Shown: positions 1 to 64,000 of the stretch, in pieces
Layout: each line of letters starts with the position of its first letter
How positions within the stretch are numbered: the first letter of the stretch is position 1
Source: Coffea arabica
Taxonomy: Eukaryota; Streptophyta; Magnoliopsida; Gentianales; Rubiaceae
NCBI RefSeq assembly: GCF_036785885.1
Contig: NC_092316.1
Coordinates: 52,089,001 to 52,153,000, forward strand
Length of the DNA stretch: 64,000 nucleotides
Reading direction: 5' to 3'
Position numbers and translations under genes: made by a program
Notes under the pieces: model-generated
What the model saw: only the letters and a program-made list of their open reading frames with translations
Told to the model about the DNA's origin: nothing
Databases searched by the model: none

Positions 1-35
1 ATATTATTAGGAATTTATTCTGTTATTGTGTAAAG

Positions 36-472
36 TGTGATCGTGTTTTCTAATAAAAATGAGATTGTATAATTAGATACTACCATTTTTAGGTATTTTT
101 GTACATACAAAATGAGGTATGAATATAGTTTGGATGGCAATAGGGCAGAGTACTCTTCGCGTCTCTGCCCCGCTTAAAAAATTCAACTTCCATCTATCAT
201 TCTCTCTCCTTAAAGCTTTTAATGAATAAATTGTTCATGATTAGGTTCAATTTTGAAAAAAGTTCAATCATATAATAAATGAATCGAGTTTGAACACAAG
301 ATTAAACTCATTTAATAATTGAGTCAAACATGACCTATACATTAACTGCTCAAATAGATTCATGAACACATATATAATTATAAAGAATAAATAAATATGA
401 GCGTAAATGCCTTATATATTATTAAATATAGGGAAATATATCTTGTATTTTTTTCCTCAAAAATAACTATAC
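36..472 (+). repeat. Direct repeat, copy A
   Basis: This AT-rich block matches 2005-2450 along its whole length with scattered substitutions. Shared landmarks are the GGCAATA-type run near 134, the AAAAAATTCAACTTCCATCT segment near 175, the CTTAAAGCTTTTAATGAA segment near 210 and the ACATATATA segment near 367. Further homology to 2460-2535 resumes only near 1335-1405, so copy A appears to have been split by later insertions, including the block at 673-1167. No coding potential is seen. The stretch 540-660 is rich in CTCGAG/TTCGAA-like words shared with repeats near 26.5, 38 and 62.4 kb. Confidence 0.7.
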
Positions 473-672
473 ATGAAACTTGTGTATTATTTATACTTCT
501 AAAACAAAATAATTAAATTAAATTTATTCTAAATCATGTATTATTTTAAAAAATATAATTATATCATTTTCAAACTCAAATTTGAACTTGAACTCGAGCT
601 GGGAATTCAGCTCGTTTAGTTTGAACTCAAATATTTATACAAATTAACGAATTAAATTCGAACACCACTTAT

Positions 673-1167
673 TGTAATGCCCAAAACCCATGAGTTGGCC
701 CAAGTAACTTTTGAATTGAAATCACGAGAACAAAATGGTTAATCCAAGTTATTAGTAACCTAATGGATCAAAGATTATATTTCATTCCTTTTCTTCCTTC
801 ATTTCAGATGTGGGACATTTCACTCACCCCATCTTTGGAACTTTACATTCTTGCAAAGTTTGGTTGTAATTCAAATTGTCTATTTAGTTGTGTATGAACT
901 CTAGATGTGGCTCATATGGGTTATAAAGATAACCCCATTGAACGTGACACTTAGCTGTATGCCACACTTAATTTCTTGCACTTCTTTACGTAATCAAAAC
1001 CATAACATAACACCACTTGGTCCCAAGTTCATTATATACAGAGACCATGCGAGTTTTACTCTGATATCATTGGTGGTGCTCCACGCCTATTGGTCCAATA
1101 ACTTTTTGAAGTGGTGATTTTAGTTCAAAAAGTTATTGAACCATGCCAATGGGCCCAAGACATTACA
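673..1167. repeat. TG...CA-ended repeat, possible solo LTR
   Basis: The block begins TGTAATGCCC and ends GACATTACA, giving TG...CA ends with a short inverted terminal match. The flanking pentamers are CTTAT and CTTGT, four of five alike, as expected of an old target duplication. Size (about 495 bp) and ends suit a solo LTR of an LTR retrotransposon fossil, but no internal domain or second LTR is present. The inner match between the two ends is long for an LTR, so a TIR element is the alternative. No coding capacity is seen. Confidence 0.35.
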
Positions 1168-1439
1168 CTTGTAGTTCATATAATATTCAATCAAAATTGA
1201 TCCTTGTTTATATAATATACTAATGGAGTGTAAACATTAAAATTTCGTCTTGATTTGACTCGTTAAAAATTTTATTCCCACCTACTTAATTCCCATATTT
1301 GCTATGCTCTTATTTGACATGTCTTATATTATGATTGAGTGCTTGCTTTGGGTTTTTATATCTCATAAAATTCATTTATCAATAGTAAGTATTTTTTTAA
1401 ATGACAAAATCCCTGCATCTTCTCCCTCCTTCCCTACGA

Positions 1440-1745
1440 TTAGATCTGATTGTGAGGAGGGAGGGGAGGGATGTGGAGAGGGGAAAGGAAGAAGGAGAAG
1501 AAGGGTGCGGAGAAAAGAATAAGGAGGGAGGTGAGGGAAAAAGGGAAGGGAAAAGGGAGATAAAGAAGAAAGAGAGAAGGAGAGAAGAGGGAGGGGAAGG
1601 AGAAATATATATAAAGGAGATAGGGATAGAAGAGAAAGCTGCGGGAAAGGGGAGGGAGAAAGAATAGGGGAGAAAAGAGGAAGCAAGAAGGGAGAGAATG
1701 AAAAAGGAGAGGGAGAGAGAGAGAGAGGAGAGAAGGAACTACTGA
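1440..1745. repeat. Polypurine (GA-rich) tract
   Basis: About 300 bases are almost all A and G on the plus strand, mainly GGAG, GGGA, AAGG and GAGA runs that are irregular and not a simple microsatellite. Such asymmetric purine tracts can form triplex DNA. The open frames that cross it on both strands are low-complexity artefacts. Confidence 0.85.
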
Positions 1746-2004
1746 TGGCATGGATGAAAGACGAATTTTTTTAAAAATATCTCAACAAAATTTTAAATTC
1801 GAAAACACTTCCAAATATATCTACAGTGAAAGTTTTTAAGATCCAAAGTTATAATAAAAATTTTTCAAAAACACCTCTAAAAATACCTATTCCATTCAAA
1901 CCTTATAGTTCTGTTACTTATCTACCTTCAACAATTACCTACATAATTGCTTTTAATAATAAATAAGATGGTATTACCGAGGCATTTATTTTTTCATTTG
2001 AGTG

Positions 2005-2535
2005 AAGTGCAATTGTGTTTCCTACTAAAACATAAGATGGTAGCATCTACATTGTTAGGTTTTCATTGCATACAAATTGAGGCACAAATCATAGTTATGA
2101 ATGGCAATAAGGTGGGATGCCCTTAGTGTCTCCGTCCCACCTAAAAAATTCAACTTCCATCTCTCATTCTCTTCCCTTAAAGCTTTTAATGAACAAAATT
2201 TTTTGCAATTAGGTTCGAGGTCGAAAAACTTTGATTATATAAAATATGAATCAAACTTGAACACAAGATTAGGTTCATTTAATAATTGAGTCGAACACGA
2301 ATTAGTTTGCAAACTGTTCAAATAGGATCACGAACACATATATAGTTAAAAAGAATAAGCAAATACAAGCATACGTACCTTGTATATTATTAAATATAGG
2401 TATATATATATCTTGTATTTTCCTAAAAAAATCAACTATGCAAAAGTATTCAAAAACTCATTCATGAATAATCCGAGTTGGGTGCTTGTTTGTCATAAAA
2501 TCATTCATCCATAGTAAGTATTTTCATTGATGACA
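2005..2535 (+). repeat. Direct repeat, copy B
   Basis: This is the partner of 36-472. Its last part (2480-2535, GGGTGCTTGTTTG then CATAGTAAGTATTTT) matches 1340-1403, so copy B preserves as one piece what is interrupted in copy A. It looks like a local segmental duplication, not a pair of LTRs, since there are no TG...CA ends. Confidence 0.65.
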
Positions 2536-3864
2536 GTAACTATTGACATAACTTCAAACTCATTCCCTTTCATAACTCACAGTTTTTTGTATGAGTGTTT
2601 CGATAAATGGACTCTGCGAAGACACTTCAAAAGCCTTCAAACTCATTCCAAAACTTGTTTAGAGTGGATTACTGTAATATGTCATAAGATGTCATATGCA
2701 AAAGTATTCACAAAAAAAAAAACATATCCTTGATAAACAAATATTTTAACACCATATCGATTATTGAAAATTTATTAAACTTACCCTCTAGATTTGGGAT
2801 TACATTAGACTTTCCAATCATCATGAGTACCTATGTTGCCTAGGTTGTGTCTGTCCTTACTACATCCACATAGTTATATCAGTTTACATCTCTCATGTGG
2901 GAAGCTGGCTGTATTACTACATGCCATTAGATGTCATGACCACTCCCGGTTGACTGAAAGAATTGCTGACCCAAGTTTGTCTGACTCCCAAAGGTCCAAA
3001 TTCTCCTAAAGTAATTCCGGTGCTACTAAAACTACCCCTCCATCCACTAATACGGCCTCGTTTACTTGTATGTAGGAGTCCTTCCAAGTCGCATCATTCG
3101 GTCATCCACACCTTGGCCCTTCCCTTGCAGTCCCTATTCCTGTTCCCATTCTCCACTCTCTTTCTTTTCACCTTATCTGTCTGTGCCTTTCTCACCTCCT
3201 TAATCCTTAATCATCCACATTTTACACCACCAAGGAAACTGATATCAATTCACAGTTCAGAAACACCCCAACCCCCACCCACAAAAAACCCCCCAGACAG
3301 GACACAACACAGCACCCATTCCCCCAAAACACACACAACACGCACTAAATTCCATTTTTGCCCCCTGCCTACTTGAAATTTACTTACCCTTTACCCTTCC
3401 CTTAAGTCCCCTTTACCCTTAAAACAAGAAAAAAAACCAAAAGGAGAAGAAACTACTGACAAAAAATTCCAATTGCCCTCTTCAATTCTTTTCCACCCTT
3501 GCCTTTGCCTTGGGCCTTTGTCCCTTCCCCCTTTTCCAATTTTTCCTCTCTTTTCTTCTCTCTCTGATATATAGACGCAACTCAGGAGAAAAGCCCCCCC
3601 TCCCCACCCCACCTAGTATTACAAAAATTTAGTTTATGCCCTTCCCCAAGTCCCTTAATCCATTCTCATTAGTTTTTCTATATGCACTTTTTATGTCTGA
3701 TGGTCATTAGTCCGTTTTAGCTTCTCCTCCGCCTTCTTCTTCATCAACATACATCAACAGTGACTTGGTATTATCTTGGGATTTATTTCTTTCTTTTTTT
3801 TACTGATACAGATATCTTTCTTGATGTTACAATCTTTCTTTGAAAACCCCAAGTGTTTGGTTCA
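2536..3864. other. Spacer and probable promoter/leader of the DDR4-like gene
   Basis: No gene is recognised. From about 2960 to 3620 the plus strand is pyrimidine-rich (C and T runs, CCCTT repeats), as is common in plant core promoters and 5' leaders, so transcription of the next gene probably starts in or just after this zone. An in-frame stop at 3841 closes the frame just ahead of the coding region. Confidence 0.45.
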
Positions 3865-6800
3865 ATGCAAGTCCATGATCTCCCATGTAACTCCTCCGTA
3901 GCTAATCCCCTCTCCGATCCCCACTTCTCCGCCACCGCCTCGGTCGTAGCCATGGCCACCGACCCGCAACCCTCCTCCCCTTCTCCGATCCATTCCCCAA
4001 AGCACCACAAAATTTCCCAAAATAACGGCAAAAAATCCCAAAGTAGCAAGAGCCCACCTCCTCACCACAATGATACAGTTGTTAACTCTTCTGCAACTCC
4101 CAACGCCAGTAACAACAATAATACCAGTAATACTAGTAACAACAATAACGGTAATAGTAATAGTGTTGTATTTAGGAGAGAGAGGCCCTCCAGGGCGTGT
4201 ACGCAGCGCGCGGCCGCCAGGATGCAGGCTGCGGCCGCTGCTGAGGCTGCTGCGGCCGAGGCAGAGAAGAAGCAGAAGAAGGCAGCTTTGAGGAAGGAGC
4301 GACTGGCAGCCCGGTTGCTGAGGGAGGAAGTGGAGGAGCAGGAGGAGGAGGTGGAGCAGCATGGAGAGGAAGAGGAGGAAGGCGATGATTCCCCTCTGGG
4401 ATCATCGAGGAATCAGCAATGTAGTAAAATTGTGACCCCTTTAGTGGGGGAACCGGAGCCCTCGCAATTGCCGCGGTGGAACATTCGTGGGATGTGGCAG
4501 TTGGCTTCTATCTTGAATTTTTTGAATGTATGTCAGCTTGCATAAAGTTGAAGTTTTTCTGAAAGAAGATTGGAATTTTCTTTTTTCCAGAAGTGAAGCT
4601 TTCGTGCCTTCAAGGCTAATGGGTTCTGGCTTCTCTTAGTGACAATTGTCTGTTCTTTTTCTTTTTCTTGGCGTAGGTTTTTAGGCCTTTATTGAATATT
4701 AAAGTGGAGTTTTCAGCAGAGGAGTTCGAAACAGCTCTCATTACGCCGAATAATACTCTTGGAGAGATTCATATTCCGTTATTGAAGGTTGGTGCATTTT
4801 GTTGTTTGGATGAAAAGCTTGTGCCTTTTATCCAACTTGAGTTTTTGCGTGAATTTCTGGTAATTCTGGCCCTTGTGGCGAACTTATTTTGCATAAAAAT
4901 TGCTAGCCTCTTTTTTTCGTTGGAACTCTGGTAACATTTAATAGTATAAATTCGTCCAGTGGTGTCTTTGGGATACTTCATTTAGTTTCAGAAATGCATT
5001 ACCCTACCTGTATTTTGGTCGAATGAAAATCTTTTCCTTGGTGGAATGCAATGTTGCAAGATGGGTAGCAACTAGTCAAATTGATTGTAGGAGCTTTATA
5101 TCTATGGCTTATAAGCAATCAAGTCTCAGAATTATGTGTGGGCATAAATAATGCGAGGTATTTCAGTTGCTTCTTTAAGTACCACAATTCCGGTAAATCA
5201 TGCCATCTGAATAACAAAGTTTGTTGCTTTTTTGAAGTTTTAAATTTGTGGAGGTCATAGGTATGGTGAAGAGTTTCTTAGCATGTAGCTGTAATGTGGA
5301 GAATCAGATTGGAATTACCTCTCATGGTTAGGTCTACTATGGGGCAAACTAAAAAAAAAATTCCAGCCAGTTACACAGACAATGGAATGCACATTTGATA
5401 GGAAAGTTAGTTTTTCTTTTAGGACATTGTGGTGAATAATATTGAGAATCTGCTCCATAACCTGTTACAGAGCTTAACAACATAGGACGGAAATCTACAG
5501 AATACCTTTATTGACTGGTAAAAATGGAAAACAATAACCTGATAAATTATCAGCTCATTACAATTGGGGTGTGAACTAAAGGTGCTTTGTTCATTTTCCT
5601 CCAGTTGTAGGTTTGGATTCTTAGAAACTAATTTATTCCACTAGGAGTTGGATACTTTTTAATGCAGGATATTCCTACGTTTCAGTTAGAGCTTGATTGT
5701 TTTACATTTTAGCAGTGGACCTGGCTATATGTGTATGCAGAAACCAGAGTCTAGAAATATATATAGTATGGAACTAGTGTAGAGATTGGAAGAGGAAGTC
5801 TAAGAAGGAGGAGAATAGGAAGAGAAAGGGAGAAGAGAACCTTAGGTTTCTCATGTAATATAGGGGGAGTCGTTTTGAAACTCCGTGTTTCAAGATGCTG
5901 TTACTTATAGGGCAATCCTGTGGCAAGTAGGTAGCTTTTTAAACACATGGTGGCCAAGGTGGTCCACAGAGCATCTTCTATGGTGCCTGACCATTGGACT
6001 TCCACCAATTGCTGATCATTTGACTTCCTGCATGGCTGTACCTTGAACTCTCATGGCTGCCCCTTAAAATCATTTGCTTTCTTAGCCACCAGATTCACTG
6101 TATTTAATTTAAAAAAAAAAAATCATTTGGTGTCCATTCATGGCTGACCTGTGTTTTTCACCTTTGGTTGCTACTGTGGTGTACTTTTGAAAACTAGGCA
6201 GCGAAAAATTTTCACCAACCAAGGCTGCTACAAACAGGCACGCAACTTGTGTGCTACCACTGCAATCAGCAAACTACCATGAAATTAAAGTCCTAAATCT
6301 TTTACAGGCTAAAATGTAGGCAAACTTGAGTTTCTTTTGTTAAGTTGTTTTTATTGTTTTGCTGTCCTACCTCCTGCCTGAAATAGTTGGTTGATGTTTA
6401 TGCTCATAAGAGATTTAAATGGGCTCAGTTGTCCTCAGATTGATTGGTTATAGTTGACTTTTGTCCTGCTTGCTATTCATTTTGACCGAACTTTTTGGTT
6501 TCTTTTGTGGTGTATAGATCTTTAGTATTATGGGCATTGGATCATCTATCTACTTCTATCTTGTTTTTAACAACAGTTTGCCTGTTCTAATTCATCCTCC
6601 TGCAGCATCAGGATAAGAACTGCGAATATACCATCTTTAAATATTTGTGTAGGAAGTAAGTGCCACTGGTTAGGATAAGTAGTGGATGACCTGGATAAGT
6701 CTATATCTCAACTTATTTATAGAATTCTAGAATGTTATTATCAGAATAATTTCACTTGAAAGAAGCTATGTAAGTCATTGATGATTTGAGAAGCAATAAG

Positions 6801-9800
6801 GGTATTGCGAGGATCAAATAGCTAGCTAACAGATGCAAATACAAAACAAGGAAGTGAATAAAGAATTGGTGCTTTAATTTGGACTTCATTACCGGCTACT
6901 CACTTGTTTATGTTCTCGTTGTTCATTTGGTTTTTTTTCTTGAGCAGTATGTAGATTGTTATTGCCCTTGTGGGCATTGAGAATTTATGTTGTTGAAGAT
7001 GATTATACCTAGAGAGACATTAGATTAATGTCATATCTGCTGTGTCTTCTTATAATATACTAGGAATCTAGCATCAGAACATAGTTTATCACAGCTTGAG
7101 ATGGAACTGTTGTTCAGTTTAAATACTAACAAGTACATAATGCTACAAATTGCTAATATCCCTAAATGTTGTGGTGGTTTGTCTTTTGAGTAGTTGTTCT
7201 TGGTTAAATATCAATGGCTTCTGACTCTTCTGGCATGACTTTTCTTGTTATTTTTGTTCTTTTTTAATATTAACTTGATGATTTTCTTCTTCCTTTTCCG
7301 GCGCAGCATCCAGCCTTGACTCCTAAAGTGTCCTAAAAACCTCCATGATGTCAAATGCATTTATTGTCCAATAAGTATTCATGGGCGTGGATAAAGTACT
7401 TTTCAAAGTCAAAAGTATATGTGGTCACAACAAAGTTTTACTTGTTAACATGAAATGCTTTGATAATCTTGGTGAAATAATGGCATTAACTCATATATTA
7501 TACTTTCTTAATTTATTTCCTCAGGCAATTCCTCCTATCACTCGAATGGCCCTTGGACACAATACATGGGTTACAGTATTGTGCAGAAAATTACGTGATT
7601 GGTGGCTTTGGGTAATCTGGTTTTAGTTGCTTGAGCTGACTCAAATACTGAAGTTGTTAATTCCTCCCTTTTTCTGACATCTTGGAGTGCATTATTTCAT
7701 CTCAGGTTGCAGAAGGAGAGCTACCTATTGTTGCATCTCATGGGTAAGAAACTATACATCTGTAAAAATCTTTGGTTAGAAGGAGTTTCTGCCTTTTTTT
7801 TTGTGGAAGAAGCACGAATTTGCATGTGTTTAGATGTAATCTTCACTGGTTTCAGGGCTGAAGTTGAAGCATATAATGCTCTAGATCCTGCGGTTCGTGT
7901 AGTAATATTGAAAGCACTATGTGATATTCGTGTTGAGGTAACATTTATGATGGTTGACATTCTATTTCTTATTTCTATAGCTTCTGTTCCTGAGGTACTG
8001 GCTTTGAAAAATTTACAGCAGGCTTTTTTTTCCCCTTTGTAATTGATGTACATATGCATAAAAATTCAGTCATCCCTGTTACTGCTCCCTTGAGGGAGAA
8101 TGTTCTAGTGTTAATTTTTTGGTCAACATCTTGTGTTTCTATAGCTAATTGGCTGACAATTTCAACCACACCCATCAGACTGTAAGACTTAAATTCTTAT
8201 GGTCTTTTAGAAAAGAAGATAGAACAGTTATGAACGGTAAGTTTGCATAAGAATTTTGGTGTTCGGATGTCATGGAGGCTGATTGCTCCCTCAAAACCTA
8301 AGGAACAGTGCTGAGATGCAAGAAGCACGTTAACACTTTGTCATCTGCATATCTTTTTGTTCAAGTTTAATGTTTTCTGTTATGGATAATTGTAAGTAAT
8401 TGTTGTTTTATTTTCAGCAAGAAGACATCCGAAACCATATAGACAACTCTGTAAAGCATGGTGTCCATATTTCAGCATTTCGCAAAGAAAGAGTTGGTGG
8501 TGATTCTCATGGAATCTCTTATTGGTAATGCATCTTATCTTTGCATTTCCTGGTTACATGTGCATAACAGAGTACCACAAACTTTCTCTCAGTTTTAAGG
8601 AGTGATACTTGGTTTTTTTTTTTTTTTTGTTGTACCTTTTGTTCATTTCCTTGTATCAGAGTCTTATTAGCTGCACTTTTCTTATATAGGTATGAAGATG
8701 ATGCTATGGTTGGTCATCGACTATATCGAGAGATTAGAAAAGTTGAGGTGAAGAAAGGAAAGGGGAGAAACATACCGCCCATTCCTAATTCATCTTACCA
8801 GTGGGAGACAGTTGCAACTAATTTTGATGAATTTCAAGATGTGTCTGTGAGTTATTTGTTACCGTTTAATCTCGTCTAGTGTCTGCTAAATAAATTCCTA
8901 AGACCTGCACCTTGATATTAACATTTTGGATTATAATGCAGAATATTTTGCTCATTTTAAGCACGTGTTTGTTGGTTCTTATATTGCTAGTTGTACAAAA
9001 GAATACTTGCCCGTATTTTATTCTCTTTATCTTTCTACATTTGTTTTTGGGTTTAGAAGAGTCATTTTGTGTACAGCTGATTCCAAAATGCAGAATATTT
9101 TGCTCATTTTAAGGATGTGTTTGTTGGTTCTTATATTGCTAGTTGTACAAAAGAATACTTGCCCGTAATTTATTCTCTTTATCTTTCTACATTTGTTTTT
9201 GGGTTTAGAAGAGTCATTTTGTGTACAGCTGATTCCAAAATTCCAAGAGAAGATTGATAATTTTTCAGTAACAATAATAATATGCTAGCTTGCTGTTCTG
9301 TTCTGTTATTCAGTTTTTTACTTGTTTTCTTCTGTGCAAACTGTAAGGAAGAAGGTTCTAGAATATTTTTTGGCCATTTTATCCCTTAGAATAAGTTTCC
9401 ATCAGTTCTTAGGGAATGCATCTGCTGGTAGTTTATATAAATGGGATGGGCTTTTAGGGAGGTGAGGTCAATATCTGAATTTAGAAGGGAGGTTTCTACA
9501 ATTAAGGTAAATACCAAGGAGGTCACTCTAATCTCCACATGATTTACAAGTTAAATGACATATGTATCCTAAATGAGCTACTTAGGCTATTTAGTATTAT
9601 GCTTCTTGTTTTGTCATGGAAGGAGACTCCAAATGATAGATGAGGGGATGGAATACTGAAATATAGCATTCATCACATTAATTGAAAAAGAGAAAATAAT
9701 TGCTTCCACCAAATTAATTCAAAAAGAGAAATGTGTGGAAAAAGAAAATTGTACAGGCATTGAAAATATAATTAAATAGAGTTAGAGATGTATCGGAGGT

Positions 9801-10425
9801 AAATCCTAAGCTCGAGCGAGGGATATGAAGCATTTTGGCGATGAATAAACTCATTTCAAAATTGTGATTTGTGTAGGGTATGCATACGGTAATCTTATTC
9901 ATGCAAGAAAGCTTTTATTTTGGTTGGCCTTCTTATTATGCTAATTCCGTTCTCAATTAGAAACTCCTGAGAGGGTCCAGAGTTCCTGTCCTCTTACGAT
10001 TGCTTGAGTGTTCAATAACTTCCATACGGTCTTGGGACAAAGGGAATGCAAATAACTTTAAGAAGTGATTAGATGCAAGAACTTCTGAAAACCTTGCAGC
10101 CTTAAAAAAATTTGTGCTTGTGTGTATGTTTTTTCCCTGTCCTAGGCTCAGAGCCAAGTTTGATCTGGAATCTTTTGGTTAATTCTGTTTTAGGAATTTG
10201 ATTAATAGTCTGGTCAAGTTTTCAAATATGCATTCAATCAATGGGCTTCTTCAGTATTCTGGTAGTTAGGTTTCTATTCTGGCACTTCAGGAGTATGATA
10301 TGCACCGGATGGTGAAGCTGGTCTTACACACTACGCCTGTGGGATAACATCTTTCTTTATTTAGATCTTTAGCAATTGCGGTGTGTGTGTTTTTTTGTTC
10401 TTTTATTTATTATTTTTAATTTTTT

Positions 10426-10466
<41 letters not shown>

Positions 10467-13400
10467 TGTGGGATTGAACTTTTGTCTCTGGGAATACTTG
10501 GGATCTTGTATAAGTCAAGAAGAGCATGCAACATTTTGATTGTTGAACTTCTATCTTTTGAGGGGTTTGTATAATGGAAGAAAAGAAGGGAACATTTGGG
10601 GTTGACCAGTAGTATACCTTGGGAAGATCTATTGTGTTTTGTGGCAAACCAGTATTCTCATTGTTTTTGCAAGATCTGTATGGTAATCTTATATGCTTTT
10701 GAAAATGGTCACAATGTAAAAATCTGTTTCCTACAAAGCTGTAGAAGGGGGAGCAGAAGGGTATGAGATTGGAAATAGCTAGAGATGTCTATGCACATAT
10801 GTAGCAATGTAAAATGCAGAAATAAGTTAGGAAATATGTAACTCATACTTTTCATGGATCCATTGACCATAAATCACAGAATTACATGATGTGAAAAAAC
10901 AACAAAGTTGTGTATCAGAATACGTACCAAATTTCATCCAATTTAATTGGGCATGTTGACTTTGAATCTGATGGATGCTAATCTGGCTAATTTAATTGTG
11001 TGATGACTTTGAGGAAGGGCTGCAATGGATTGTTTGAGAAAGGGATCTGATGGATGCTAACATGCCCAACAAATTCTACCCCACAGATGTTGATGGTGAA
11101 GGGGAGGAGAGGAAGATGAGGAGGAGGGTTGGGTTCTTTGTGGTCCTTGCTTACTGATTTTTGAGAATAGAGTGAAACTTCATAAAGGAATGACGGTTTT
11201 TGCATCACTGGAGAAGATTCCCATGCAGCGAATAGTCTATGCGTCAATGGTGTTTTGAACACAAAAAGAATTAAAGAAAGGGATGAGACAGGCTCCTGGT
11301 GTAGTGAGTGAGGTTAAAAGTGAAGATTACACAATTTAGAGGAGTAAATAGACAGTGACTAAGGCTAGATAAGCATTTCAAACACTAGGGATAAGGACAG
11401 TGTGTTTAGTCCAGTTAGACCACCTCTCCGTGATATTTAAAGCATAACAAAAATTGTTAATGCTATCATATATGTGGACAAATTTCTATTTCTGATTGTT
11501 ACCTCAGAGTCATTTTGCAAGTCTATCTTAGCATCAAACTGAACTTGTTTCTAATTCGTTGAGAAAATATAAATGGAGTTCTGTGTACAAAGCCTTTGTT
11601 TAGAAAATTTTGCATTATCTTCGCAAGAATTTAGTAACTACATTTTTGATAATTTATGACCAAGAATGCTGTTAATATATACTCCGTCCGTCCCAAAATT
11701 TTCATCACTATTGGGGACACTTGTTTTTTTTTTTTTTCCCAACAGCGAAGAAATTTATCTGTCTTTTTCCTTCATTACCCTATGTTTATAGCTCTGAACA
11801 AGTGTGTGGGGCAAGGCTATTAGTGTTTTAAATTTTCAAATCTGCAAAAGCTCATGTTGTGGGGCCAAAGGAACTTTGCATGTCAGTGGACAACCACTTG
11901 AAAACTAAAGTGTAAGTACACTCTCAGTTGTATATTACTAGTTGTGGGATACATGCACTTATATTAGAGTCCACTAGCAATTGTCATAAATCAAGTTGGT
12001 GGGCTTGCAACAAAGGTTAGATGGTGAAAGTGTAGGAAAATTTTTTTGTCGAATATAGAAAGTGACACAAATTTTGGTACATAGCAAAAAGGAAAGTATG
12101 ACACTTTTAATGGGACGGAGGGAGTATTAAAGAACTAATATAGCAATGCACATTTATATTAAATTGCATTTCCCTGTGCTGAAGTTCAAATCTCCGGCAG
12201 GTTGCCTTATCCTAATTTTGAACAATGAATTATGACATTTAGACGCACATCTGACTCTTGACTGGTTTGCATAATTATAAATTAGGAGAATTGGTAGTCG
12301 TAAAGTGAACTTTTTAACAACCATAAGGTATCGCCCAATTCTAGTTTTAGAAAAATATTAATTCTTTTTACCCGATTTTGTTGAACGCATATAAGTGGGA
12401 GACTTGCATGAATCTCTTTAAAACCATAAGAATGTCTTGGATGCATATGAGACGGGAAAGTATAATAAACCCAGTTACATATTTGCATGATGGTTTGTAC
12501 TCCCTCTGTCTTTCTTCTTTCTCATGGTCAAAACTGTAAAAAGGGCTTAAGCAAATTTAAATTTGACCTAGATCTTCATTTTACAATATAAAGCTTCTTT
12601 CTTCCCTTGATTGACTTAGTTATAGCTTTAATGGTTTGATGTCCGCTTAAGGTTCTTTCTTTGGAAATTCTGTAGGAGGGTTGGAATGGCAGATTAATTT
12701 TTACTTCTTTGACTATATAAATCATGGCAAAAACTTTGTGACAGATACAATAGTAATCATGACATAGGAAAAAAGGGTACCGAACACTACCATTTAAACT
12801 TTGGAAGAGTGCACTTGAAAAAATAAATGCACTATGATCTACCTTATAACTGCATGCATTAATTGTGCTTTTGCTAAAAAAATTTCATTTTTAATTGTGT
12901 GTTTCATTCATATACGCGTCCAACAAAAGTATTGAAAAAATTACTCTGTAGAAGACTTCTCGATGGACTTCAATTTACCCTTTGTACTTTGGAAATTTTT
13001 TCATTTAGTTCACATTGAATCATTTGTTATCTTAAACAGTAGTGCAATTTGTTATCAGGTAGAGTAGTGTAGTTCTTATCAAATATGGTTCAGACACATG
13101 ACAAAGCAAATGGGCGAACACGAGTCCCAAATTCATAAAAGAGCCGCTCAATGTAGCATTTTTTATTTGCCTTCTTTTTTTTTTTTGGGGGGGGGGGGGG
13201 AGTTGCTGCTAGCCACAAAATCATCCTGCTTTAGTACATATTAAATCAACTGGCCATTGACATGGTTATACTGATCATAACTGAGGCAAAAAGAACAAGT
13301 GGGAATTTTTCTTGGAAAAAAGTCTATTAAATATTTTCTTTTCTTTACCACATGGAAATTTTCAAACAAACGTCCATGAGGTAGTTGGAAAAATTCTCCC

Positions 13401-16400
13401 AGCAATTCAAACCCAGTCTTTGGATATTAACTATAGCATCTATATTAAGACTTAATGAGACAGGTTAAGGAGTTTACTTTTTGCTTGCTTTGCAGTCTTC
13501 TCTATTCCATAGACTTCCTATGGCAATTAAGCACAATTAGAATGGTCTAAGCGTGTATACGTATACAGTCTTCGCTTTTAGTGTTTGAATGATCAGGGTG
13601 GAAAAGTAACAGACACTATCATATGAACTTGTGTTGCTTACATTTGTAGTTGTGCTCATGTTAATAGCTGCCTTTCTTTTGGATATGAAGAACTTGAATG
13701 TTTCAATGCAGGAAAAACTATTTTCAAGTAAAAATAGAACGGAGGCTTCTCTTGGAAAGAAGTTGAAAAACGATATGCTTCCTGAGATTGAGAAAGTCCA
13801 CAAGGTATTGCCATTTATTGACTGAGCAGGACCTGCACTTTATTTTTTCAGACATTTTCTGTATCTGTTCAGATGTTTTGCTTTTGTGAATTATTTGTGT
13901 ATTTCCCCTCCAAAAAGCTGTATCTTTCTTTCCTGGTAAGAGATAAAATGGCAAACAATGATCAAGAATGATATAGATAGTCATAATAATGAAGGCAAAT
14001 GCTGTCAGATAGATATAGTGGCTATTAATACTTTGGAGGATTGACGCTGAAATTATTTTCTGTGCAGAGAAAAGAGAAGCTGCTGAAGAAGCAACACAGA
14101 CAAGCTCTCATGCTTGATAATATGATGAATATGGATGGCCTTGCTGCTGGACGTTCTCTTCGTGATAGGAAACCTGTCACATACACTTTTGGTAAAGTTT
14201 CCATGGGGTGCCTTGCTTATTATCTATCTATTTATTTTGGCTCTATGTGTTGTGGCTAATACTACTGACAAGATATTACAGAGAGTGTCACGTTCTTTCC
14301 CTTGGTATTAGAAAAGGAATCTGTTCCTTTTGACTTGAAATGTGTCAAGAATTGTCATTCTGATGGTTCTACAAGATGCATAGATTGTGTGTATTGGGTT
14401 GGTAGTTGTGTGGAAAGATTATGTTGTGTCATAATAAATTTGAAAAGTCTGTTTTTGGGTGGGTAATCTAGTTATCTTTGGGGCAGAATCAAAATGGTTA
14501 CAAAAACTGAGCACCCTGGATAGACTTGGAAATCCTTTCGTCCTGAAGAAGTTTGCTCAATTTTCTACTCTTGGATTTATGATAATGTAGCATAAGTCCC
14601 AAGTGCAAGGTACTTTCCAGGTGAGGATAATGATTTCAAGAAGTATGTATAGCCAAAGAGTCAAGAACGTAATCATGGGGACTTTTTGGCTTTACTCCCC
14701 ATTTTGCATGGGGGGAATATCCAAATTTTCTTTCACAACTTTGTACAAGCATTTGTTGTCAAATCATGAATCTGAACTTGTAATTGTCTAGTATTTTGGT
14801 GGTCAATTTTGAAAATTTCCTGCACAAATATGATCTTAACTTAATACGGCTCTAATTTCATTGATAAATAGCCGATATTAGATGCTTTGCCTGCTTTCTG
14901 TAGGTTATATTCTCAAGATGTACTTGACGCCTGAAGTGATTTCTAAACTGTTGATGCGTTAGATTCCTAGGCTAAGTATCTTGGTTATTCAATGATCCCC
15001 AAGTGGTCAACTTCAGAAGACATGTAACAGTCCTTGAAGGACATGTAAGATGGTCTTTACCTTGGGTTTAGTTTATGTATGTATGCGTAGAAAGCTACTG
15101 TTGGTAGAGATTGAATAGGCAGTAGAGAGACAGTAGACATCTTTCCCCCTGCAGTGTCCCCCCCCCCCCCTTCTCCTTCCCCTCTCTTTTGTTTCTTTTT
15201 CATTTTCTTTTATGCTTGTGATTTGCCTCTTTTTCGTACTCCTTACTCTCAAGAAAAGATACTTCATACTTTCTCCCCTGCTCCTGTGAAATGCAAGATG
15301 CATAATAAAGCTCTGCCTGAGCAATCCTTTGAAGGAAAGTAAAACATGGATGACAAATAGTTTAGGAAGGTAGATTCTGTATGTATGCAGCTAGAATGGA
15401 ATCAGGGAGATGCAATATGTCATGGAAGGTAAAAGGAAGGGCAGACTGATACAGAACCAAACAATCAGATCTTAGACCTGTTTACCTGAGTAGGAATAAA
15501 ATCCTCCAATTGCTTTCTATCATTAGAATTTCGGATGATGAGGAAAGGCATTCCAATTAAGGAGCTTGTTTTTATTGGTAGACTTTTTTTTTTTGGGGAG
15601 GGGGGGTGTGTGTGTGTGTGGTTGCAGAGCTTTAAAGGGAGAAACGTTTTAAGCAAATGGAAGCAGCAAGTAAAATTAGATATGCCTAGTTTACTGTATT
15701 ATCTATTGACGTGAAAGGAGTCTGGCAAGGTCTCTACTTGTTTATCTCTGAAAGTTTTTGCTTTTTTTCTTTAATTTAATTTAATTTTTTTCCCTTGTGC
15801 CAATACTTTATATAGTTGTGGTTATATGGTTGGTGTTAGGTCAATTTGTGTTTTTGAATTTGTTCTTTCTGGAACTGGTGCTCCTGCATAATCCTGTTCC
15901 TGGGTGGTTCAAATATTTTCAGTTGTGACCCTAGTATAGCTTTAAAAGTTCTCCTGCAAGGTAAAATTCTGATTTTCTGATTGTTGTACGGGTGAATTTT
16001 GCAGATGATTATGATAGATCAATCAATGAGGCTATCAAGATAACCAAGTATGAGATTTGCCTGTTTGAAAATCTTTATATGCTTTACTTCTTCATCTAAC
16101 ACAATCTAAAGCTAAGTTTTGTTTTGCCCTCACATCAGGAAGCAGCAAGCTTCTTCCCCGGAGCCAACCGCCACAAGGAGAGAAGCTGGTGTCAGAGTGG
16201 AAGCTCTTACAAATGGTAGATGGGGTGGTCCTTCGCAACCTTTCAATGCACTTTCTCCAAAATCACCTGATTATGATGGATTCTATGATGATAATAGAGC
16301 AGATCAAACGGATCGGAGGTATTCTCTTCTCTGCTTTGATTTCTTTGTTTGTCTATTCTCGTACAACAGCACACCACGCATACATACTTTTGTAGTTCGT

Positions 16401-17190
16401 TGCTGATAATCTTGCGGTGTATAGCAATCGCCGAAGGCAGAGACCTCAGCGGTATTCTGCACAAGAGTTCGTTGAAGCAGTTTCAGATAATGAAGCGGAC
16501 TTTGATAGTGATGACGATATAGTTGGTGAGGTGATCTATGATGATGAATATTTAAGAAGACGGAAACAAAGGAGGAAGATATCTAGCAGCTCAGAAGGAG
16601 ATGACGAGTACCATTGGGATGATGAGAATCCTGAAGAGGAAGAAGAGGAGGAGGAGGAGGAGGAGGACGATGATGATGATTCGCTAAGTGCAAGTGAGGA
16701 GAGTGATGGGCCCCGAAAATTTAAGAAATTGCCAGGCCGCACTAGAAGGGAAACTAAACTGAGATCAGTTGATGAGCTCCAGTTAGGTTTACGGCGTAGT
16801 AAAAGGGCGACCAGGAACCGTATAAATTATCGACAGTATGAACTATCAGAATCAGAAAATGAGTCGATGAAACCCGGGAAGTCAAATGTGTCGGAGCACT
16901 CAAATGACAGTGAAAATGCAGAAGAGTTCTCAATGGTGAGTCAAGATTCTGAGGAAAATAACACAGATAACCAGGAAATTAAGGCGGATCAACCTGTGAA
17001 GGATGAGGAGCCTGAGACAGTCAAGAAAGAGGATAACGATATGCTGGAGAAAGCAAATAGCCCACGGCAAGATGAAGGTGAGGGTGTTCGAAAAAGGCGT
17101 TTTCTTGATCTAAATGAGCTTGCCCCAGGTTCTGGCTTTGATGATGGTCCCAACTCGATGATGAAAGATGAAGATACCGATGACTTCTGA
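3865..17190 (+). CDS. DDR4: DDT-domain protein, DDR4-like (chromatin-remodelling partner), 12 exons
   Basis: DDT proteins of this plant group are known partners of ISWI-type remodellers and act in the nucleus. Exons: 3865-4527, 4677-4787, 7525-7611, 7706-7743, 7856-7937, 8418-8524, 8690-8846, 13712-13804, 14068-14191, 16005-16047, 16139-16318 and 16425-17190. All introns are GT-AG, phases close, and the product is 816 residues. Visible parts: a low-complexity Ser/Asn-rich start; an Ala/Glu/Lys helix at about 115-175; the DDT region from about 200 (LPRWNIRGMWQLASILNFLN) through exons 2-5 (RPLLNIKVEFSAEEFETAL, LCDIRVEQEDIRNHI); a run of Glu/Asp at about 630-650; and acidic and basic repeats to the end. 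The first ATG after an in-frame stop is 3865. The ATG at 3952 (GCCATGGCC) has a better context and would give 787 residues. The introns at 4788-7524 and 8847-13711 are long and hold repeats. DDR4 is the closest family member I recognise. Confidence 0.85.
8937..9240 (+). repeat. 152-bp tandem duplication in a DDR4-like intron
   Basis: Two adjacent copies with a period of 152 bases (GAATATTTTGCTC at 8941 and 9093) differ at only a few positions. The copies lie just inside the 4.9-kb intron after exon 7. The near identity points to a recent slip or unequal exchange. Confidence 0.9.
10426..10462. repeat. (AT)n microsatellite
   Basis: An uninterrupted AT dinucleotide run lies inside the long DDR4-like intron. 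The rest of this intron (about 9240-11680) shows no gene. Confidence 0.95.
11682..12124. mobile_element. Stowaway-like (Tc1/Mariner) MITE
   Basis: The ends are CTCCGTCCGTCCCA and its inverted partner TGGGACGGAGGGAG, flanked on both sides by TA (11680-11681 and 12125-12126). These are the known signatures of the plant Stowaway group. The element is 443 bp, non-coding, and sits inside the long intron of the DDR4-like gene. A second left-end-like word, TACTCCCTCTGTC, at about 12499 has no partner and may be a remnant. Confidence 0.85.
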
Positions 17191-18323
17191 AGTTACTGTC
17201 TCCACCAGAGAGGAGGGTCTTGGTGTTCACCTGGAAAAGTTGATTGTATGATATAGATAACTCATAGATTACATGGCAAGTCGACTCCATGACGGAAGCA
17301 ACAATTAGAGGTGCTTCCTCGGGAATTTTTAAGCAATTGCCACCCGAATGCAGTTATTTATGTATTCCTGCTGGGAACAACATGATGCTGAGAAAAGTCA
17401 TGTAGATTCAGTAGTCAAATTTTTTCAGAACGCCTACATTCCAGAAAACGAATAGGATGTGGATGAGAAGCTTGTCGGAAGTTCTGTACTATTTCTTATC
17501 CAGTCTGTGTACAATAACTTTTCGAACTAATATTTGTAATGGAAGAGTTTGGCATATAGGTAGGATAGCCTGTTTCCATTATCTTTTTGTGCTCCCAAGT
17601 TCTCTTCAAAATGGACCCTTCGGTCTGGTCTGCTCTCTAGGCTTCACTTCCCATATAAATCTTCCGGAGATGGTTCTTTTTTTTTTTTTTTTTTCCCCTT
17701 TTTTTGGGTGGTCTATGCGAAATCTAAGATTGGAGACGTTGTTGCTAGTGAACATAATCGTGCAGTCCTGTCGTACATGGTGGATTGATGGATTGATTCT
17801 TTCGGAAGCAGCTACGTTGTAATATACTCTAATAACGATCTGCCTTTTCTCTGTTATCTAGTGCAAGTTAGACAGTGTATGCAGAATATGTTTCAACCAT
17901 TTCCATCGGCCAAGTAAAGAAAATATATAGTTAAAAACCAAATGGTGTTTCAACTTTGTATAAGCAACAGGACTGTGCTTGGTGCAGACTTTGTTGGCGT
18001 GGCTACGCGAAGATTATATTAAAGGGGAACTTTAATATGTGCGAATTACTACTTCCTTAAAAGAGCAACGACATAAAGCCTATGAAGTTGCAGATGATCC
18101 GAAGGGGCTAAGGCAAGATGTGGCTACTTCCACCTAAAAACAGTCGAGAGGAATAACATTCAATTCAACCTACAAAGCAACAGGACACGATGCTGATTCC
18201 TCGAGTGGTGACTTCATAACTCTAAATTCAGCTTAATTCTGCTGGTACTTTCAAATCATTTAGTTCCTATAGGGTTGTCTTGTCATCGTCCTGGTTGGTA
18301 CCTTGCTCTTTGATTCTTTGCCC
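17191..18323. other. Convergent spacer: 3' ends of two genes
   Basis: The stretch lies between the stop of the plus-strand DDT gene and the stop of the minus-strand AAA-ATPase, so it should hold both 3' UTRs. There is a poly-T run at about 17670-17695. No further gene or repeat is recognised. Confidence 0.5.
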
Positions 18324-19892
18324 TCATTCTCTCTGGACACAGATAGCTGGATCCAGGTGGAACACTGTATAGGGAGTCAAGTACTTGCGAAGCAAGACCC
18401 ACAGAGACACCTTATCGCACTCCTTCTCCTTCACTTCTTTCTTCGCTTCCTGTTTTTCCTCGGCTTCCTGTTTTTCCTTGGCTTCTTGAAGAGCTTGTAT
18501 CAGAATCCGGAGGCACCTCTCAGCATCTTGGTCTGGAGACTTTGGCATGAGGCTCTCCGCAACGTCTGCTGGCGTAATCTCGGTCACTTCCATCAAGTTC
18601 CGAATCGATTGGAACAAGGGATGGTCCTCAAGTTGCAGGTAGTTCTTTGCAAGAACCTTAAATGCCTCAAAACTGCAGTAGGAAAGCTTAATATGCATGT
18701 CCATTCTACCCCTTCTTGTGAGAGCGGGATCCAGCTTATCAACATGATTGGTTGTGAAGACGATGATTCGCTCCCCACAACAAGCAGACCAGAGCCCATC
18801 AATGAAATTCAGCAGCCCTGAGAGGGTGACTTTGCTTCCAGTTCCACTTCCACTACTCTCTCCCTTGTCTCCAGATTTACTGCTCTTTCCCATATCTTTT
18901 TTCACATCTGGAGGATTCTTGCCTGCAACTTTCTTCCTTTGTCCCGTAAGATCAAGCGAGCAATCAATATCTTCTATGACAATTATGGACTTACCTGTCG
19001 TCTCTGTGAGAAGCCTCCTGAGTTCCGTGTTGCCGGCAACAGAAGTAAGCTCAAGATCATATATATCATACTCCAGTAAGTTGGCCATTGCAGCGATCAT
19101 GGTTGATTTTCCAGTTCCTGGAGGACCATAAAGAAGATATCCCCTTTTCCATGCCTTACCAATTCTGGCATAAAAGTCCTTGCTTTCTTTAAATGTCAGA
19201 AGATCCTTGATGATTTTTGTCTTCTTCTCGGGCTCCATAGCCAACGTCTCAAACGTAGCTGGATGATCAAACAAGATGTAGCTCCAACTTGATCTGTGAT
19301 GGCCGTTGGTGAAAAGCTTCCTCTGCCTGTTCCTCTGGCAGATTTCTTTACCTGTCTTGATGACATGCTCCAAATATGGTCCAAACACGAGCTCCCGATA
19401 ACGCTTGTGGAAGACCAGCCTGTAATGTCTTCTTTCCGGCTCCGGGTTGCCGGAGTATAGCGTTCCAGGCCCTCCTTGACCTTGAGGGGTTCTAGTTTTG
19501 CTGGAAATCCACGTCATTTGGACTCCTTGAAACTCATCAATCACTCTCTCATTTTCATCCATGGTGAACACTAACTTGCGGCGATCCTTCACCATCTCAG
19601 CTTTGAGCTTCTTGACGGTTTTGGAGGAATTGACGCTGAGGTATGCTTCAACAGCAGGATAGGCTTCGTGGGGCCTGAGGTTGCTGCCAGTGAACTCATG
19701 GATGGAAACCCGGATGCTAGGATAGAAGTATCTGTCCAGCTCTAGTAAGAAAGTCGTGAGACGGCGATAGAGCTCCCGTGGGCACCACCGGCGGATCATG
19801 TCCAAAATGAAGAAGAAACTGAGGATGGTGGAAGCAGCACCTGCCCACTGCTCTGGAACCCTCATTGGAGGTATCATTTTGGAGCTGTTCAT
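18324..19892 (-). CDS. AAA-ATPase, plant ASD/AATP1 type (At3g28580-like)
   Basis: The single exon encodes 522 residues, the usual length for this intron-poor plant family. Order: a hydrophobic N-terminal segment at about 16-34 (likely membrane anchor), the ASD/AAA-associated region at about 30-130 with the conserved HEAYPAVEAYL, then the AAA module. Walker A is GPPGTGKS at 256-263, Walker B with the catalytic acidic pair is IIVIEDIDCSLD at 303-314, sensor 1 is TTNHVDKLDPAL at 380-391 and the arginine-finger stretch RRGRMD follows at 393-398. A Glu/Lys-rich C-terminal helix covers about 470-492. The family is anchored in mitochondrial or ER membranes; several members are induced by stress, ABA or pathogens and act in energy or cell-death control. 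All ATPase motifs are intact. Exact orthology is not resolved. Confidence 0.92.
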   Translation of the reverse strand: MNSSKMIPPMRVPEQWAGAASTILSFFFILDMIRRWCPRELYRRLTTFLLELDRYFYPSIRVSIHEFTGSNLRPHEAYPAVEAYLSVNSSKTVKKLKAEMVKDRRKLVFTMDENERVIDEFQGVQMTWISSKTRTPQGQGGPGTLYSGNPEPERRHYRLVFHKRYRELVFGPYLEHVIKTGKEICQRNRQRKLFTNGHHRSSWSYILFDHPATFETLAMEPEKKTKIIKDLLTFKESKDFYARIGKAWKRGYLLYGPPGTGKSTMIAAMANLLEYDIYDLELTSVAGNTELRRLLTETTGKSIIVIEDIDCSLDLTGQRKKVAGKNPPDVKKDMGKSSKSGDKGESSGSGTGSKVTLSGLLNFIDGLWSACCGERIIVFTTNHVDKLDPALTRRGRMDMHIKLSYCSFEAFKVLAKNYLQLEDHPLFQSIRNLMEVTEITPADVAESLMPKSPDQDAERCLRILIQALQEAKEKQEAEEKQEAKKEVKEKECDKVSLWVLLRKYLTPYTVFHLDPAICVQRE

Positions 19893-20135
19893 TCTTCCCT
19901 AATTCTTCTCTAATGGCTTCTTTTTTTTTTTTGGGTCTTCTTGGGGTCTAGATAATATATACGGCAGCGATGCAAGAAAAAAGAGGGTGAGTTGAGCGAA
20001 GATGACTAAATCCGTAACCAAGGGGGGAAAAATGCAATGAATGAATAAAGGAAATGGTGAGCTGCCGAAGGAGACAAGACTGATGACGCCATCTCGTGGA
20101 TCAGAGTTGTGTTGCGTATCGGTACAAAAAAGTTT
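19893..20135. other. Upstream region of the AAA-ATPase gene
   Basis: This is the presumed promoter and leader of the minus-strand AAA-ATPase. It ends at the target duplication of the foldback element, so that element lies within about 250 bases of the start codon. Confidence 0.4.
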
Positions 20136-20901
20136 GGATTAATTACATTTATCTCCCCTGAGGTTTGATCATATTACCAATCAATCCCTGTAATTTGTCC
20201 AAATAACGGTCTCACCTTTTGAATGATCAAACATTTAACAAAAACCCCCCTTAATGCCGAAAATGCTCTTTTTGAGGCCATATTGCATTAAAAAAGAATA
20301 TATTTTTATTTATTAACCTTCGAGTAATCCAAAAAATAGAAAAACGTTTTTACTTATTATTTTATAAAAATCATATCTTTGCTTTCATAAATAGTTTTGA
20401 ATCAATAATTATTTTAAATCTTAAAAATGAATATTCAAAATTAGATAAATTGAAAGAAAAATAAAAAAGAATCAATTATTTTAAATCCTCAAGTATGGCT
20501 CGAATTTGTGGTTCAAGGCATGTTGCGGAGAGCACAAGGCATGTCTTCCTCAATTTGAACCATACTTCAGGAATTAAAATAATTTCTTCTTTTTTTATTT
20601 TATCTAATTTTTAAGATTTAAAATAATTATTGATTCAAAACTATTTATGGAAGCAAAGATATGGTTTTTATAAAATAATAAGCAAAAATTTTTTTCTATT
20701 TTTTTGGATTGCTTCAGGGTTAAAAAAATAAAAATATGTTCTTTTTTTAATGTAACATGGCCTCAAAAAGGGCATTTTCGGCATTAAGGGGGTTTTTGTT
20801 AAATGTTTGATCATTCAAAGGGTGAGACCGTTATTTGGACAAATTACAGGGATTAATTGATAATATGATCAAATCTCAGGGGAGGTTTCTGCAATTATCC
20901 C
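20136..20901. mobile_element. Long foldback MITE, MULE-like
   Basis: The two halves are near-perfect inverted copies: the left arm (about 20136-20500) reads through TCTCCCCTGAGGTTTGATCA and the right arm (about 20520-20901) mirrors it, with only a short centre near 20500-20520. The outer ends are GGATTAATTACA and GGTTTCTGCAATTATCCC. Both sides are flanked by AAAAAGTTT (20127-20135 and 20902-20910), a 9-bp duplication typical of MULE insertions. A transcript would form a hairpin stem of about 370 bp. No coding capacity is seen. Confidence 0.85.
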
Positions 20902-21204
20902 AAAAAGTTTTGAAGACTCTTCAGCATATGACCGACCGGCCCTTTAAATCAGGACAATGCAACTGCAACTTTTAGCCACCATGTCCGTGCGTGTTTTTGA
21001 CCAATGCTTTCATATTTTAGGGTATCATCTACTCACTTTTGAATCACAATTCCACGATTAGACAAAATGTCATTGTCCTCTATGAATTAATTGGGACAAG
21101 ATAGTGTAATGAAGGCAAAAAATTCATCTTTCCTTCAATAAAATGTCGTTTTCTCCCACAATAACAAGATAGTGACTTTTGCTAACGAATCACCTCTCCA
21201 TGTT

Positions 21205-21468
21205 GGCTCATGTTAGTGCTCTTGTAGTAGTAACTCTTAAGGTTTCTGACCATACATCCACACCGGCGAGGTGCGGTAGTGCATCTGTCTGGTCTGTTAG
21301 TGATTCAGTTCCCTCCTCCTTTAGTGATTCAGTTCTCTCCTCCTTAGGTTCGCCCCTTCCTCCTAATGTAGGATAGATTATACTTCACCAGTGCCACTGG
21401 ACAGAGAAGAATAAATATGATAAATAGATGGAGTCATAATTGTTATCGTTTGAAAAAAAAAAAAAAAA
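21205..21468 (+). mobile_element. Diverged SINE-like remnant
   Basis: The segment CATCTGTCTGGTCTG near 21283, the following CTCCTTAGGTTCGCCCC, TAGGATAGATTA and a terminal A18 run resemble the 3' half of the SINE at 60971-61226 (TATCTGTCTGGTCCG ... TTAGATTAGAATAG ... A-run). There is an internal partial repeat, TTTAGTGATTCAGTT. No target duplication is found, so only an old, partial copy is claimed. Confidence 0.45.
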
Positions 21469-22174
21469 AAGTAGATGGGCTCCTTTTTTCTGTATTCTAA
21501 ACGTATCTTTTTCTCCGTTATGACTGGACAAAAGTTCTGTCCACCTCAAGAACATCGTCCATGGCCACCCCACGTTGACATTTTCGACTTGTTTTCTCCT
21601 TCTTGTGAGTAACACCAACAAGCAAGCTCATTAACAAGCAGAATGAATTTCGTTCCATTTGATACACCCACCAACATCATCCCATACATCCACATTCCCA
21701 CCCTCCCAGTCCCAGGAAGCCTGCCAGTGATGAACTGATCACCGCTGACAAAATACTCGTCTTTTAGCTCAAAAGGAAAATTCCAAAAGAGAAGCCGCCG
21801 TTTTGATGGCTACAGCGAAGGAATCTGGTTGCGATTCTAACTAATTCTATGGTATCGTAAATTACAGTAGAAGGCGTATGGTATATGTCAACCTGAGATA
21901 CCTGCATCATCTATGCAACAACAGCCTCCTTTGCAGCCCATCTATGCAATCCATCCTCGGATGGAACTATATTTTGGGAGGGGTGGGGGAGAAAGAAAGA
22001 AAGAGATATAGGAAAAAAATTAACGAATATAGATGGGCTTCTAGACATTTCTAAAGCATGCCTCCCAAAATTTACAAAACATCATCATATGACTGCAAAA
22101 CTTGTTTCATCATCTCAGTTCATCGCGAGATTCTCCACTGCACATGTCATCCGAAACGAAAACTCAGAGTTTCA
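21469..22174. other. Spacer and 3' UTR of the GALT6-like gene
   Basis: No gene is recognised. The part next to 22174 is expected to be the 3' UTR of the minus-strand gene. Confidence 0.4.
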
Positions 22175-25100
22175 TCATCTCATGTTGCAGCACTGAGGCT
22201 TCCCGAACTCTTGCAATTTGTGCCACATGCAGATCATCTGCCTTGGAGACTGGTAGTGAGCTGTATAGTAATCTTCTATGCATCCAAATTGGCAAAACTT
22301 TAAGCTGTGCACATAGTCCACTGTCCTGGAGCTATTGAATTTCTCAACCCACATCCCCATACTCACATCCTCCATCTTGAACAACTGCACATCAAGCAAC
22401 TAGCTAAACACATCTGCTATAACTCAATAAAAGTAATGCAATTCATCAGCTCGATATCTGCTTTTGTAAGCATGTGGTTTGGGCGTCTCTGTGTCTGTTG
22501 TGGCAAGTGAAAAATGTGGCGTGTGTGGAGAGAGAGAGGGGGGGAGGGGTGGGGGGGAAGAGAAAGAGGAATGACAGTAGTATTTTACCCTTAATTTTTG
22601 TTTCTCGAAACCAGATACAATGAAGTTAGCAATGTCTGATGACAAAATGTAGCCTGGACCATTAGCATAAGGTGGATAAACTTCTTCTGGCCACTCCTAC
22701 ACAATCCCAAGAGACAAAAATGGTAATAAAAGCGTCCTAATTGTATAGATGAAAACTTGACAAATTGACACTTCCAACGCAGATCTCAAAGAACCAAGGC
22801 GAACTAAGACTTCACCGAAATTTGATAGAAGTAACCAGGTTTAACAGATCATGATTATCATCTGCAATTTCTAGGCAGAGATTTAACTTTTTAACATGAT
22901 TATAAACACCACTAGATATCCAATTAGTCACATCATTATTTACAGCATCTCCACAAAAACGGTGTTTCCAACTTGTAGATGGCATGCCCTTTAATGCAAT
23001 TCTACACCAATTAATGAAATAAAATTGCTTCATTAAATTAGACAAAGAAAATTTCAGATTTCATAGTCGTTAGTCAACCACTGGATCAATCTAAGGCTAC
23101 ACAAAACCACAAGGGCTTTAATTTGCAATTAGAATTAACTATAGCTGAATGAATTCCAAAATTTTCCCTCATCCAATAACAAGGAGTTATGACACTGAAT
23201 AAGAACCACACGTATGGAAAATAAAACCAGATGTTGAAACACACCTCGTATGTTACTGCCCATTTCCCACTCCGCAGGGGCTTATGGTAGTAGTTGATGT
23301 TGCCAATATACAAACTCCTATTCTCCGGCATCTTATTTGCTTCCTTAAGAACTGTTTCCACTCGCACAAATGTGTCATCATCACACTTCATGATATACTT
23401 TGCAGCAACTTTGCGAACCTAAATAGGCAACTGATACGCTTACAGCAAAGTAAAAAATGGAACTTGAAAGCTTAAGGCTTCCACAAAATGCTACTCACCC
23501 CGTATTCACAGATGGCAACTGTTTTCAGTACGACGAGGTCATAATGATCCATGTAAGGAACCATGACCATGTCACCAAAAAACTCAGCTTCCTTCATTAA
23601 CTCCACATTCACTTCCTTTCTTGGATGCTGTCCAGACATCATAAAACAAACAAATACCATCAGGCTAAGCTAGCTTCACTACACTATGAATTGGATTTAC
23701 AACACATACTACAATTAATTGACATACCAGAGCCACGAAAAACCGAGCGACAACATTTGCAGATTTAATAAGCCTATGCTGCATCCAAGACTTCCTCACA
23801 GCCATGCGCTCGGCAAAATGGTTGCCTGCAGAAAGTATACCAACAAACAGGTCGACAGGTCTATCTGGAAGAGGTGGAGCCTTCCATATTGGTGACATAT
23901 CTAGATGCCTCTGTGGAGCAAAGCTAGGATGCGATGTGGGCAAGGAAGCAGCAACAATAGAATGTATGTCAATGTCCCCATTCAAAGTCAATCCAGTTGC
24001 ATCCTCGAGCGCAAAACCCTATTAAGAACCTTATAAATGGTCGCCATTTACCACAAAACCTATACACAAATGTCACTAACATGCAACTTACAGTTCGATA
24101 AGGAAATGATGTTACATGCCTCCCATCCACACTGACATGATAACCCTCCAAGCCAGCACTTACAGTTAAAACAAACAGCTTGTCCTCTGCAAATGGGAAA
24201 GGCCAATCGAAAGAGACCTTCTTTGTTCTTCCTATCAACCGGTTTAACCACCAAGATGCTTTTGTTTCCTCAGAGTGATTGTCATTGTCTCTAATCCACT
24301 TTTCACATTTCACCTGACCATCAACTGCCAAAAGATGTCCAAATAGTACCTATGTTTAATATCACTGAATTAATACATTCACTCAATTGATAAAGATATA
24401 TTAGCAAATCCCAAGAACGACGCAAATATGCCTTTTTTTCTATTGACCTTACGGCTTCTAGGAAAACAGAGAAAACGGAATATAGACACTCAGAACACGA
24501 CTGATCACCAAACCAAAATCCAATCAGTCGAATGAGTTCCCCAACCTCATAGAGCTAATCAAGATCAGTCGGCTATAATCAGGTAACAATTTTAAAAATC
24601 AAATACTAGAAAAAGCAGCAATCTAAATATACTCAGAAATGTTGGGGGAAAGGGGTGGGGGTGGGGGGGGGGAAGGTGGGATTTCAAAAATTACTGACCA
24701 GTCTCCTCATCAACCCTGGACTTCCATCCTTCACAGCGTTGGGAGGTCCCCCACTGCATCCTGTAACAAGTATTCTGCTCAATCACGGACTTTCCACTCC
24801 AATCTCCTTTCAACCTGGGATTGAAATGCAAAATTCGGGGAGGGTCCTCTCCATCCACAGCCTTTAAACCCTGCAATTCCATCATAAACTGCGAAACCAT
24901 CACATACTGCCCATCTCTGAGCAACGAAATCCTAGTCTCGTGCTCGGCATGAGCCTTTTTGGGCTTGCCCACAATGGTTATATGTGATCCCAGGGTGAGC
25001 CCGCAGGGCAGCACCATCAGTCTCCCCTTTTTCTCCCAAAATTCATCCCCTGCCATCCATATCGAATGCGGGCAGGAGGAGGAGGAGGCTTCTTCTTTGG

Positions 25101-25578
25101 TCCTGTTCTTCTTGTCCAAAGCAGCTGCCGAATTCAGACTATTACCATCCTCCCACGATTTGAAGGAGAGATCGTCCCAGAGCTGTCTGCCCAGCGAATA
25201 AGCCTCTTTTGCAGACTTGAGTATCTGGGTGGAGTTTGCAGCACCGTCAAAATTGAAGGCGGACAAGGGATGAGTGAATTTTTGAATCCTCCTTTCGGGT
25301 TTGGAATCGTCGTTAGTAGTAGTACTAGTATTACTGGGAAGCCGACGAAAATCCAGAGCGGGGCGAATTGGAGATTCTTGTTCTTCTTCCAAGTTCAATT
25401 CTTCATTTTGGGGTATGAATTGAGGTCCTCCGCCAATTCCCTCTTGGGACACAGTCTTGAAAACAAAAGGGACCTCCAAGCTCACAAGAACTATATACAG
25501 AATCGCTATGAAAATCAAAATCTGCACCGACTTCTGCCGACTCAAGGACATGAACAAGTCCAACTTTGCTCTCTTCAT
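22175..25578 (-). CDS. GALT6: Hydroxyproline O-galactosyltransferase, GALT6-like (GT31), 7 exons
   Basis: GALT2-GALT6 enzymes add the first galactose to hydroxyproline of arabinogalactan proteins in the Golgi. Exons on the minus strand: 25578-24699, 24324-24092, 24018-23728, 23627-23499, 23418-23245, 22696-22589 and 22384-22175. All introns are GT-AG, phases close, and the product is 674 residues. Visible parts: a short cytosolic tail; a signal anchor at about 19-40 ([20 protein letters not shown]); a variable stem; a galectin-like lectin domain at about 180-370 ([30 protein letters not shown]); and a GT31 domain from about 425 ([20 protein letters not shown]). The metal-binding DxD-type motif is CDDDTF at 523-528 and the late conserved [10 protein letters not shown] is at 610-619. 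The Cys-rich C-terminus ends PQCCNMR. From memory, Arabidopsis GALT6 (At5g62620) sits beside bHLH79, whose likeness is at 56 kb here. GALT4 or GALT5 cannot be excluded. Confidence 0.88.
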
Positions 25579-26411
25579 CCTATCTTTTCTTCTACTTCTT
25601 TCTAATTATTTTTAATCTCTGGGTTGAAGTGATGAAGAAAGCAAAGTTTTTTGCTTTTCCTTAATGGGTTATCAACGGCATGGGGGATCACGAATGCGGA
25701 GAAAACCCAGAAAACCAGGCTTCCAAAGAGCAGAAACCAATAAATGGCGGAAGCAAGGAAAATTTTTGCCAAAAAAAGAAAAAAAAAACTCTTTCAAGTT
25801 TGGAAAGCAACAGAAGAAATTAAATAGGCCAGGCCAGAGGGAGAGAGAGAGAGAGAGCGAGGTTGCCCGTTGTGGGGTGGGGCAAGGGGAGAGGGGAGAG
25901 CGGTAGGTTATCAACACAAAATTACAAAACTGGAGTTTAGAGAGAGAAAGGAAGTGAACAAGGGAAGGAGAAGAAGAGCATGAGAGGGAGAGAGAGAATT
26001 CCCGGGTGGGACAAAAAAGCTGCGTTTGTGTGTGTAGCGCTGGAGGCTTTCGAGGGCGGTGGGACTACAGTAACGAGGAAACTGGCCAACTTTATCTTTT
26101 ACTCTTTAAACCCATTCAAATTGGAATGGCTTCTTCTTCCTCTCTTCTTCCTACTTCTAATGGTTTAAAGAAGGGAATCACTTACTTTATAAATGGCTAT
26201 TATTGACAATCTCACACTAAGTACTATTTGTGAATGTTAGCCAAGAAATGGTAATCACCAAAAATCTTGAAATTATTCACCACAATTCTCTTATTTACGT
26301 TTTTTTTTAAAGTAATCGAATATATATCCACCCTATTTATCATCTGTATTCCCTTCTGAACCTGAACTTCACGTAATCTTGCTCGAATTTCAAATTTATA
26401 GTTTTGGTGAT
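25579..26411. other. Promoter and leader side of the GALT6-like gene
   Basis: The stretch is purine-rich on the plus strand (GAGAGAGAGAGA near 25843, AGAGGGAGAGAGAGA near 25982), hence CT-rich in the transcribed sense, as in many plant leaders and GAGA-type promoters. The short frames here look like chance. Confidence 0.45.
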
Positions 26412-27040
26412 AAACTCTTTGAGCAGTGCTTGTTACCATGGACGTAAATGAATCAAATCGAATCGAATTTTAATTTAATCGAGTCTCGAGTAAATTTCAG
26501 CAAGTTCGAGCTCAACGAGCTTTAAATGTAAAGTTCGACCTCGAGTTTAAAAAATTTAAAAATAATTATTTTATTTTTAAAAAATAAATAAATAATAATT
26601 TTTTAAAAAATAATAAAATATTAAAAATAAACATGTAATTTCACTATTAATATATATATGTATATATATATCGAGTCGGCTCGTGAGCTAATAAATTAAG
26701 TATTTTTAAACTCGACTTAATTAGTTCGAACTCGACTTGATTTCAGTGTTAACTGAATTCGAGTCGAGCTTTGATTCAAATTGCTCGTCAGCGGTTCAAT
26801 TCATACGCAACCCACCGTTACACATCATACTCTTTTAAATGTATGTTGTTGTAGTGTGTGTGTTGTTGATGTGTTTGCATTTGCGGTGCGCAAACATCAC
26901 CCTCCCTACAATGATCAAAAAGTGCTGTATATCACTGACTTAAAAAAAAAAAAAAGGCCCAGAAAGAAAAGTTTGGTACACACAATTGAGATCATTTGAC
27001 AACAAGTCAACTCTACTCTTAGGATACTTTAAATTATCAG
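26412..27040 (+). repeat. Segmental duplication, copy 1 (carries a 380-bp insert)
   Basis: With the insert at 26437-26816 removed, this block aligns with 27433-27689. Shared words include TTTGAGCA then CTTGTTAC, ACACATCATACTCTTA, ATGATCAAAA, TATATCACT and AGGATACTT. Copy 1 lacks the Tourist-like MITE that interrupts copy 2 right after GGATACTTA. Confidence 0.75.
26437..26816. mobile_element. 380-bp non-coding insertion rich in TCGAGT/ACTCGA words
   Basis: The boundaries come from the uninterrupted site in copy 2 (TTGTTACACATCATAC). Here the same sequence is split, with GTTAC at both sides (26432-26436 and 26817-26821), a 5-bp target duplication. The interior is AT-rich with many TCGAGT, AACTCGA and GAGCTC words, as also seen at about 540-660, 37.8-38.0, 38.3-38.5 and 62.4-62.55 kb, so it belongs to a dispersed family. 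The terminal inverted match is weak (GTAAATGAATC against GTATGAATTG) and the class is undecided. Confidence 0.65.
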
Positions 27041-27432
27041 GTTTTAAGTCTGTTTAGTCAACAAATAAAATAGCTGTTAAAAATAGAAAACACCTTTGTT
27101 CATTTCATTTTTTACTATTTAAAGATTTTTAGAAAAGCAATAAATTATTAAACTTCAATTCAAAAGTTAACCATTTGCCGATCATCAATTACAAACCGGC
27201 ATTTTTTAAAAAAATTTCTTAATATTCGATAATAAGGTTTGAACACACAATTCATAAATTAAAAACCAGCAATTTTTTAAAAAAATAATTCTTAGTATCT
27301 GATAATAAAATTCATTCGAACACACAATAGTAGCAACCGCTAAATCACAATACTCTTTTGTGTTAATGGATCATTCTATTTATTCTATAGTATTCGTAAT
27401 GATGTCATGTGCTTTATTATGGGATTTAATTT
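27041..27432. other. Spacer between the duplicated segments
   Basis: The stretch is AT-rich. It holds a short imperfect tandem repeat (CCGGCATTTTTTAAAAAAATT near 27197 and CCAGCAATTTTTTAAAAAAATA near 27268, each followed by a TTCTTA-AT-GATAATAA stretch). No gene is recognised. Confidence 0.5.
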
Positions 27433-27689
27433 TTTTGAGCAATACTTGTTACACATCATACTCTTATGTGTTTGGTTTATAAGAACAAAATGTATTGTGT
27501 TCGTATTTGTAGCGCATAAAACATTCATTTTGCTGTCGTCCCTTCTATGATCAAAAGTGTATATCACTAACTTTTTTTTTTTTTTTAAAGAAAAAGGAAA
27601 GTATAGTACATGCAATTGAAAACTTTTAACAAGAAGTTAAGTCCTTGTCATCAACTTATGTTCTGCTGCTGCTGCTTTCAGGATACTTA
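27433..27689 (+). repeat. Segmental duplication, copy 2
   Basis: This is the partner of 26412-27040. It preserves the empty site for the 380-bp insert of copy 1 and is itself followed directly by a Tourist-like MITE at 27690. Confidence 0.75.
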
Positions 27690-27836
27690 GACCTTGCTTG
27701 GATTGCTTGTTTCCGTCGGAAAATATTATCGTTTTCCGTGATCACATTTCCCTATCACCTTTTTCTCTCACATATATCAAATCGCTATAGTAATTTTTCC
27801 ATGAAAAATGACGAAAAATGCAATCCAAACACAACC
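27690..27836. mobile_element. Tourist-like (PIF/Harbinger) MITE
   Basis: The 147-bp element has inverted ends GACCTTGCTTGGATTGC and GCAATCCAAACACAACC, flanked by TTA on both sides (27687-27689 and 27837-27839). These match the 3-bp target and terminal pattern known for Tourist elements. A related right half is at about 53965-54063. Confidence 0.8.
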
Positions 27837-27839
27837 TTA

Positions 27840-29582
27840 ACTTATCAGATTTAGAGGAGGGCTTGAGGTTTTTCCTATTATAAGATTTAGAGTTCGAATC
27901 TTATACCCTGACAAATAGGAGTGGAAAGGGCATAAGGAAGGGATGAGAAGATCGAAAAAACAAACTTATCAACGTATAAGACTAAGCACCAAAGGGGTGT
28001 TACTGTTCTCCCGTGCGTTTTCTCGGTTCTTTTCTTCTCCTTCAAAACTAGGGCAAACACAAAATACCCTCGATGCCTCCGCGGGCTCTCTCTCTCTCTC
28101 TCCTTTCTTCCTCTTGCTCTCCATTTCTAACATATCTGAACTATTTTTTTTCCCTAAGAGTCTCTTAAAGCTTTAGAACCTACGAATGATTAAAGATTCA
28201 CCACAAATGCACACTCGCAGTTGGAAAGCGTACTTCTCGTGAAGTGGCGGAGTCTCTTTATTTGATTTAAGGTCATCATCGAATCTAATTTGGTTGTTCT
28301 TAACGTTTGCCAGTGATTTTCCCTTTCCTCTTGATTTTATTTTTCTTTTTGATATGTAAAGATCACTCTTTTCTCTTGATTCTATTTTATTTTACATGTG
28401 TACCAATAGTATATATTTGTTCCAAACATCTGTACTTATATTGTTTCGTTATCGCTCTTTCAAGAGTAATTTCTCGAATCAATTTTGCAAAGAGGGGCTT
28501 CCAAATTAGTTGTTCCGTTCTTCTAGAGTGAGTACAATTTTGGATGCTTTGTACTAATTTTATGATTTCTCTTCTCTAGAGTCTCTCTCTCCCATATGGA
28601 TTAAGTTTCACCGCTCCTTCAAGATGACCCGTTGTCGTAAATATTGGAGCCATTTTCTCATTTGACTCCACTATTGATTAGATTTGCTAATGTTGCAACT
28701 AAGGAGGCTGTTAGAGATGCTAACTCCAACTTCACTTTCATTGCAAGGACCAAACTTCTTTCAAGAGGCGTTGTGAAGGTCTTTACAGGTTGATTGATAG
28801 CTACGTTAGGCAGTGGAGAGAATGTCATATAAAATTGTGTCAAAAAATGCAAATTGTTTTAGTTTTGTGGGTCGTTATCCGATAAATTCACAATAGTGTA
28901 TTAGTAACATATGCTGGTCTATGCTCATAACTTACATTTAGTATCTTATCCATTGGTGTTAGCTTCAGGTTTCTTTTATTCATTTGCTATGCTCGAAGAT
29001 GATTTCTCAGTACACCAAACATCTACTCTTTGACAAGTGCATACTGCTGAACCGGTCAACTTGATTCAACCGATCAACTTGCACCATAAACCCACTGAAC
29101 CGGTCCATTGCCGGATTGGTGGCGGGGTTGGGTTCAACAAATGAGAAAAAAGGAGGTGCAACCTAAGTCTTTATGAGGTTTTCAAAAAAATACATCAATA
29201 TTTATAGCAAATAAATATCGACAGAACAGATTGCAGAGTTAATTGGACAATGAAGTAAACGAACTTTTCCTTCAATTCGAGTGTTATGTAAGGAATATGA
29301 GCTATTGTACGAAACTCAATCTGCATCCCTAAAATTTAAAACGGTAGAATACAAATAGTATTTTATTGGAGCCGTGAAAGTCTCAAATAATAATACAAAA
29401 CAACGCTTAATTTTTTTTTTTTTGTGGTTGAAACAATGCTTAATTGATTTTTTTCAAAATTTTTTCTCTCAGGGAAAGGGTGAAATTTAGGAAGCGGGGA
29501 AGAAGCATGGATATTTGAACTCAAAACCTCTACGTTTTAGGGTGCAATCTTAACAATTAGACAGAGACCTTCTTAGCAACAC
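27840..29582. other. Spacer without a recognised gene
   Basis: The stretch holds a CT-rich patch at about 28080-28165 and a small set of ACCGGT/CAACTTG repeats near 29050-29110. A possible minus-strand frame at 28658-28852 and plus-strand frames nearby have no family likeness I can name. Confidence 0.4.
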
Positions 29583-29585
29583 TTA

Positions 29586-30051
29586 TAGCTAGTTTGGAAG
29601 AGCAGATTTGGTGAGAAAAGAAAAGATTACAAAGGAAAGTTGAATCTTTCTCACATTTGGGACTTTGGATAGGAAAGAATTGAAAAGAAACGGAAGGATG
29701 TCAGCTCCCTTCCACGTCAGAAAAACTTTCTGTCCAAAATCGGCGGAAAACGTGAGAAAGTGGAGTGAGTTAAATGAATTATACCATATGCCATTATTAC
29801 CCTTAAAAAAATTAAAATATAACTATATAACCTAATAAAATTCTCATGGTAACTTAAGATTTAAGGATTTTTATGTAAAATTGAATTTTGTCTTTTCAAT
29901 TCTCTCCCTTCCAAACAAAAGAAAGTTATTTCATCTCCTTTCTTCTCCAAAATTCCCAAATAACATGAAAATATATTATAATCTTTTCTTTTCTTTTCTA
30001 ACTTAAGGTTTCTGTTCTTTTCTTTTCTTTCCTAAACTCCCACACTAGCTA
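29586..30051. mobile_element. Tourist-like MITE inserted in a hAT-like end
   Basis: The 466-bp element has inverted ends TAGCTAGTTTGGAAG and CTCCCACACTAGCTA, flanked by TTA (29583-29585 and 30052-30054). The subterminal parts are also inverted AG-rich and CT-rich stretches. It is non-coding. Taking it out joins GCAACACT to TAAGGATGGCAA, which restores the left end and target site of the next element. Confidence 0.8.
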
Positions 30052-30052
30052 T

Positions 30053-30757
30053 TAAGGATGGCAATGCGTGGCCACCCGCCCCGCGGGGAACTAATGGGGC
30101 GGGGGGTGGGGGGAAAAAATTTCCCCCTGCTTTAAAAAATAAATATATAAAAAATATATATGTATATAATTATATATAATATATAATTTAATTAATTACA
30201 AACTTATGATAATGATATTATTAGTTATATGTATTATATAATGTATATTAGCATATGTAATATAATTGATATTATCAATTATACTAATACTTATATACGT
30301 GTACTGATACAAATTATTAATTAGTTATACTAAATTTACTAATACATTTATACTAAATCCCTAATTACACTTAATACAATAATATTTTTTTCTCAAAAAC
30401 AAAGCACAAACACAATAATGAATTAGTGATTGTATTTGTGCCAAAAGTAAAAACTTGACTATTTTAGTTGTATTTATTTCATCAGATTGGATTGTATTCA
30501 AATAACTTTTGTTTGATTGTTTTTATAAGTTTCAATTATGAAATAACAATGAATAATAATTTGGTAATGTGTTGATATTTTAGTACTTGATTATTTGTTA
30601 AAATTTAACAATAATAAAATTATATAACAAATTTTTATTAACCCCGCGGAGGAAGTGGGGATAAGGCGGGGGCAGCTGGGGACGGGGACGGGGGTGGGGA
30701 TGGGGGAATTTGTAGGCAGTGGTCCCCTGCCCCAACCCCGCCCCGTTGCCATCTTTA
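30053..30757. mobile_element. hAT-like non-autonomous element with GC-rich ends
   Basis: The ends are TAAGGATGGCAA and TTGCCATCTTTA (inverted, one mismatch). The 8-bp target duplication is GCAACACT, at 29576-29583 on the left (now separated by the MITE) and 30758-30765 on the right. The subterminal zones are strikingly G/C-rich (GGGGCGGGG and GGGACGGGG runs at about 30075-30110 and 30640-30745) around an AT-rich middle. No transposase frame is seen. An 8-bp duplication and this end pattern fit the hAT superfamily. Confidence 0.78.
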
Positions 30758-30765
30758 GCAACACT

Positions 30766-31219
30766 TCATTGATTATTGAATAAGTTCGGGGCATCAATGT
30801 CACATTGATATAGAAAGTGTTTGAATTCAGGACGAAAGGACATGCATTTTGTTTTGTCAATAATACATGTGAAGTGTCTTTTATCAGCGGCCTTATGTCA
30901 CCGAATAGAAAGGGAAAAACGACAAGTATGGTAATATATGTTGCATTAACTTGTAATGACTTTTGGTCCAAAAGATATAATTTCCCTTTATATATGGCAT
31001 TGTTATGGAATGAATCGATTGCTTTGCATTTTTCTTATTCCAAAAATTGGTAATAGCATTTGATTGATGTTTGACCACAGACTTCAGTTCATGGTCACCA
31101 TAGATTAATAAAAGCTTGCGGTTAGTTGATCATAGTCAGCAGTCAGCACACGTTAATGAAAACTTGCATCTGTGGAGAGTGGCAAACGGGAATGAACGTT
31201 ATTATTACTCTAACCCAAG

Positions 31220-31278
<59 letters not shown>

Positions 31279-31827
31279 TATATATACTAGGAGGAATGTC
31301 ATGGGTGTTTGGCACGTGTGGTTAAAGCAGATTTTTTATGTGCTTGTGGTGAGCAAGTAAATGAAGATAAACATAAGATAACAACGCATATTAAGTAATA
31401 CTAAGGAAATATAACTTCTACTGAAAACCATTATGAAATGCTGAGTGTAAAGGCTGAAAAAATAAAGCAGTTCTGGAAGCCGAAAGGGGAAAACCAAAGA
31501 ATGTGAAGGAGGCAGAATTAAAAGAGTCATAACTGATGCTCAGACAATAACTCACCAGCATACCCACATTTATTGGTTATTTAATTGGGATGTAAATAGT
31601 GTTTTATTGCTGATAGAGAAATTGTTTTAAACGGCTGAGCTTCAGACATAGGAAAGCAAAGCAGGTGTTAATATAATTATGAGTGTTTCAGATAATTGAA
31701 ATGGAGTTATACAGCAATTACAGCATTGATTCCCATTTCATTAATTGCATAAAAAAACACGCTTATATGAATTGAACCAAATGCACAAATGATCGACAAA
31801 TAAGCCCACATTCTACAAATACCCAGA
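30766..31827. other. Spacer with an (AT)n run at 31222-31273
   Basis: No gene or defined element is seen apart from the 52-base AT run. The frames here are short and without likeness. Confidence 0.5.
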
Positions 31828-32199
31828 TATGTCTATATATACAAGTTTTAAATGTACAAACATGGGAGTTTTAATGTAAAAACACCCAAACACATGTTGC
31901 AATCAGTTGAATCAAAACTTTGAAAAAAGTAACACATTTTTCAAAATTTCTAAAATGCCTCCGCCCATGCGGTTGAAATTCAACTCCCTCTTTGATCAAA
32001 ACTCAATCCTATATAGTCTATAAATACAAGTTTTAAATGTACAAACATGGGAGTTTTAATGTAAAAACACCCAAACACATGTTGTAATCAGTTGAATCAA
32101 AACTTTGAAAAAAGTAACACATTTTCAAATTTCTAAAATGCCTCCGCCCATGTGGTTGAAATTCAACTCCCTCTTTGATCAAAACTCAATCTTATATAG
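31828..32199 (+). repeat. 185-bp tandem duplication
   Basis: Two adjacent copies (ACAAGTTTTAAATGTACAAA at 31841 and 32026) are nearly identical over about 185 bases. An (AT)n run of about 69 bases follows at 32206-32274. It is a recent local duplication with no coding potential. Confidence 0.88.
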
Positions 32200-32204
32200 T
32201 ATAA

Positions 32205-32205
<1 letters not shown>

Positions 32206-32274
<69 letters not shown>
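32206..32274. repeat. (AT)n microsatellite
   Basis: An uninterrupted AT run of about 69 bases, the longest in the window. Confidence 0.95.
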
Positions 32275-32277
<3 letters not shown>

Positions 32278-33873
32278 GAAGATTATATTATATGGGTTAA
32301 TTGCACTATATACGGGGAAATGTTGAACTTTGCCCATCCAAACTTTTGTTTATGCCGACTTTGCACAAGAATGGCATTCAAGTGTGGATGCTCTTTTTGT
32401 TTTTTGTTTTTTAATTCCACAGTATTTCTTTTTACATATTCTTCTTCTTTGTACTTTGGACTCCTTGATTTTTTTATGACCTAATACTAGGTGTTTTGCT
32501 AATATCTGGTGTTTAGTTTTATTTTATTTTATTTTTATTTTTGAGATGGGTTCAAGGAAAATTAAGGGTTTGGTGGAAGGGGAAGTGTGTAGAAACGAAG
32601 AGTAGAAGGAGAAGGAATAGAGAATGAAAATTTTGTAGGGGAATAAAAAAAATAATATGTTTCTAAAATTTGGGTATATGTTGATCAAGAATCATTAAAA
32701 TTAGAGCAATGTTTTCATTTTAAAAAGTTGTATGAGCATAGTGCAATTGCTTCAAAAGTTTAAAGGCATTTTACTCTTTTAGGAATAGAGTAATTTTTTT
32801 TTTATATATACTAACAGATTTAGATCATGTCATATAATACGAATTCAAATTTAAAAGTTAAATCATGTATGTGTAGCATATATTCGTAGCCGCTGATGTA
32901 AAAAACAAACACTGTACTATATCAGTGTATAAAAAAAGTTAATACTAAGCAATTTATATAAAAAATGGTTTTCAAAATTATGCTCCTATTTCGGATCTTT
33001 TTGCAAGTCACAATATGAGGATCCTCAAATCGTAAGATTCTAACAAAAGCTAAAAATAGATACACTTGTTTTCAAGTTAATAATAGTTCATCCAAAAAAG
33101 TATAAACCGTTGTAGGAATACAATATTAACCTGAATTAAAGAGTTTTAGTAATGGAATATTCCGACAAAACAATGAGGGGGCAAAAAAGTAAGGATCACG
33201 TATTCTTTCTGGATGCATTTTGTAATTACCATACAAACTAAAGTCACTTGAGCATCTGTACTAGAGATTCTTCCAAATGCTTCATGAAGAAAAATGTAGT
33301 AGTAGTATAGTACTACATCAAGAATTCAAGAATTGGGTTATCAAGAATTCAAGATCAAAAGAAAAATAGAGCCACTAAAAAATATCGTTGCTGACAATTT
33401 TGTGTATACTATTTAATTGGTCTGTAGACATTTAGAAATTAAGAATTGAATTCTCTGCAGATTGATTTCTCTTTGTAAAAGAAATTGACCAGAATAGAAA
33501 ATTCTACGAGTACAATTTTTTTTTTTTTTTTGGAATTATTGCTAATTCCCATCTCAAATCTCGCATTACAATCAAAGCCAACTCAAAATTACAGCCGAAG
33601 GAGTTGGACAGCTGCGCAATATTTTCTTAAGATACAAGCCAAAACGTATGCAAAAGTTAAATTTGAGATTCAACTTTTTTTTTTTTGTTGTATATATGTC
33701 GTGAATTCAAAGATAACAGTTGAAATCACGTCAATGCTAGACATTTCAATCTCTTGTTGCCTTGAACTGGAGAAACTTGTCGACTTTTAGTAAGCTCAAT
33801 GCTTTCTCTAGATTTTAGATTTCTTTTTTGGATCATGAACAAAATTATAGTTCCTCTATATTTTGTAACATAC

Positions 33874-33922
<49 letters not shown>

Positions 33923-34999
33923 TAAAAAGCACTTTGCAGTTGACGGTTGAAAATTTTTCATCTGTCAAGTGGAGGGGTATATTTGGATGCAGAAAAGTAC
34001 AATGCAAATGATGAAGCGCAAAGTACAATATTGTTATGCTTGCTTCCATAGTTGTTGACTATAGTACCCTTTCAAGTGGGATTGTGGCAAACGGTTGGGA
34101 AATTTGCATGTGCTGTGTCTAGGGGTAATTTGGGGCCAGGAAACGTACAATGGAAATGATCTAGCGATGAGTACAATGGTGTGATGCCTCCTCTAGCAGT
34201 GTTTCCCTATCCATTAAGTTTGTCATTAATACAAATACAGGAAAGAAGTTCGATAGATGAGAAACCAGGTGAAACAAAAGACATGCAATTCAATTTGAAT
34301 AAAGAATGGGAAGAACTCGAATGATAATTTAGCTTTATTTAAGAGAGTTTTAATGCGTATTAGATGAAAAATCATTCAGGTAACTCATTAAGATTGTAAA
34401 TGCAGCACCTTTCCTCTTCTTTTGCAGTTCATGGAATTTTAGATGATGGAATGAAACTAATTCAAGAGTGTAGTTATTGAAGTCACTAATTGATTTATCT
34501 TAAAGAGAGTTTTAGTCTGGATTAGGTGAAGAATCATTTCTATTTAGTTACCAGAATAATTGCAATGCCTTTGAGCTTCCTGGCAATAATGTAGGCTTTG
34601 GGTATTGATGCAGGTGTTTGTATTCCGTATCTTTTTAAAGGCGTTTGCCTAGGTTTCTTTATTCTTTGTGTCTTTTTTTTTTATACTTTTTTTTGTATTC
34701 AACTGGTTCATTAGATACTGTAAATTTTTTACTGCAATTTTTCTCTTTAGCTATTATATGAATTTGAGAATTTCATTATGAAGTAGATAATACCTCTGAA
34801 CATTGAAAATCTGATTTTTCTTCTAACTGTTCTTGGAAATCTGATTTTCTTAGGTGTAGGTGGTTGAATTGTGAGGAAAAGTTATTTGTATACTGTAACT
34901 TTGACTTGAAGGTATGATTTAAATCTTCACTCACAATTGCTATGTGTGAATTGTTGACTCTCATTTTGATATTAATTCTCATCTTGGTGTAGGTTTGAA
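32275..34999. other. Spacer with old imperfect repeats
   Basis: No gene is recognised. An (AT)n run lies at 33883-33924, preceded by ACAT repeats. A diverged pair lies at about 33975-34050 and 34120-34200 (each with GTACAATG, AAATGAT and a later GTACAAT). Another pair (AGAGAGTTTTA-T...ATTAG-TGAA-AATCATT) lies at 34340-34375 and 34503-34540. Confidence 0.5.
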
Positions 35000-36010
35000 T
35001 CTATATACTTAGCTTTAAATATAACTTGCACAAAAAGGCTTGAACCGTGTTGAGATTTAAGCTTTAGTAGATGAGTTTAGGAGAGACTATTTCACTATTT
35101 GTTAAATGGTTGTTTCTCTATTCATTGTGCAGAATATCAATATCTCGTTTGCTGCATACAAGATGATTAATGAGATACATATGTTGTGATTTGCATATAT
35201 GGCTTATATGCCTGTCCCTTAGTTATTGTTATTACTGGATTAGTGCAGCTGACAAAGTTAGTGATTTGCTTGTTTGGTTTCTCTCTATTTATTTGACCTT
35301 GCATTTGTTTATTGGAATTATTGTTGCTTAGACATTGTTTAAACTCCAAGACCATTAGGGAGTTGTTTTAGTTATAATAGCAGATTTAAAAGTTACCTTA
35401 ATTGCATCAAATTTTAGAATGGATAGATGTAACGATAAACTAAATGCTAAAAATTAACTTTGAAATGAGAGAGGAAAAAAAGATATATGCATCATTATGT
35501 ATTGAACAAAAAGAAAAAAATCCATGAGAAATAACGTCAAACTTCTAATAAGAGGACCATTAGGTAGTTGTTTTAGTAATGATAGCAGATTTAAAAGTTA
35601 CCTTAATTGCATCAAATTTTAGAATGGATAGATGTAACGATAAACTGAATGCTAAAAATTAACTTTTAAATGAGAGAGGAAAAAAAGATATATGCATCAT
35701 TATGTATTGAACAAAAAGAAAAAAATCCATGAGAAATAACGTCAAGCTTATGATAAGTATAAAAAGGTGAAAAAACCACTAGATCTGCTTTTCAAACCGT
35801 CATGAAAAATAATGGTAAGTATATCTCATGCCAGAGGTTTAGTTTAGAAAAATAGTTGATATCGATTAAATACTACCATCATATAATAGCACTATGCTAT
35901 TTATAAAAGTATGGTGCCCTTTCCTCATAATTTTATTTTATTTTTTATAAATTTACTCATTTCACCACACAGGTTACCATTCCCGCGCTGAGCGCTGGCT
36001 TATCCCCTAG
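35000..36010 (+). mobile_element. Helitron-like element (3' end seen, 5' end tentative)
   Basis: The 3' end has a GC-rich short hairpin, CCCGCGCTGAGCGCTGGC, at about 35982-35999, followed by TTATCCCCTAG and then a T. That is the hairpin-CTAG/T arrangement known for plant Helitrons, which insert between A and T without duplication. A possible 5' end is the TC of TCTATATACTTAGC at 35000, preceded by A. No replicase or helicase is present, so it would be non-autonomous. The 5' boundary is uncertain. Confidence 0.5.
35349..35760 (+). repeat. 206-bp tandem duplication
   Basis: Two adjacent copies with a period of 206 (GACCATTAGG at 35349 and 35555) are almost identical. Both lie inside the Helitron-like segment. 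Confidence 0.88.
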
Positions 36011-37118
36011 TGTATATATATATATGAATGGCAAGATGAGTCTCCAGTTTCCAACCATCTATAACGTGGCTGAAAATACATAACAAGAAGAAAAAAAAAA
36101 TTGATGAACATGATCAAACTTGATTTATAAAATTTCTAGCTGGCGAAGAGGTCCTTGTCAGTTAATTAACAACACAATAATGTTGGTCGAGCCGAATAAT
36201 AAATAAATAAAGGTGCCGGGCTAACGTATTTTGTGTAATGATGCATTTGGGAGGATTCAAATACTACGTCCTAGGTTATAGGATTATTACCCCAAATCCA
36301 ATTGCTACTTGCAACAAATGCAGATGAAAACCATGCTCTCAACAGAAGATACAAAAACAGCCAACTAAAAGAAAGTCTAGACACTCCCAAATGGAGGATC
36401 GATGTTTCCATTAAGCAAACTTCCTCCTATTATTCTGGCATCGTTTTTTTTTTTTAAATGGAACTCTTGTCTTGTGGGGATATTAGTTTGCATTCGTGGA
36501 AATATTGTTAAGTTCACGAGTAAAGAATTATGTTCTACGTTGGTTTAAGAGATGAAAAAAGAGCAGTTAATATATATCAATCAGTAAGTGTCCGAAATCT
36601 AATAGTTTAAGTTTTTGAATCAGAGTTGAGTTTCTGACTTATATATTGGATTCTTTGATGGGTTTTCTGGAATTGTTTCTCCCTAACAAATACTATGACC
36701 ATAAACTTATCCCTCAATGAAACAACATTCATCTTATCTCATCAAATAGGGGGGTTTTTTTTTTAAAATATATATTAGTATTGGATAAATTATTGAGTTA
36801 CTAACTTACTATTAACACCTATTAATTGCAGGCACAGACACTACAAGGGCATGCAAGGGGGTGGCGATATTGCCAGAGCAATTTTTTCATAAAAAACAAT
36901 TTCACCCAAGTCTAGTCAAATGGTTGAAATCTAATTCCTAACTTCTTGGAGACTGCCCAGGAATATAAACTCAGGCACTGCCTCCTTAACCTTGCCTCCC
37001 CAAAACATCTCTTGATCTCACCATCTCCGGTGACAACTGACAAAATACAGCTTGCAGTGGCATTTGGTAATGGATTTGGCAACCCGGCCTGCATCAAGAC
37101 TTTTTGTTAAAACATGCA

Positions 37119-37170
<52 letters not shown>

Positions 37171-37723
37171 GATTATACTTAGTTGAGTTGTAATCGTGCG
37201 TGCGTAGATGTTTCCTATGCTTGTGTATACCTAATATTAGATGGATTACTCTAACTTTGATGGTCATACATACGCGTCATTCAATTCTCAGTGCAGAACG
37301 ACAACAGCACTTGCTTCCGCATGAAATGAAAGGGAGAATTTGTATCAAGGTTGACCATGCATGACTTCTTCTTATGGTTCATACTTCATAGAATAGAATA
37401 GAAGTAGTCAGTCTCAGCTCTGTAGGAGGGTCAATTTTGGTGTCAAAGGCCGAGTGCTGGATTTCTTGAAAAGAAGACTGGTGCAACAAGTATGTCACCG
37501 CTGGGTGCCACATGTTCTCTATTCTCCTGCGTTTTGACCTGTCTCATGGCCTATTTGCTGCTCACACCCCGCTTCGATTCCTTTCTTCTTCTCTATTCTA
37601 TTGTTGAATGTTGTCGTATGGACTTTTATTGGAAAAGAGAACAATTCTTTGGGCCCATCTCAAGTTCAGACTTTTGCAGCAGATGAATTGATGATGAATC
37701 GTCGTACGTATCCACGGCTACTA
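36011..37723. other. Spacer without a recognised gene
   Basis: An (AT)n run lies at 37124-37167. Open frames at 36912-37097 (minus) and 37492-37798 (plus) show no family likeness I can name. Confidence 0.4.
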
Positions 37724-38000
37724 GGCTCAAGAAGACCGGATCAGCTAGTCAATTCTCCATTATTTCCTTCCGGTTTCCAATCTGCTGCGTTGCTTTAACC
37801 AACGTGTCGTCGTAGGGTTGTAATTGAATCAAGTTGCTCTCGAGAGCAGTTCAGCGAAAAATTCAACTTGGACTTGAGTTGATCAAGTTCGAATCGAATT
37901 TAAATTGCTCGATAGGTCTAACAAATCGAGTTCGAATATCTAATGACAAGATTCGAAGGCTCGTCGAGCCTTATCGAATTTTTTAATTTTGATTCTTTAA
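37724..38000 (+). repeat. Direct repeat, copy 1
   Basis: The copy starts CTCAAGAAGACCGGATCA and runs through CTTCCGGTTTCCAATCTGCT, GAGCAGTTCAGCGAAAAATT, TTGATCAAGTTCGA and CTCGTCGAGCCTTAT. It matches 38213-38492 with moderate divergence, including a TCGAGT-rich second half of the dispersed family named at 26437. Confidence 0.8.
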
Positions 38001-38107
38001 TATATTATTATTATTATGAAATTACCCTTATGCTCACACAAAAAAAAATAATAATAAAATTCTTTGGACTCGTCTTCGAATTTTTAAGCAAATGATTAAT
38101 CATCTGC

Positions 38108-38205
38108 TAGGAATGGCAAACGCAGGCTGGAGGGGTGGATCCCTCCCAGCCCTATTTCAGCCTGCCCGCATTTCCTGTCGCACCTCCTCCAATTGCCATT
38201 TCTAG
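38108..38205. mobile_element. Short hAT-like terminal-repeat remnant
   Basis: TAGGAATGGCAA at the left and TTGCCATTTCTA at the right form inverted ends around a GC-rich core, like the ends of the element at 30053-30757. The flanking octamers (TCATCTGC and GTACTTGC) match only in part, so the call is tentative. Confidence 0.45.
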
Positions 38206-38212
38206 TACTTGC

Positions 38213-38492
38213 TAGGCTCAAAAAGACCGGATCAAACTAGTCAATTTTCCATTGTTTGCCTTTTTCCTTCCGGTTTCCAATCTACTGCATTGCTTTAACC
38301 AAAGGTCCTAGGGTTACAATCGAACCAAGTTGCTCAAGAGCAGTTCAGTGAAAAATTTGACTTGGACTCGAGTTGATCAAGTTCGAGTTGAATTCGAGTA
38401 GTTCAATGGGCCTACCAAATCGGGTTCGAGTATCCAATGACAAGATTAGAAAATTCGTCGAGCCTTATTAAATTTTTTAATTTTAATTCGAA
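38213..38492 (+). repeat. Direct repeat, copy 2
   Basis: This is the partner of 37724-38000, offset by about 490 bases. The short hAT-like remnant lies between the two copies. Confidence 0.8.
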
Positions 38493-39497
38493 AGTTCAAT
38501 GGACTTGAGTATATGTGCTTGAAGTGCGGTGGTTTGGCATTTGGTTGGACTTCAATCGCGTCAGTTCAGTTAAACGGTATCCAACAAACTTAAAGCTAAC
38601 CTAGCCAGGCCGCGGGGATACAATTCTAGTGGCAACCTCCATCAAAACAAACAAAATTACTCTTTAATTTGTGTTTGGCTCTTACCAGTTATGGACCTTT
38701 CATAATTACTACTAATTATTCAGAAGATCATTTACCAACCCAACAAAAAAAGAAAAAGAAAGATAAAACACATCTGTGATTTTGGATTGGAGCATCATCC
38801 TTTGCCCATTTTTAGCTGAGGATGATGGATCGTGGTCGTGGTCGTGGACGCGAAACACTTTTGATTGCAGAGGTAGGATCGACCCTTAATTTTTGGGCCA
38901 AATTTTTCTGCTCTATATCATCATGTTCATAGTTCATAGTTCAGACCCACACCGTGTGGTATCAACACTCGGGATCTAGTACTTCTATTTCCACACACTT
39001 GGGAGTTTACGTCGTATGGAAATATTCTTACATACATATTTGAGGTCCATCGTGGCGGGTTCAGCTATAAATGGGGTGCAACAAAGCATGAATGGTTATT
39101 GATTAGGTAGCTAGGCTAGTTTTCCAGCATCACGCCGCGTAGAGATGTCAAAATGGCGTGAGATTGCGCAGCGGATTTTCCGTCCCACTCTTTGTGTCAT
39201 TTTTTTTTATTATATTGCTATTTCTCTTACACAAACATCACGTTTTAGTTTTTTTTTTTTATTTTCTTAAGATTCAATGACTATTAATTGAGTAAAATAT
39301 AAATACAGTAGCTTCAAAAAAGCAATATATAATAGAAAATTAAAAAATACAGCAGAAAATTCAGATTGGTTATAATTAGATGATGGGTATAATTGGATCA
39401 ACTCATTTACACTCTTTTAATAAATAGATCAAAATGAGTCACCCATTTATTTCAATGAGTATGGATGTATCTAATTACACAACATTTATGACTGACT

Positions 39498-39529
<32 letters not shown>

Positions 39530-41193
39530 GCATGTCGTATGATAAGAAATAATGACATTTTATTGTTATCAGATTGATAGAAAATTCAAAATTTTCTGTT
39601 TAACATCCACTAAAAATCGAGTTTAAATATTAACTTACTTTTAAATGTGTACAAATGGGTAGGTCGAGTCGGACACATTCGAAACTCATTGCATACCTAA
39701 AAATTCACTTATTAGTGCTAGGGTTTGTGGACGGGTTAACATAATTGGATTATGGTCGACAGTAGTACCTCTAATTTCAAGTGCTAGGGCACGAAAATGT
39801 GCTTGACGTTTTGGTGTCAACGGAAATAATTTTGATGAAAATATGCCGCCTACATTAACGTCATGTGAGCTTCTCTTTGAATTACTTGTGTTCAAACGTA
39901 CCATACTCGTAGGAACGATCCCAGAGAGTATATTCCTAAGTATTACAAGTCCATTCTTTAGCTACAGCTTGAAAACCAAGGTCACCTTGACAGAAACTTA
40001 ATATGTTCCTGAACGTAAACTAACAAAACCAGCAGGAATGAAGGAAGAAAACGAAAGAAGGCTTGGAAGAAACGGAAGTTAAAGAAAGGGGGTGGAAATT
40101 TTTGGGGCCCAAGAAGAGCCTGATTTACTTTCTGTGTCAACATGCCATAGCCACATTCTTCCTGTTGTCCATCTGAGAAATCAGACTGGTTTCGTCCAAA
40201 GAAATCTGACTGGTATATATACCTTATTAAAGCCATTTGCTACAACTGCACCTCACCTTTCTATTCCAACAACACACCTGCATAATCGAAACAGGACCCT
40301 GATAGTTGGAACTGCTTTATTACCTTAGTAGCAGTACAGAAATTTGAAACCCCTCACTGCTGCAGAGCAGAGTTTGTCATTCAAAACTGTACCAATTAAG
40401 AGGAGAAAAACAAAGAAATCATAGAAAGATTGCAACTTGCACTCATGGAGGGCATCGAACACAGCGCAAATAATCTCCCCAGCAAAAATATGGTTATTAA
40501 TTGGCCTCAGTTGCCTGATACGTAGCCAGTTATCTAATAGCATTGTACATCATTCTTGAAGAGTTAGCCGGGATAATGGATAGGTGGATGTACTTAACTA
40601 ATAAAAGCCGTAATGCTCTTTGATATAATTAGCTTCCAAGGCCGAAGTTAAGAGTATTGTTAACTTTGCACAGAGCTCCTGCTGTTGAGTACGTACCACA
40701 CCAAAACGGTGGATTCTGAGGCTCATAAAGGCCTTCCCATGTAGGTAGGTTTGTTTAATTAACTGGTTGAATGTGATTATAGTAGTAGTAGTATCATCAA
40801 ACTCGTGAGCATTTTTAAACGGATGCCAATGTCCACTTCCTTTCGCGTGATTGTTTGTGAGGAGCAATTTAATCTCAATTATAATTTAGTTCCCAGTTTC
40901 AATCTACATTTAACCAAATTAATCACCCAAAATGAACCTGATCTGCAGCTCGTTGGGCGAAGAGTGCAAGGTACGTGTGCAAGTGAGTTATTTCGAGTCT
41001 TGCACTAATAACAAATAGAGGATGCATCTGATCATGCGAAAATAGCTAGCTCAGTGCGAGTCCCCCCATGCATTTCTTGCTTTTCTTGTCAACAGCTATA
41101 TTGAAACGTTTTTAAACCGCTTTCAGGTATAGCCCAGTGCCAGTCCCCCATGAATCCTTCCTGCAATATTATATAGATTGCTAGATGTAAGAT
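38493..41193. other. Spacer and promoter side of the MYB gene
   Basis: No gene is recognised. It includes a long T run at about 39505-39529. Near the MYB gene, an imperfect repeat (CAGTGCGAGTCCCCCCATGC at 41053 and CAGTGCCAGTCCCCCATGAA at 41133) lies within the probable leader. Frames at 39686-39904 and 39982-40236 (minus) are not recognised. Confidence 0.4.
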
Positions 41194-43054
41194 ATGGTGA
41201 AGCCTCCTTACTGTGACAAGATTAAGATGCAAACGAAAGAGGTTCATTTGACAGAAGAGGAGGATACAAAGGCCCATGCCTATGCACCAAAGCAAGGCAC
41301 AGGCAATTGGGCAGCAGCCATGCCGAAGAAGTCAGGTACCGTCGTGATAAATGATTAACGTGGCTGTTTAAGAGAACCAAAGGAGAAGGATCCAAGTCTT
41401 CATGATGGAATAATTAATTAATCGAATTTTGTTTTGTTTCATGAGTAATGTACTCCTGTGCATGATTGTGTTTACCAGGAGCCAGGAGATGTGGGAAGAG
41501 TTGCAGGATAAGGTGGAATGGTAATCAAAGGCCCGATCCTGGGCATGGAAGCTTCACACCCGAGGAAGAAGACTTAATCATTAAGCTCCATGCTGCAATA
41601 GGGAGCAGGTGAGTCCTACACGTAAAAATTGTCAATATTTGCATTCGCAGGTCATAGTTTACATTGATGATGCTGATCAGACTTGGCAAATGTGTTTAGT
41701 AACTTTTCCCAGGAATGAAGTTTTAGCTGGGATATATGCCTGCCCTGCTGCTAAGTTGTTTCCCTTGACAATATAACAGTCTGGAGAAGGGACTGGATTC
41801 TACCAATCATCATTGTTCATATAGTAGTAGTATTTCCTCAGCATACTGGATGCTATCTTCTGATTGACATCCAACTTCCAAAATTTCCTATGGCTCTACC
41901 AAAAATATGACTGGCAATGCAGACTATGCATATTCTGATTTTGATATTTACCTACCCTTGTCATCTTAGCTATTGTCATCTCTGGGTCATTGTGGTTTAA
42001 GCCAAAACTGACATGACAAGATTTGGATATCTGCAGTTGAACAACTTTCATCACTAACCGAATAAGTTCTAGAACAAAATGGCAGAATTGTCTCAGCTCC
42101 TGCTCAGAGCCGGCTTTATAAGTTTGCGTAATAACAAATGTATTGGTGATGACTTGTTTGGCTTCTAGCTGCTACGATTGCTTTGATACTTTTGCCTGGT
42201 GGAAGGAACATGAGCGTGTGTGTCTCATGTAATTTCTGCAGTGCAGGTGGCCGATAATAGCACAACAACTTCCTGGGAGAACCGATAATGATGTGAAGAA
42301 CGTCTGGAACACTAAGCTGAAGAAGAAGCTCTCTGCAATAGGAATTGATCCAGTAACTCATAGGCCCTTCTCCCAAATTCTTGCAGACTATGGAAACATC
42401 GGCGGCTTCCCAAAAGCTAGAAATCGATCTGGCTGTCTCAGCAGAGACATAAAGAATGCATTTGTGCTAAAATCTGAACAATCTCGTGGCCTTCCAGAGA
42501 GGTCTTCGCACTTTGACAGCCATTTTGGAACAACAATTTCACCACTCGCAGTGGAACCATCCAAACAGCATTTTATGAGCAACTGCAACCATATCTCTGC
42601 TGCCCGCAGTCAGTCCCTTGAACTTCTTTCTCAGCTTCAGGCCATAACAATGGTTACAGAAGCCTCAACTTACACCAATACTGCAGCCCAAATCCCTGCC
42701 GAATGCTACTCATCATCTGCATCATCATCACCGGAATCTCCGCCCTCAGCTACCAACCAAGCCGCTGCATCTCCAAGCTTCAGTTGGTGTGATTTTCTTC
42801 TTGAGGACGCTTTTGTACCCACCACATATATTGAGGAGAAAGAAAACGAAATGAAGCTTCCACCAACTTATGATCCGAAGTCAAAAGAAATGAAACTTTC
42901 TGTTGCAGCAGAAGAAGAAGAAGTGGATATATCAGCCAAGACAGTTGAAGCTTCATCAATCTCCTGCGGTTCATTTGTTGAAGCAATGCTTGAAGGTGAA
43001 AATGGAATGCTATCAGATTTCCACGGCCTCTTGGAAGATCCATTTTTCTACTAG
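41194..43054 (+). CDS. TDF1: R2R3-MYB transcription factor, TDF1/MYB35-like, with atypical R2 repeat
   Basis: TDF1/MYB35 controls tapetum and pollen development in anthers. Exons: 41194-41335, 41479-41608 and 42247-43054, with GT-AG introns at the two positions usual for R2R3-MYBs, and 359 residues. The R3 repeat (about 71-117) is intact: F73, W92 and W111, with [11 protein letters not shown] and [13 protein letters not shown]. The segment after it, [20 protein letters not shown], is a TDF1/MYB35 hallmark. R2 (about 16-65) is unusual: the first tryptophan is Leu19, the normal PPCCDK start is PPYCDK, and the R2-R3 linker normally read as NYLRPDLKH is [11 protein letters not shown]39 and W60 remain. 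The C-terminal half has Ser-rich and acidic stretches and ends with GLLEDPFFY. No stop or frameshift is present. It may be a diverged paralogue with altered DNA binding, or a recent non-functional copy. Confidence 0.82.
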
Positions 43055-43220
43055 CTCAATGATACGTCGTACCATATTATATGTGCCTTGCAAATTTCCA
43101 AGGAGTAGCATGAATCGTGTTAGGATGATTGATTTCAAACCCCTTGCTTGCTTTTGATGAGTCCATAAGGGGCTAATAATATGATCTTTCAATAATTCTT
43201 GGTGACATCTTTTGATTTTG

Positions 43221-43248
<28 letters not shown>
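43221..43248. repeat. (AT)n microsatellite in the MYB 3' flank
   Basis: A clean AT run of 28 bases lies about 165 bases after the MYB stop codon. Confidence 0.95.
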
Positions 43249-43252
<4 letters not shown>

Positions 43253-43292
43253 GAAGGATCCTGAAAAGCTTTAACATGATGTATAGTTGAGC

Positions 43293-43483
43293 GTCCCCAC
43301 CGGGTAGTTCGAGCGGTCCGCTCCCCCTCTTTAGAGTATGGCGACCTTCCTGGCAACTAGGATTTGAGTTTCGCTGTTAACGCGTTCGGGGGATGGGACC
43401 TCTCCATCCGAATCGAAGTGAAATTAGTCGGGTCTCGTAAGGATTGACTCGAACACTCACTCCATTAGAAAAAAAAAAAAGAA
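43293..43483 (+). mobile_element. SINE with perfect 12-bp target duplication
   Basis: The 191-bp element is flanked by GTATAGTTGAGC on both sides (43281-43292 and 43484-43495) and ends in an A12 run plus GAA. The head GCGTCCCCACCGGGTAGTTC and the following GAGCGGTCCGC resemble a tRNA-derived box A region. The 3' half carries TTAGTCGGGTCTCGTAAGG. A poly-A tail and a perfect direct repeat mark LINE-mediated insertion. Its intact target repeats suggest it is young. It lies between the MYB gene and the next gene. Confidence 0.85.
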
Positions 43484-43495
43484 GTATAGTTGAGC

Positions 43496-43928
43496 AAGTC
43501 ATCAACTGCCATGCACCTAATTTAATACAAATACTAAACAATTTTCATATTTTGAGCATTTCTACATTAACCCCCCACAAAAAAAAAAAAAATCACAAAA
43601 ACCAATAGTACATATTACTATCAATCTTTGAAAAGAAGGAAAAACAATTGCCAAAGGTGTTTCAACAATTTTTTTTTTTAAAAATAAATTGGGGAATAGA
43701 ATTAGTCTCTATAATACTATCAACATATATTGTATATGCTACTTTTACAATAATAATAATATGTCAATTATTTCATGTTTAGTAGTAGTGATAAATAATT
43801 GCCACCAATTCTTGAAAACCAATTAGTATTTAGTTCTAGTAACTTTTTAACTGCTACAAACACCTGATGACCTGAAGAAGAAAGAAAGAAACAAAGAGAG
43901 AGTCCGTCGCGAGGGGAAGAAGAAAGAA
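43496..43928. other. Spacer upstream of the unnamed plant gene
   Basis: AT-rich sequence with A and T runs. The last 70 bases (GAAGAAAGAAAGAAACAAAG) form a purine-rich leader. Confidence 0.4.
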
Positions 43929-46900
43929 ATGGTGGCGATATCGGCGGTGTACAAAGGGAACCTCCACAAGGTTCCCACCGACGTCCCTCGCAAATGGCTC
44001 ATGCCTTCCCGCCAAATCTCCCTTAAAGACTTCAAAACCCTTCTCCGACGTCGTTCCCGCGCCGCCCTCTCCCGCCTCCCCCAATTGTCTCCGACCCCTA
44101 ACCCTAACCCTGACCCTAATTTCAGAGGTGCTGCTCATGACAATAATAATGATAATAATAATGACAGCGACAATGAAATGGTTAATAATAACGATAAAAA
44201 TGCTTGCGCTGAGATTATTATAGCTCAAACGAAGGAGGCGCCCAATGATAAAGAGGAGGAGGAAGATGAGATCAGGGTTGAAGAAGAAGGATTAGTAGGT
44301 GATCAAATCGGATCTGGCGCATCTGAAACGCTAGTATTATCTGATGAGGTTGCCCTGGAGAAAAATGACCTGAATGCTGCTGCTGCTGCTGTGGAACGGG
44401 GGCAGCAGCAGCAGCAGCAGCATGAGGTCACAGAACAAGAGGACGAGAAGAAGAATGAGCAGCAGCAGGAGGAGGTACCACTGCTGCTCAACCCTACCGC
44501 ACCTCAGGTAATTGGGGTTCCTTTTTATCTATTTGTGAGCTAGTCGATCTCGGTTGCATCTCATGCTTTTTCATGCGTTCAGTTAATTTTGCCTACTCCG
44601 CTATGTTTCAGCAACTTTAACTTATCGAAGATATGAAAATATACTTGCAAGTTATTCCTTTTTTTTTCTTTTTGGATTATTTTCTTGTCGATATGATATG
44701 TGTATGGGCTTCTTTTTCTGTGCTGTGAAAGCAATAATGTCCCGTGAATTATTCTGAGCATGTTGTTGTGACGAAAGAATGCACTTTTGTTCGCTTTCAT
44801 ATGACTTGATTTCTTGATTCATGGATGTTGGTGACCACGGAAAAAATTTGGTGTTTGAACCCACATCTGGGTTCACTTCTGTAAAGAGAGAAAAGGATTG
44901 TCTATTGGCATCTTGGTCGAGACAATTGCTTTGGCAAACAGTTATGCGTCCAAAATCATTTCTTTTTAATGAGTGTTCTGATTTACAAAAACGGATTTTT
45001 TCACTTAGGGCTCCAATTGATTGAGGCTTTTAGTGAGACTATCATTTTGAGTTCTACAATCCTCATTCACCTTCTCTTTTTGTTGTTCTTCAATGCTTCA
45101 ATATCTGTTTTTCCTCGTTCTCTAAGTGTCTTAAATAGCTGTATTAGATGCTTACATCTCCTTATTCCAATTCTCAAACATTGCCGTGTAGGATTCTATC
45201 TCTATACTAATTAATAACTGAGAACAAATGTAATCCATAGGCACAGAATACATGACCAGGAGATTTTACTTGCAAACTCTAATAGATGCATTACCATTTT
45301 GATGGGAAAATCTGCTTCTCTTTGTACTTTTTAAAATCAGAGGTTTGAATCAGCTGGTGTAAGATTGGGATTGCCTGCATTCCGTACTTCAATTTCTCAA
45401 GATTTGCACATCTTTTTCTGGGATTACGAGTTCAAGTCTGATTTAGAATTTTGATCAATGGTGAGAAACCACAATGGATATTGAAGTTTTCTCCATCTCA
45501 TGTACCTGGTTTCAAATGATTGTTTAACCTTCCCATTGCACATTTATTAACGATATCTGCTTAGTCTGCCTTAGAATCTCTTGTCTAGAAAATTTTCAAC
45601 AATTTCAAGTAATTATGGGAACTTCAGATTCAAGATTTTTAATCTGGTTGTTGAATCCTGTGCAAGTAGCAGATTATTGTACCATTGCTTGTTAGGGCTA
45701 AGTATGAATATTAATCATTTGCTCAGAAGGAAAGAAAATTGGCTAGATAGTGTATTTCTTGAATGTATTCCGGAGTCTAGCTCATAAGCTCAATAAATGC
45801 CTAGTTAGTTAAGGCCCATATATATGCATATATACACACATGCACAAACACACACTATCTTGGCTCTGTAGCTGTGGAGGGGGAAAAATGTAATTGACAG
45901 AGCTTTATGGGTGCTGGGATTTAGTGTTTTTCAAGCAGATGGACCCTGCTGGTCAAAGGCTGTGCATGCCAAGATTTTTGAGTAACTGTTGCATATATGT
46001 GCCTCTTATAGGACCCAGTTATAAATGAGCCTTTTAAAGGTCAACTGTGTGACATGAAGGTGGCCGACAGTTTATTAGACGTCCTGATGTGGATTACACT
46101 TCTCTAGTGATCTTATTTTTCTCTTATTTGTGCTTGCCATTCATGATTAACTTTGGCTGAACATTTTCTTTTTCTCATTTTTCACAGACGACCAGCAAAG
46201 AGGATGAAGAGAGTGATAAATACAAAAGAAAGAAGGAGGTTGAGGAGAAACTGAAGATTTTGAAAGAAAAAAAGCATGGTCTGGTGCAGGTGCTAAAACA
46301 GGTAATGCTAGGTTATTTTCTTCACTTGTATGATATTCTAGATGGATTATCAAACTCTTCAATTTTAAACTTCTTTTTGAGTATGACTTTATATTTATCG
46401 GATATGCTGTTATCCATTGTGTTTAATAGATCCAAAATGCAGAAGAAGAACTTAAGAGGCGAAGCAGTGGACAGGGCATGGCGGTTTGCCCATCTGTTCC
46501 ACTTCAAGTAGACATTCCAACTGATACCGGGTCAATGACTAGGCTTAACACTCCTAGAGTTGGCTCAGATGGAACCCTTGGCGGTGAGGTGGACGGAGGG
46601 GAAAATGATGGCATGTTGAACCATAATCCCGATGCTCGCCATTTGCTTCGTATGAGCAGCAGCTCCCCTTCCCCTTCTTCAGATTCTCAACCCAAGAAGC
46701 CTGCTTATAATGTGGTAAGTTGTCACTACTGTTTCAGAAAGCTTCTGTGAAATTTTCAAGCCTCTCATTATCAGATTTTATATCCATCAAAGGTTATTTT
46801 ATTGGAGTTCAGTTTCTTCACATTTAAAATGTTTACAACAATTTGGATCAGGTTCCGAACCCTGCAAGAGCCAGTTTAGGGGTCTCCAGTCCTTCACGCT

Positions 46901-47049
46901 TTGCGCCAACCGGTCAGCAGGGACTGACTTCAAACTTGCCAACCGTTTCGGTGTCAGGGACCAATTATGTTGCCTCCTCTCCCTCTCCTGCTGCATCAGG
47001 CGGAACGTCAGTTTTTAGAGAGAGCAGGGTCCCAAGTCCGTGGAATTAG
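43929..47049 (+). CDS. Conserved-looking plant protein of unknown function, 4 exons
   Basis: I do not recognise a named family. Exons: 43929-44507, 46188-46301, 46430-46714 and 46852-47049, all GT-AG, phase 0 throughout, 391 residues. The ATG at 43929 lies in AGAAATGGTGG, a good context. The N-terminus, VYKGNLHKVPTDVPRKWLMP followed by ISLKDFKTLLRRRSRA, is compact and charged and looks like the conserved core. Then come Asn/Asp- and Glu-rich stretches, a short poly-Ala and poly-Gln tracts (about 152-182), a Lys/Glu coiled coil spanning exons 2-3 (about 200-245), and a Ser/Pro-rich tail ending SRVPSPWN. There is no signal peptide or membrane segment. Composition suggests a nuclear protein, perhaps a subunit of a transcription or chromatin complex, but that is inference only. 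Confidence 0.75.
44095..44120 (+). repeat. Telomere-like CCCTAA repeats inside coding sequence
   Basis: Four CCCTAA-like units (one as CCCTGA) encode alternating Asn/Asp-Pro in exon 1 of the unnamed gene. The reading frame is kept, so this is a low-complexity coding segment that happens to match the plant telomere and telo-box sequence. Confidence 0.8.
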
Positions 47050-48461
47050 AAGCAATATTTTGCTAAACTGGAGAGGTATCGACAGCATGAAGACATTATT
47101 TAGAATATGCCGTCTTTAATGTTCTTAGAGCGTGAGTAAGTTACTACGCCTTTGTCAGTGGCATTTCTGGTATCCGAGTAGTTTAATTGAAGGTATTGCA
47201 ATGACCCAGTTTTGGTTCAGAGAGAGGTTGAAATGAATGTTTGCACTATTGTATAGTTAAGGACTGCGTATCCATGCGTGTGCATCAGATAATAAATAAA
47301 AAGTTAACAGCTCTTTAATAAAGGGTCATGTAATGTAATCTGTCTTTGTGCTACGAAGCATTCAGCTTGAGTTGTCTGCTAATTCCCTTTAGACTTTTTC
47401 TCTAATCTGAAACCCAGATGTGCCTATGAGCTTTTATTTAGGGTGCCTGTAATGCATTGATGGTTTCTGTTAGATCCCCATGCAGTCGTGCTACAAACTG
47501 CTTGATTGGTTCTTTAATGATAACAGTGGATTGTTGTGGGGGGAGTTGTTATATCCACTAATTTTGAAAGTTGACATGATGGTTAGAAGTTGAACATGGT
47601 GATTGGCTTCATCATTTGGCCGGTGGCATTTCTCTATCACTCCCCCGTACGGACCTTTGAATTTCCACTCTAGCAACTATCGCAGTTTGAATATCCGGCG
47701 TAGAATTTTGGGCATATCTGTCGTCTTCACCTTTAGTGTCTCGACTCTTGGGGTAGTCTTGACTACTACAGCCTGGCTTTGAATGATGCATCACAAAGGG
47801 TTCTTATGTTCATAAGCTTTTAAGTTCATAGATATGCGTCCCCCAGAACAATAGTTGCGAATTACACCACATGCTTGCCACAAACAACAGCGGACAAATA
47901 GCATAGGGGAAAGAGGTGCCACCAGCTGTAGGGTGTTGTGCCAAAACCAATCAGGTAGACTAAGACCAGACTGTCCGCCTCATTATTGAACAAGCATCAG
48001 TTTCAGGATCATTTGGAGCGTATTCAAAGATCTTCCAAACGTGCATTGTGGGTTGGGGAAAGACGAATGAGACGACAGCAACAACCAAACAATCCCCCAA
48101 CCCTTCATCTTTTTCAAAGCTATTTGTTATGCTGTTGCCGAAATTATTGACTTTTGTTTGTGTGCATATCTATATTTAGCCTTATTTGATGTCTTGTTTA
48201 TTCTAAGAAGAATTCCCTTTTAAGGCAGAAAAATGGGTTTTCTTGCTGCTAACAAGCGTAATTTATCTGAACGACTACAGCTTTCTACTACTTTGGACCT
48301 TTGGTGGATTCAACAAAAGAAGATAAGATGTGGAGGAGGAGGCGGAGAAAGTTGCCGGTGGTTCTTCGGTTTTGCTCTGGTATCAGCAGTGTAGTTAGTA
48401 TTGGTGGTGAGTTTGACTATCTTGTATTGGAGTTTGGAGTGTGACATTTTTTTTAAAAAAA

Positions 48462-48493
<32 letters not shown>

Positions 48494-48603
48494 GATTTTT
48501 TCAAAGCATGTCAATCAAAATTGTGGAAATTTCAGGATTGAATGGAAGTGACTTGATTGATGAGTTAGTAGGTAGGGCGATGGTACGTTTGCAAAAAGGG
48601 CTA
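47050..48603. other. Spacer, 3' UTR of the unnamed gene
   Basis: No gene is recognised. A T run followed by GAAGAAG repeats lies at about 48446-48492. The 9-bp duplication of the next element begins at 48604. Confidence 0.45.
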
Positions 48604-48612
48604 TAATATTAA

Positions 48613-48820
48613 GAGCAAATTATCTGGCTGGCCATTAAACTTTTGCCATCGTTGAGTTTTGGTCACTCAACTATTAAAAGTCTGGTTTTGGCCACTCAAA
48701 TATATAAAGTTAAGATATGAGGCCATTCTGTTAGATTTAGCCGTTAAATTCGTCGATATATCCGTTCGCGCGATTTCCAAGACAAAAGGTAGGGTTAATT
48801 TAGGAATTCAATATAGCATT
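48613..48820 (+). repeat. Left terminal inverted repeat of the Pack-MULE
   Basis: It mirrors 50008-50214. Matching words include CCATTAAACTTTTGCC, GTTGAGTTTTGGTCACTC, AGTCTGGTTTTGGCCACT and GGGTTAATTTAGGAA. Divergence grows inward. Confidence 0.9.
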
Positions 48821-49100
48821 CAATGCTTCTCTCAAAAATTATCGTTCTTCTTCCTGCCCCTCTTCAAATCTTCGTCAGACCCTTTTCATCCACCGCAGGC
48901 ATCACTCCTGCAACGCCACCACCGGTATAAAGCTTGAAATTAGTTTCCTGTCTGGAAAATGCTTGTTGAAAATTAGGATAATTCAGGAAGAATAAAATGA
49001 AGGATTTGGCCAGAATTGTGAAGGCTCAGACTTCTTGCTATCTTCCCAAGCCAGTTAGTGGATCGAGAGAGCTCCGCCCAAAGAGTGCCTACAGCCCGTG
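48821..49100. other. Pack-MULE interior, origin unassigned
   Basis: This lies between the left TIR and the TCP frame. It may include 3' flank captured with the TCP gene (AGAGTGCCTACAGCC, TTCTTGCTATCTTCC), but I cannot assign it. The open frame starting in the TIR at 48659 runs into it and shows no recognisable domain. Confidence 0.4.
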
Positions 49101-49766
49101 CTAGCCCAAGATCCCTCCAACATCTTGTGTTTTCGGTATCTGCATGCCACCACCACCACCTCCTACTTTGAATTGCTTATTTGGAGGAGAAGGGGAAGTT
49201 TCATCTGCGCCGTCTCCTTGGCGGCCGCTTGATCCTTCCTCTTTAAACAAATCTTCCCTATATCTTTTCCTTAAATAACTCTCTGTGGCATCTTGCCCAC
49301 CGCCGCCACCGCTATCTCCGCCACCGTCTCCGCTGGGAATCGCTTCCGTCATTTGATTTGCTGCTAACAAATGCTGCTGCTGTTGCTGAAAACCCAACAT
49401 GTGGGAAAACCCTTCCTCATAGGGGTGGTGAGCTAAGGCTAGCGCGCTGTGGAAAGAATGAGGAGCTGATTTTGAAGGAGGAGCAGAGAGAGTGGAGCCG
49501 TTGCTCCTGACGGATATGTTGAGGGTTGAAATGTTAGCCGGGATGGTTCCCGTGCCAGTGGCGGCGATTATGGCTGGCTCGGCTTGCTGTAGAAGCCACT
49601 CAATTGTCTCGCCGTCGGACTTGTGACCTAGCTCTCGAGTCAACTGGAAAATCCTAGCTGCACAGGCAGCCGGCATTCGGATACGCCTGCCTCGGCCATC
49701 AACTTTGGTATGGCGGTCCTTTGTGGATCTCTTGGGTGGCTGCTGCTTAGGGTGGATTGGTTTCAA
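49101..49766 (-). pseudogene. Captured class I TCP transcription-factor fragment (TCP7/TCP21-like)
   Basis: The open frame spans 221 codons. It has the class I TCP domain ([20 protein letters not shown], then [20 protein letters not shown] and [20 protein letters not shown]), and further on [15 protein letters not shown], a stretch I associate with TCP7/TCP21-type proteins. There is no stop or shift within, which suggests recent capture or constraint. However, the frame has no ATG before the TCP domain: it opens with TTG just after an in-frame stop, at the junction with the LRR fragment. The first ATG lies inside the basic region (IRMPAAC), so normal translation would lose DNA contacts. The true 5' part of the gene was left at the donor locus. 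Confidence 0.85.
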
Positions 49767-49984
49767 TAGCCCTATTGACTAGGAGAGTCAGCATTCCGGC
49801 AGCTTTGACTCTGTTGCAGGAAGGACTACTTGGAGTTCCATACCATGACTTCCATGGCAATCTCCCAATTGATGTGGGTCTCACCCTACCAAATCTGAAA
49901 CTAATACCTGTTACGGAAAACAATTTCTCTGGAATCTTTCCCACTTCAATCACCAATGCTTCTGGGCTTGAGGAAGGAACTTGA
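49767..49984 (+). pseudogene. Captured LRR receptor-kinase ectodomain fragment
   Basis: The plus-strand frame contains GNLPIDVGLTLPNLKLIPVT followed by ENNFSGIFPTSITNASGLE. This is the leucine-rich repeat pattern of plant LRR receptor kinases of the At3g47570/FLS2-related type (usually NLPxDIGxTLPNLK...NNFSGxIPxSxxNAS). Only about two repeats are present, with no signal peptide, membrane segment or kinase. It abuts the TCP fragment head-to-head and ends near the right TIR. Confidence 0.75.
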
Positions 49985-50007
49985 GGAACTTGCCCTAAAG
50001 AAGAAGA

Positions 50008-50214
50008 TGCTATTTTTAATTTCCTAAATTAACCCTGCATTTTGTTTTGAAAATCGTGCAGACAGACAGATCGGTGAATTTAACGGCCAAATCTAACAGA
50101 ATGGCTACGAGTTTTAACTTTATGCATTTAAGTGGCCAAAACCAGACTTTTAATAGTTGAGTGACCAAAACTCAACGATGGCAAAAGTTTAATGGCCAGC
50201 CAGATAATTTGCTC
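50008..50214 (-). repeat. Right terminal inverted repeat of the Pack-MULE
   Basis: This is the inverted partner of 48613-48820. Its outer edge, GATAATTTGCTC, is followed by TAATATTAA. Confidence 0.9.
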
Positions 50215-50541
50215 TAATATTAATAATGAAAGTGATGAGTGAGCTCTTCATCTCTCTTTCTTCTTCTTTTTCTTTCTAACATAAAAAGGTATCTTAGCCT
50301 TTTTTTCAAACCCAATTCAAGATTTTAACTTAGTTTTCAAAATTTAACGTGTTCAGATGCATTTTGATAAACCAAAATAAAATATATGAGATGGGGTGAC
50401 ATTTTGAATCTCTTAGGCAAAACTTATTTCAAAAAAGAAAAAAAGCGATCGTACTTTTCACTCGTTACTTAACATGATAATATACACTAAAATGTATCAC
50501 CATTTAACGGACTCGCACTTCAGAGTATTAAAAATTTAGTA

Positions 50542-50856
50542 CTCCCTCCGTCCCATTTTGATAGTCTCATTTCTTTCTTCACATAGTTTAAAAAAAAAGT
50601 AGTTAATTTTGTTTGAAAAGTAAATTTAGATTGCTATTTTTCTAAAATACCCTCACATTAAATATGGTACAACTTTATGGGAACTTGAATTGATGGTAAA
50701 AAAAGAATCAACTCTCATTAAATGGGGTAGGTTTATAGTAATAAGGATATTTTAGGAAAATTAAAATATAACTACATTCTTAACAATGAAAAAATGGATT
50801 ACATTTTGAGACAGACGAAAAAGGAAAACGGGACTATCAAAGTGGGACGGATGAAG
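50542..50856. mobile_element. Stowaway-like MITE
   Basis: The ends are CTCCCTCCGTCCCATTTTGA and its inverted partner CAAAGTGGGACGGATGAAG, flanked by TA (50540-50541 and 50857-50858). It is 315 bp, non-coding and foldback-like. Confidence 0.85.
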
Positions 50857-50858
50857 TA

Positions 50859-51645
50859 CTTAACAATTCAACAATTTAATAAATCCAAACTTCATATTCC
50901 GTATTACGATTTTCAAACTTCAATTTTATCGAACACGCTCCTTTTTTTTTTGTTTTTTTAGTAGTGTACATATTATTATTACCGAAACAGTAAAAGTAGG
51001 GAATGTAGGTGTAATTTTTAAAATTAAAGGAAAACTTGGTGCTGTAGTCAGAAACCTTGAGTTACCACTAAAGAAAAGATGATTACTTTCCGCAGTCAAG
51101 GGGAACCCATTCCCTCGTCCTCCGCCCTCGGCGCACAATACAACAAAAGTAGATCACATCTCCAGCAGCCTCACCACAAAGCTCCCATCCGTTGTTACTC
51201 TCCCCGCCGCTAATAGCACACCACTCCCCACAAAACACAAAAACGCACCATATTCTCCAACTCAAAAACTGTTCGCTATCCCCTTCCATTCCCTCTCTTT
51301 TGTAGATAGAATAGAAGAAGAAAACTACTACATCTATCCATTCATCATCCCATCCTACCGCTCTACCCATTCTTCATATACTGACCAGTGGCCTCTATGT
51401 TCTTCCAGTAGCCTCATCATCATATTTTTAGTAGTCTTTAATAGTGGTATTGCACTGTCCTCCTACTAGGACTTAGGGGGGAGTTTTAGGACCCCAACAA
51501 TTCCAGCCAAAAAGCCCCCAAAAACAACAACAACTAAACGCCACTTCGCAAACTCAAACCCAAAGGTGGTGCAACTTATCATCATCAGCAGCAGCTCTAA
51601 GTTCTAGCTAACTAAGGGAACCAAAAGCCAAAAGTAGTATCCTCC
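50859..51645. other. Promoter and leader of the dynein-light-chain-domain gene
   Basis: No gene is recognised. The stretch becomes C-rich from about 51100. The last 170 bases (ACAACAACAACTAAAC, CATCATCAGCAGCAGC) look like a plant 5' leader with CAA-type enhancer-like repeats. Confidence 0.4.
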
Positions 51646-52860
51646 ATGGATCCCACTCCCCTCAAAAAGCACCCGACAAAATCCACCACCGCCGCCGCCT
51701 CAAAAATGCCTCCTCCGGATCCCATTCTTGCTGCCCCCCCTTCCTCCACCGCCACCACCATCCAAAACATATCCAGCCACTTCGCCAAGTTGTATGCGAA
51801 TCACAAGTTTCTTGCTGCTTCCTTAAAAGCCTCCTCACATCCACACGCTCATTCTCATCAAGAAGAAGAAAAGGGTCTCAAAGATGATTCCTCTGCTTTA
51901 GACAACTCCTGCGTAGCTTTGACCAAGTCAAGTAGCCAGCACGGAAGAATTCATCGTGGAGCTGCACCGGCAGATTTGGCCTCGGCAAATGAAGAAAGCT
52001 ACCGCACGAAAACCAAGGTTAAAGAAAAGGACGACAGGAAGTATTCTCTGGTTAATGTCAAGAAGAAAAAGCCCCTGCCTGATGCTCCTCCAGCTCAGAA
52101 GGCTTTATTAGACGGGCATAAATCTAATCTTAGAATCAAGAAATCATCGTCAGGAGCAAGAGGAGGAGCAGCCCAGAAAAAGGAGGAGGAGTTCTATGAC
52201 GGGAGGAGAGGCGTGAAGAAAGCGTATGGCTTGATGTCGAGGAGTCTTGAATTGGAGAAACCTAATCAAGCCACGCCGTCGTGTGAAATGAATAGACCAT
52301 GTATTTCGCTTGCGGTGAATGGCAGAAGGACGTCATTTTGCTGCTCGCGAGCTGAGTTGGCTGACTTCTTTTGTTGCGCCGGCGTCAAGGTTGTGGCTGT
52401 TGACATGCCGCCCTTTATGCAGATTCACGCTGTCGATTGTGCTAGAAAAGCTCGTGATAGCTTGGAAAAATTCACTTCCAAGACTCTTGCTTTTACCCTC
52501 AAAAAGGTACTCCTGCCTGCTATAGCATCTGTCGAAAGAGCAATCAGTGATCATTGTGGGCTTTTTGGTTTAGGTTCTGTGATGCGAGGCTTTCCTCTTT
52601 TTTTTTGTTTTTTTTTCCGTTTTGGGGGATCAATTCGCTTGCTGATCAGCAGGCACGCTGGTTCTTGAATTGGTTAGTCTCAGTTCTGATTTTCTTGCTT
52701 GCAGGAATTTGATGGGGTTTATGGACCAGCCTGGCACTGCATCGTAGGGACCAGTTTTGGTTCCTTCGTGACACACTCAGTAGGTGGCTTCATGTACTTC
52801 TCAATGGATCAGAAACTATACATCCTCTTGTTCAAAACAACTGTACAGAGGGCTGATTGA
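51646..52860 (+). CDS. Dynein light chain (DLC1/LC8) domain protein, plant long form, 2 exons
   Basis: Exons: 51646-52506 and 52705-52860 (GT-AG, phase 0), 338 residues. The start, CCTCCATGGATCC, is the first in-frame ATG. The first 240 residues are low-complexity (Ala/Pro/Ser, then Lys-rich) with no named domain. The C-terminal 90 or so form an LC8-type domain: [60 protein letters not shown] and LYILLFKTT, matching the LC8 core (DMPxxMQ, KEFDxxYxPxWHCIVG, FGSxVTHE). The last exon begins exactly at EFDGVYGP, the usual family position. Plants lack cytoplasmic dynein motors, so such proteins act as dimeric hubs in other complexes; the partner here is unknown. The Glu usual after VTH is Ser. Confidence 0.9.
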
Positions 52861-55800
52861 ATGATTTGGAGGTTGAAAACTATTCTTACTATTATAGGGG
52901 AAATTAGGCACTCACAAAGGCAGGCCTTTTTCTCCCCCTTCCAACTTTGTACAATGCCAGCAGCCTTTTTCTCCCATGGATATTTCTCTCGTACTAGTTA
53001 CCTTGTCGGTAGGCTCTTTTTTGAAGTAGTTACAGCACAAAAAAGAAATACTTTCGACTCCACTAAACTTGTGGGGGGGTTTTTGTTTAGATGTTAGTAC
53101 ATTGCCTAGTAGTATCTCAAGAAAACTTGTTAAGATAGCCCAACAATCAACATATATATATATATATATATATACCTACCTCCTCTACTATGCTTCTATG
53201 TCGGTTTCGGTGAAACTGTTGAAGGTAGTGCTGATTTTTGTGGATAGCATATGGTGATATAAGTAAGTTCGAAGTGTAGGATGATGATATATGAGGCTGC
53301 ATTTCTTGTTCTTGGTTCCATGCCGGGTTGGCAACTTAGCATCCCACCATCAAAAAGAATGAATGAAGGGCTTGGAACAAACAATTCTTGTAAGGTCAGC
53401 TAGGGTCCTCCCCTATTCCCCTGCCTGCCCTGGTCTTTGGAGATCAATGAGTGGTGCTTTTCATTTCTTAGTCTAAACAATCATTGCTTTAAGCAAAAAA
53501 TTTGACATTATTTTAGAGTTGAGATAAAACGTACCAGTAGTACCTTCTGTTTTGCCGCAAACCAAACCACACCCCACCTTACCTTAAACAGCCCCAGTCC
53601 CACGAACCAAAAAAAATCTCTCATTGCTGATCATTTCTTTTCCATAGATTTATTTTTGGAAAGGGAGTTGTTATGTATCCTTCCTGGGTTAATCTCTTGC
53701 TAGTTGTTACCTCATTTCATCTATGGTTCCCTGTTGGAATGGCCCAACCACTATTCTGAATCCATCCAAAGTATCATATGAAGTTTTTTTTTTTTTTGGC
53801 ATTTTGGAACTTTGATAATAGAATTGCTTATCACTCAATGTAAGCACTCCTTGATTTGTCTTCAAAATTTTTTTTAGTTCACTTGATTTTCTAAATTGAC
53901 CAGACATGTTATTTTTCTTTCTTTTACATGCAACACACACACATATATCAAAGAAAAATCGTTACGTTTTCTGTGAATATATTTTTTAACCTCACATATA
54001 TCAAATCGTTACAATAATTTTTGTTTTTACAAAAAATCCAGAAAAATGCAATCCAAACAAAGCCTTAGGTTGCATGGCGATCTACTTTCGGGCAAATATT
54101 TCGAGTTGAGGCTTGGTTTGATAAGGTTAAAAATAAGAGATTAGCAAAAAAAAAAATCCCAAACCCCTACTCATTTGGGATTGTTTGGTGGTGTGAAAAA
54201 GTTTCCATCTAATTTCTAATTTGATGAGACTTTTAATTGAGGTTTATGTGGCAGGGTATGCGTAGAGTCCGAAACCAGTAGGCACTTGGGATCTTTAGCC
54301 CAAAAGCACAGCCAAAGAGCATAGCATCTGCTCTTTGGTTGGAAGCTATTTAAAGTACCAACCACAGTATAGATGCCAATTGGCAAGCAGAAGAAGCATT
54401 TTATTATATAATCATCTGTGAATCTAAGCAAGCAGCCACTTTTAAGATCTTTTTCCGATAAGAGGAATATGTGTGAAAGAATTGCCTGATTTTTAAGAAA
54501 GTGCTTGCCAGGGAATCCACTCTCTCTTTTGAGCTATATATATATATATATATGTATATATAGAATTTTTGCTGTGACAAAAAGTAACTGGAGTAGCTAG
54601 CGCATGCATGCGTTAAGCTTTTACTACTTTGGAAGGCGATGCTATTGCTATACGATCACACTGTCATCTGCAGCTTAACCACAAAAACAGTTCCATCAGA
54701 CCTCCAGAGTCCACACACACACACACACAAGGGTTGTTGTTGGTGGTGGTGCATATGTGTCGTCTTTCTTAAGGAAAAAAAAAGAGGTCGTGGACCATAT
54801 TGCCAGCAAACAAGAGGAGGATGCTCAATATTACCATCTATGGCATGGTTCAATTTGAAATTTGCAGTGACTGAACATGCTCCTGCTTCACTGCACATCG
54901 AATAGAATCATGTTGAAATCAGGCAATGCTAGGCAGCGCTGATAAAAAAGAGCCCATGATGAAGGTCCACTTCATGCACTAATTTTAGCGAGTGTTAGAG
55001 AATAATCCAGTTGTAGGCATTGAAATTTCGTCTCCAGACTCTAGAAAAGCATAAGCTGAATGACATGAAAATTGCATTGAACCATTTTTTTGACATCAAC
55101 GCAACCATTATGAATCTGCTAGCAAACGCCCTCAGTTGCACTATCAAGATGACCGGTTTACTAACATCAAAAAAATGGTAACATGTCTCCTTCTTTAGGA
55201 AAATCCAGTTATAGAGTTCTTATGAATCGTTGGCTCGACTTCGATCACCGTCATAAAATATAAGTTGCTTGTAGAGTTTTCACGGATAATCCATCAATAC
55301 AGCCATTGCATTAACAGCGAATATCAGTCAGTGCCGAATGGCGATGACACTACTCAACTAAAGCTGATGGCCACCATCAAGCTTTTAATACTGCCTTCTA
55401 TCAATTATCATATTAAAAATTCAGATAGGTGTGTAATGCGCCTGTTTGCTTCAATTTTCTCTCCTCCTTACTATTCATGGACCTCTCTTCCCCTAGCATA
55501 AAATAGATTAAAATATATTACAGTTATCGTCTCCCCGAAAAAAAAAAAAAAAAATAGGATGACACTACTCTCTCTCTCTCTCAAGTCCAAAGTCTCAAGT
55601 GTGTGCCCGTTAGTCGGTAGTTGATCCACAATCTCACCGGTCTCTCTCAAGTCTCACTTTCCCTTCTTCGGTCTGTCTTCAGTTTTGTAAATTAGTAGCT
55701 TACCACTCCATCTCCGTACACTACAGTCTCTACTCCTGCCTTTTGGGGGGTCAAAATTACTCCTCACTCGCCCTTTCATAGTTTTTTCATTGAATCATTT

Positions 55801-55978
55801 TTATTTAATATCACCAGACAACAGCCCCCGGGGGCCCCCATCATCTCCATCTCTCTGACCTCCTCCTCCTCAATTTCCACTCACTTCAGTCCGACTGCTA
55901 CTACATTTCCCCATTTCACTTTCCATCTTACTCCTGCGTCCTCCTCAACTACTGCTGCTGCTACTAGCACTACCATTC
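52861..55978. other. Spacer between the LC8-domain and bHLH genes
   Basis: The beginning is the 3' UTR of the LC8-domain gene. AT runs lie at 53151-53174 and 54535-54561. Around 53965-54066 lies a half-copy of the Tourist-like MITE (CTCACATATATCAAATCGTT ... GCAATCCAAACAAAGCC then TTA). A CATGCATGC/GCATGCATGC palindrome lies near 54603. From about 55560 the sequence is CT-rich, as expected of the promoter and leader of the next gene. No gene is recognised. Confidence 0.45.
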
Positions 55979-56081
55979 ATGTTGCCCATATTTCTTTGAC
56001 ATGTATATGTGCAAAATTCTGCTGCTGCTGCTTTGTTAAGTTGAAGTTTTCAATGAATTAGATCAGTAAATGTTTGGTTAG
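55979..56081 (+). promoter_or_regulatory. Cluster of four short uORFs in the bHLH79-like leader
   Basis: Four ATGs with their own stops precede the main start: 55979-55999 (6 codons), 56001-56039 (MYMCKILLLLLC), 56053-56061 (2 codons) and 56070-56081 (3 codons). The last stop is 16 bases before the main ATG at 56098, leaving little room for re-initiation. If the leader is not spliced here, translation of the main frame should be reduced. Confidence 0.6.
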
Positions 56082-56097
56082 GCCCCCTGGGGGGTGA

Positions 56098-59000
56098 ATG
56101 GATCCGCCAATCGTCAGCCACTCGTCTTTTTCACCTGCCCATGCTTCCTCCTCCTACACTCTCACTGACCTTTGGCCTTTCCCCATCGGACCTCCTGCCG
56201 TTTTGGGTCTCCCAATGCCCCCCGCCTTGCCACCCCCACATGGCACTCCTCCTCCTGTTGCTGCGCTTTCCCTTGAGGAATCCACCGTCACCGACCTAAG
56301 TGCTTGCCGCACCAATGCCACCAACAAGCGCAAGCATGTCCTTTCTCAACATCACCTTCTTGCTTCCGCTTCTTGTGCCGTTCATTCCGTTAGTATATAA
56401 ATCCCTTTTTTCCCCCGGTTGATGGATAGATTTCTCTGTTATCTTGCTTTGCTCCACTTCAATTCTACCTGCAACAATTCTTCTTTTTTTCCCATTTCTC
56501 AAGTTCATTTTTTGATGCTTGCTCTCAATTTTGGTCAATGGACACATTTTTTTGCATGTTGGATTCTTATACAAAATGCTAGTAAATCTTTTAGTAAAAA
56601 GATTTCCACTTTTACTGTTGTTTCTTGATGGGCATTCCTAGATTTCTACTTGCAAAAGAAATACTTTTACTACGGAGATATTGATCCCATAACATTTCCA
56701 ATCTTTTTTTTAAAAAGAAATTGTAATTTTTGTTTCATCTCTAACTCTTTTAAGTGATTGAGATTTTGTTATCTCCCCATAACTAAGCCTAGAAGCCAGA
56801 TTTCTCTTCCACTGGTTGAGTGATACTGATTTTACTCGACAGAATAATGCAAATGTAAAGCGGATGAAGGCATCAGAAGGAGGAATCGGAGAACAAATTG
56901 ATGAATCCAAAGCAGAACCGCAGACCAGCTCATACACTACTAACAAGCCTGCTGATCATGACGATACTAACCCTCAGCCACCTAAAGACTATATCCATGT
57001 CAGAGCCAGAAGGGGTCAAGCTACTGATAGCCACAGTCTTGCCGAGAGAGTAATTCTCGCCTTGCTTACCTTTCTTTTGTTGGCCATTCATTTCGAGTAT
57101 TAGTTCTGATGAATTAGCTCTGTTTTTCATCAGGCTAGGAGAGAAAAGATCAGTGAGCGGATGAAAATTCTTCAAGATTTGGTTCCTGGCTGTAACAAGG
57201 TCCGCACCCGCACTCTTCTTGCGTATCACACTAGACCAAAAATTGTTGTGGAATTTGTGCTTTATTACTTCAGGAGAGTGTTGTCTTTTCTCATTTTCAC
57301 CAGCTTTTAGCTTTCAAAAAATATTTTGCAGCATTTTCTCGATGGATTTTTAGCTTTTCTGCACTTTGGAAGTTGAAATTTTGATGTCAGTTGGACTAGC
57401 TATCTGGAATTTTGTTTTACCTAAGCTCTACAGTGCAAGAGGAAAAGAGAAGAGGCCCTTAGTTCACACTAATCCTTCCATGTTTTAGGGGTTCCACTTG
57501 AACTTTTTTGCTCTTTAAAATAATTCTGTCCAGTTAATGCACTATTATGTATTGATCAGGTAATTGGGAAAGCTCTAGTACTTGATGAAATTATTAACTA
57601 CATCCAGTCACTTCAGCGACAAGTTGAGGTAGTTACTGAAGTCTTCCGTGTTTAATTCACATCCAAAATTTTGAATCTCATTCTGTCCTTAATATATTGC
57701 ATGTCAAAGTTTTTATCCATGAAGCTCGAAGCAGTTAATTCAAGGATGAACTCAGCCATAGAAGGATTTCCTTCCAAGGAAGTAAGTTACAGAGCTTGAA
57801 ATGCTAGCTAGTTTAACGCCTTTAATCCTTTCTTGATCAGTCAATCTGTATTGTCAGTTCTTTTCTGACTGTCATTTTGGTGCTGCTGCTTTGTTTTTTT
57901 ACTAGTTATAAGTATGAACAGAGAAACTGTTGAAATCTGTTTCATCGAGTGTTTGGGAGGACGTCCTTGGTAGTAAATTACATTAAAAATGAAATATGTT
58001 GCCGTTATAGGATCATGAAATGGTACACTTTGTGGAGTTTTGACCTGATGACTAGCTACTGACTGAAAACGAAATAAAATATAGATTCATATTTTGGATC
58101 AAAAGCAGAGGTGACAAGTTAGTTATGCTCCACGCTCCACCAAACAGTTCAGCATCCTGTTGTAGTTTGACAGAAAGATGCATATTCCTTTTGTTCCTTA
58201 TCTGTGTCTTTTAACAAAAAATTAAATTCAGTATAAGTTCTTGTTTGTTTATTCTTGTCCCTTTTTATTCCATAATAGCAGTTTGCTTTTTCTTATCTGC
58301 GATCCCTTTTTCGTTTTTCGATGAAGAGCTGCATGCCATTTTGCCTGTGGCAATTTCTTAACTCTTTATGGAGTGCAAGTACGCATGGAAAAACTTGAAA
58401 GATTTGAGGAAGCATTTGACTCCAGATTCACATATTCTATGTCCTTTTGGGAATCTGACGAGTTGGTGAACATGTAAGAAAAAGAAAAGGAAACAGTTAA
58501 TTGCCTTTCACAGTGTGAGCGATGTCTTACTGAAATTCAAATGACAAGGTATAGTCCTTGTGTTAATATTACTCCTCTCGGAGCTCCTTTTCAGAAGATG
58601 GAAATGGCCCCATGATTGACACCGCGGTCACCATGCCAGTGGTGAACTAGTAGTAGTTTTTATATCAGCATAGTTAACTCTTTTCTTCCTGGAATTCATA
58701 TTTAACAATCTTTCGCTACGACATATAGATCTTATGAATGACTAAACATGATATACTGGTGGTCCAACATACCACGTGAATTACAAGTGATCAAGCTACA
58801 TAAATATACTAAATTTCACAGAGTAAAGATGTTGTAACAGTGGTATTTCCTGATCAATTACTGTAGCTTCTTAGCTAATTCTGTAACATTTGGTTATAAT
58901 TTGAAGGTGGATATTCACCTGTAGATAAAGAAAAGTTCATCTGTATTTGGATTTTGACTTAAATTTGCAGTTTTATCTTCTTATGTTCTCGTATTGGTGC

Positions 59001-59753
59001 CTAAAACTATGTTTGACTGCTTAACTTTAAAACAAATGAGTCGTGCCTTTTCTGCCAGGTCCTCCTCCTCCTCATTTTTCATCCCCTATCAAGTATATGT
59101 GCCTGCAGCTTCCATATTATCTCTCCTCTTGTTCCTTGTTTTGTGTAGTTATCCTTGGTTTTTCTTTCAATTCTGCTCTGTCCAAAGCAAGTACATGCAT
59201 CAGAACTGCTCGTCATTTCACATGAGTGTAGATGCAGTGACGTATTTGCATAACTAGTGCAAGAATGGTGATATGGCTCTGTTGGAAGGAATTTGCAGCA
59301 GTCATTGTTTACAGCCTCTGGCTGATTTTATACAGTTACAGCTACCTCTTTTTTGTATTGAGATTAAGCACTGTTGCTAGCTTCAGTTTTGCTTCTGCCA
59401 GCTGAACATGTGTTACATCTCTCATTTCCCCTTGTCTTGTGTAAATATATGTGTTTTTAAGATCTATCAGTTGTAACCTTCGTTCTGGTTTATGTGACTT
59501 ACCCTAAATATGATCCACGCGCATTGTTGATTAGTGAGTGATTATTATTCATGCATTTAAAAGTTCATGATGTCCAGCAATACCCAGAACTTTTTTTGAG
59601 TTATTTCTTTGATTCGGTTATCCCGCTTTCCAGCTTGCAGCTCCACAATTTGATGCTACTGCAATGATCTTCGGCCAACAAGCACCAAGGGAATATGCTC
59701 CGGATGAATGGCTTCATATACAGGTCGGTAGCAGCTTAGAAAGAGCAACGTGA
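56098..59753 (+). CDS. bHLH79: bHLH transcription factor, bHLH79-like, 6 exons
   Basis: Exons: 56098-56388, 56843-57049, 57134-57199, 57560-57628, 57710-57781 and 59634-59753. All introns are GT-AG, exons are phase 0, and the product is 274 residues. The start [12 protein letters not shown] with [12 protein letters not shown] is close to the known bHLH79 start. The basic region includes [20 protein letters not shown] followed by [10 protein letters not shown], with the His-Glu-Arg set that reads the E-box. The helix-loop-helix continues [20 protein letters not shown] and [20 protein letters not shown]. The tail ([20 protein letters not shown]) is typical of the BEE/BPE/CIB1 subfamily, which works in growth and brassinosteroid or light responses. 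The long last intron (1.85 kb) and the leader uORFs are notable. The donor after exon 1 (GTTAGT at 56389) is the least certain site. Confidence 0.9.
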
Positions 59754-60059
59754 CAAATACAGCTGCTCTTCAGTGAATAGGAAAGTTGAGCAGGCATTTT
59801 ATTCCTCCAGCTCATTCTCATCGTCTTTGATCAAATCAAGGAGACTTTCAGTTATTTAATTTTACATCTAATGTAACCCTTTCGCAGATTGAAGGACATT
59901 CTTGAACTTGCTGTGAGTATGCCCATATGTCCAATTAGAAAACTGGATCTCTGTCTGATCTGACTAGTTCCTGTATTGACGTCTAGGACAAAATTGTAGC
60001 AATAGTACGTGGTTTAATTTATGTGTTATCCTTTGAAGATGCAATGGACTCTTACTGCA

Positions 60060-60561
60060 ATTCTTTCATTAGTCGACGAAAGTTCAGCATCTGAAGTGGC
60101 ACAATCCTAGATCCCAAATCCCCCTGATGGAAGAAACATTTCCTGGTACTCTGCCCCCTGGGAATCACAAACATGAAACGCCTGCCCTGAGGTCTAACAC
60201 TTCTGAGTAGAATACATTTCCAGTGGTCACAAGACCTACAAGGACTTTCCCCTCAATGACTACTACTCCAGGAGCAGAGTCAACTCGATTCATGGAGATT
60301 CCCAGGGTGTTTAGCCCCGGAAACGCAAAAACATTTCCTTGTGCGACGCTGACTCCAAAGGCATTAGTAGTATTTCCCTCTTTGCTGAGTCCATCAACGA
60401 AGAAATCCTCTGAAGTCACATCAGAGACAGGCTTGCAAGAGAAACCATTCACAGAGGTGGGGTCTTGGATCCTGTAGTGGGTCGGGATCAGCAGATTGGG
60501 AATAAGGCCACAAGAAAACTGAGAGAAACAGCATTTGGTAGAACACCAGCTTAGCAGCCAT
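60060..60561 (-). pseudogene. Germin-like protein pseudogene 1
   Basis: It begins with ATGGCTGCTAAG at 60561, coding a signal-peptide-like stretch (MAAKLVFYQMLFLSVFLWPY) and the germin start ADPDPLQDP. The frame then shifts by one base into VNGFSCKPVSDVTSEDFFVD, FPGLNTLGISMNRVDSAPG and VVVIEGKVLVGLVTTGNVFY. Between SAPG and VVVIEG the usual GLNPPHTHPRA segment is missing, which removes the metal-binding histidines of the cupin. After SEVLDLRAG the frame is lost and the C-terminal cupin half is only faintly visible to about 60060. Germin-like proteins are apoplastic Mn-binding cupins. This copy cannot make one. Confidence 0.8.
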
Positions 60562-60957
60562 AGTCAGTCGAATACAATAGTGTTTGGATAGAGTATTATT
60601 TGGAATAAATACTAAATGTGTTTATGATACAAGCGAAATAGGTAAACTTGAGCTGTCCAAACACAGTTGCCACTCTGATGGTTAACCTTGCTGGAATTAT
60701 TAGTTGAAATACTTTGTCGCGGTGGTGAACAGGTTAAGAAGTAGTACCGTATAATTCTTCAAATGACATTTTTGGGGGGATCAACTTTTCAATTTTCATT
60801 TCATGAGGGAGAACAGGTGAAGAAATCCCAAAAACAAGGATTAACTGACGAGAGACAGATGCATGCAACAAGGACACTTTCAAAGAATATTAGTACTAGT
60901 AGACTAGCATTAGCACTAGCACTAGCACTAGCAGAATCTTAATTTACCAGGTCTCCT
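60562..60957. other. Spacer between the germin-like remnant and the SINE
   Basis: No gene is seen. A short ACTAGC/TTAGCACTAGC repeat lies at about 60896-60931. Confidence 0.5.
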
Positions 60958-60970
60958 AGTATTGACCCCA

Positions 60971-61226
60971 AAAAACCACCGGCCCCCACCACCAAGCCTT
61001 TAAGGCTTTGGTGGGGGCGGGAGGCAAGGGTTCAAGGGACGAACCTTGCCTTCCACCAAATTGTCACATTGTGGTTCTTCAAAAAATCCAGACGGGTGTG
61101 TGATGTATCTGTCTGGTCCGGTGGTGGTTTTGCTCCCATCGATTCTTCGTAGGTCCAGTTGGGCCTCCCCCTAGTTAGATTAGAATAGAGTAGGAGTAGT
61201 GATGACGATTGACCAAAAAAAAAAAA
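60971..61226 (+). mobile_element. SINE with 13-bp target duplication
   Basis: The element is flanked by AGTATTGACCCCA on both sides (60958-60970 and 61227-61239) and ends in an A run of about 12. Inside, GGCAAGGGTTCAAGGGACGA looks like a tRNA-type box B (GGTTCAA). The 3' part, TGTATCTGTCTGGTCCGGTG, recurs in the remnant at 21205-21468. It sits among decayed germin-like copies. Confidence 0.85.
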
Positions 61227-61554
61227 AGTATTGACCCCAATAAAAAAGAAGAAGAAGTTGATGATGTTGAAAATTGTAATCCATTGTTCGTGAGTTAGAA
61301 AACTGTTATATATATATATAACATAGGTGGACACTTGCACATAGAGGATACATCATGTTTGAATTGAAAAAAGGTATTACATTAGGTTCTTGAACCTCAT
61401 GCTTATGTAGACTGTGCTTCTTTCCAAAGACACAAACTTTTTCTTATTTTTATGCAGAGCATATGTGTTGCAATGTTACACAAAGGTGTACTCCTAGTGG
61501 TCAAGGAGGGCCTTTTAGAGCTTCCTTTCGCTCGCCGCAAAACTTGAATAGAAG

Positions 61555-61790
61555 GAAAATAAAAATGTTAGGAACATGTACGACTCGGTTCGTTGACAGC
61601 CCTATAGTGTTGAGGCCCGGAAACTCATAAACATCAGCATGCATGAGTGACATTGATCGACGCCGTAAACGTTGAATGCTCCGAGACTTTGTTGGAACCC
61701 ATGAAATTAAGAAGAAGTCCTGTGTGAAGATGCAGTGGCGGGGTTCTTGCAGAGAAAACCGTTGAATTGGTGGCAAAAGTTTATGATCCA
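61555..61790 (-). pseudogene. Germin-like protein pseudogene 2 (fragment)
   Basis: The minus strand shows HADVYEFPGLNTIGLSTNRV, the germin FPGLNTLG-S-xRxD core, preceded in broken frames by a stretch like the SEDFF region (CKNPATASSH...). The N- and C-terminal parts are missing or unreadable and the frame is interrupted at several places. Confidence 0.7.
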
Positions 61791-61830
61791 CCCACTCAAT
61801 GGTACAAATATACAGATAGATCAACAACAA

Positions 61831-62375
61831 ACCTTACCATACATTAATTGAATTAAACTAATTTTCACTATGCTGGGATGATCATGAAATTTCTCCTTTA
61901 TTTTCGAAGCAGTACTTATTTTTAGAAGATCATCTATAAACTAATCATATTAAGCAGGTAAAAGATCACATATACCCTTGTACCAGGACGGTATAGAAAG
62001 CGGGATGATCGGTTGTAAGGAGCTTGATTTAGAAGTGAAGTATAGCGGTGGATGCAATTGGCTGTAGTTGTGCTGACTACTGAACTTGGTCGATCCACCG
62101 TATATTGGTATGACCTTAAAGCTGACAAGAAGACGACGATACATTTATCGATGGATAAGCACAAACATGGTCCAATACGATTCCAGATATAAGTGAGTGA
62201 AAGTGAAAGAGCAATTATGCGTAAACTCAGCTGTATACTTTTTTCCAATTATGATAATTTTGAGATAGGTGAAAAATAGAATTAGTAACTTGTCTAGTAG
62301 ATACTAAACATGAAATAGTTGCTTTATTTATATGGTAGAACTTTATTGATAGTGATGTATCATAAAGCATGATTA
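61831..62375. other. Spacer without a recognised gene
   Basis: The minus-strand frame at 61934-62248 shows no likeness to germin-like or other families. Confidence 0.4.
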
Positions 62376-62560
62376 CTAGGAATGTAAGTGAACCAAATCT
62401 ACTTGAAAGCAACTCGACGACGACGCTCAATTCAGAAGAAACTCGACTCATCTTGATTTTATCGAACTTGAGTTCAAGCTACTCAAGTAGCAAATCAAGT
62501 CGAGTTCGAGTTCCAAGATTACAAGTTCGATTACTTTTGAGCCTAATAGAGGATTATAAA
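62376..62560. repeat. Member of the TCGAGT/ACTCGA-rich dispersed repeat family
   Basis: The stretch is rich in ACTCGAC, TCGAGTTCGAGT and CAAGTTCGA words, as in 26437-26816 and the 38-kb repeats. Its exact ends are not determined. Confidence 0.5.
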
Positions 62561-63112
62561 ATGAAATATATTGTATATATTTTTTGAATTTATAAAATTA
62601 CTCATGATACGTGGCCCTTCTAAAAAACCCAATGCCCTTAACCTTCTCCTATCTGTCACCATCTCATCTTTTTCACACTTCTTTCTCCCTGATGTTAATT
62701 CATCGAAACAATGTCCTCTCCTTCTTCTTGGGACTCTTTCTCCCTTCTATCTGGTGTTTGACCGTTTCTCTCTTCCCCTCTCCTTCATGCTCTGTCTTCT
62801 TCTTTAATCTATTCCACATTTTTCATCTTTTCTAGACTCTAAAGCTATCGCAAGGGAGATAAAGGCATACCCGTAAACGCATCCACCAATTTCATCGGGT
62901 GGGAGACTCTGGATTTAGACCTTACAAGACTCTAACCAATATTTCATTCCTCTTACCAGCATCGTGGATAATTGTCACCCAATAAGATTATTGTAGCAGT
63001 ACTACTGGTTCATTTTTAGCTAGTCTTTTTATTAGTATATGTTTAGTAACAAGATCATCTGGGGACCTCATGATGAGCTCGATTGATAGTTTCATTCACG
63101 TGGAATACTGCT
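62561..63112. other. Spacer without a recognised gene
   Basis: A CT-rich stretch lies at 62640-62840. The open frames there are low-complexity. Confidence 0.4.
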
Positions 63113-63480
63113 TTAGCACAGCAGTTGATCAGGAATCAAAGGCATAGACTCAAATAGAGTTGGTGCAATAATCTGATCAATCCCAGGATTCTGACTGTTA
63201 AAAGAAGTGAAGAAACGTACTGCATTTTCTTTCCCGACTTTGAGTTGGAGGTGCAGCACTAATCCTGGTGGGATCACAAACTCTTCACCAGAAAGATCAC
63301 AACTTAAGTAATTTCCACTACAAAACATTCACCGTTGATACCCAGCCAACTGAAAGTCTCCCCTCCATGACGAGGGATGACTCGGTTGACGGAGGAACTC
63401 GATGCGATTCATTGACATCCCTACGTTGAGACTGTCGAATATTTAGTTCGCTGCCCCAGTCTTGCAGCCTTCAAAGAATT
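63113..63480 (-). pseudogene. Germin-like protein pseudogene 3
   Basis: The minus strand shows the second cupin half of a germin-like protein in one frame: GEEFVIPPGLVLHLQLKVGK, then ENAVRFFTSFNSQNPGID and IIAPTLFESMPLIPDQLL. These align with the usual GDVFVFPxGLVHFQ, NSQNPG and LFGSxPPIPDxVL motifs. Upstream, in other frames with stops, are FFEGCKTGAAN and LNVGMSMNRIEF, remnants of the first half. The His of the GLVHFQ motif reads Leu-His-Leu. The copy is broken in its first half. Confidence 0.78.
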
Positions 63481-63596
63481 TTTTTTTTTTTTTTTTGGTT
63501 CTAAGGGGAACTACAAGCCTTAACATAGGAAAGAAGTAATAATAATAATAATAATAATAAAAAAAAGGGTAAAGAAACAAAAAAAAAAAAAAAATC

Positions 63597-63986
63597 ATAG
63601 TAAACCTACTACACAGAAAAACTCCCTGTAATTTCAAAACGCACAACATGATACCCGATACTTTAAACTAAATTATAAAAGTGACGGAATCCTTTAAATT
63701 TGATGGAAATGGACGAAATGACCCGAATGTCCTGATATAATTAAGCAAAAGACAGTTCAAAAAAATCATTTGTTTCATTCTCTAGATAGAGAGAATTGAG
63801 GTTTAAGGGGTAGAACAGGTATGTTTGTTAAAAATTAAGTATAAAAAAATTTTTTTTTAGATTCCAATAAGTCATTTCCGTTAAGTTTAACGAATTCCGT
63901 CGTCTTTACAATTTAGTTCAAAACATGAGATGTCATGTTGTACGTTTTGAAACTACGGGGGCTTTTCAGTGTATTAGGTTTACCCC
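63597..63986. mobile_element. Foldback MITE, possibly MULE-like
   Basis: The left end (GTAAACCTACTACACAGAAAA, then TTTCAAAACGCACAACATGA) is mirrored at the right (GTACGTTTTGAAACTACGGG, then CAGTGTATTAGGTTTACCCC). The inverted match runs about 130 bases on each side through AACTAAATT and GACGGAATT. It is non-coding. No clear target duplication is seen, so ends and class are approximate. Confidence 0.7.
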
Positions 63987-64000
63987 AGGAGTTGCAGATC

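Follow-up and report, generated by a model that had tools for sequence, protein, structure and literature searches.

Element boundaries, content and surroundings

The window, a 64,000-nucleotide stretch of Coffea arabica chromosome C7 (C7:52089001-52153000), contains an element of 1602 bp at 48613-50214, flanked on both sides by TAATATTAA and ending in long terminal inverted repeats (TIRs). Its parts are as follows.

48604-48612, no strand: left target-site duplication (TSD) TAATATTAA, present as a single copy at the empty homeologous site
48613-48819, plus strand: left TIR, 207 bp, which appears to group with TIRs of L011, L012 and L019 (support 93/90, below the 95 mark)
48820-48921, plus strand: internal backbone common to the family A elements described below, after which the element lacks sequence that L010 and L012 have; source not found
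48924-49017, plus strand: remnant of a C13/C14 locus, ~94 bp (95-column alignment, 93.7%)
49017-49114, plus strand: mitochondrial-DNA-like block 1, matching C9:24.3-24.9 kb (101-bp alignment over 49017-49117, 97.0%; the exact match ends at 49114)
49101-49778, minus strand: open frame of 225 codons without a stop, spanning the TCP piece, with its first ATG within the basic region
49113-49747, minus strand: 635 bp of TCP8 coding sequence, captured in the opposite orientation to the LRR piece
49745-49848, plus strand: mitochondrial-DNA-like block 2, from the same C9 source locus (104 bp, 96.2%)
49842-49972, plus strand: captured LRR receptor ectodomain fragment, 131 bp (120/131 to C6:17753816-17753946)
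50007-50214, minus strand: right TIR, 208 bp, which groups with the family B right TIRs of L045, L046, L047 and L052 (96/90)
50215-50223, no strand: right TSD TAATATTAA

The boundaries, the perfect 9-bp duplication and the inverted ends of about 207 bp had been proposed from the letters alone, and they prove exact to the base (207 and 208 bp). The two TIRs align over 208 columns, 183 of them identical, with 24 mismatches and one 1-base gap, and score 289 against a best of 25 among 200 shuffled pairs. The same reading had called the first 90 or so bases almost identical: columns 1-84 match without exception, and the remaining 124 columns carry every difference (Fisher p ~1e-6).

A TSD of about 9 bp is characteristic of Mutator-like elements (MULEs), and here it accompanies long TIRs. 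The interior had been read as free of transposase, and in agreement none of the 21 internal stop-to-stop frames of at least 40 codons matches such a family in Pfam; the filler includes host gene fragments with counterparts elsewhere that are free of TIRs. Moreover, the element has transposed as a unit after capture, with the same content found on C20 beside another TSD and the corresponding site on C8 empty. With its TSD, TIRs, captured host fragments and lack of a transposase, the element is a Pack-MULE, the identity first given to it. Helitrons have neither TIRs nor a TSD, and this class is ruled out by the presence of both. A retroposed gene copy has a poly(A) tail, intron loss and no TIR; the TIRs rule this out for the element as a whole, and intron loss is no criterion for the TCP piece, because the donor TCP8 gene is single-exon. 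Rfam gave no match in the 64-kb window.

Other repeats share this stretch of DNA. A ~330-bp repeat at 50527-50858 adjoins the element and matches sequences outside the window mainly at 84-88% (query 50224-51224, best 40 of 3036), and seems to belong to a very abundant MITE-like family. Positions 52074-52500, part of a dynein-light-chain-like neighbour gene, recur at 96-97% in six other places and at the C8 homeolog, as if spread by a mobile element. Two nested inverted repeats at 20125-20912 (125 bp at 89% and 98 bp at 95%) could be a fold-back element. Direct repeats, 79-82% alike, lie ~1967 bp apart at 131-464 and 2098-2432, and a 203-bp tandem duplication, 96% alike, occupies 35350-35757.

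Sources of the captured DNA

The sequence-only reading had recognised fragments of two host genes, a class I TCP segment and an LRR receptor segment, and had suggested a search for their donors. Both segments are there, and donors of the TCP segment and relatives of the LRR segment were located; the count of two falls short, as the filler draws on at least four sources, the others being mitochondrial-DNA-like sequence and the C13/C14 locus.

The TCP8 fragment corresponds approximately to residues 141-353 of the 540-aa Coffea eugenioides TCP8-like protein P0122, and its 225-codon frame contains a class I TCP domain (PF03634, E 5.4e-33), the nearest solved structure being that of TCP15. The donor genes lie on C3 and C4, each with its TCP8 frame intact in a single exon (538 and 544 aa, respectively) and with 4 differences between them over the 633 sites compared; the fragment differs from the C3 gene at 12 of 635 positions, and from the C4 gene at 9 of 635 plus a 9-base gap. 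The C4 frame shows no substitution against P0122, only repeat-length gaps totalling four residues, whilst the C3 frame shows one substitution against P0002, and both of these protein kin extend beyond the breakpoint of the TCP piece in the element. At codon 73 the element encodes alanine, like P0123, P0124 and P0126, where C3 has threonine and C4 serine; this single codon hints that the capture predates the separation of the two subgenome lineages or is of roughly the same age.

On the plus strand, the frame at 49751-49984 finds matches among LRR receptor ectodomains of known structure, those of FLS2 and At5g25930 included, though Pfam assigns it no family, and at the DNA level only 49842-49972 (131 bp) is receptor-derived. 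The closest LRR relatives outside MULEs, 89-92% alike, cluster on C6 and C5, and weaker matches occur on C15 and C16. The best of them, on C6, has an LRR ectodomain frame that stays open for at least 463 residues in the portion covered; at 92% likeness it does not pin down the exact donor. In a search that gave two candidates and reaches only proteins of similar length, an 865-nt ENA contig (P0121) was found to carry a chimeric LRR-region frame identical to that of L013 except for the first residue, and ending at the same residue; a relative of the element is therefore present in public data.

Both mitochondrial-DNA-like blocks match one locus on C9, at which no TIR of the element was found. 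Neighbouring tRNA-Pro(TGG) and tRNA-Trp(CCA) genes lie at this locus, along with a short mitovirus-polymerase-like frame (PF05919, E 2e-10), and the GC content of its first 3.5 kb is 43-47%, against 39.5% in the window's flanks. Pfam recognised no mitochondrial genes in seven other frames of the locus. The tRNA pair, the mitovirus-like frame and the GC content presumably fit a nuclear copy of plant mitochondrial DNA, and the two-block sequence is probably mitochondrial in origin. This region (L048, C9:21900-26900) lies close to the end of the chromosome, and a zinc-knuckle frame comes after its mitochondrial-DNA-like part. The source of the remaining piece is a locus on C14 with a partner on C13: no TIR end was seen in the 2 kb of the C14 locus examined, and Pfam returned nothing above its cut-off in five frames of L055. 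As a control, 20 shuffles of the element against five source loci gave a best score of 29 bits. All the source loci found (C3/C4, C5/C6, C9, C13/C14) lie off the window's own chromosome, C7.

Two candidate features were rejected. The region 48982-49104 was considered as a third coding capture; it has no Pfam match, and genome searches resolved it into the C13/C14 piece and mitochondrial-DNA-like sequence. A 253-bp gap in the mitochondrial-like source was considered as a removed intron, but it lacks a GT start and an AG end, and is flanked by a 6-bp repeat.

Relatives in the genome and the history of the TIRs

The genome searched comprises 1,197,963,845 bases in 131 contigs, and matches on chromosome pairs such as C3/C4, C5/C6 and C7/C8 look homeologous. 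Since only the best candidates were scored (for example, the best 40 of 557), copy numbers are lower bounds. Other copies with the same TIR had been put forward as something to look for, and they were found, with TSDs of their own. We compared 22 elements, the window copy included, which come down to 20 distinct insertions once the duplicates L015/L017 and L050/L051 are each counted a single time. Of the 22, 18 are flanked by perfect TSDs of 9 or 10 bp (those of L018 and L021 are weaker because they sit inside TAA repeats), L019 has a 9-mer with one mismatch, and L015, L017 and L052 have none.

A second full copy, L009 on C20, has the TSD AATTTTTAA and differs from the window copy by 16 mismatches in 1602 positions and a 16-bp indel. 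L009 was considered as the homeolog of the window insertion and rejected: beyond short simple repeats its flanks have no alignable similarity to those of the window, and the true homeologous site, on C8, is empty. Deletion derivatives of 1225 bp, differing by 0-3 bases, number at least five copies at four sites; three of them (L013, L014 and L016) have different perfect TSDs and unrelated flanks with 0-1 mismatches between them. The other two, L015 and L017, lie within 4001 identical bases at C9:43153500-43157500 and on C10, which look homeologous; each is a 1225-bp element with no TSD, and the identity could reflect either homeologous exchange or an assembly effect. The TCP8 patch is whole in the window copy and L009, and carries deletions in the five 1225-bp copies.

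Other relatives hold different parts of the filler. Family A (L011, L012, L018, L020, L021 and L022) carries ~707 bp of the C13/C14 locus, with no match to the TCP8, LRR or mitochondrial-like sources. Family B, at least seven copies including a duplicate pair (L045, L046, L047, L049, L052, L050 and L051), has LRR and mitochondrial-like blocks and no TCP, in the order LRR bases 1345-825 (interrupted in L050 and L051), mitochondrial-like sequence, then LRR from base 747 (744 in L049). In all seven, the outer ends of the mitochondrial-like patch fall at 3012 and 2423, with variable internal losses and 371 contiguous bases retained in L050 and L051; given these shared ends, the patch probably entered once, as ~590 bp, and replaced 77 bp of LRR sequence. 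One family B member, L046 on C19, measures 2869 bp and exceeds its kin by some 1.3 kb, owing to extra sequence inserted within the mitochondrial-like patch. In L010, on C5, the left half is that of family A and the right half that of family B, the two meeting at a 1-bp overlap; L010 has the LRR piece and the backbone, and 79 bp of mitochondrial-like sequence at the place of TCP8. L019 has only its TIRs and ~290 bp in common with the element.

A tree of 38 TIRs was built from 19 of the 22 elements, with L014, L015 and L051 omitted as duplicates of L013, L017 and L050. In it the window's two TIRs appear to group with different MULE subfamilies, the left-TIR support of 93/90 being below the 95 mark, and the TIRs of four family A elements (L018, L020, L021 and L022) form a separate group. 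Because left and right TIRs fall in different groups, the step at column 84 seems to be divergence inherited from two parents whose outer ends were alike. Nor is the flawless outer stretch of the window copy a general feature of these elements. L013, L014 and L016 carry 4/84 outer and 26/96 inner mismatches within their own TIR pairs, despite 0-1 base of difference between copies; outer mismatches number 4 in L009 and the 1225-bp copies, 10 in L010 and none in L020.

What, then, dates the element? Near-identity of the TIRs had been taken as an argument for recent movement, and here the conclusion stands where the argument does not: as the TIRs group with different subfamilies, their similarity gives no date, and recent movement is supported instead by an empty site and near-identical copies. 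An empty site reading a single TAATATTAA had been suggested as something to look for, and one exists on the homeologous chromosome C8, where the sequence aligns across the insertion point with the joined flanks at 274 of 304 positions and holds no element; a 3-bp TAA length difference lies alongside, and C8 has separate insertions close by (~0.9 kb and 0.15 kb). The element was therefore most likely inserted after the progenitors had split, an event that PMC11018527 places at 4-6 million years in the passage concerned, the alternative being clean excision on C8. With L013, L014 and L016 separated by 0-1 differences in 1225 bp, that branch moved very recently.

How the element may have been assembled

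We favour, with a probability of about 0.92, the view that this non-autonomous Mutator-like Pack-MULE grew by serial patching and then spread. An ancestral MULE would have taken up ~730 bp of an LRR receptor ectodomain gene, and the ~590-bp mitochondrial-like piece would have been copied into this filler in place of 77 bp. The right half of the resulting element would then have become linked to a left half from a related MULE carrying a C13/C14 fragment, and in the hybrid a 635-bp inverted TCP8 piece would have replaced part of the mitochondrial-like patch. Transposase presumably supplied in trans by an autonomous MULE may have produced the window copy and the C20 copy, and a 1225-bp deletion derivative would have spread very recently. 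This order assumes that L010 and family B never contained TCP8, and L010 indeed holds sequence of the mitochondrial-like source at the TCP8 position, as expected of a pre-capture state. Weighing against serial patching are the left-TIR support of 93/90, the separate grouping of four family A elements' TIRs, the missing TSDs of L015 and L017 and their identity over 4 kb, the additional insertions near the C8 site, and an LRR donor that is not pinned down.

The pieces were likely acquired through repair of breaks in the element, copying unrelated templates at very short matches by gap filling or fork switching, models that are described in the capture discussion of PMC8277862. At the five capture or hybrid joints the exact overlaps are 2, 1, 2, 3 and 1 bp (sum 9, chance p 0.019), and with the 6 and 4 bp at two internal deletions the seven joints sum to 19 (p 4e-5), both values from a simple equal-base model; the capture-joint overlaps are short and exceed chance only weakly. 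Overlaps of 5 and 7 bp suggested by BLAST at two joints shrink to 2 and 1 bp by exact-match reading. Nested replacement of filler, off-chromosome sources, one inverted piece and short overlaps together fit break repair with template switching.

Could the filler instead reflect the fusion of neighbouring insertions, as described for Pack-CACTA in the model section of PMC8903248, in which a stretch of chromosome between two MULEs becomes mobile through the outer TIRs once the inner ones have decayed? Hybrid character speaks for this, as the window's TIRs group with two subfamilies and L010 joins an A left half to a B right half. However, the pieces match loci on four sets of chromosomes (C3/C4, C5/C6, C9, C13/C14), are nested, with one inverted and each replacing earlier filler, and a comparison of the element with itself reveals no TIR-like remains between the two TIRs. 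Fusion can account for the hybrid step, not for the nested patches, and we regard it as unlikely for the whole.

It is much less probable still that the element is a host gene, or an exon-shuffled product under selection, such as a dimer-forming TCP decoy without a full basic region. The TCP frame is intact over 225 codons, free of stops and frameshifts, in both the window copy and L009; three of six copy-specific substitutions are silent, as are four of the five at sites where both copies differ from both donors; and the 865-nt ENA contig, a possible transcript, has an LRR-region frame like that of L013. Yet an open frame needs no selection here, because the capture is only 1.4-1.9% from its donors. 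In addition, the other three copy-specific changes alter the protein, including an L to Q within the TCP domain, little of the frame survives in the 1225-bp copies, and the first ATG falls inside the basic region; we see no sign of host function. That the TIRs and 9-bp repeats result from misassembly, or form an inverted repeat by chance, has next to no probability, as no evidence in its support was found, and both the perfect 9- or 10-bp TSDs of 18 of the 22 elements and the homeologous site without the element contradict it.

The element can be set beside known systems. A clean eudicot example joining a transcription-factor domain and a receptor ectodomain had been thought worth following; the claim that a eudicot case is special is weak, since eudicot Pack-MULEs are tabulated in PMC3310237 (tomato 220 and Arabidopsis 46, with rice at 2853 and maize at 276) and in PMC9055812, whose counts include 153 candidate loci in the eudicot Thlaspi arvense. 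Pack-MULEs are already known in eudicots, and the interest here is the recorded assembly history and the organelle-like patch. Like the Pack-MULEs of rice, maize, tomato and Arabidopsis, the coffee element is a non-autonomous MULE with long TIRs and host gene fragments; unlike them, it combines at least four nested sources, one probably mitochondrial, with TIRs apparently of two subfamilies, and its relatives at apparent earlier stages persist in one genome. With the animal Pack-TIRs treated in part of PMC8277862 it shares short microhomology at joints (median 2 bp there), and with Drosophila Ssk-FB4, from the same account, an increase to many copies once capture had taken place, those of Ssk-FB4 being flanked by different TSDs of 9-10 bp. 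Those animal elements mostly capture nearby DNA (59.8% from the same chromosome), whereas the coffee sources lie off C7 and captures are repeated. Hybrids of related insertions and stepwise gain of fragments, as in Zm-Pack-PIF cluster 18, are also reported for Pack-CACTA and Pack-TYPE elements in the relevant part of PMC8903248; those belong to other superfamilies, and capture is proposed there for DNA between neighbouring insertions. Among the open-access papers searched, no title or abstract opening announces coffee Pack-MULEs, or TCP genes or mitochondrial DNA in Pack-MULEs, although full texts may differ.

How plant MULEs acquire gene pieces is treated as unsettled in the portions of PMC13317346 and PMC8277862 that address it. 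Breakpoints can be read rather than guessed in coffee, because apparent pre- and post-capture relatives exist in one assembled genome. We lean slightly towards the broader proposition that a single genome keeps readable stages of Pack-MULE growth, with repeated nested self-patching that includes organelle-derived DNA, and with hybrids bearing TIRs of two subfamilies that are still mobile. If so, break repair with template switching would be favoured over fusion of neighbours as the source of plant Pack-MULE fillers. As this case makes plain, identity between an element's two TIRs is a poor clock for MULEs; some Pack-MULE copies in this genome look very young.
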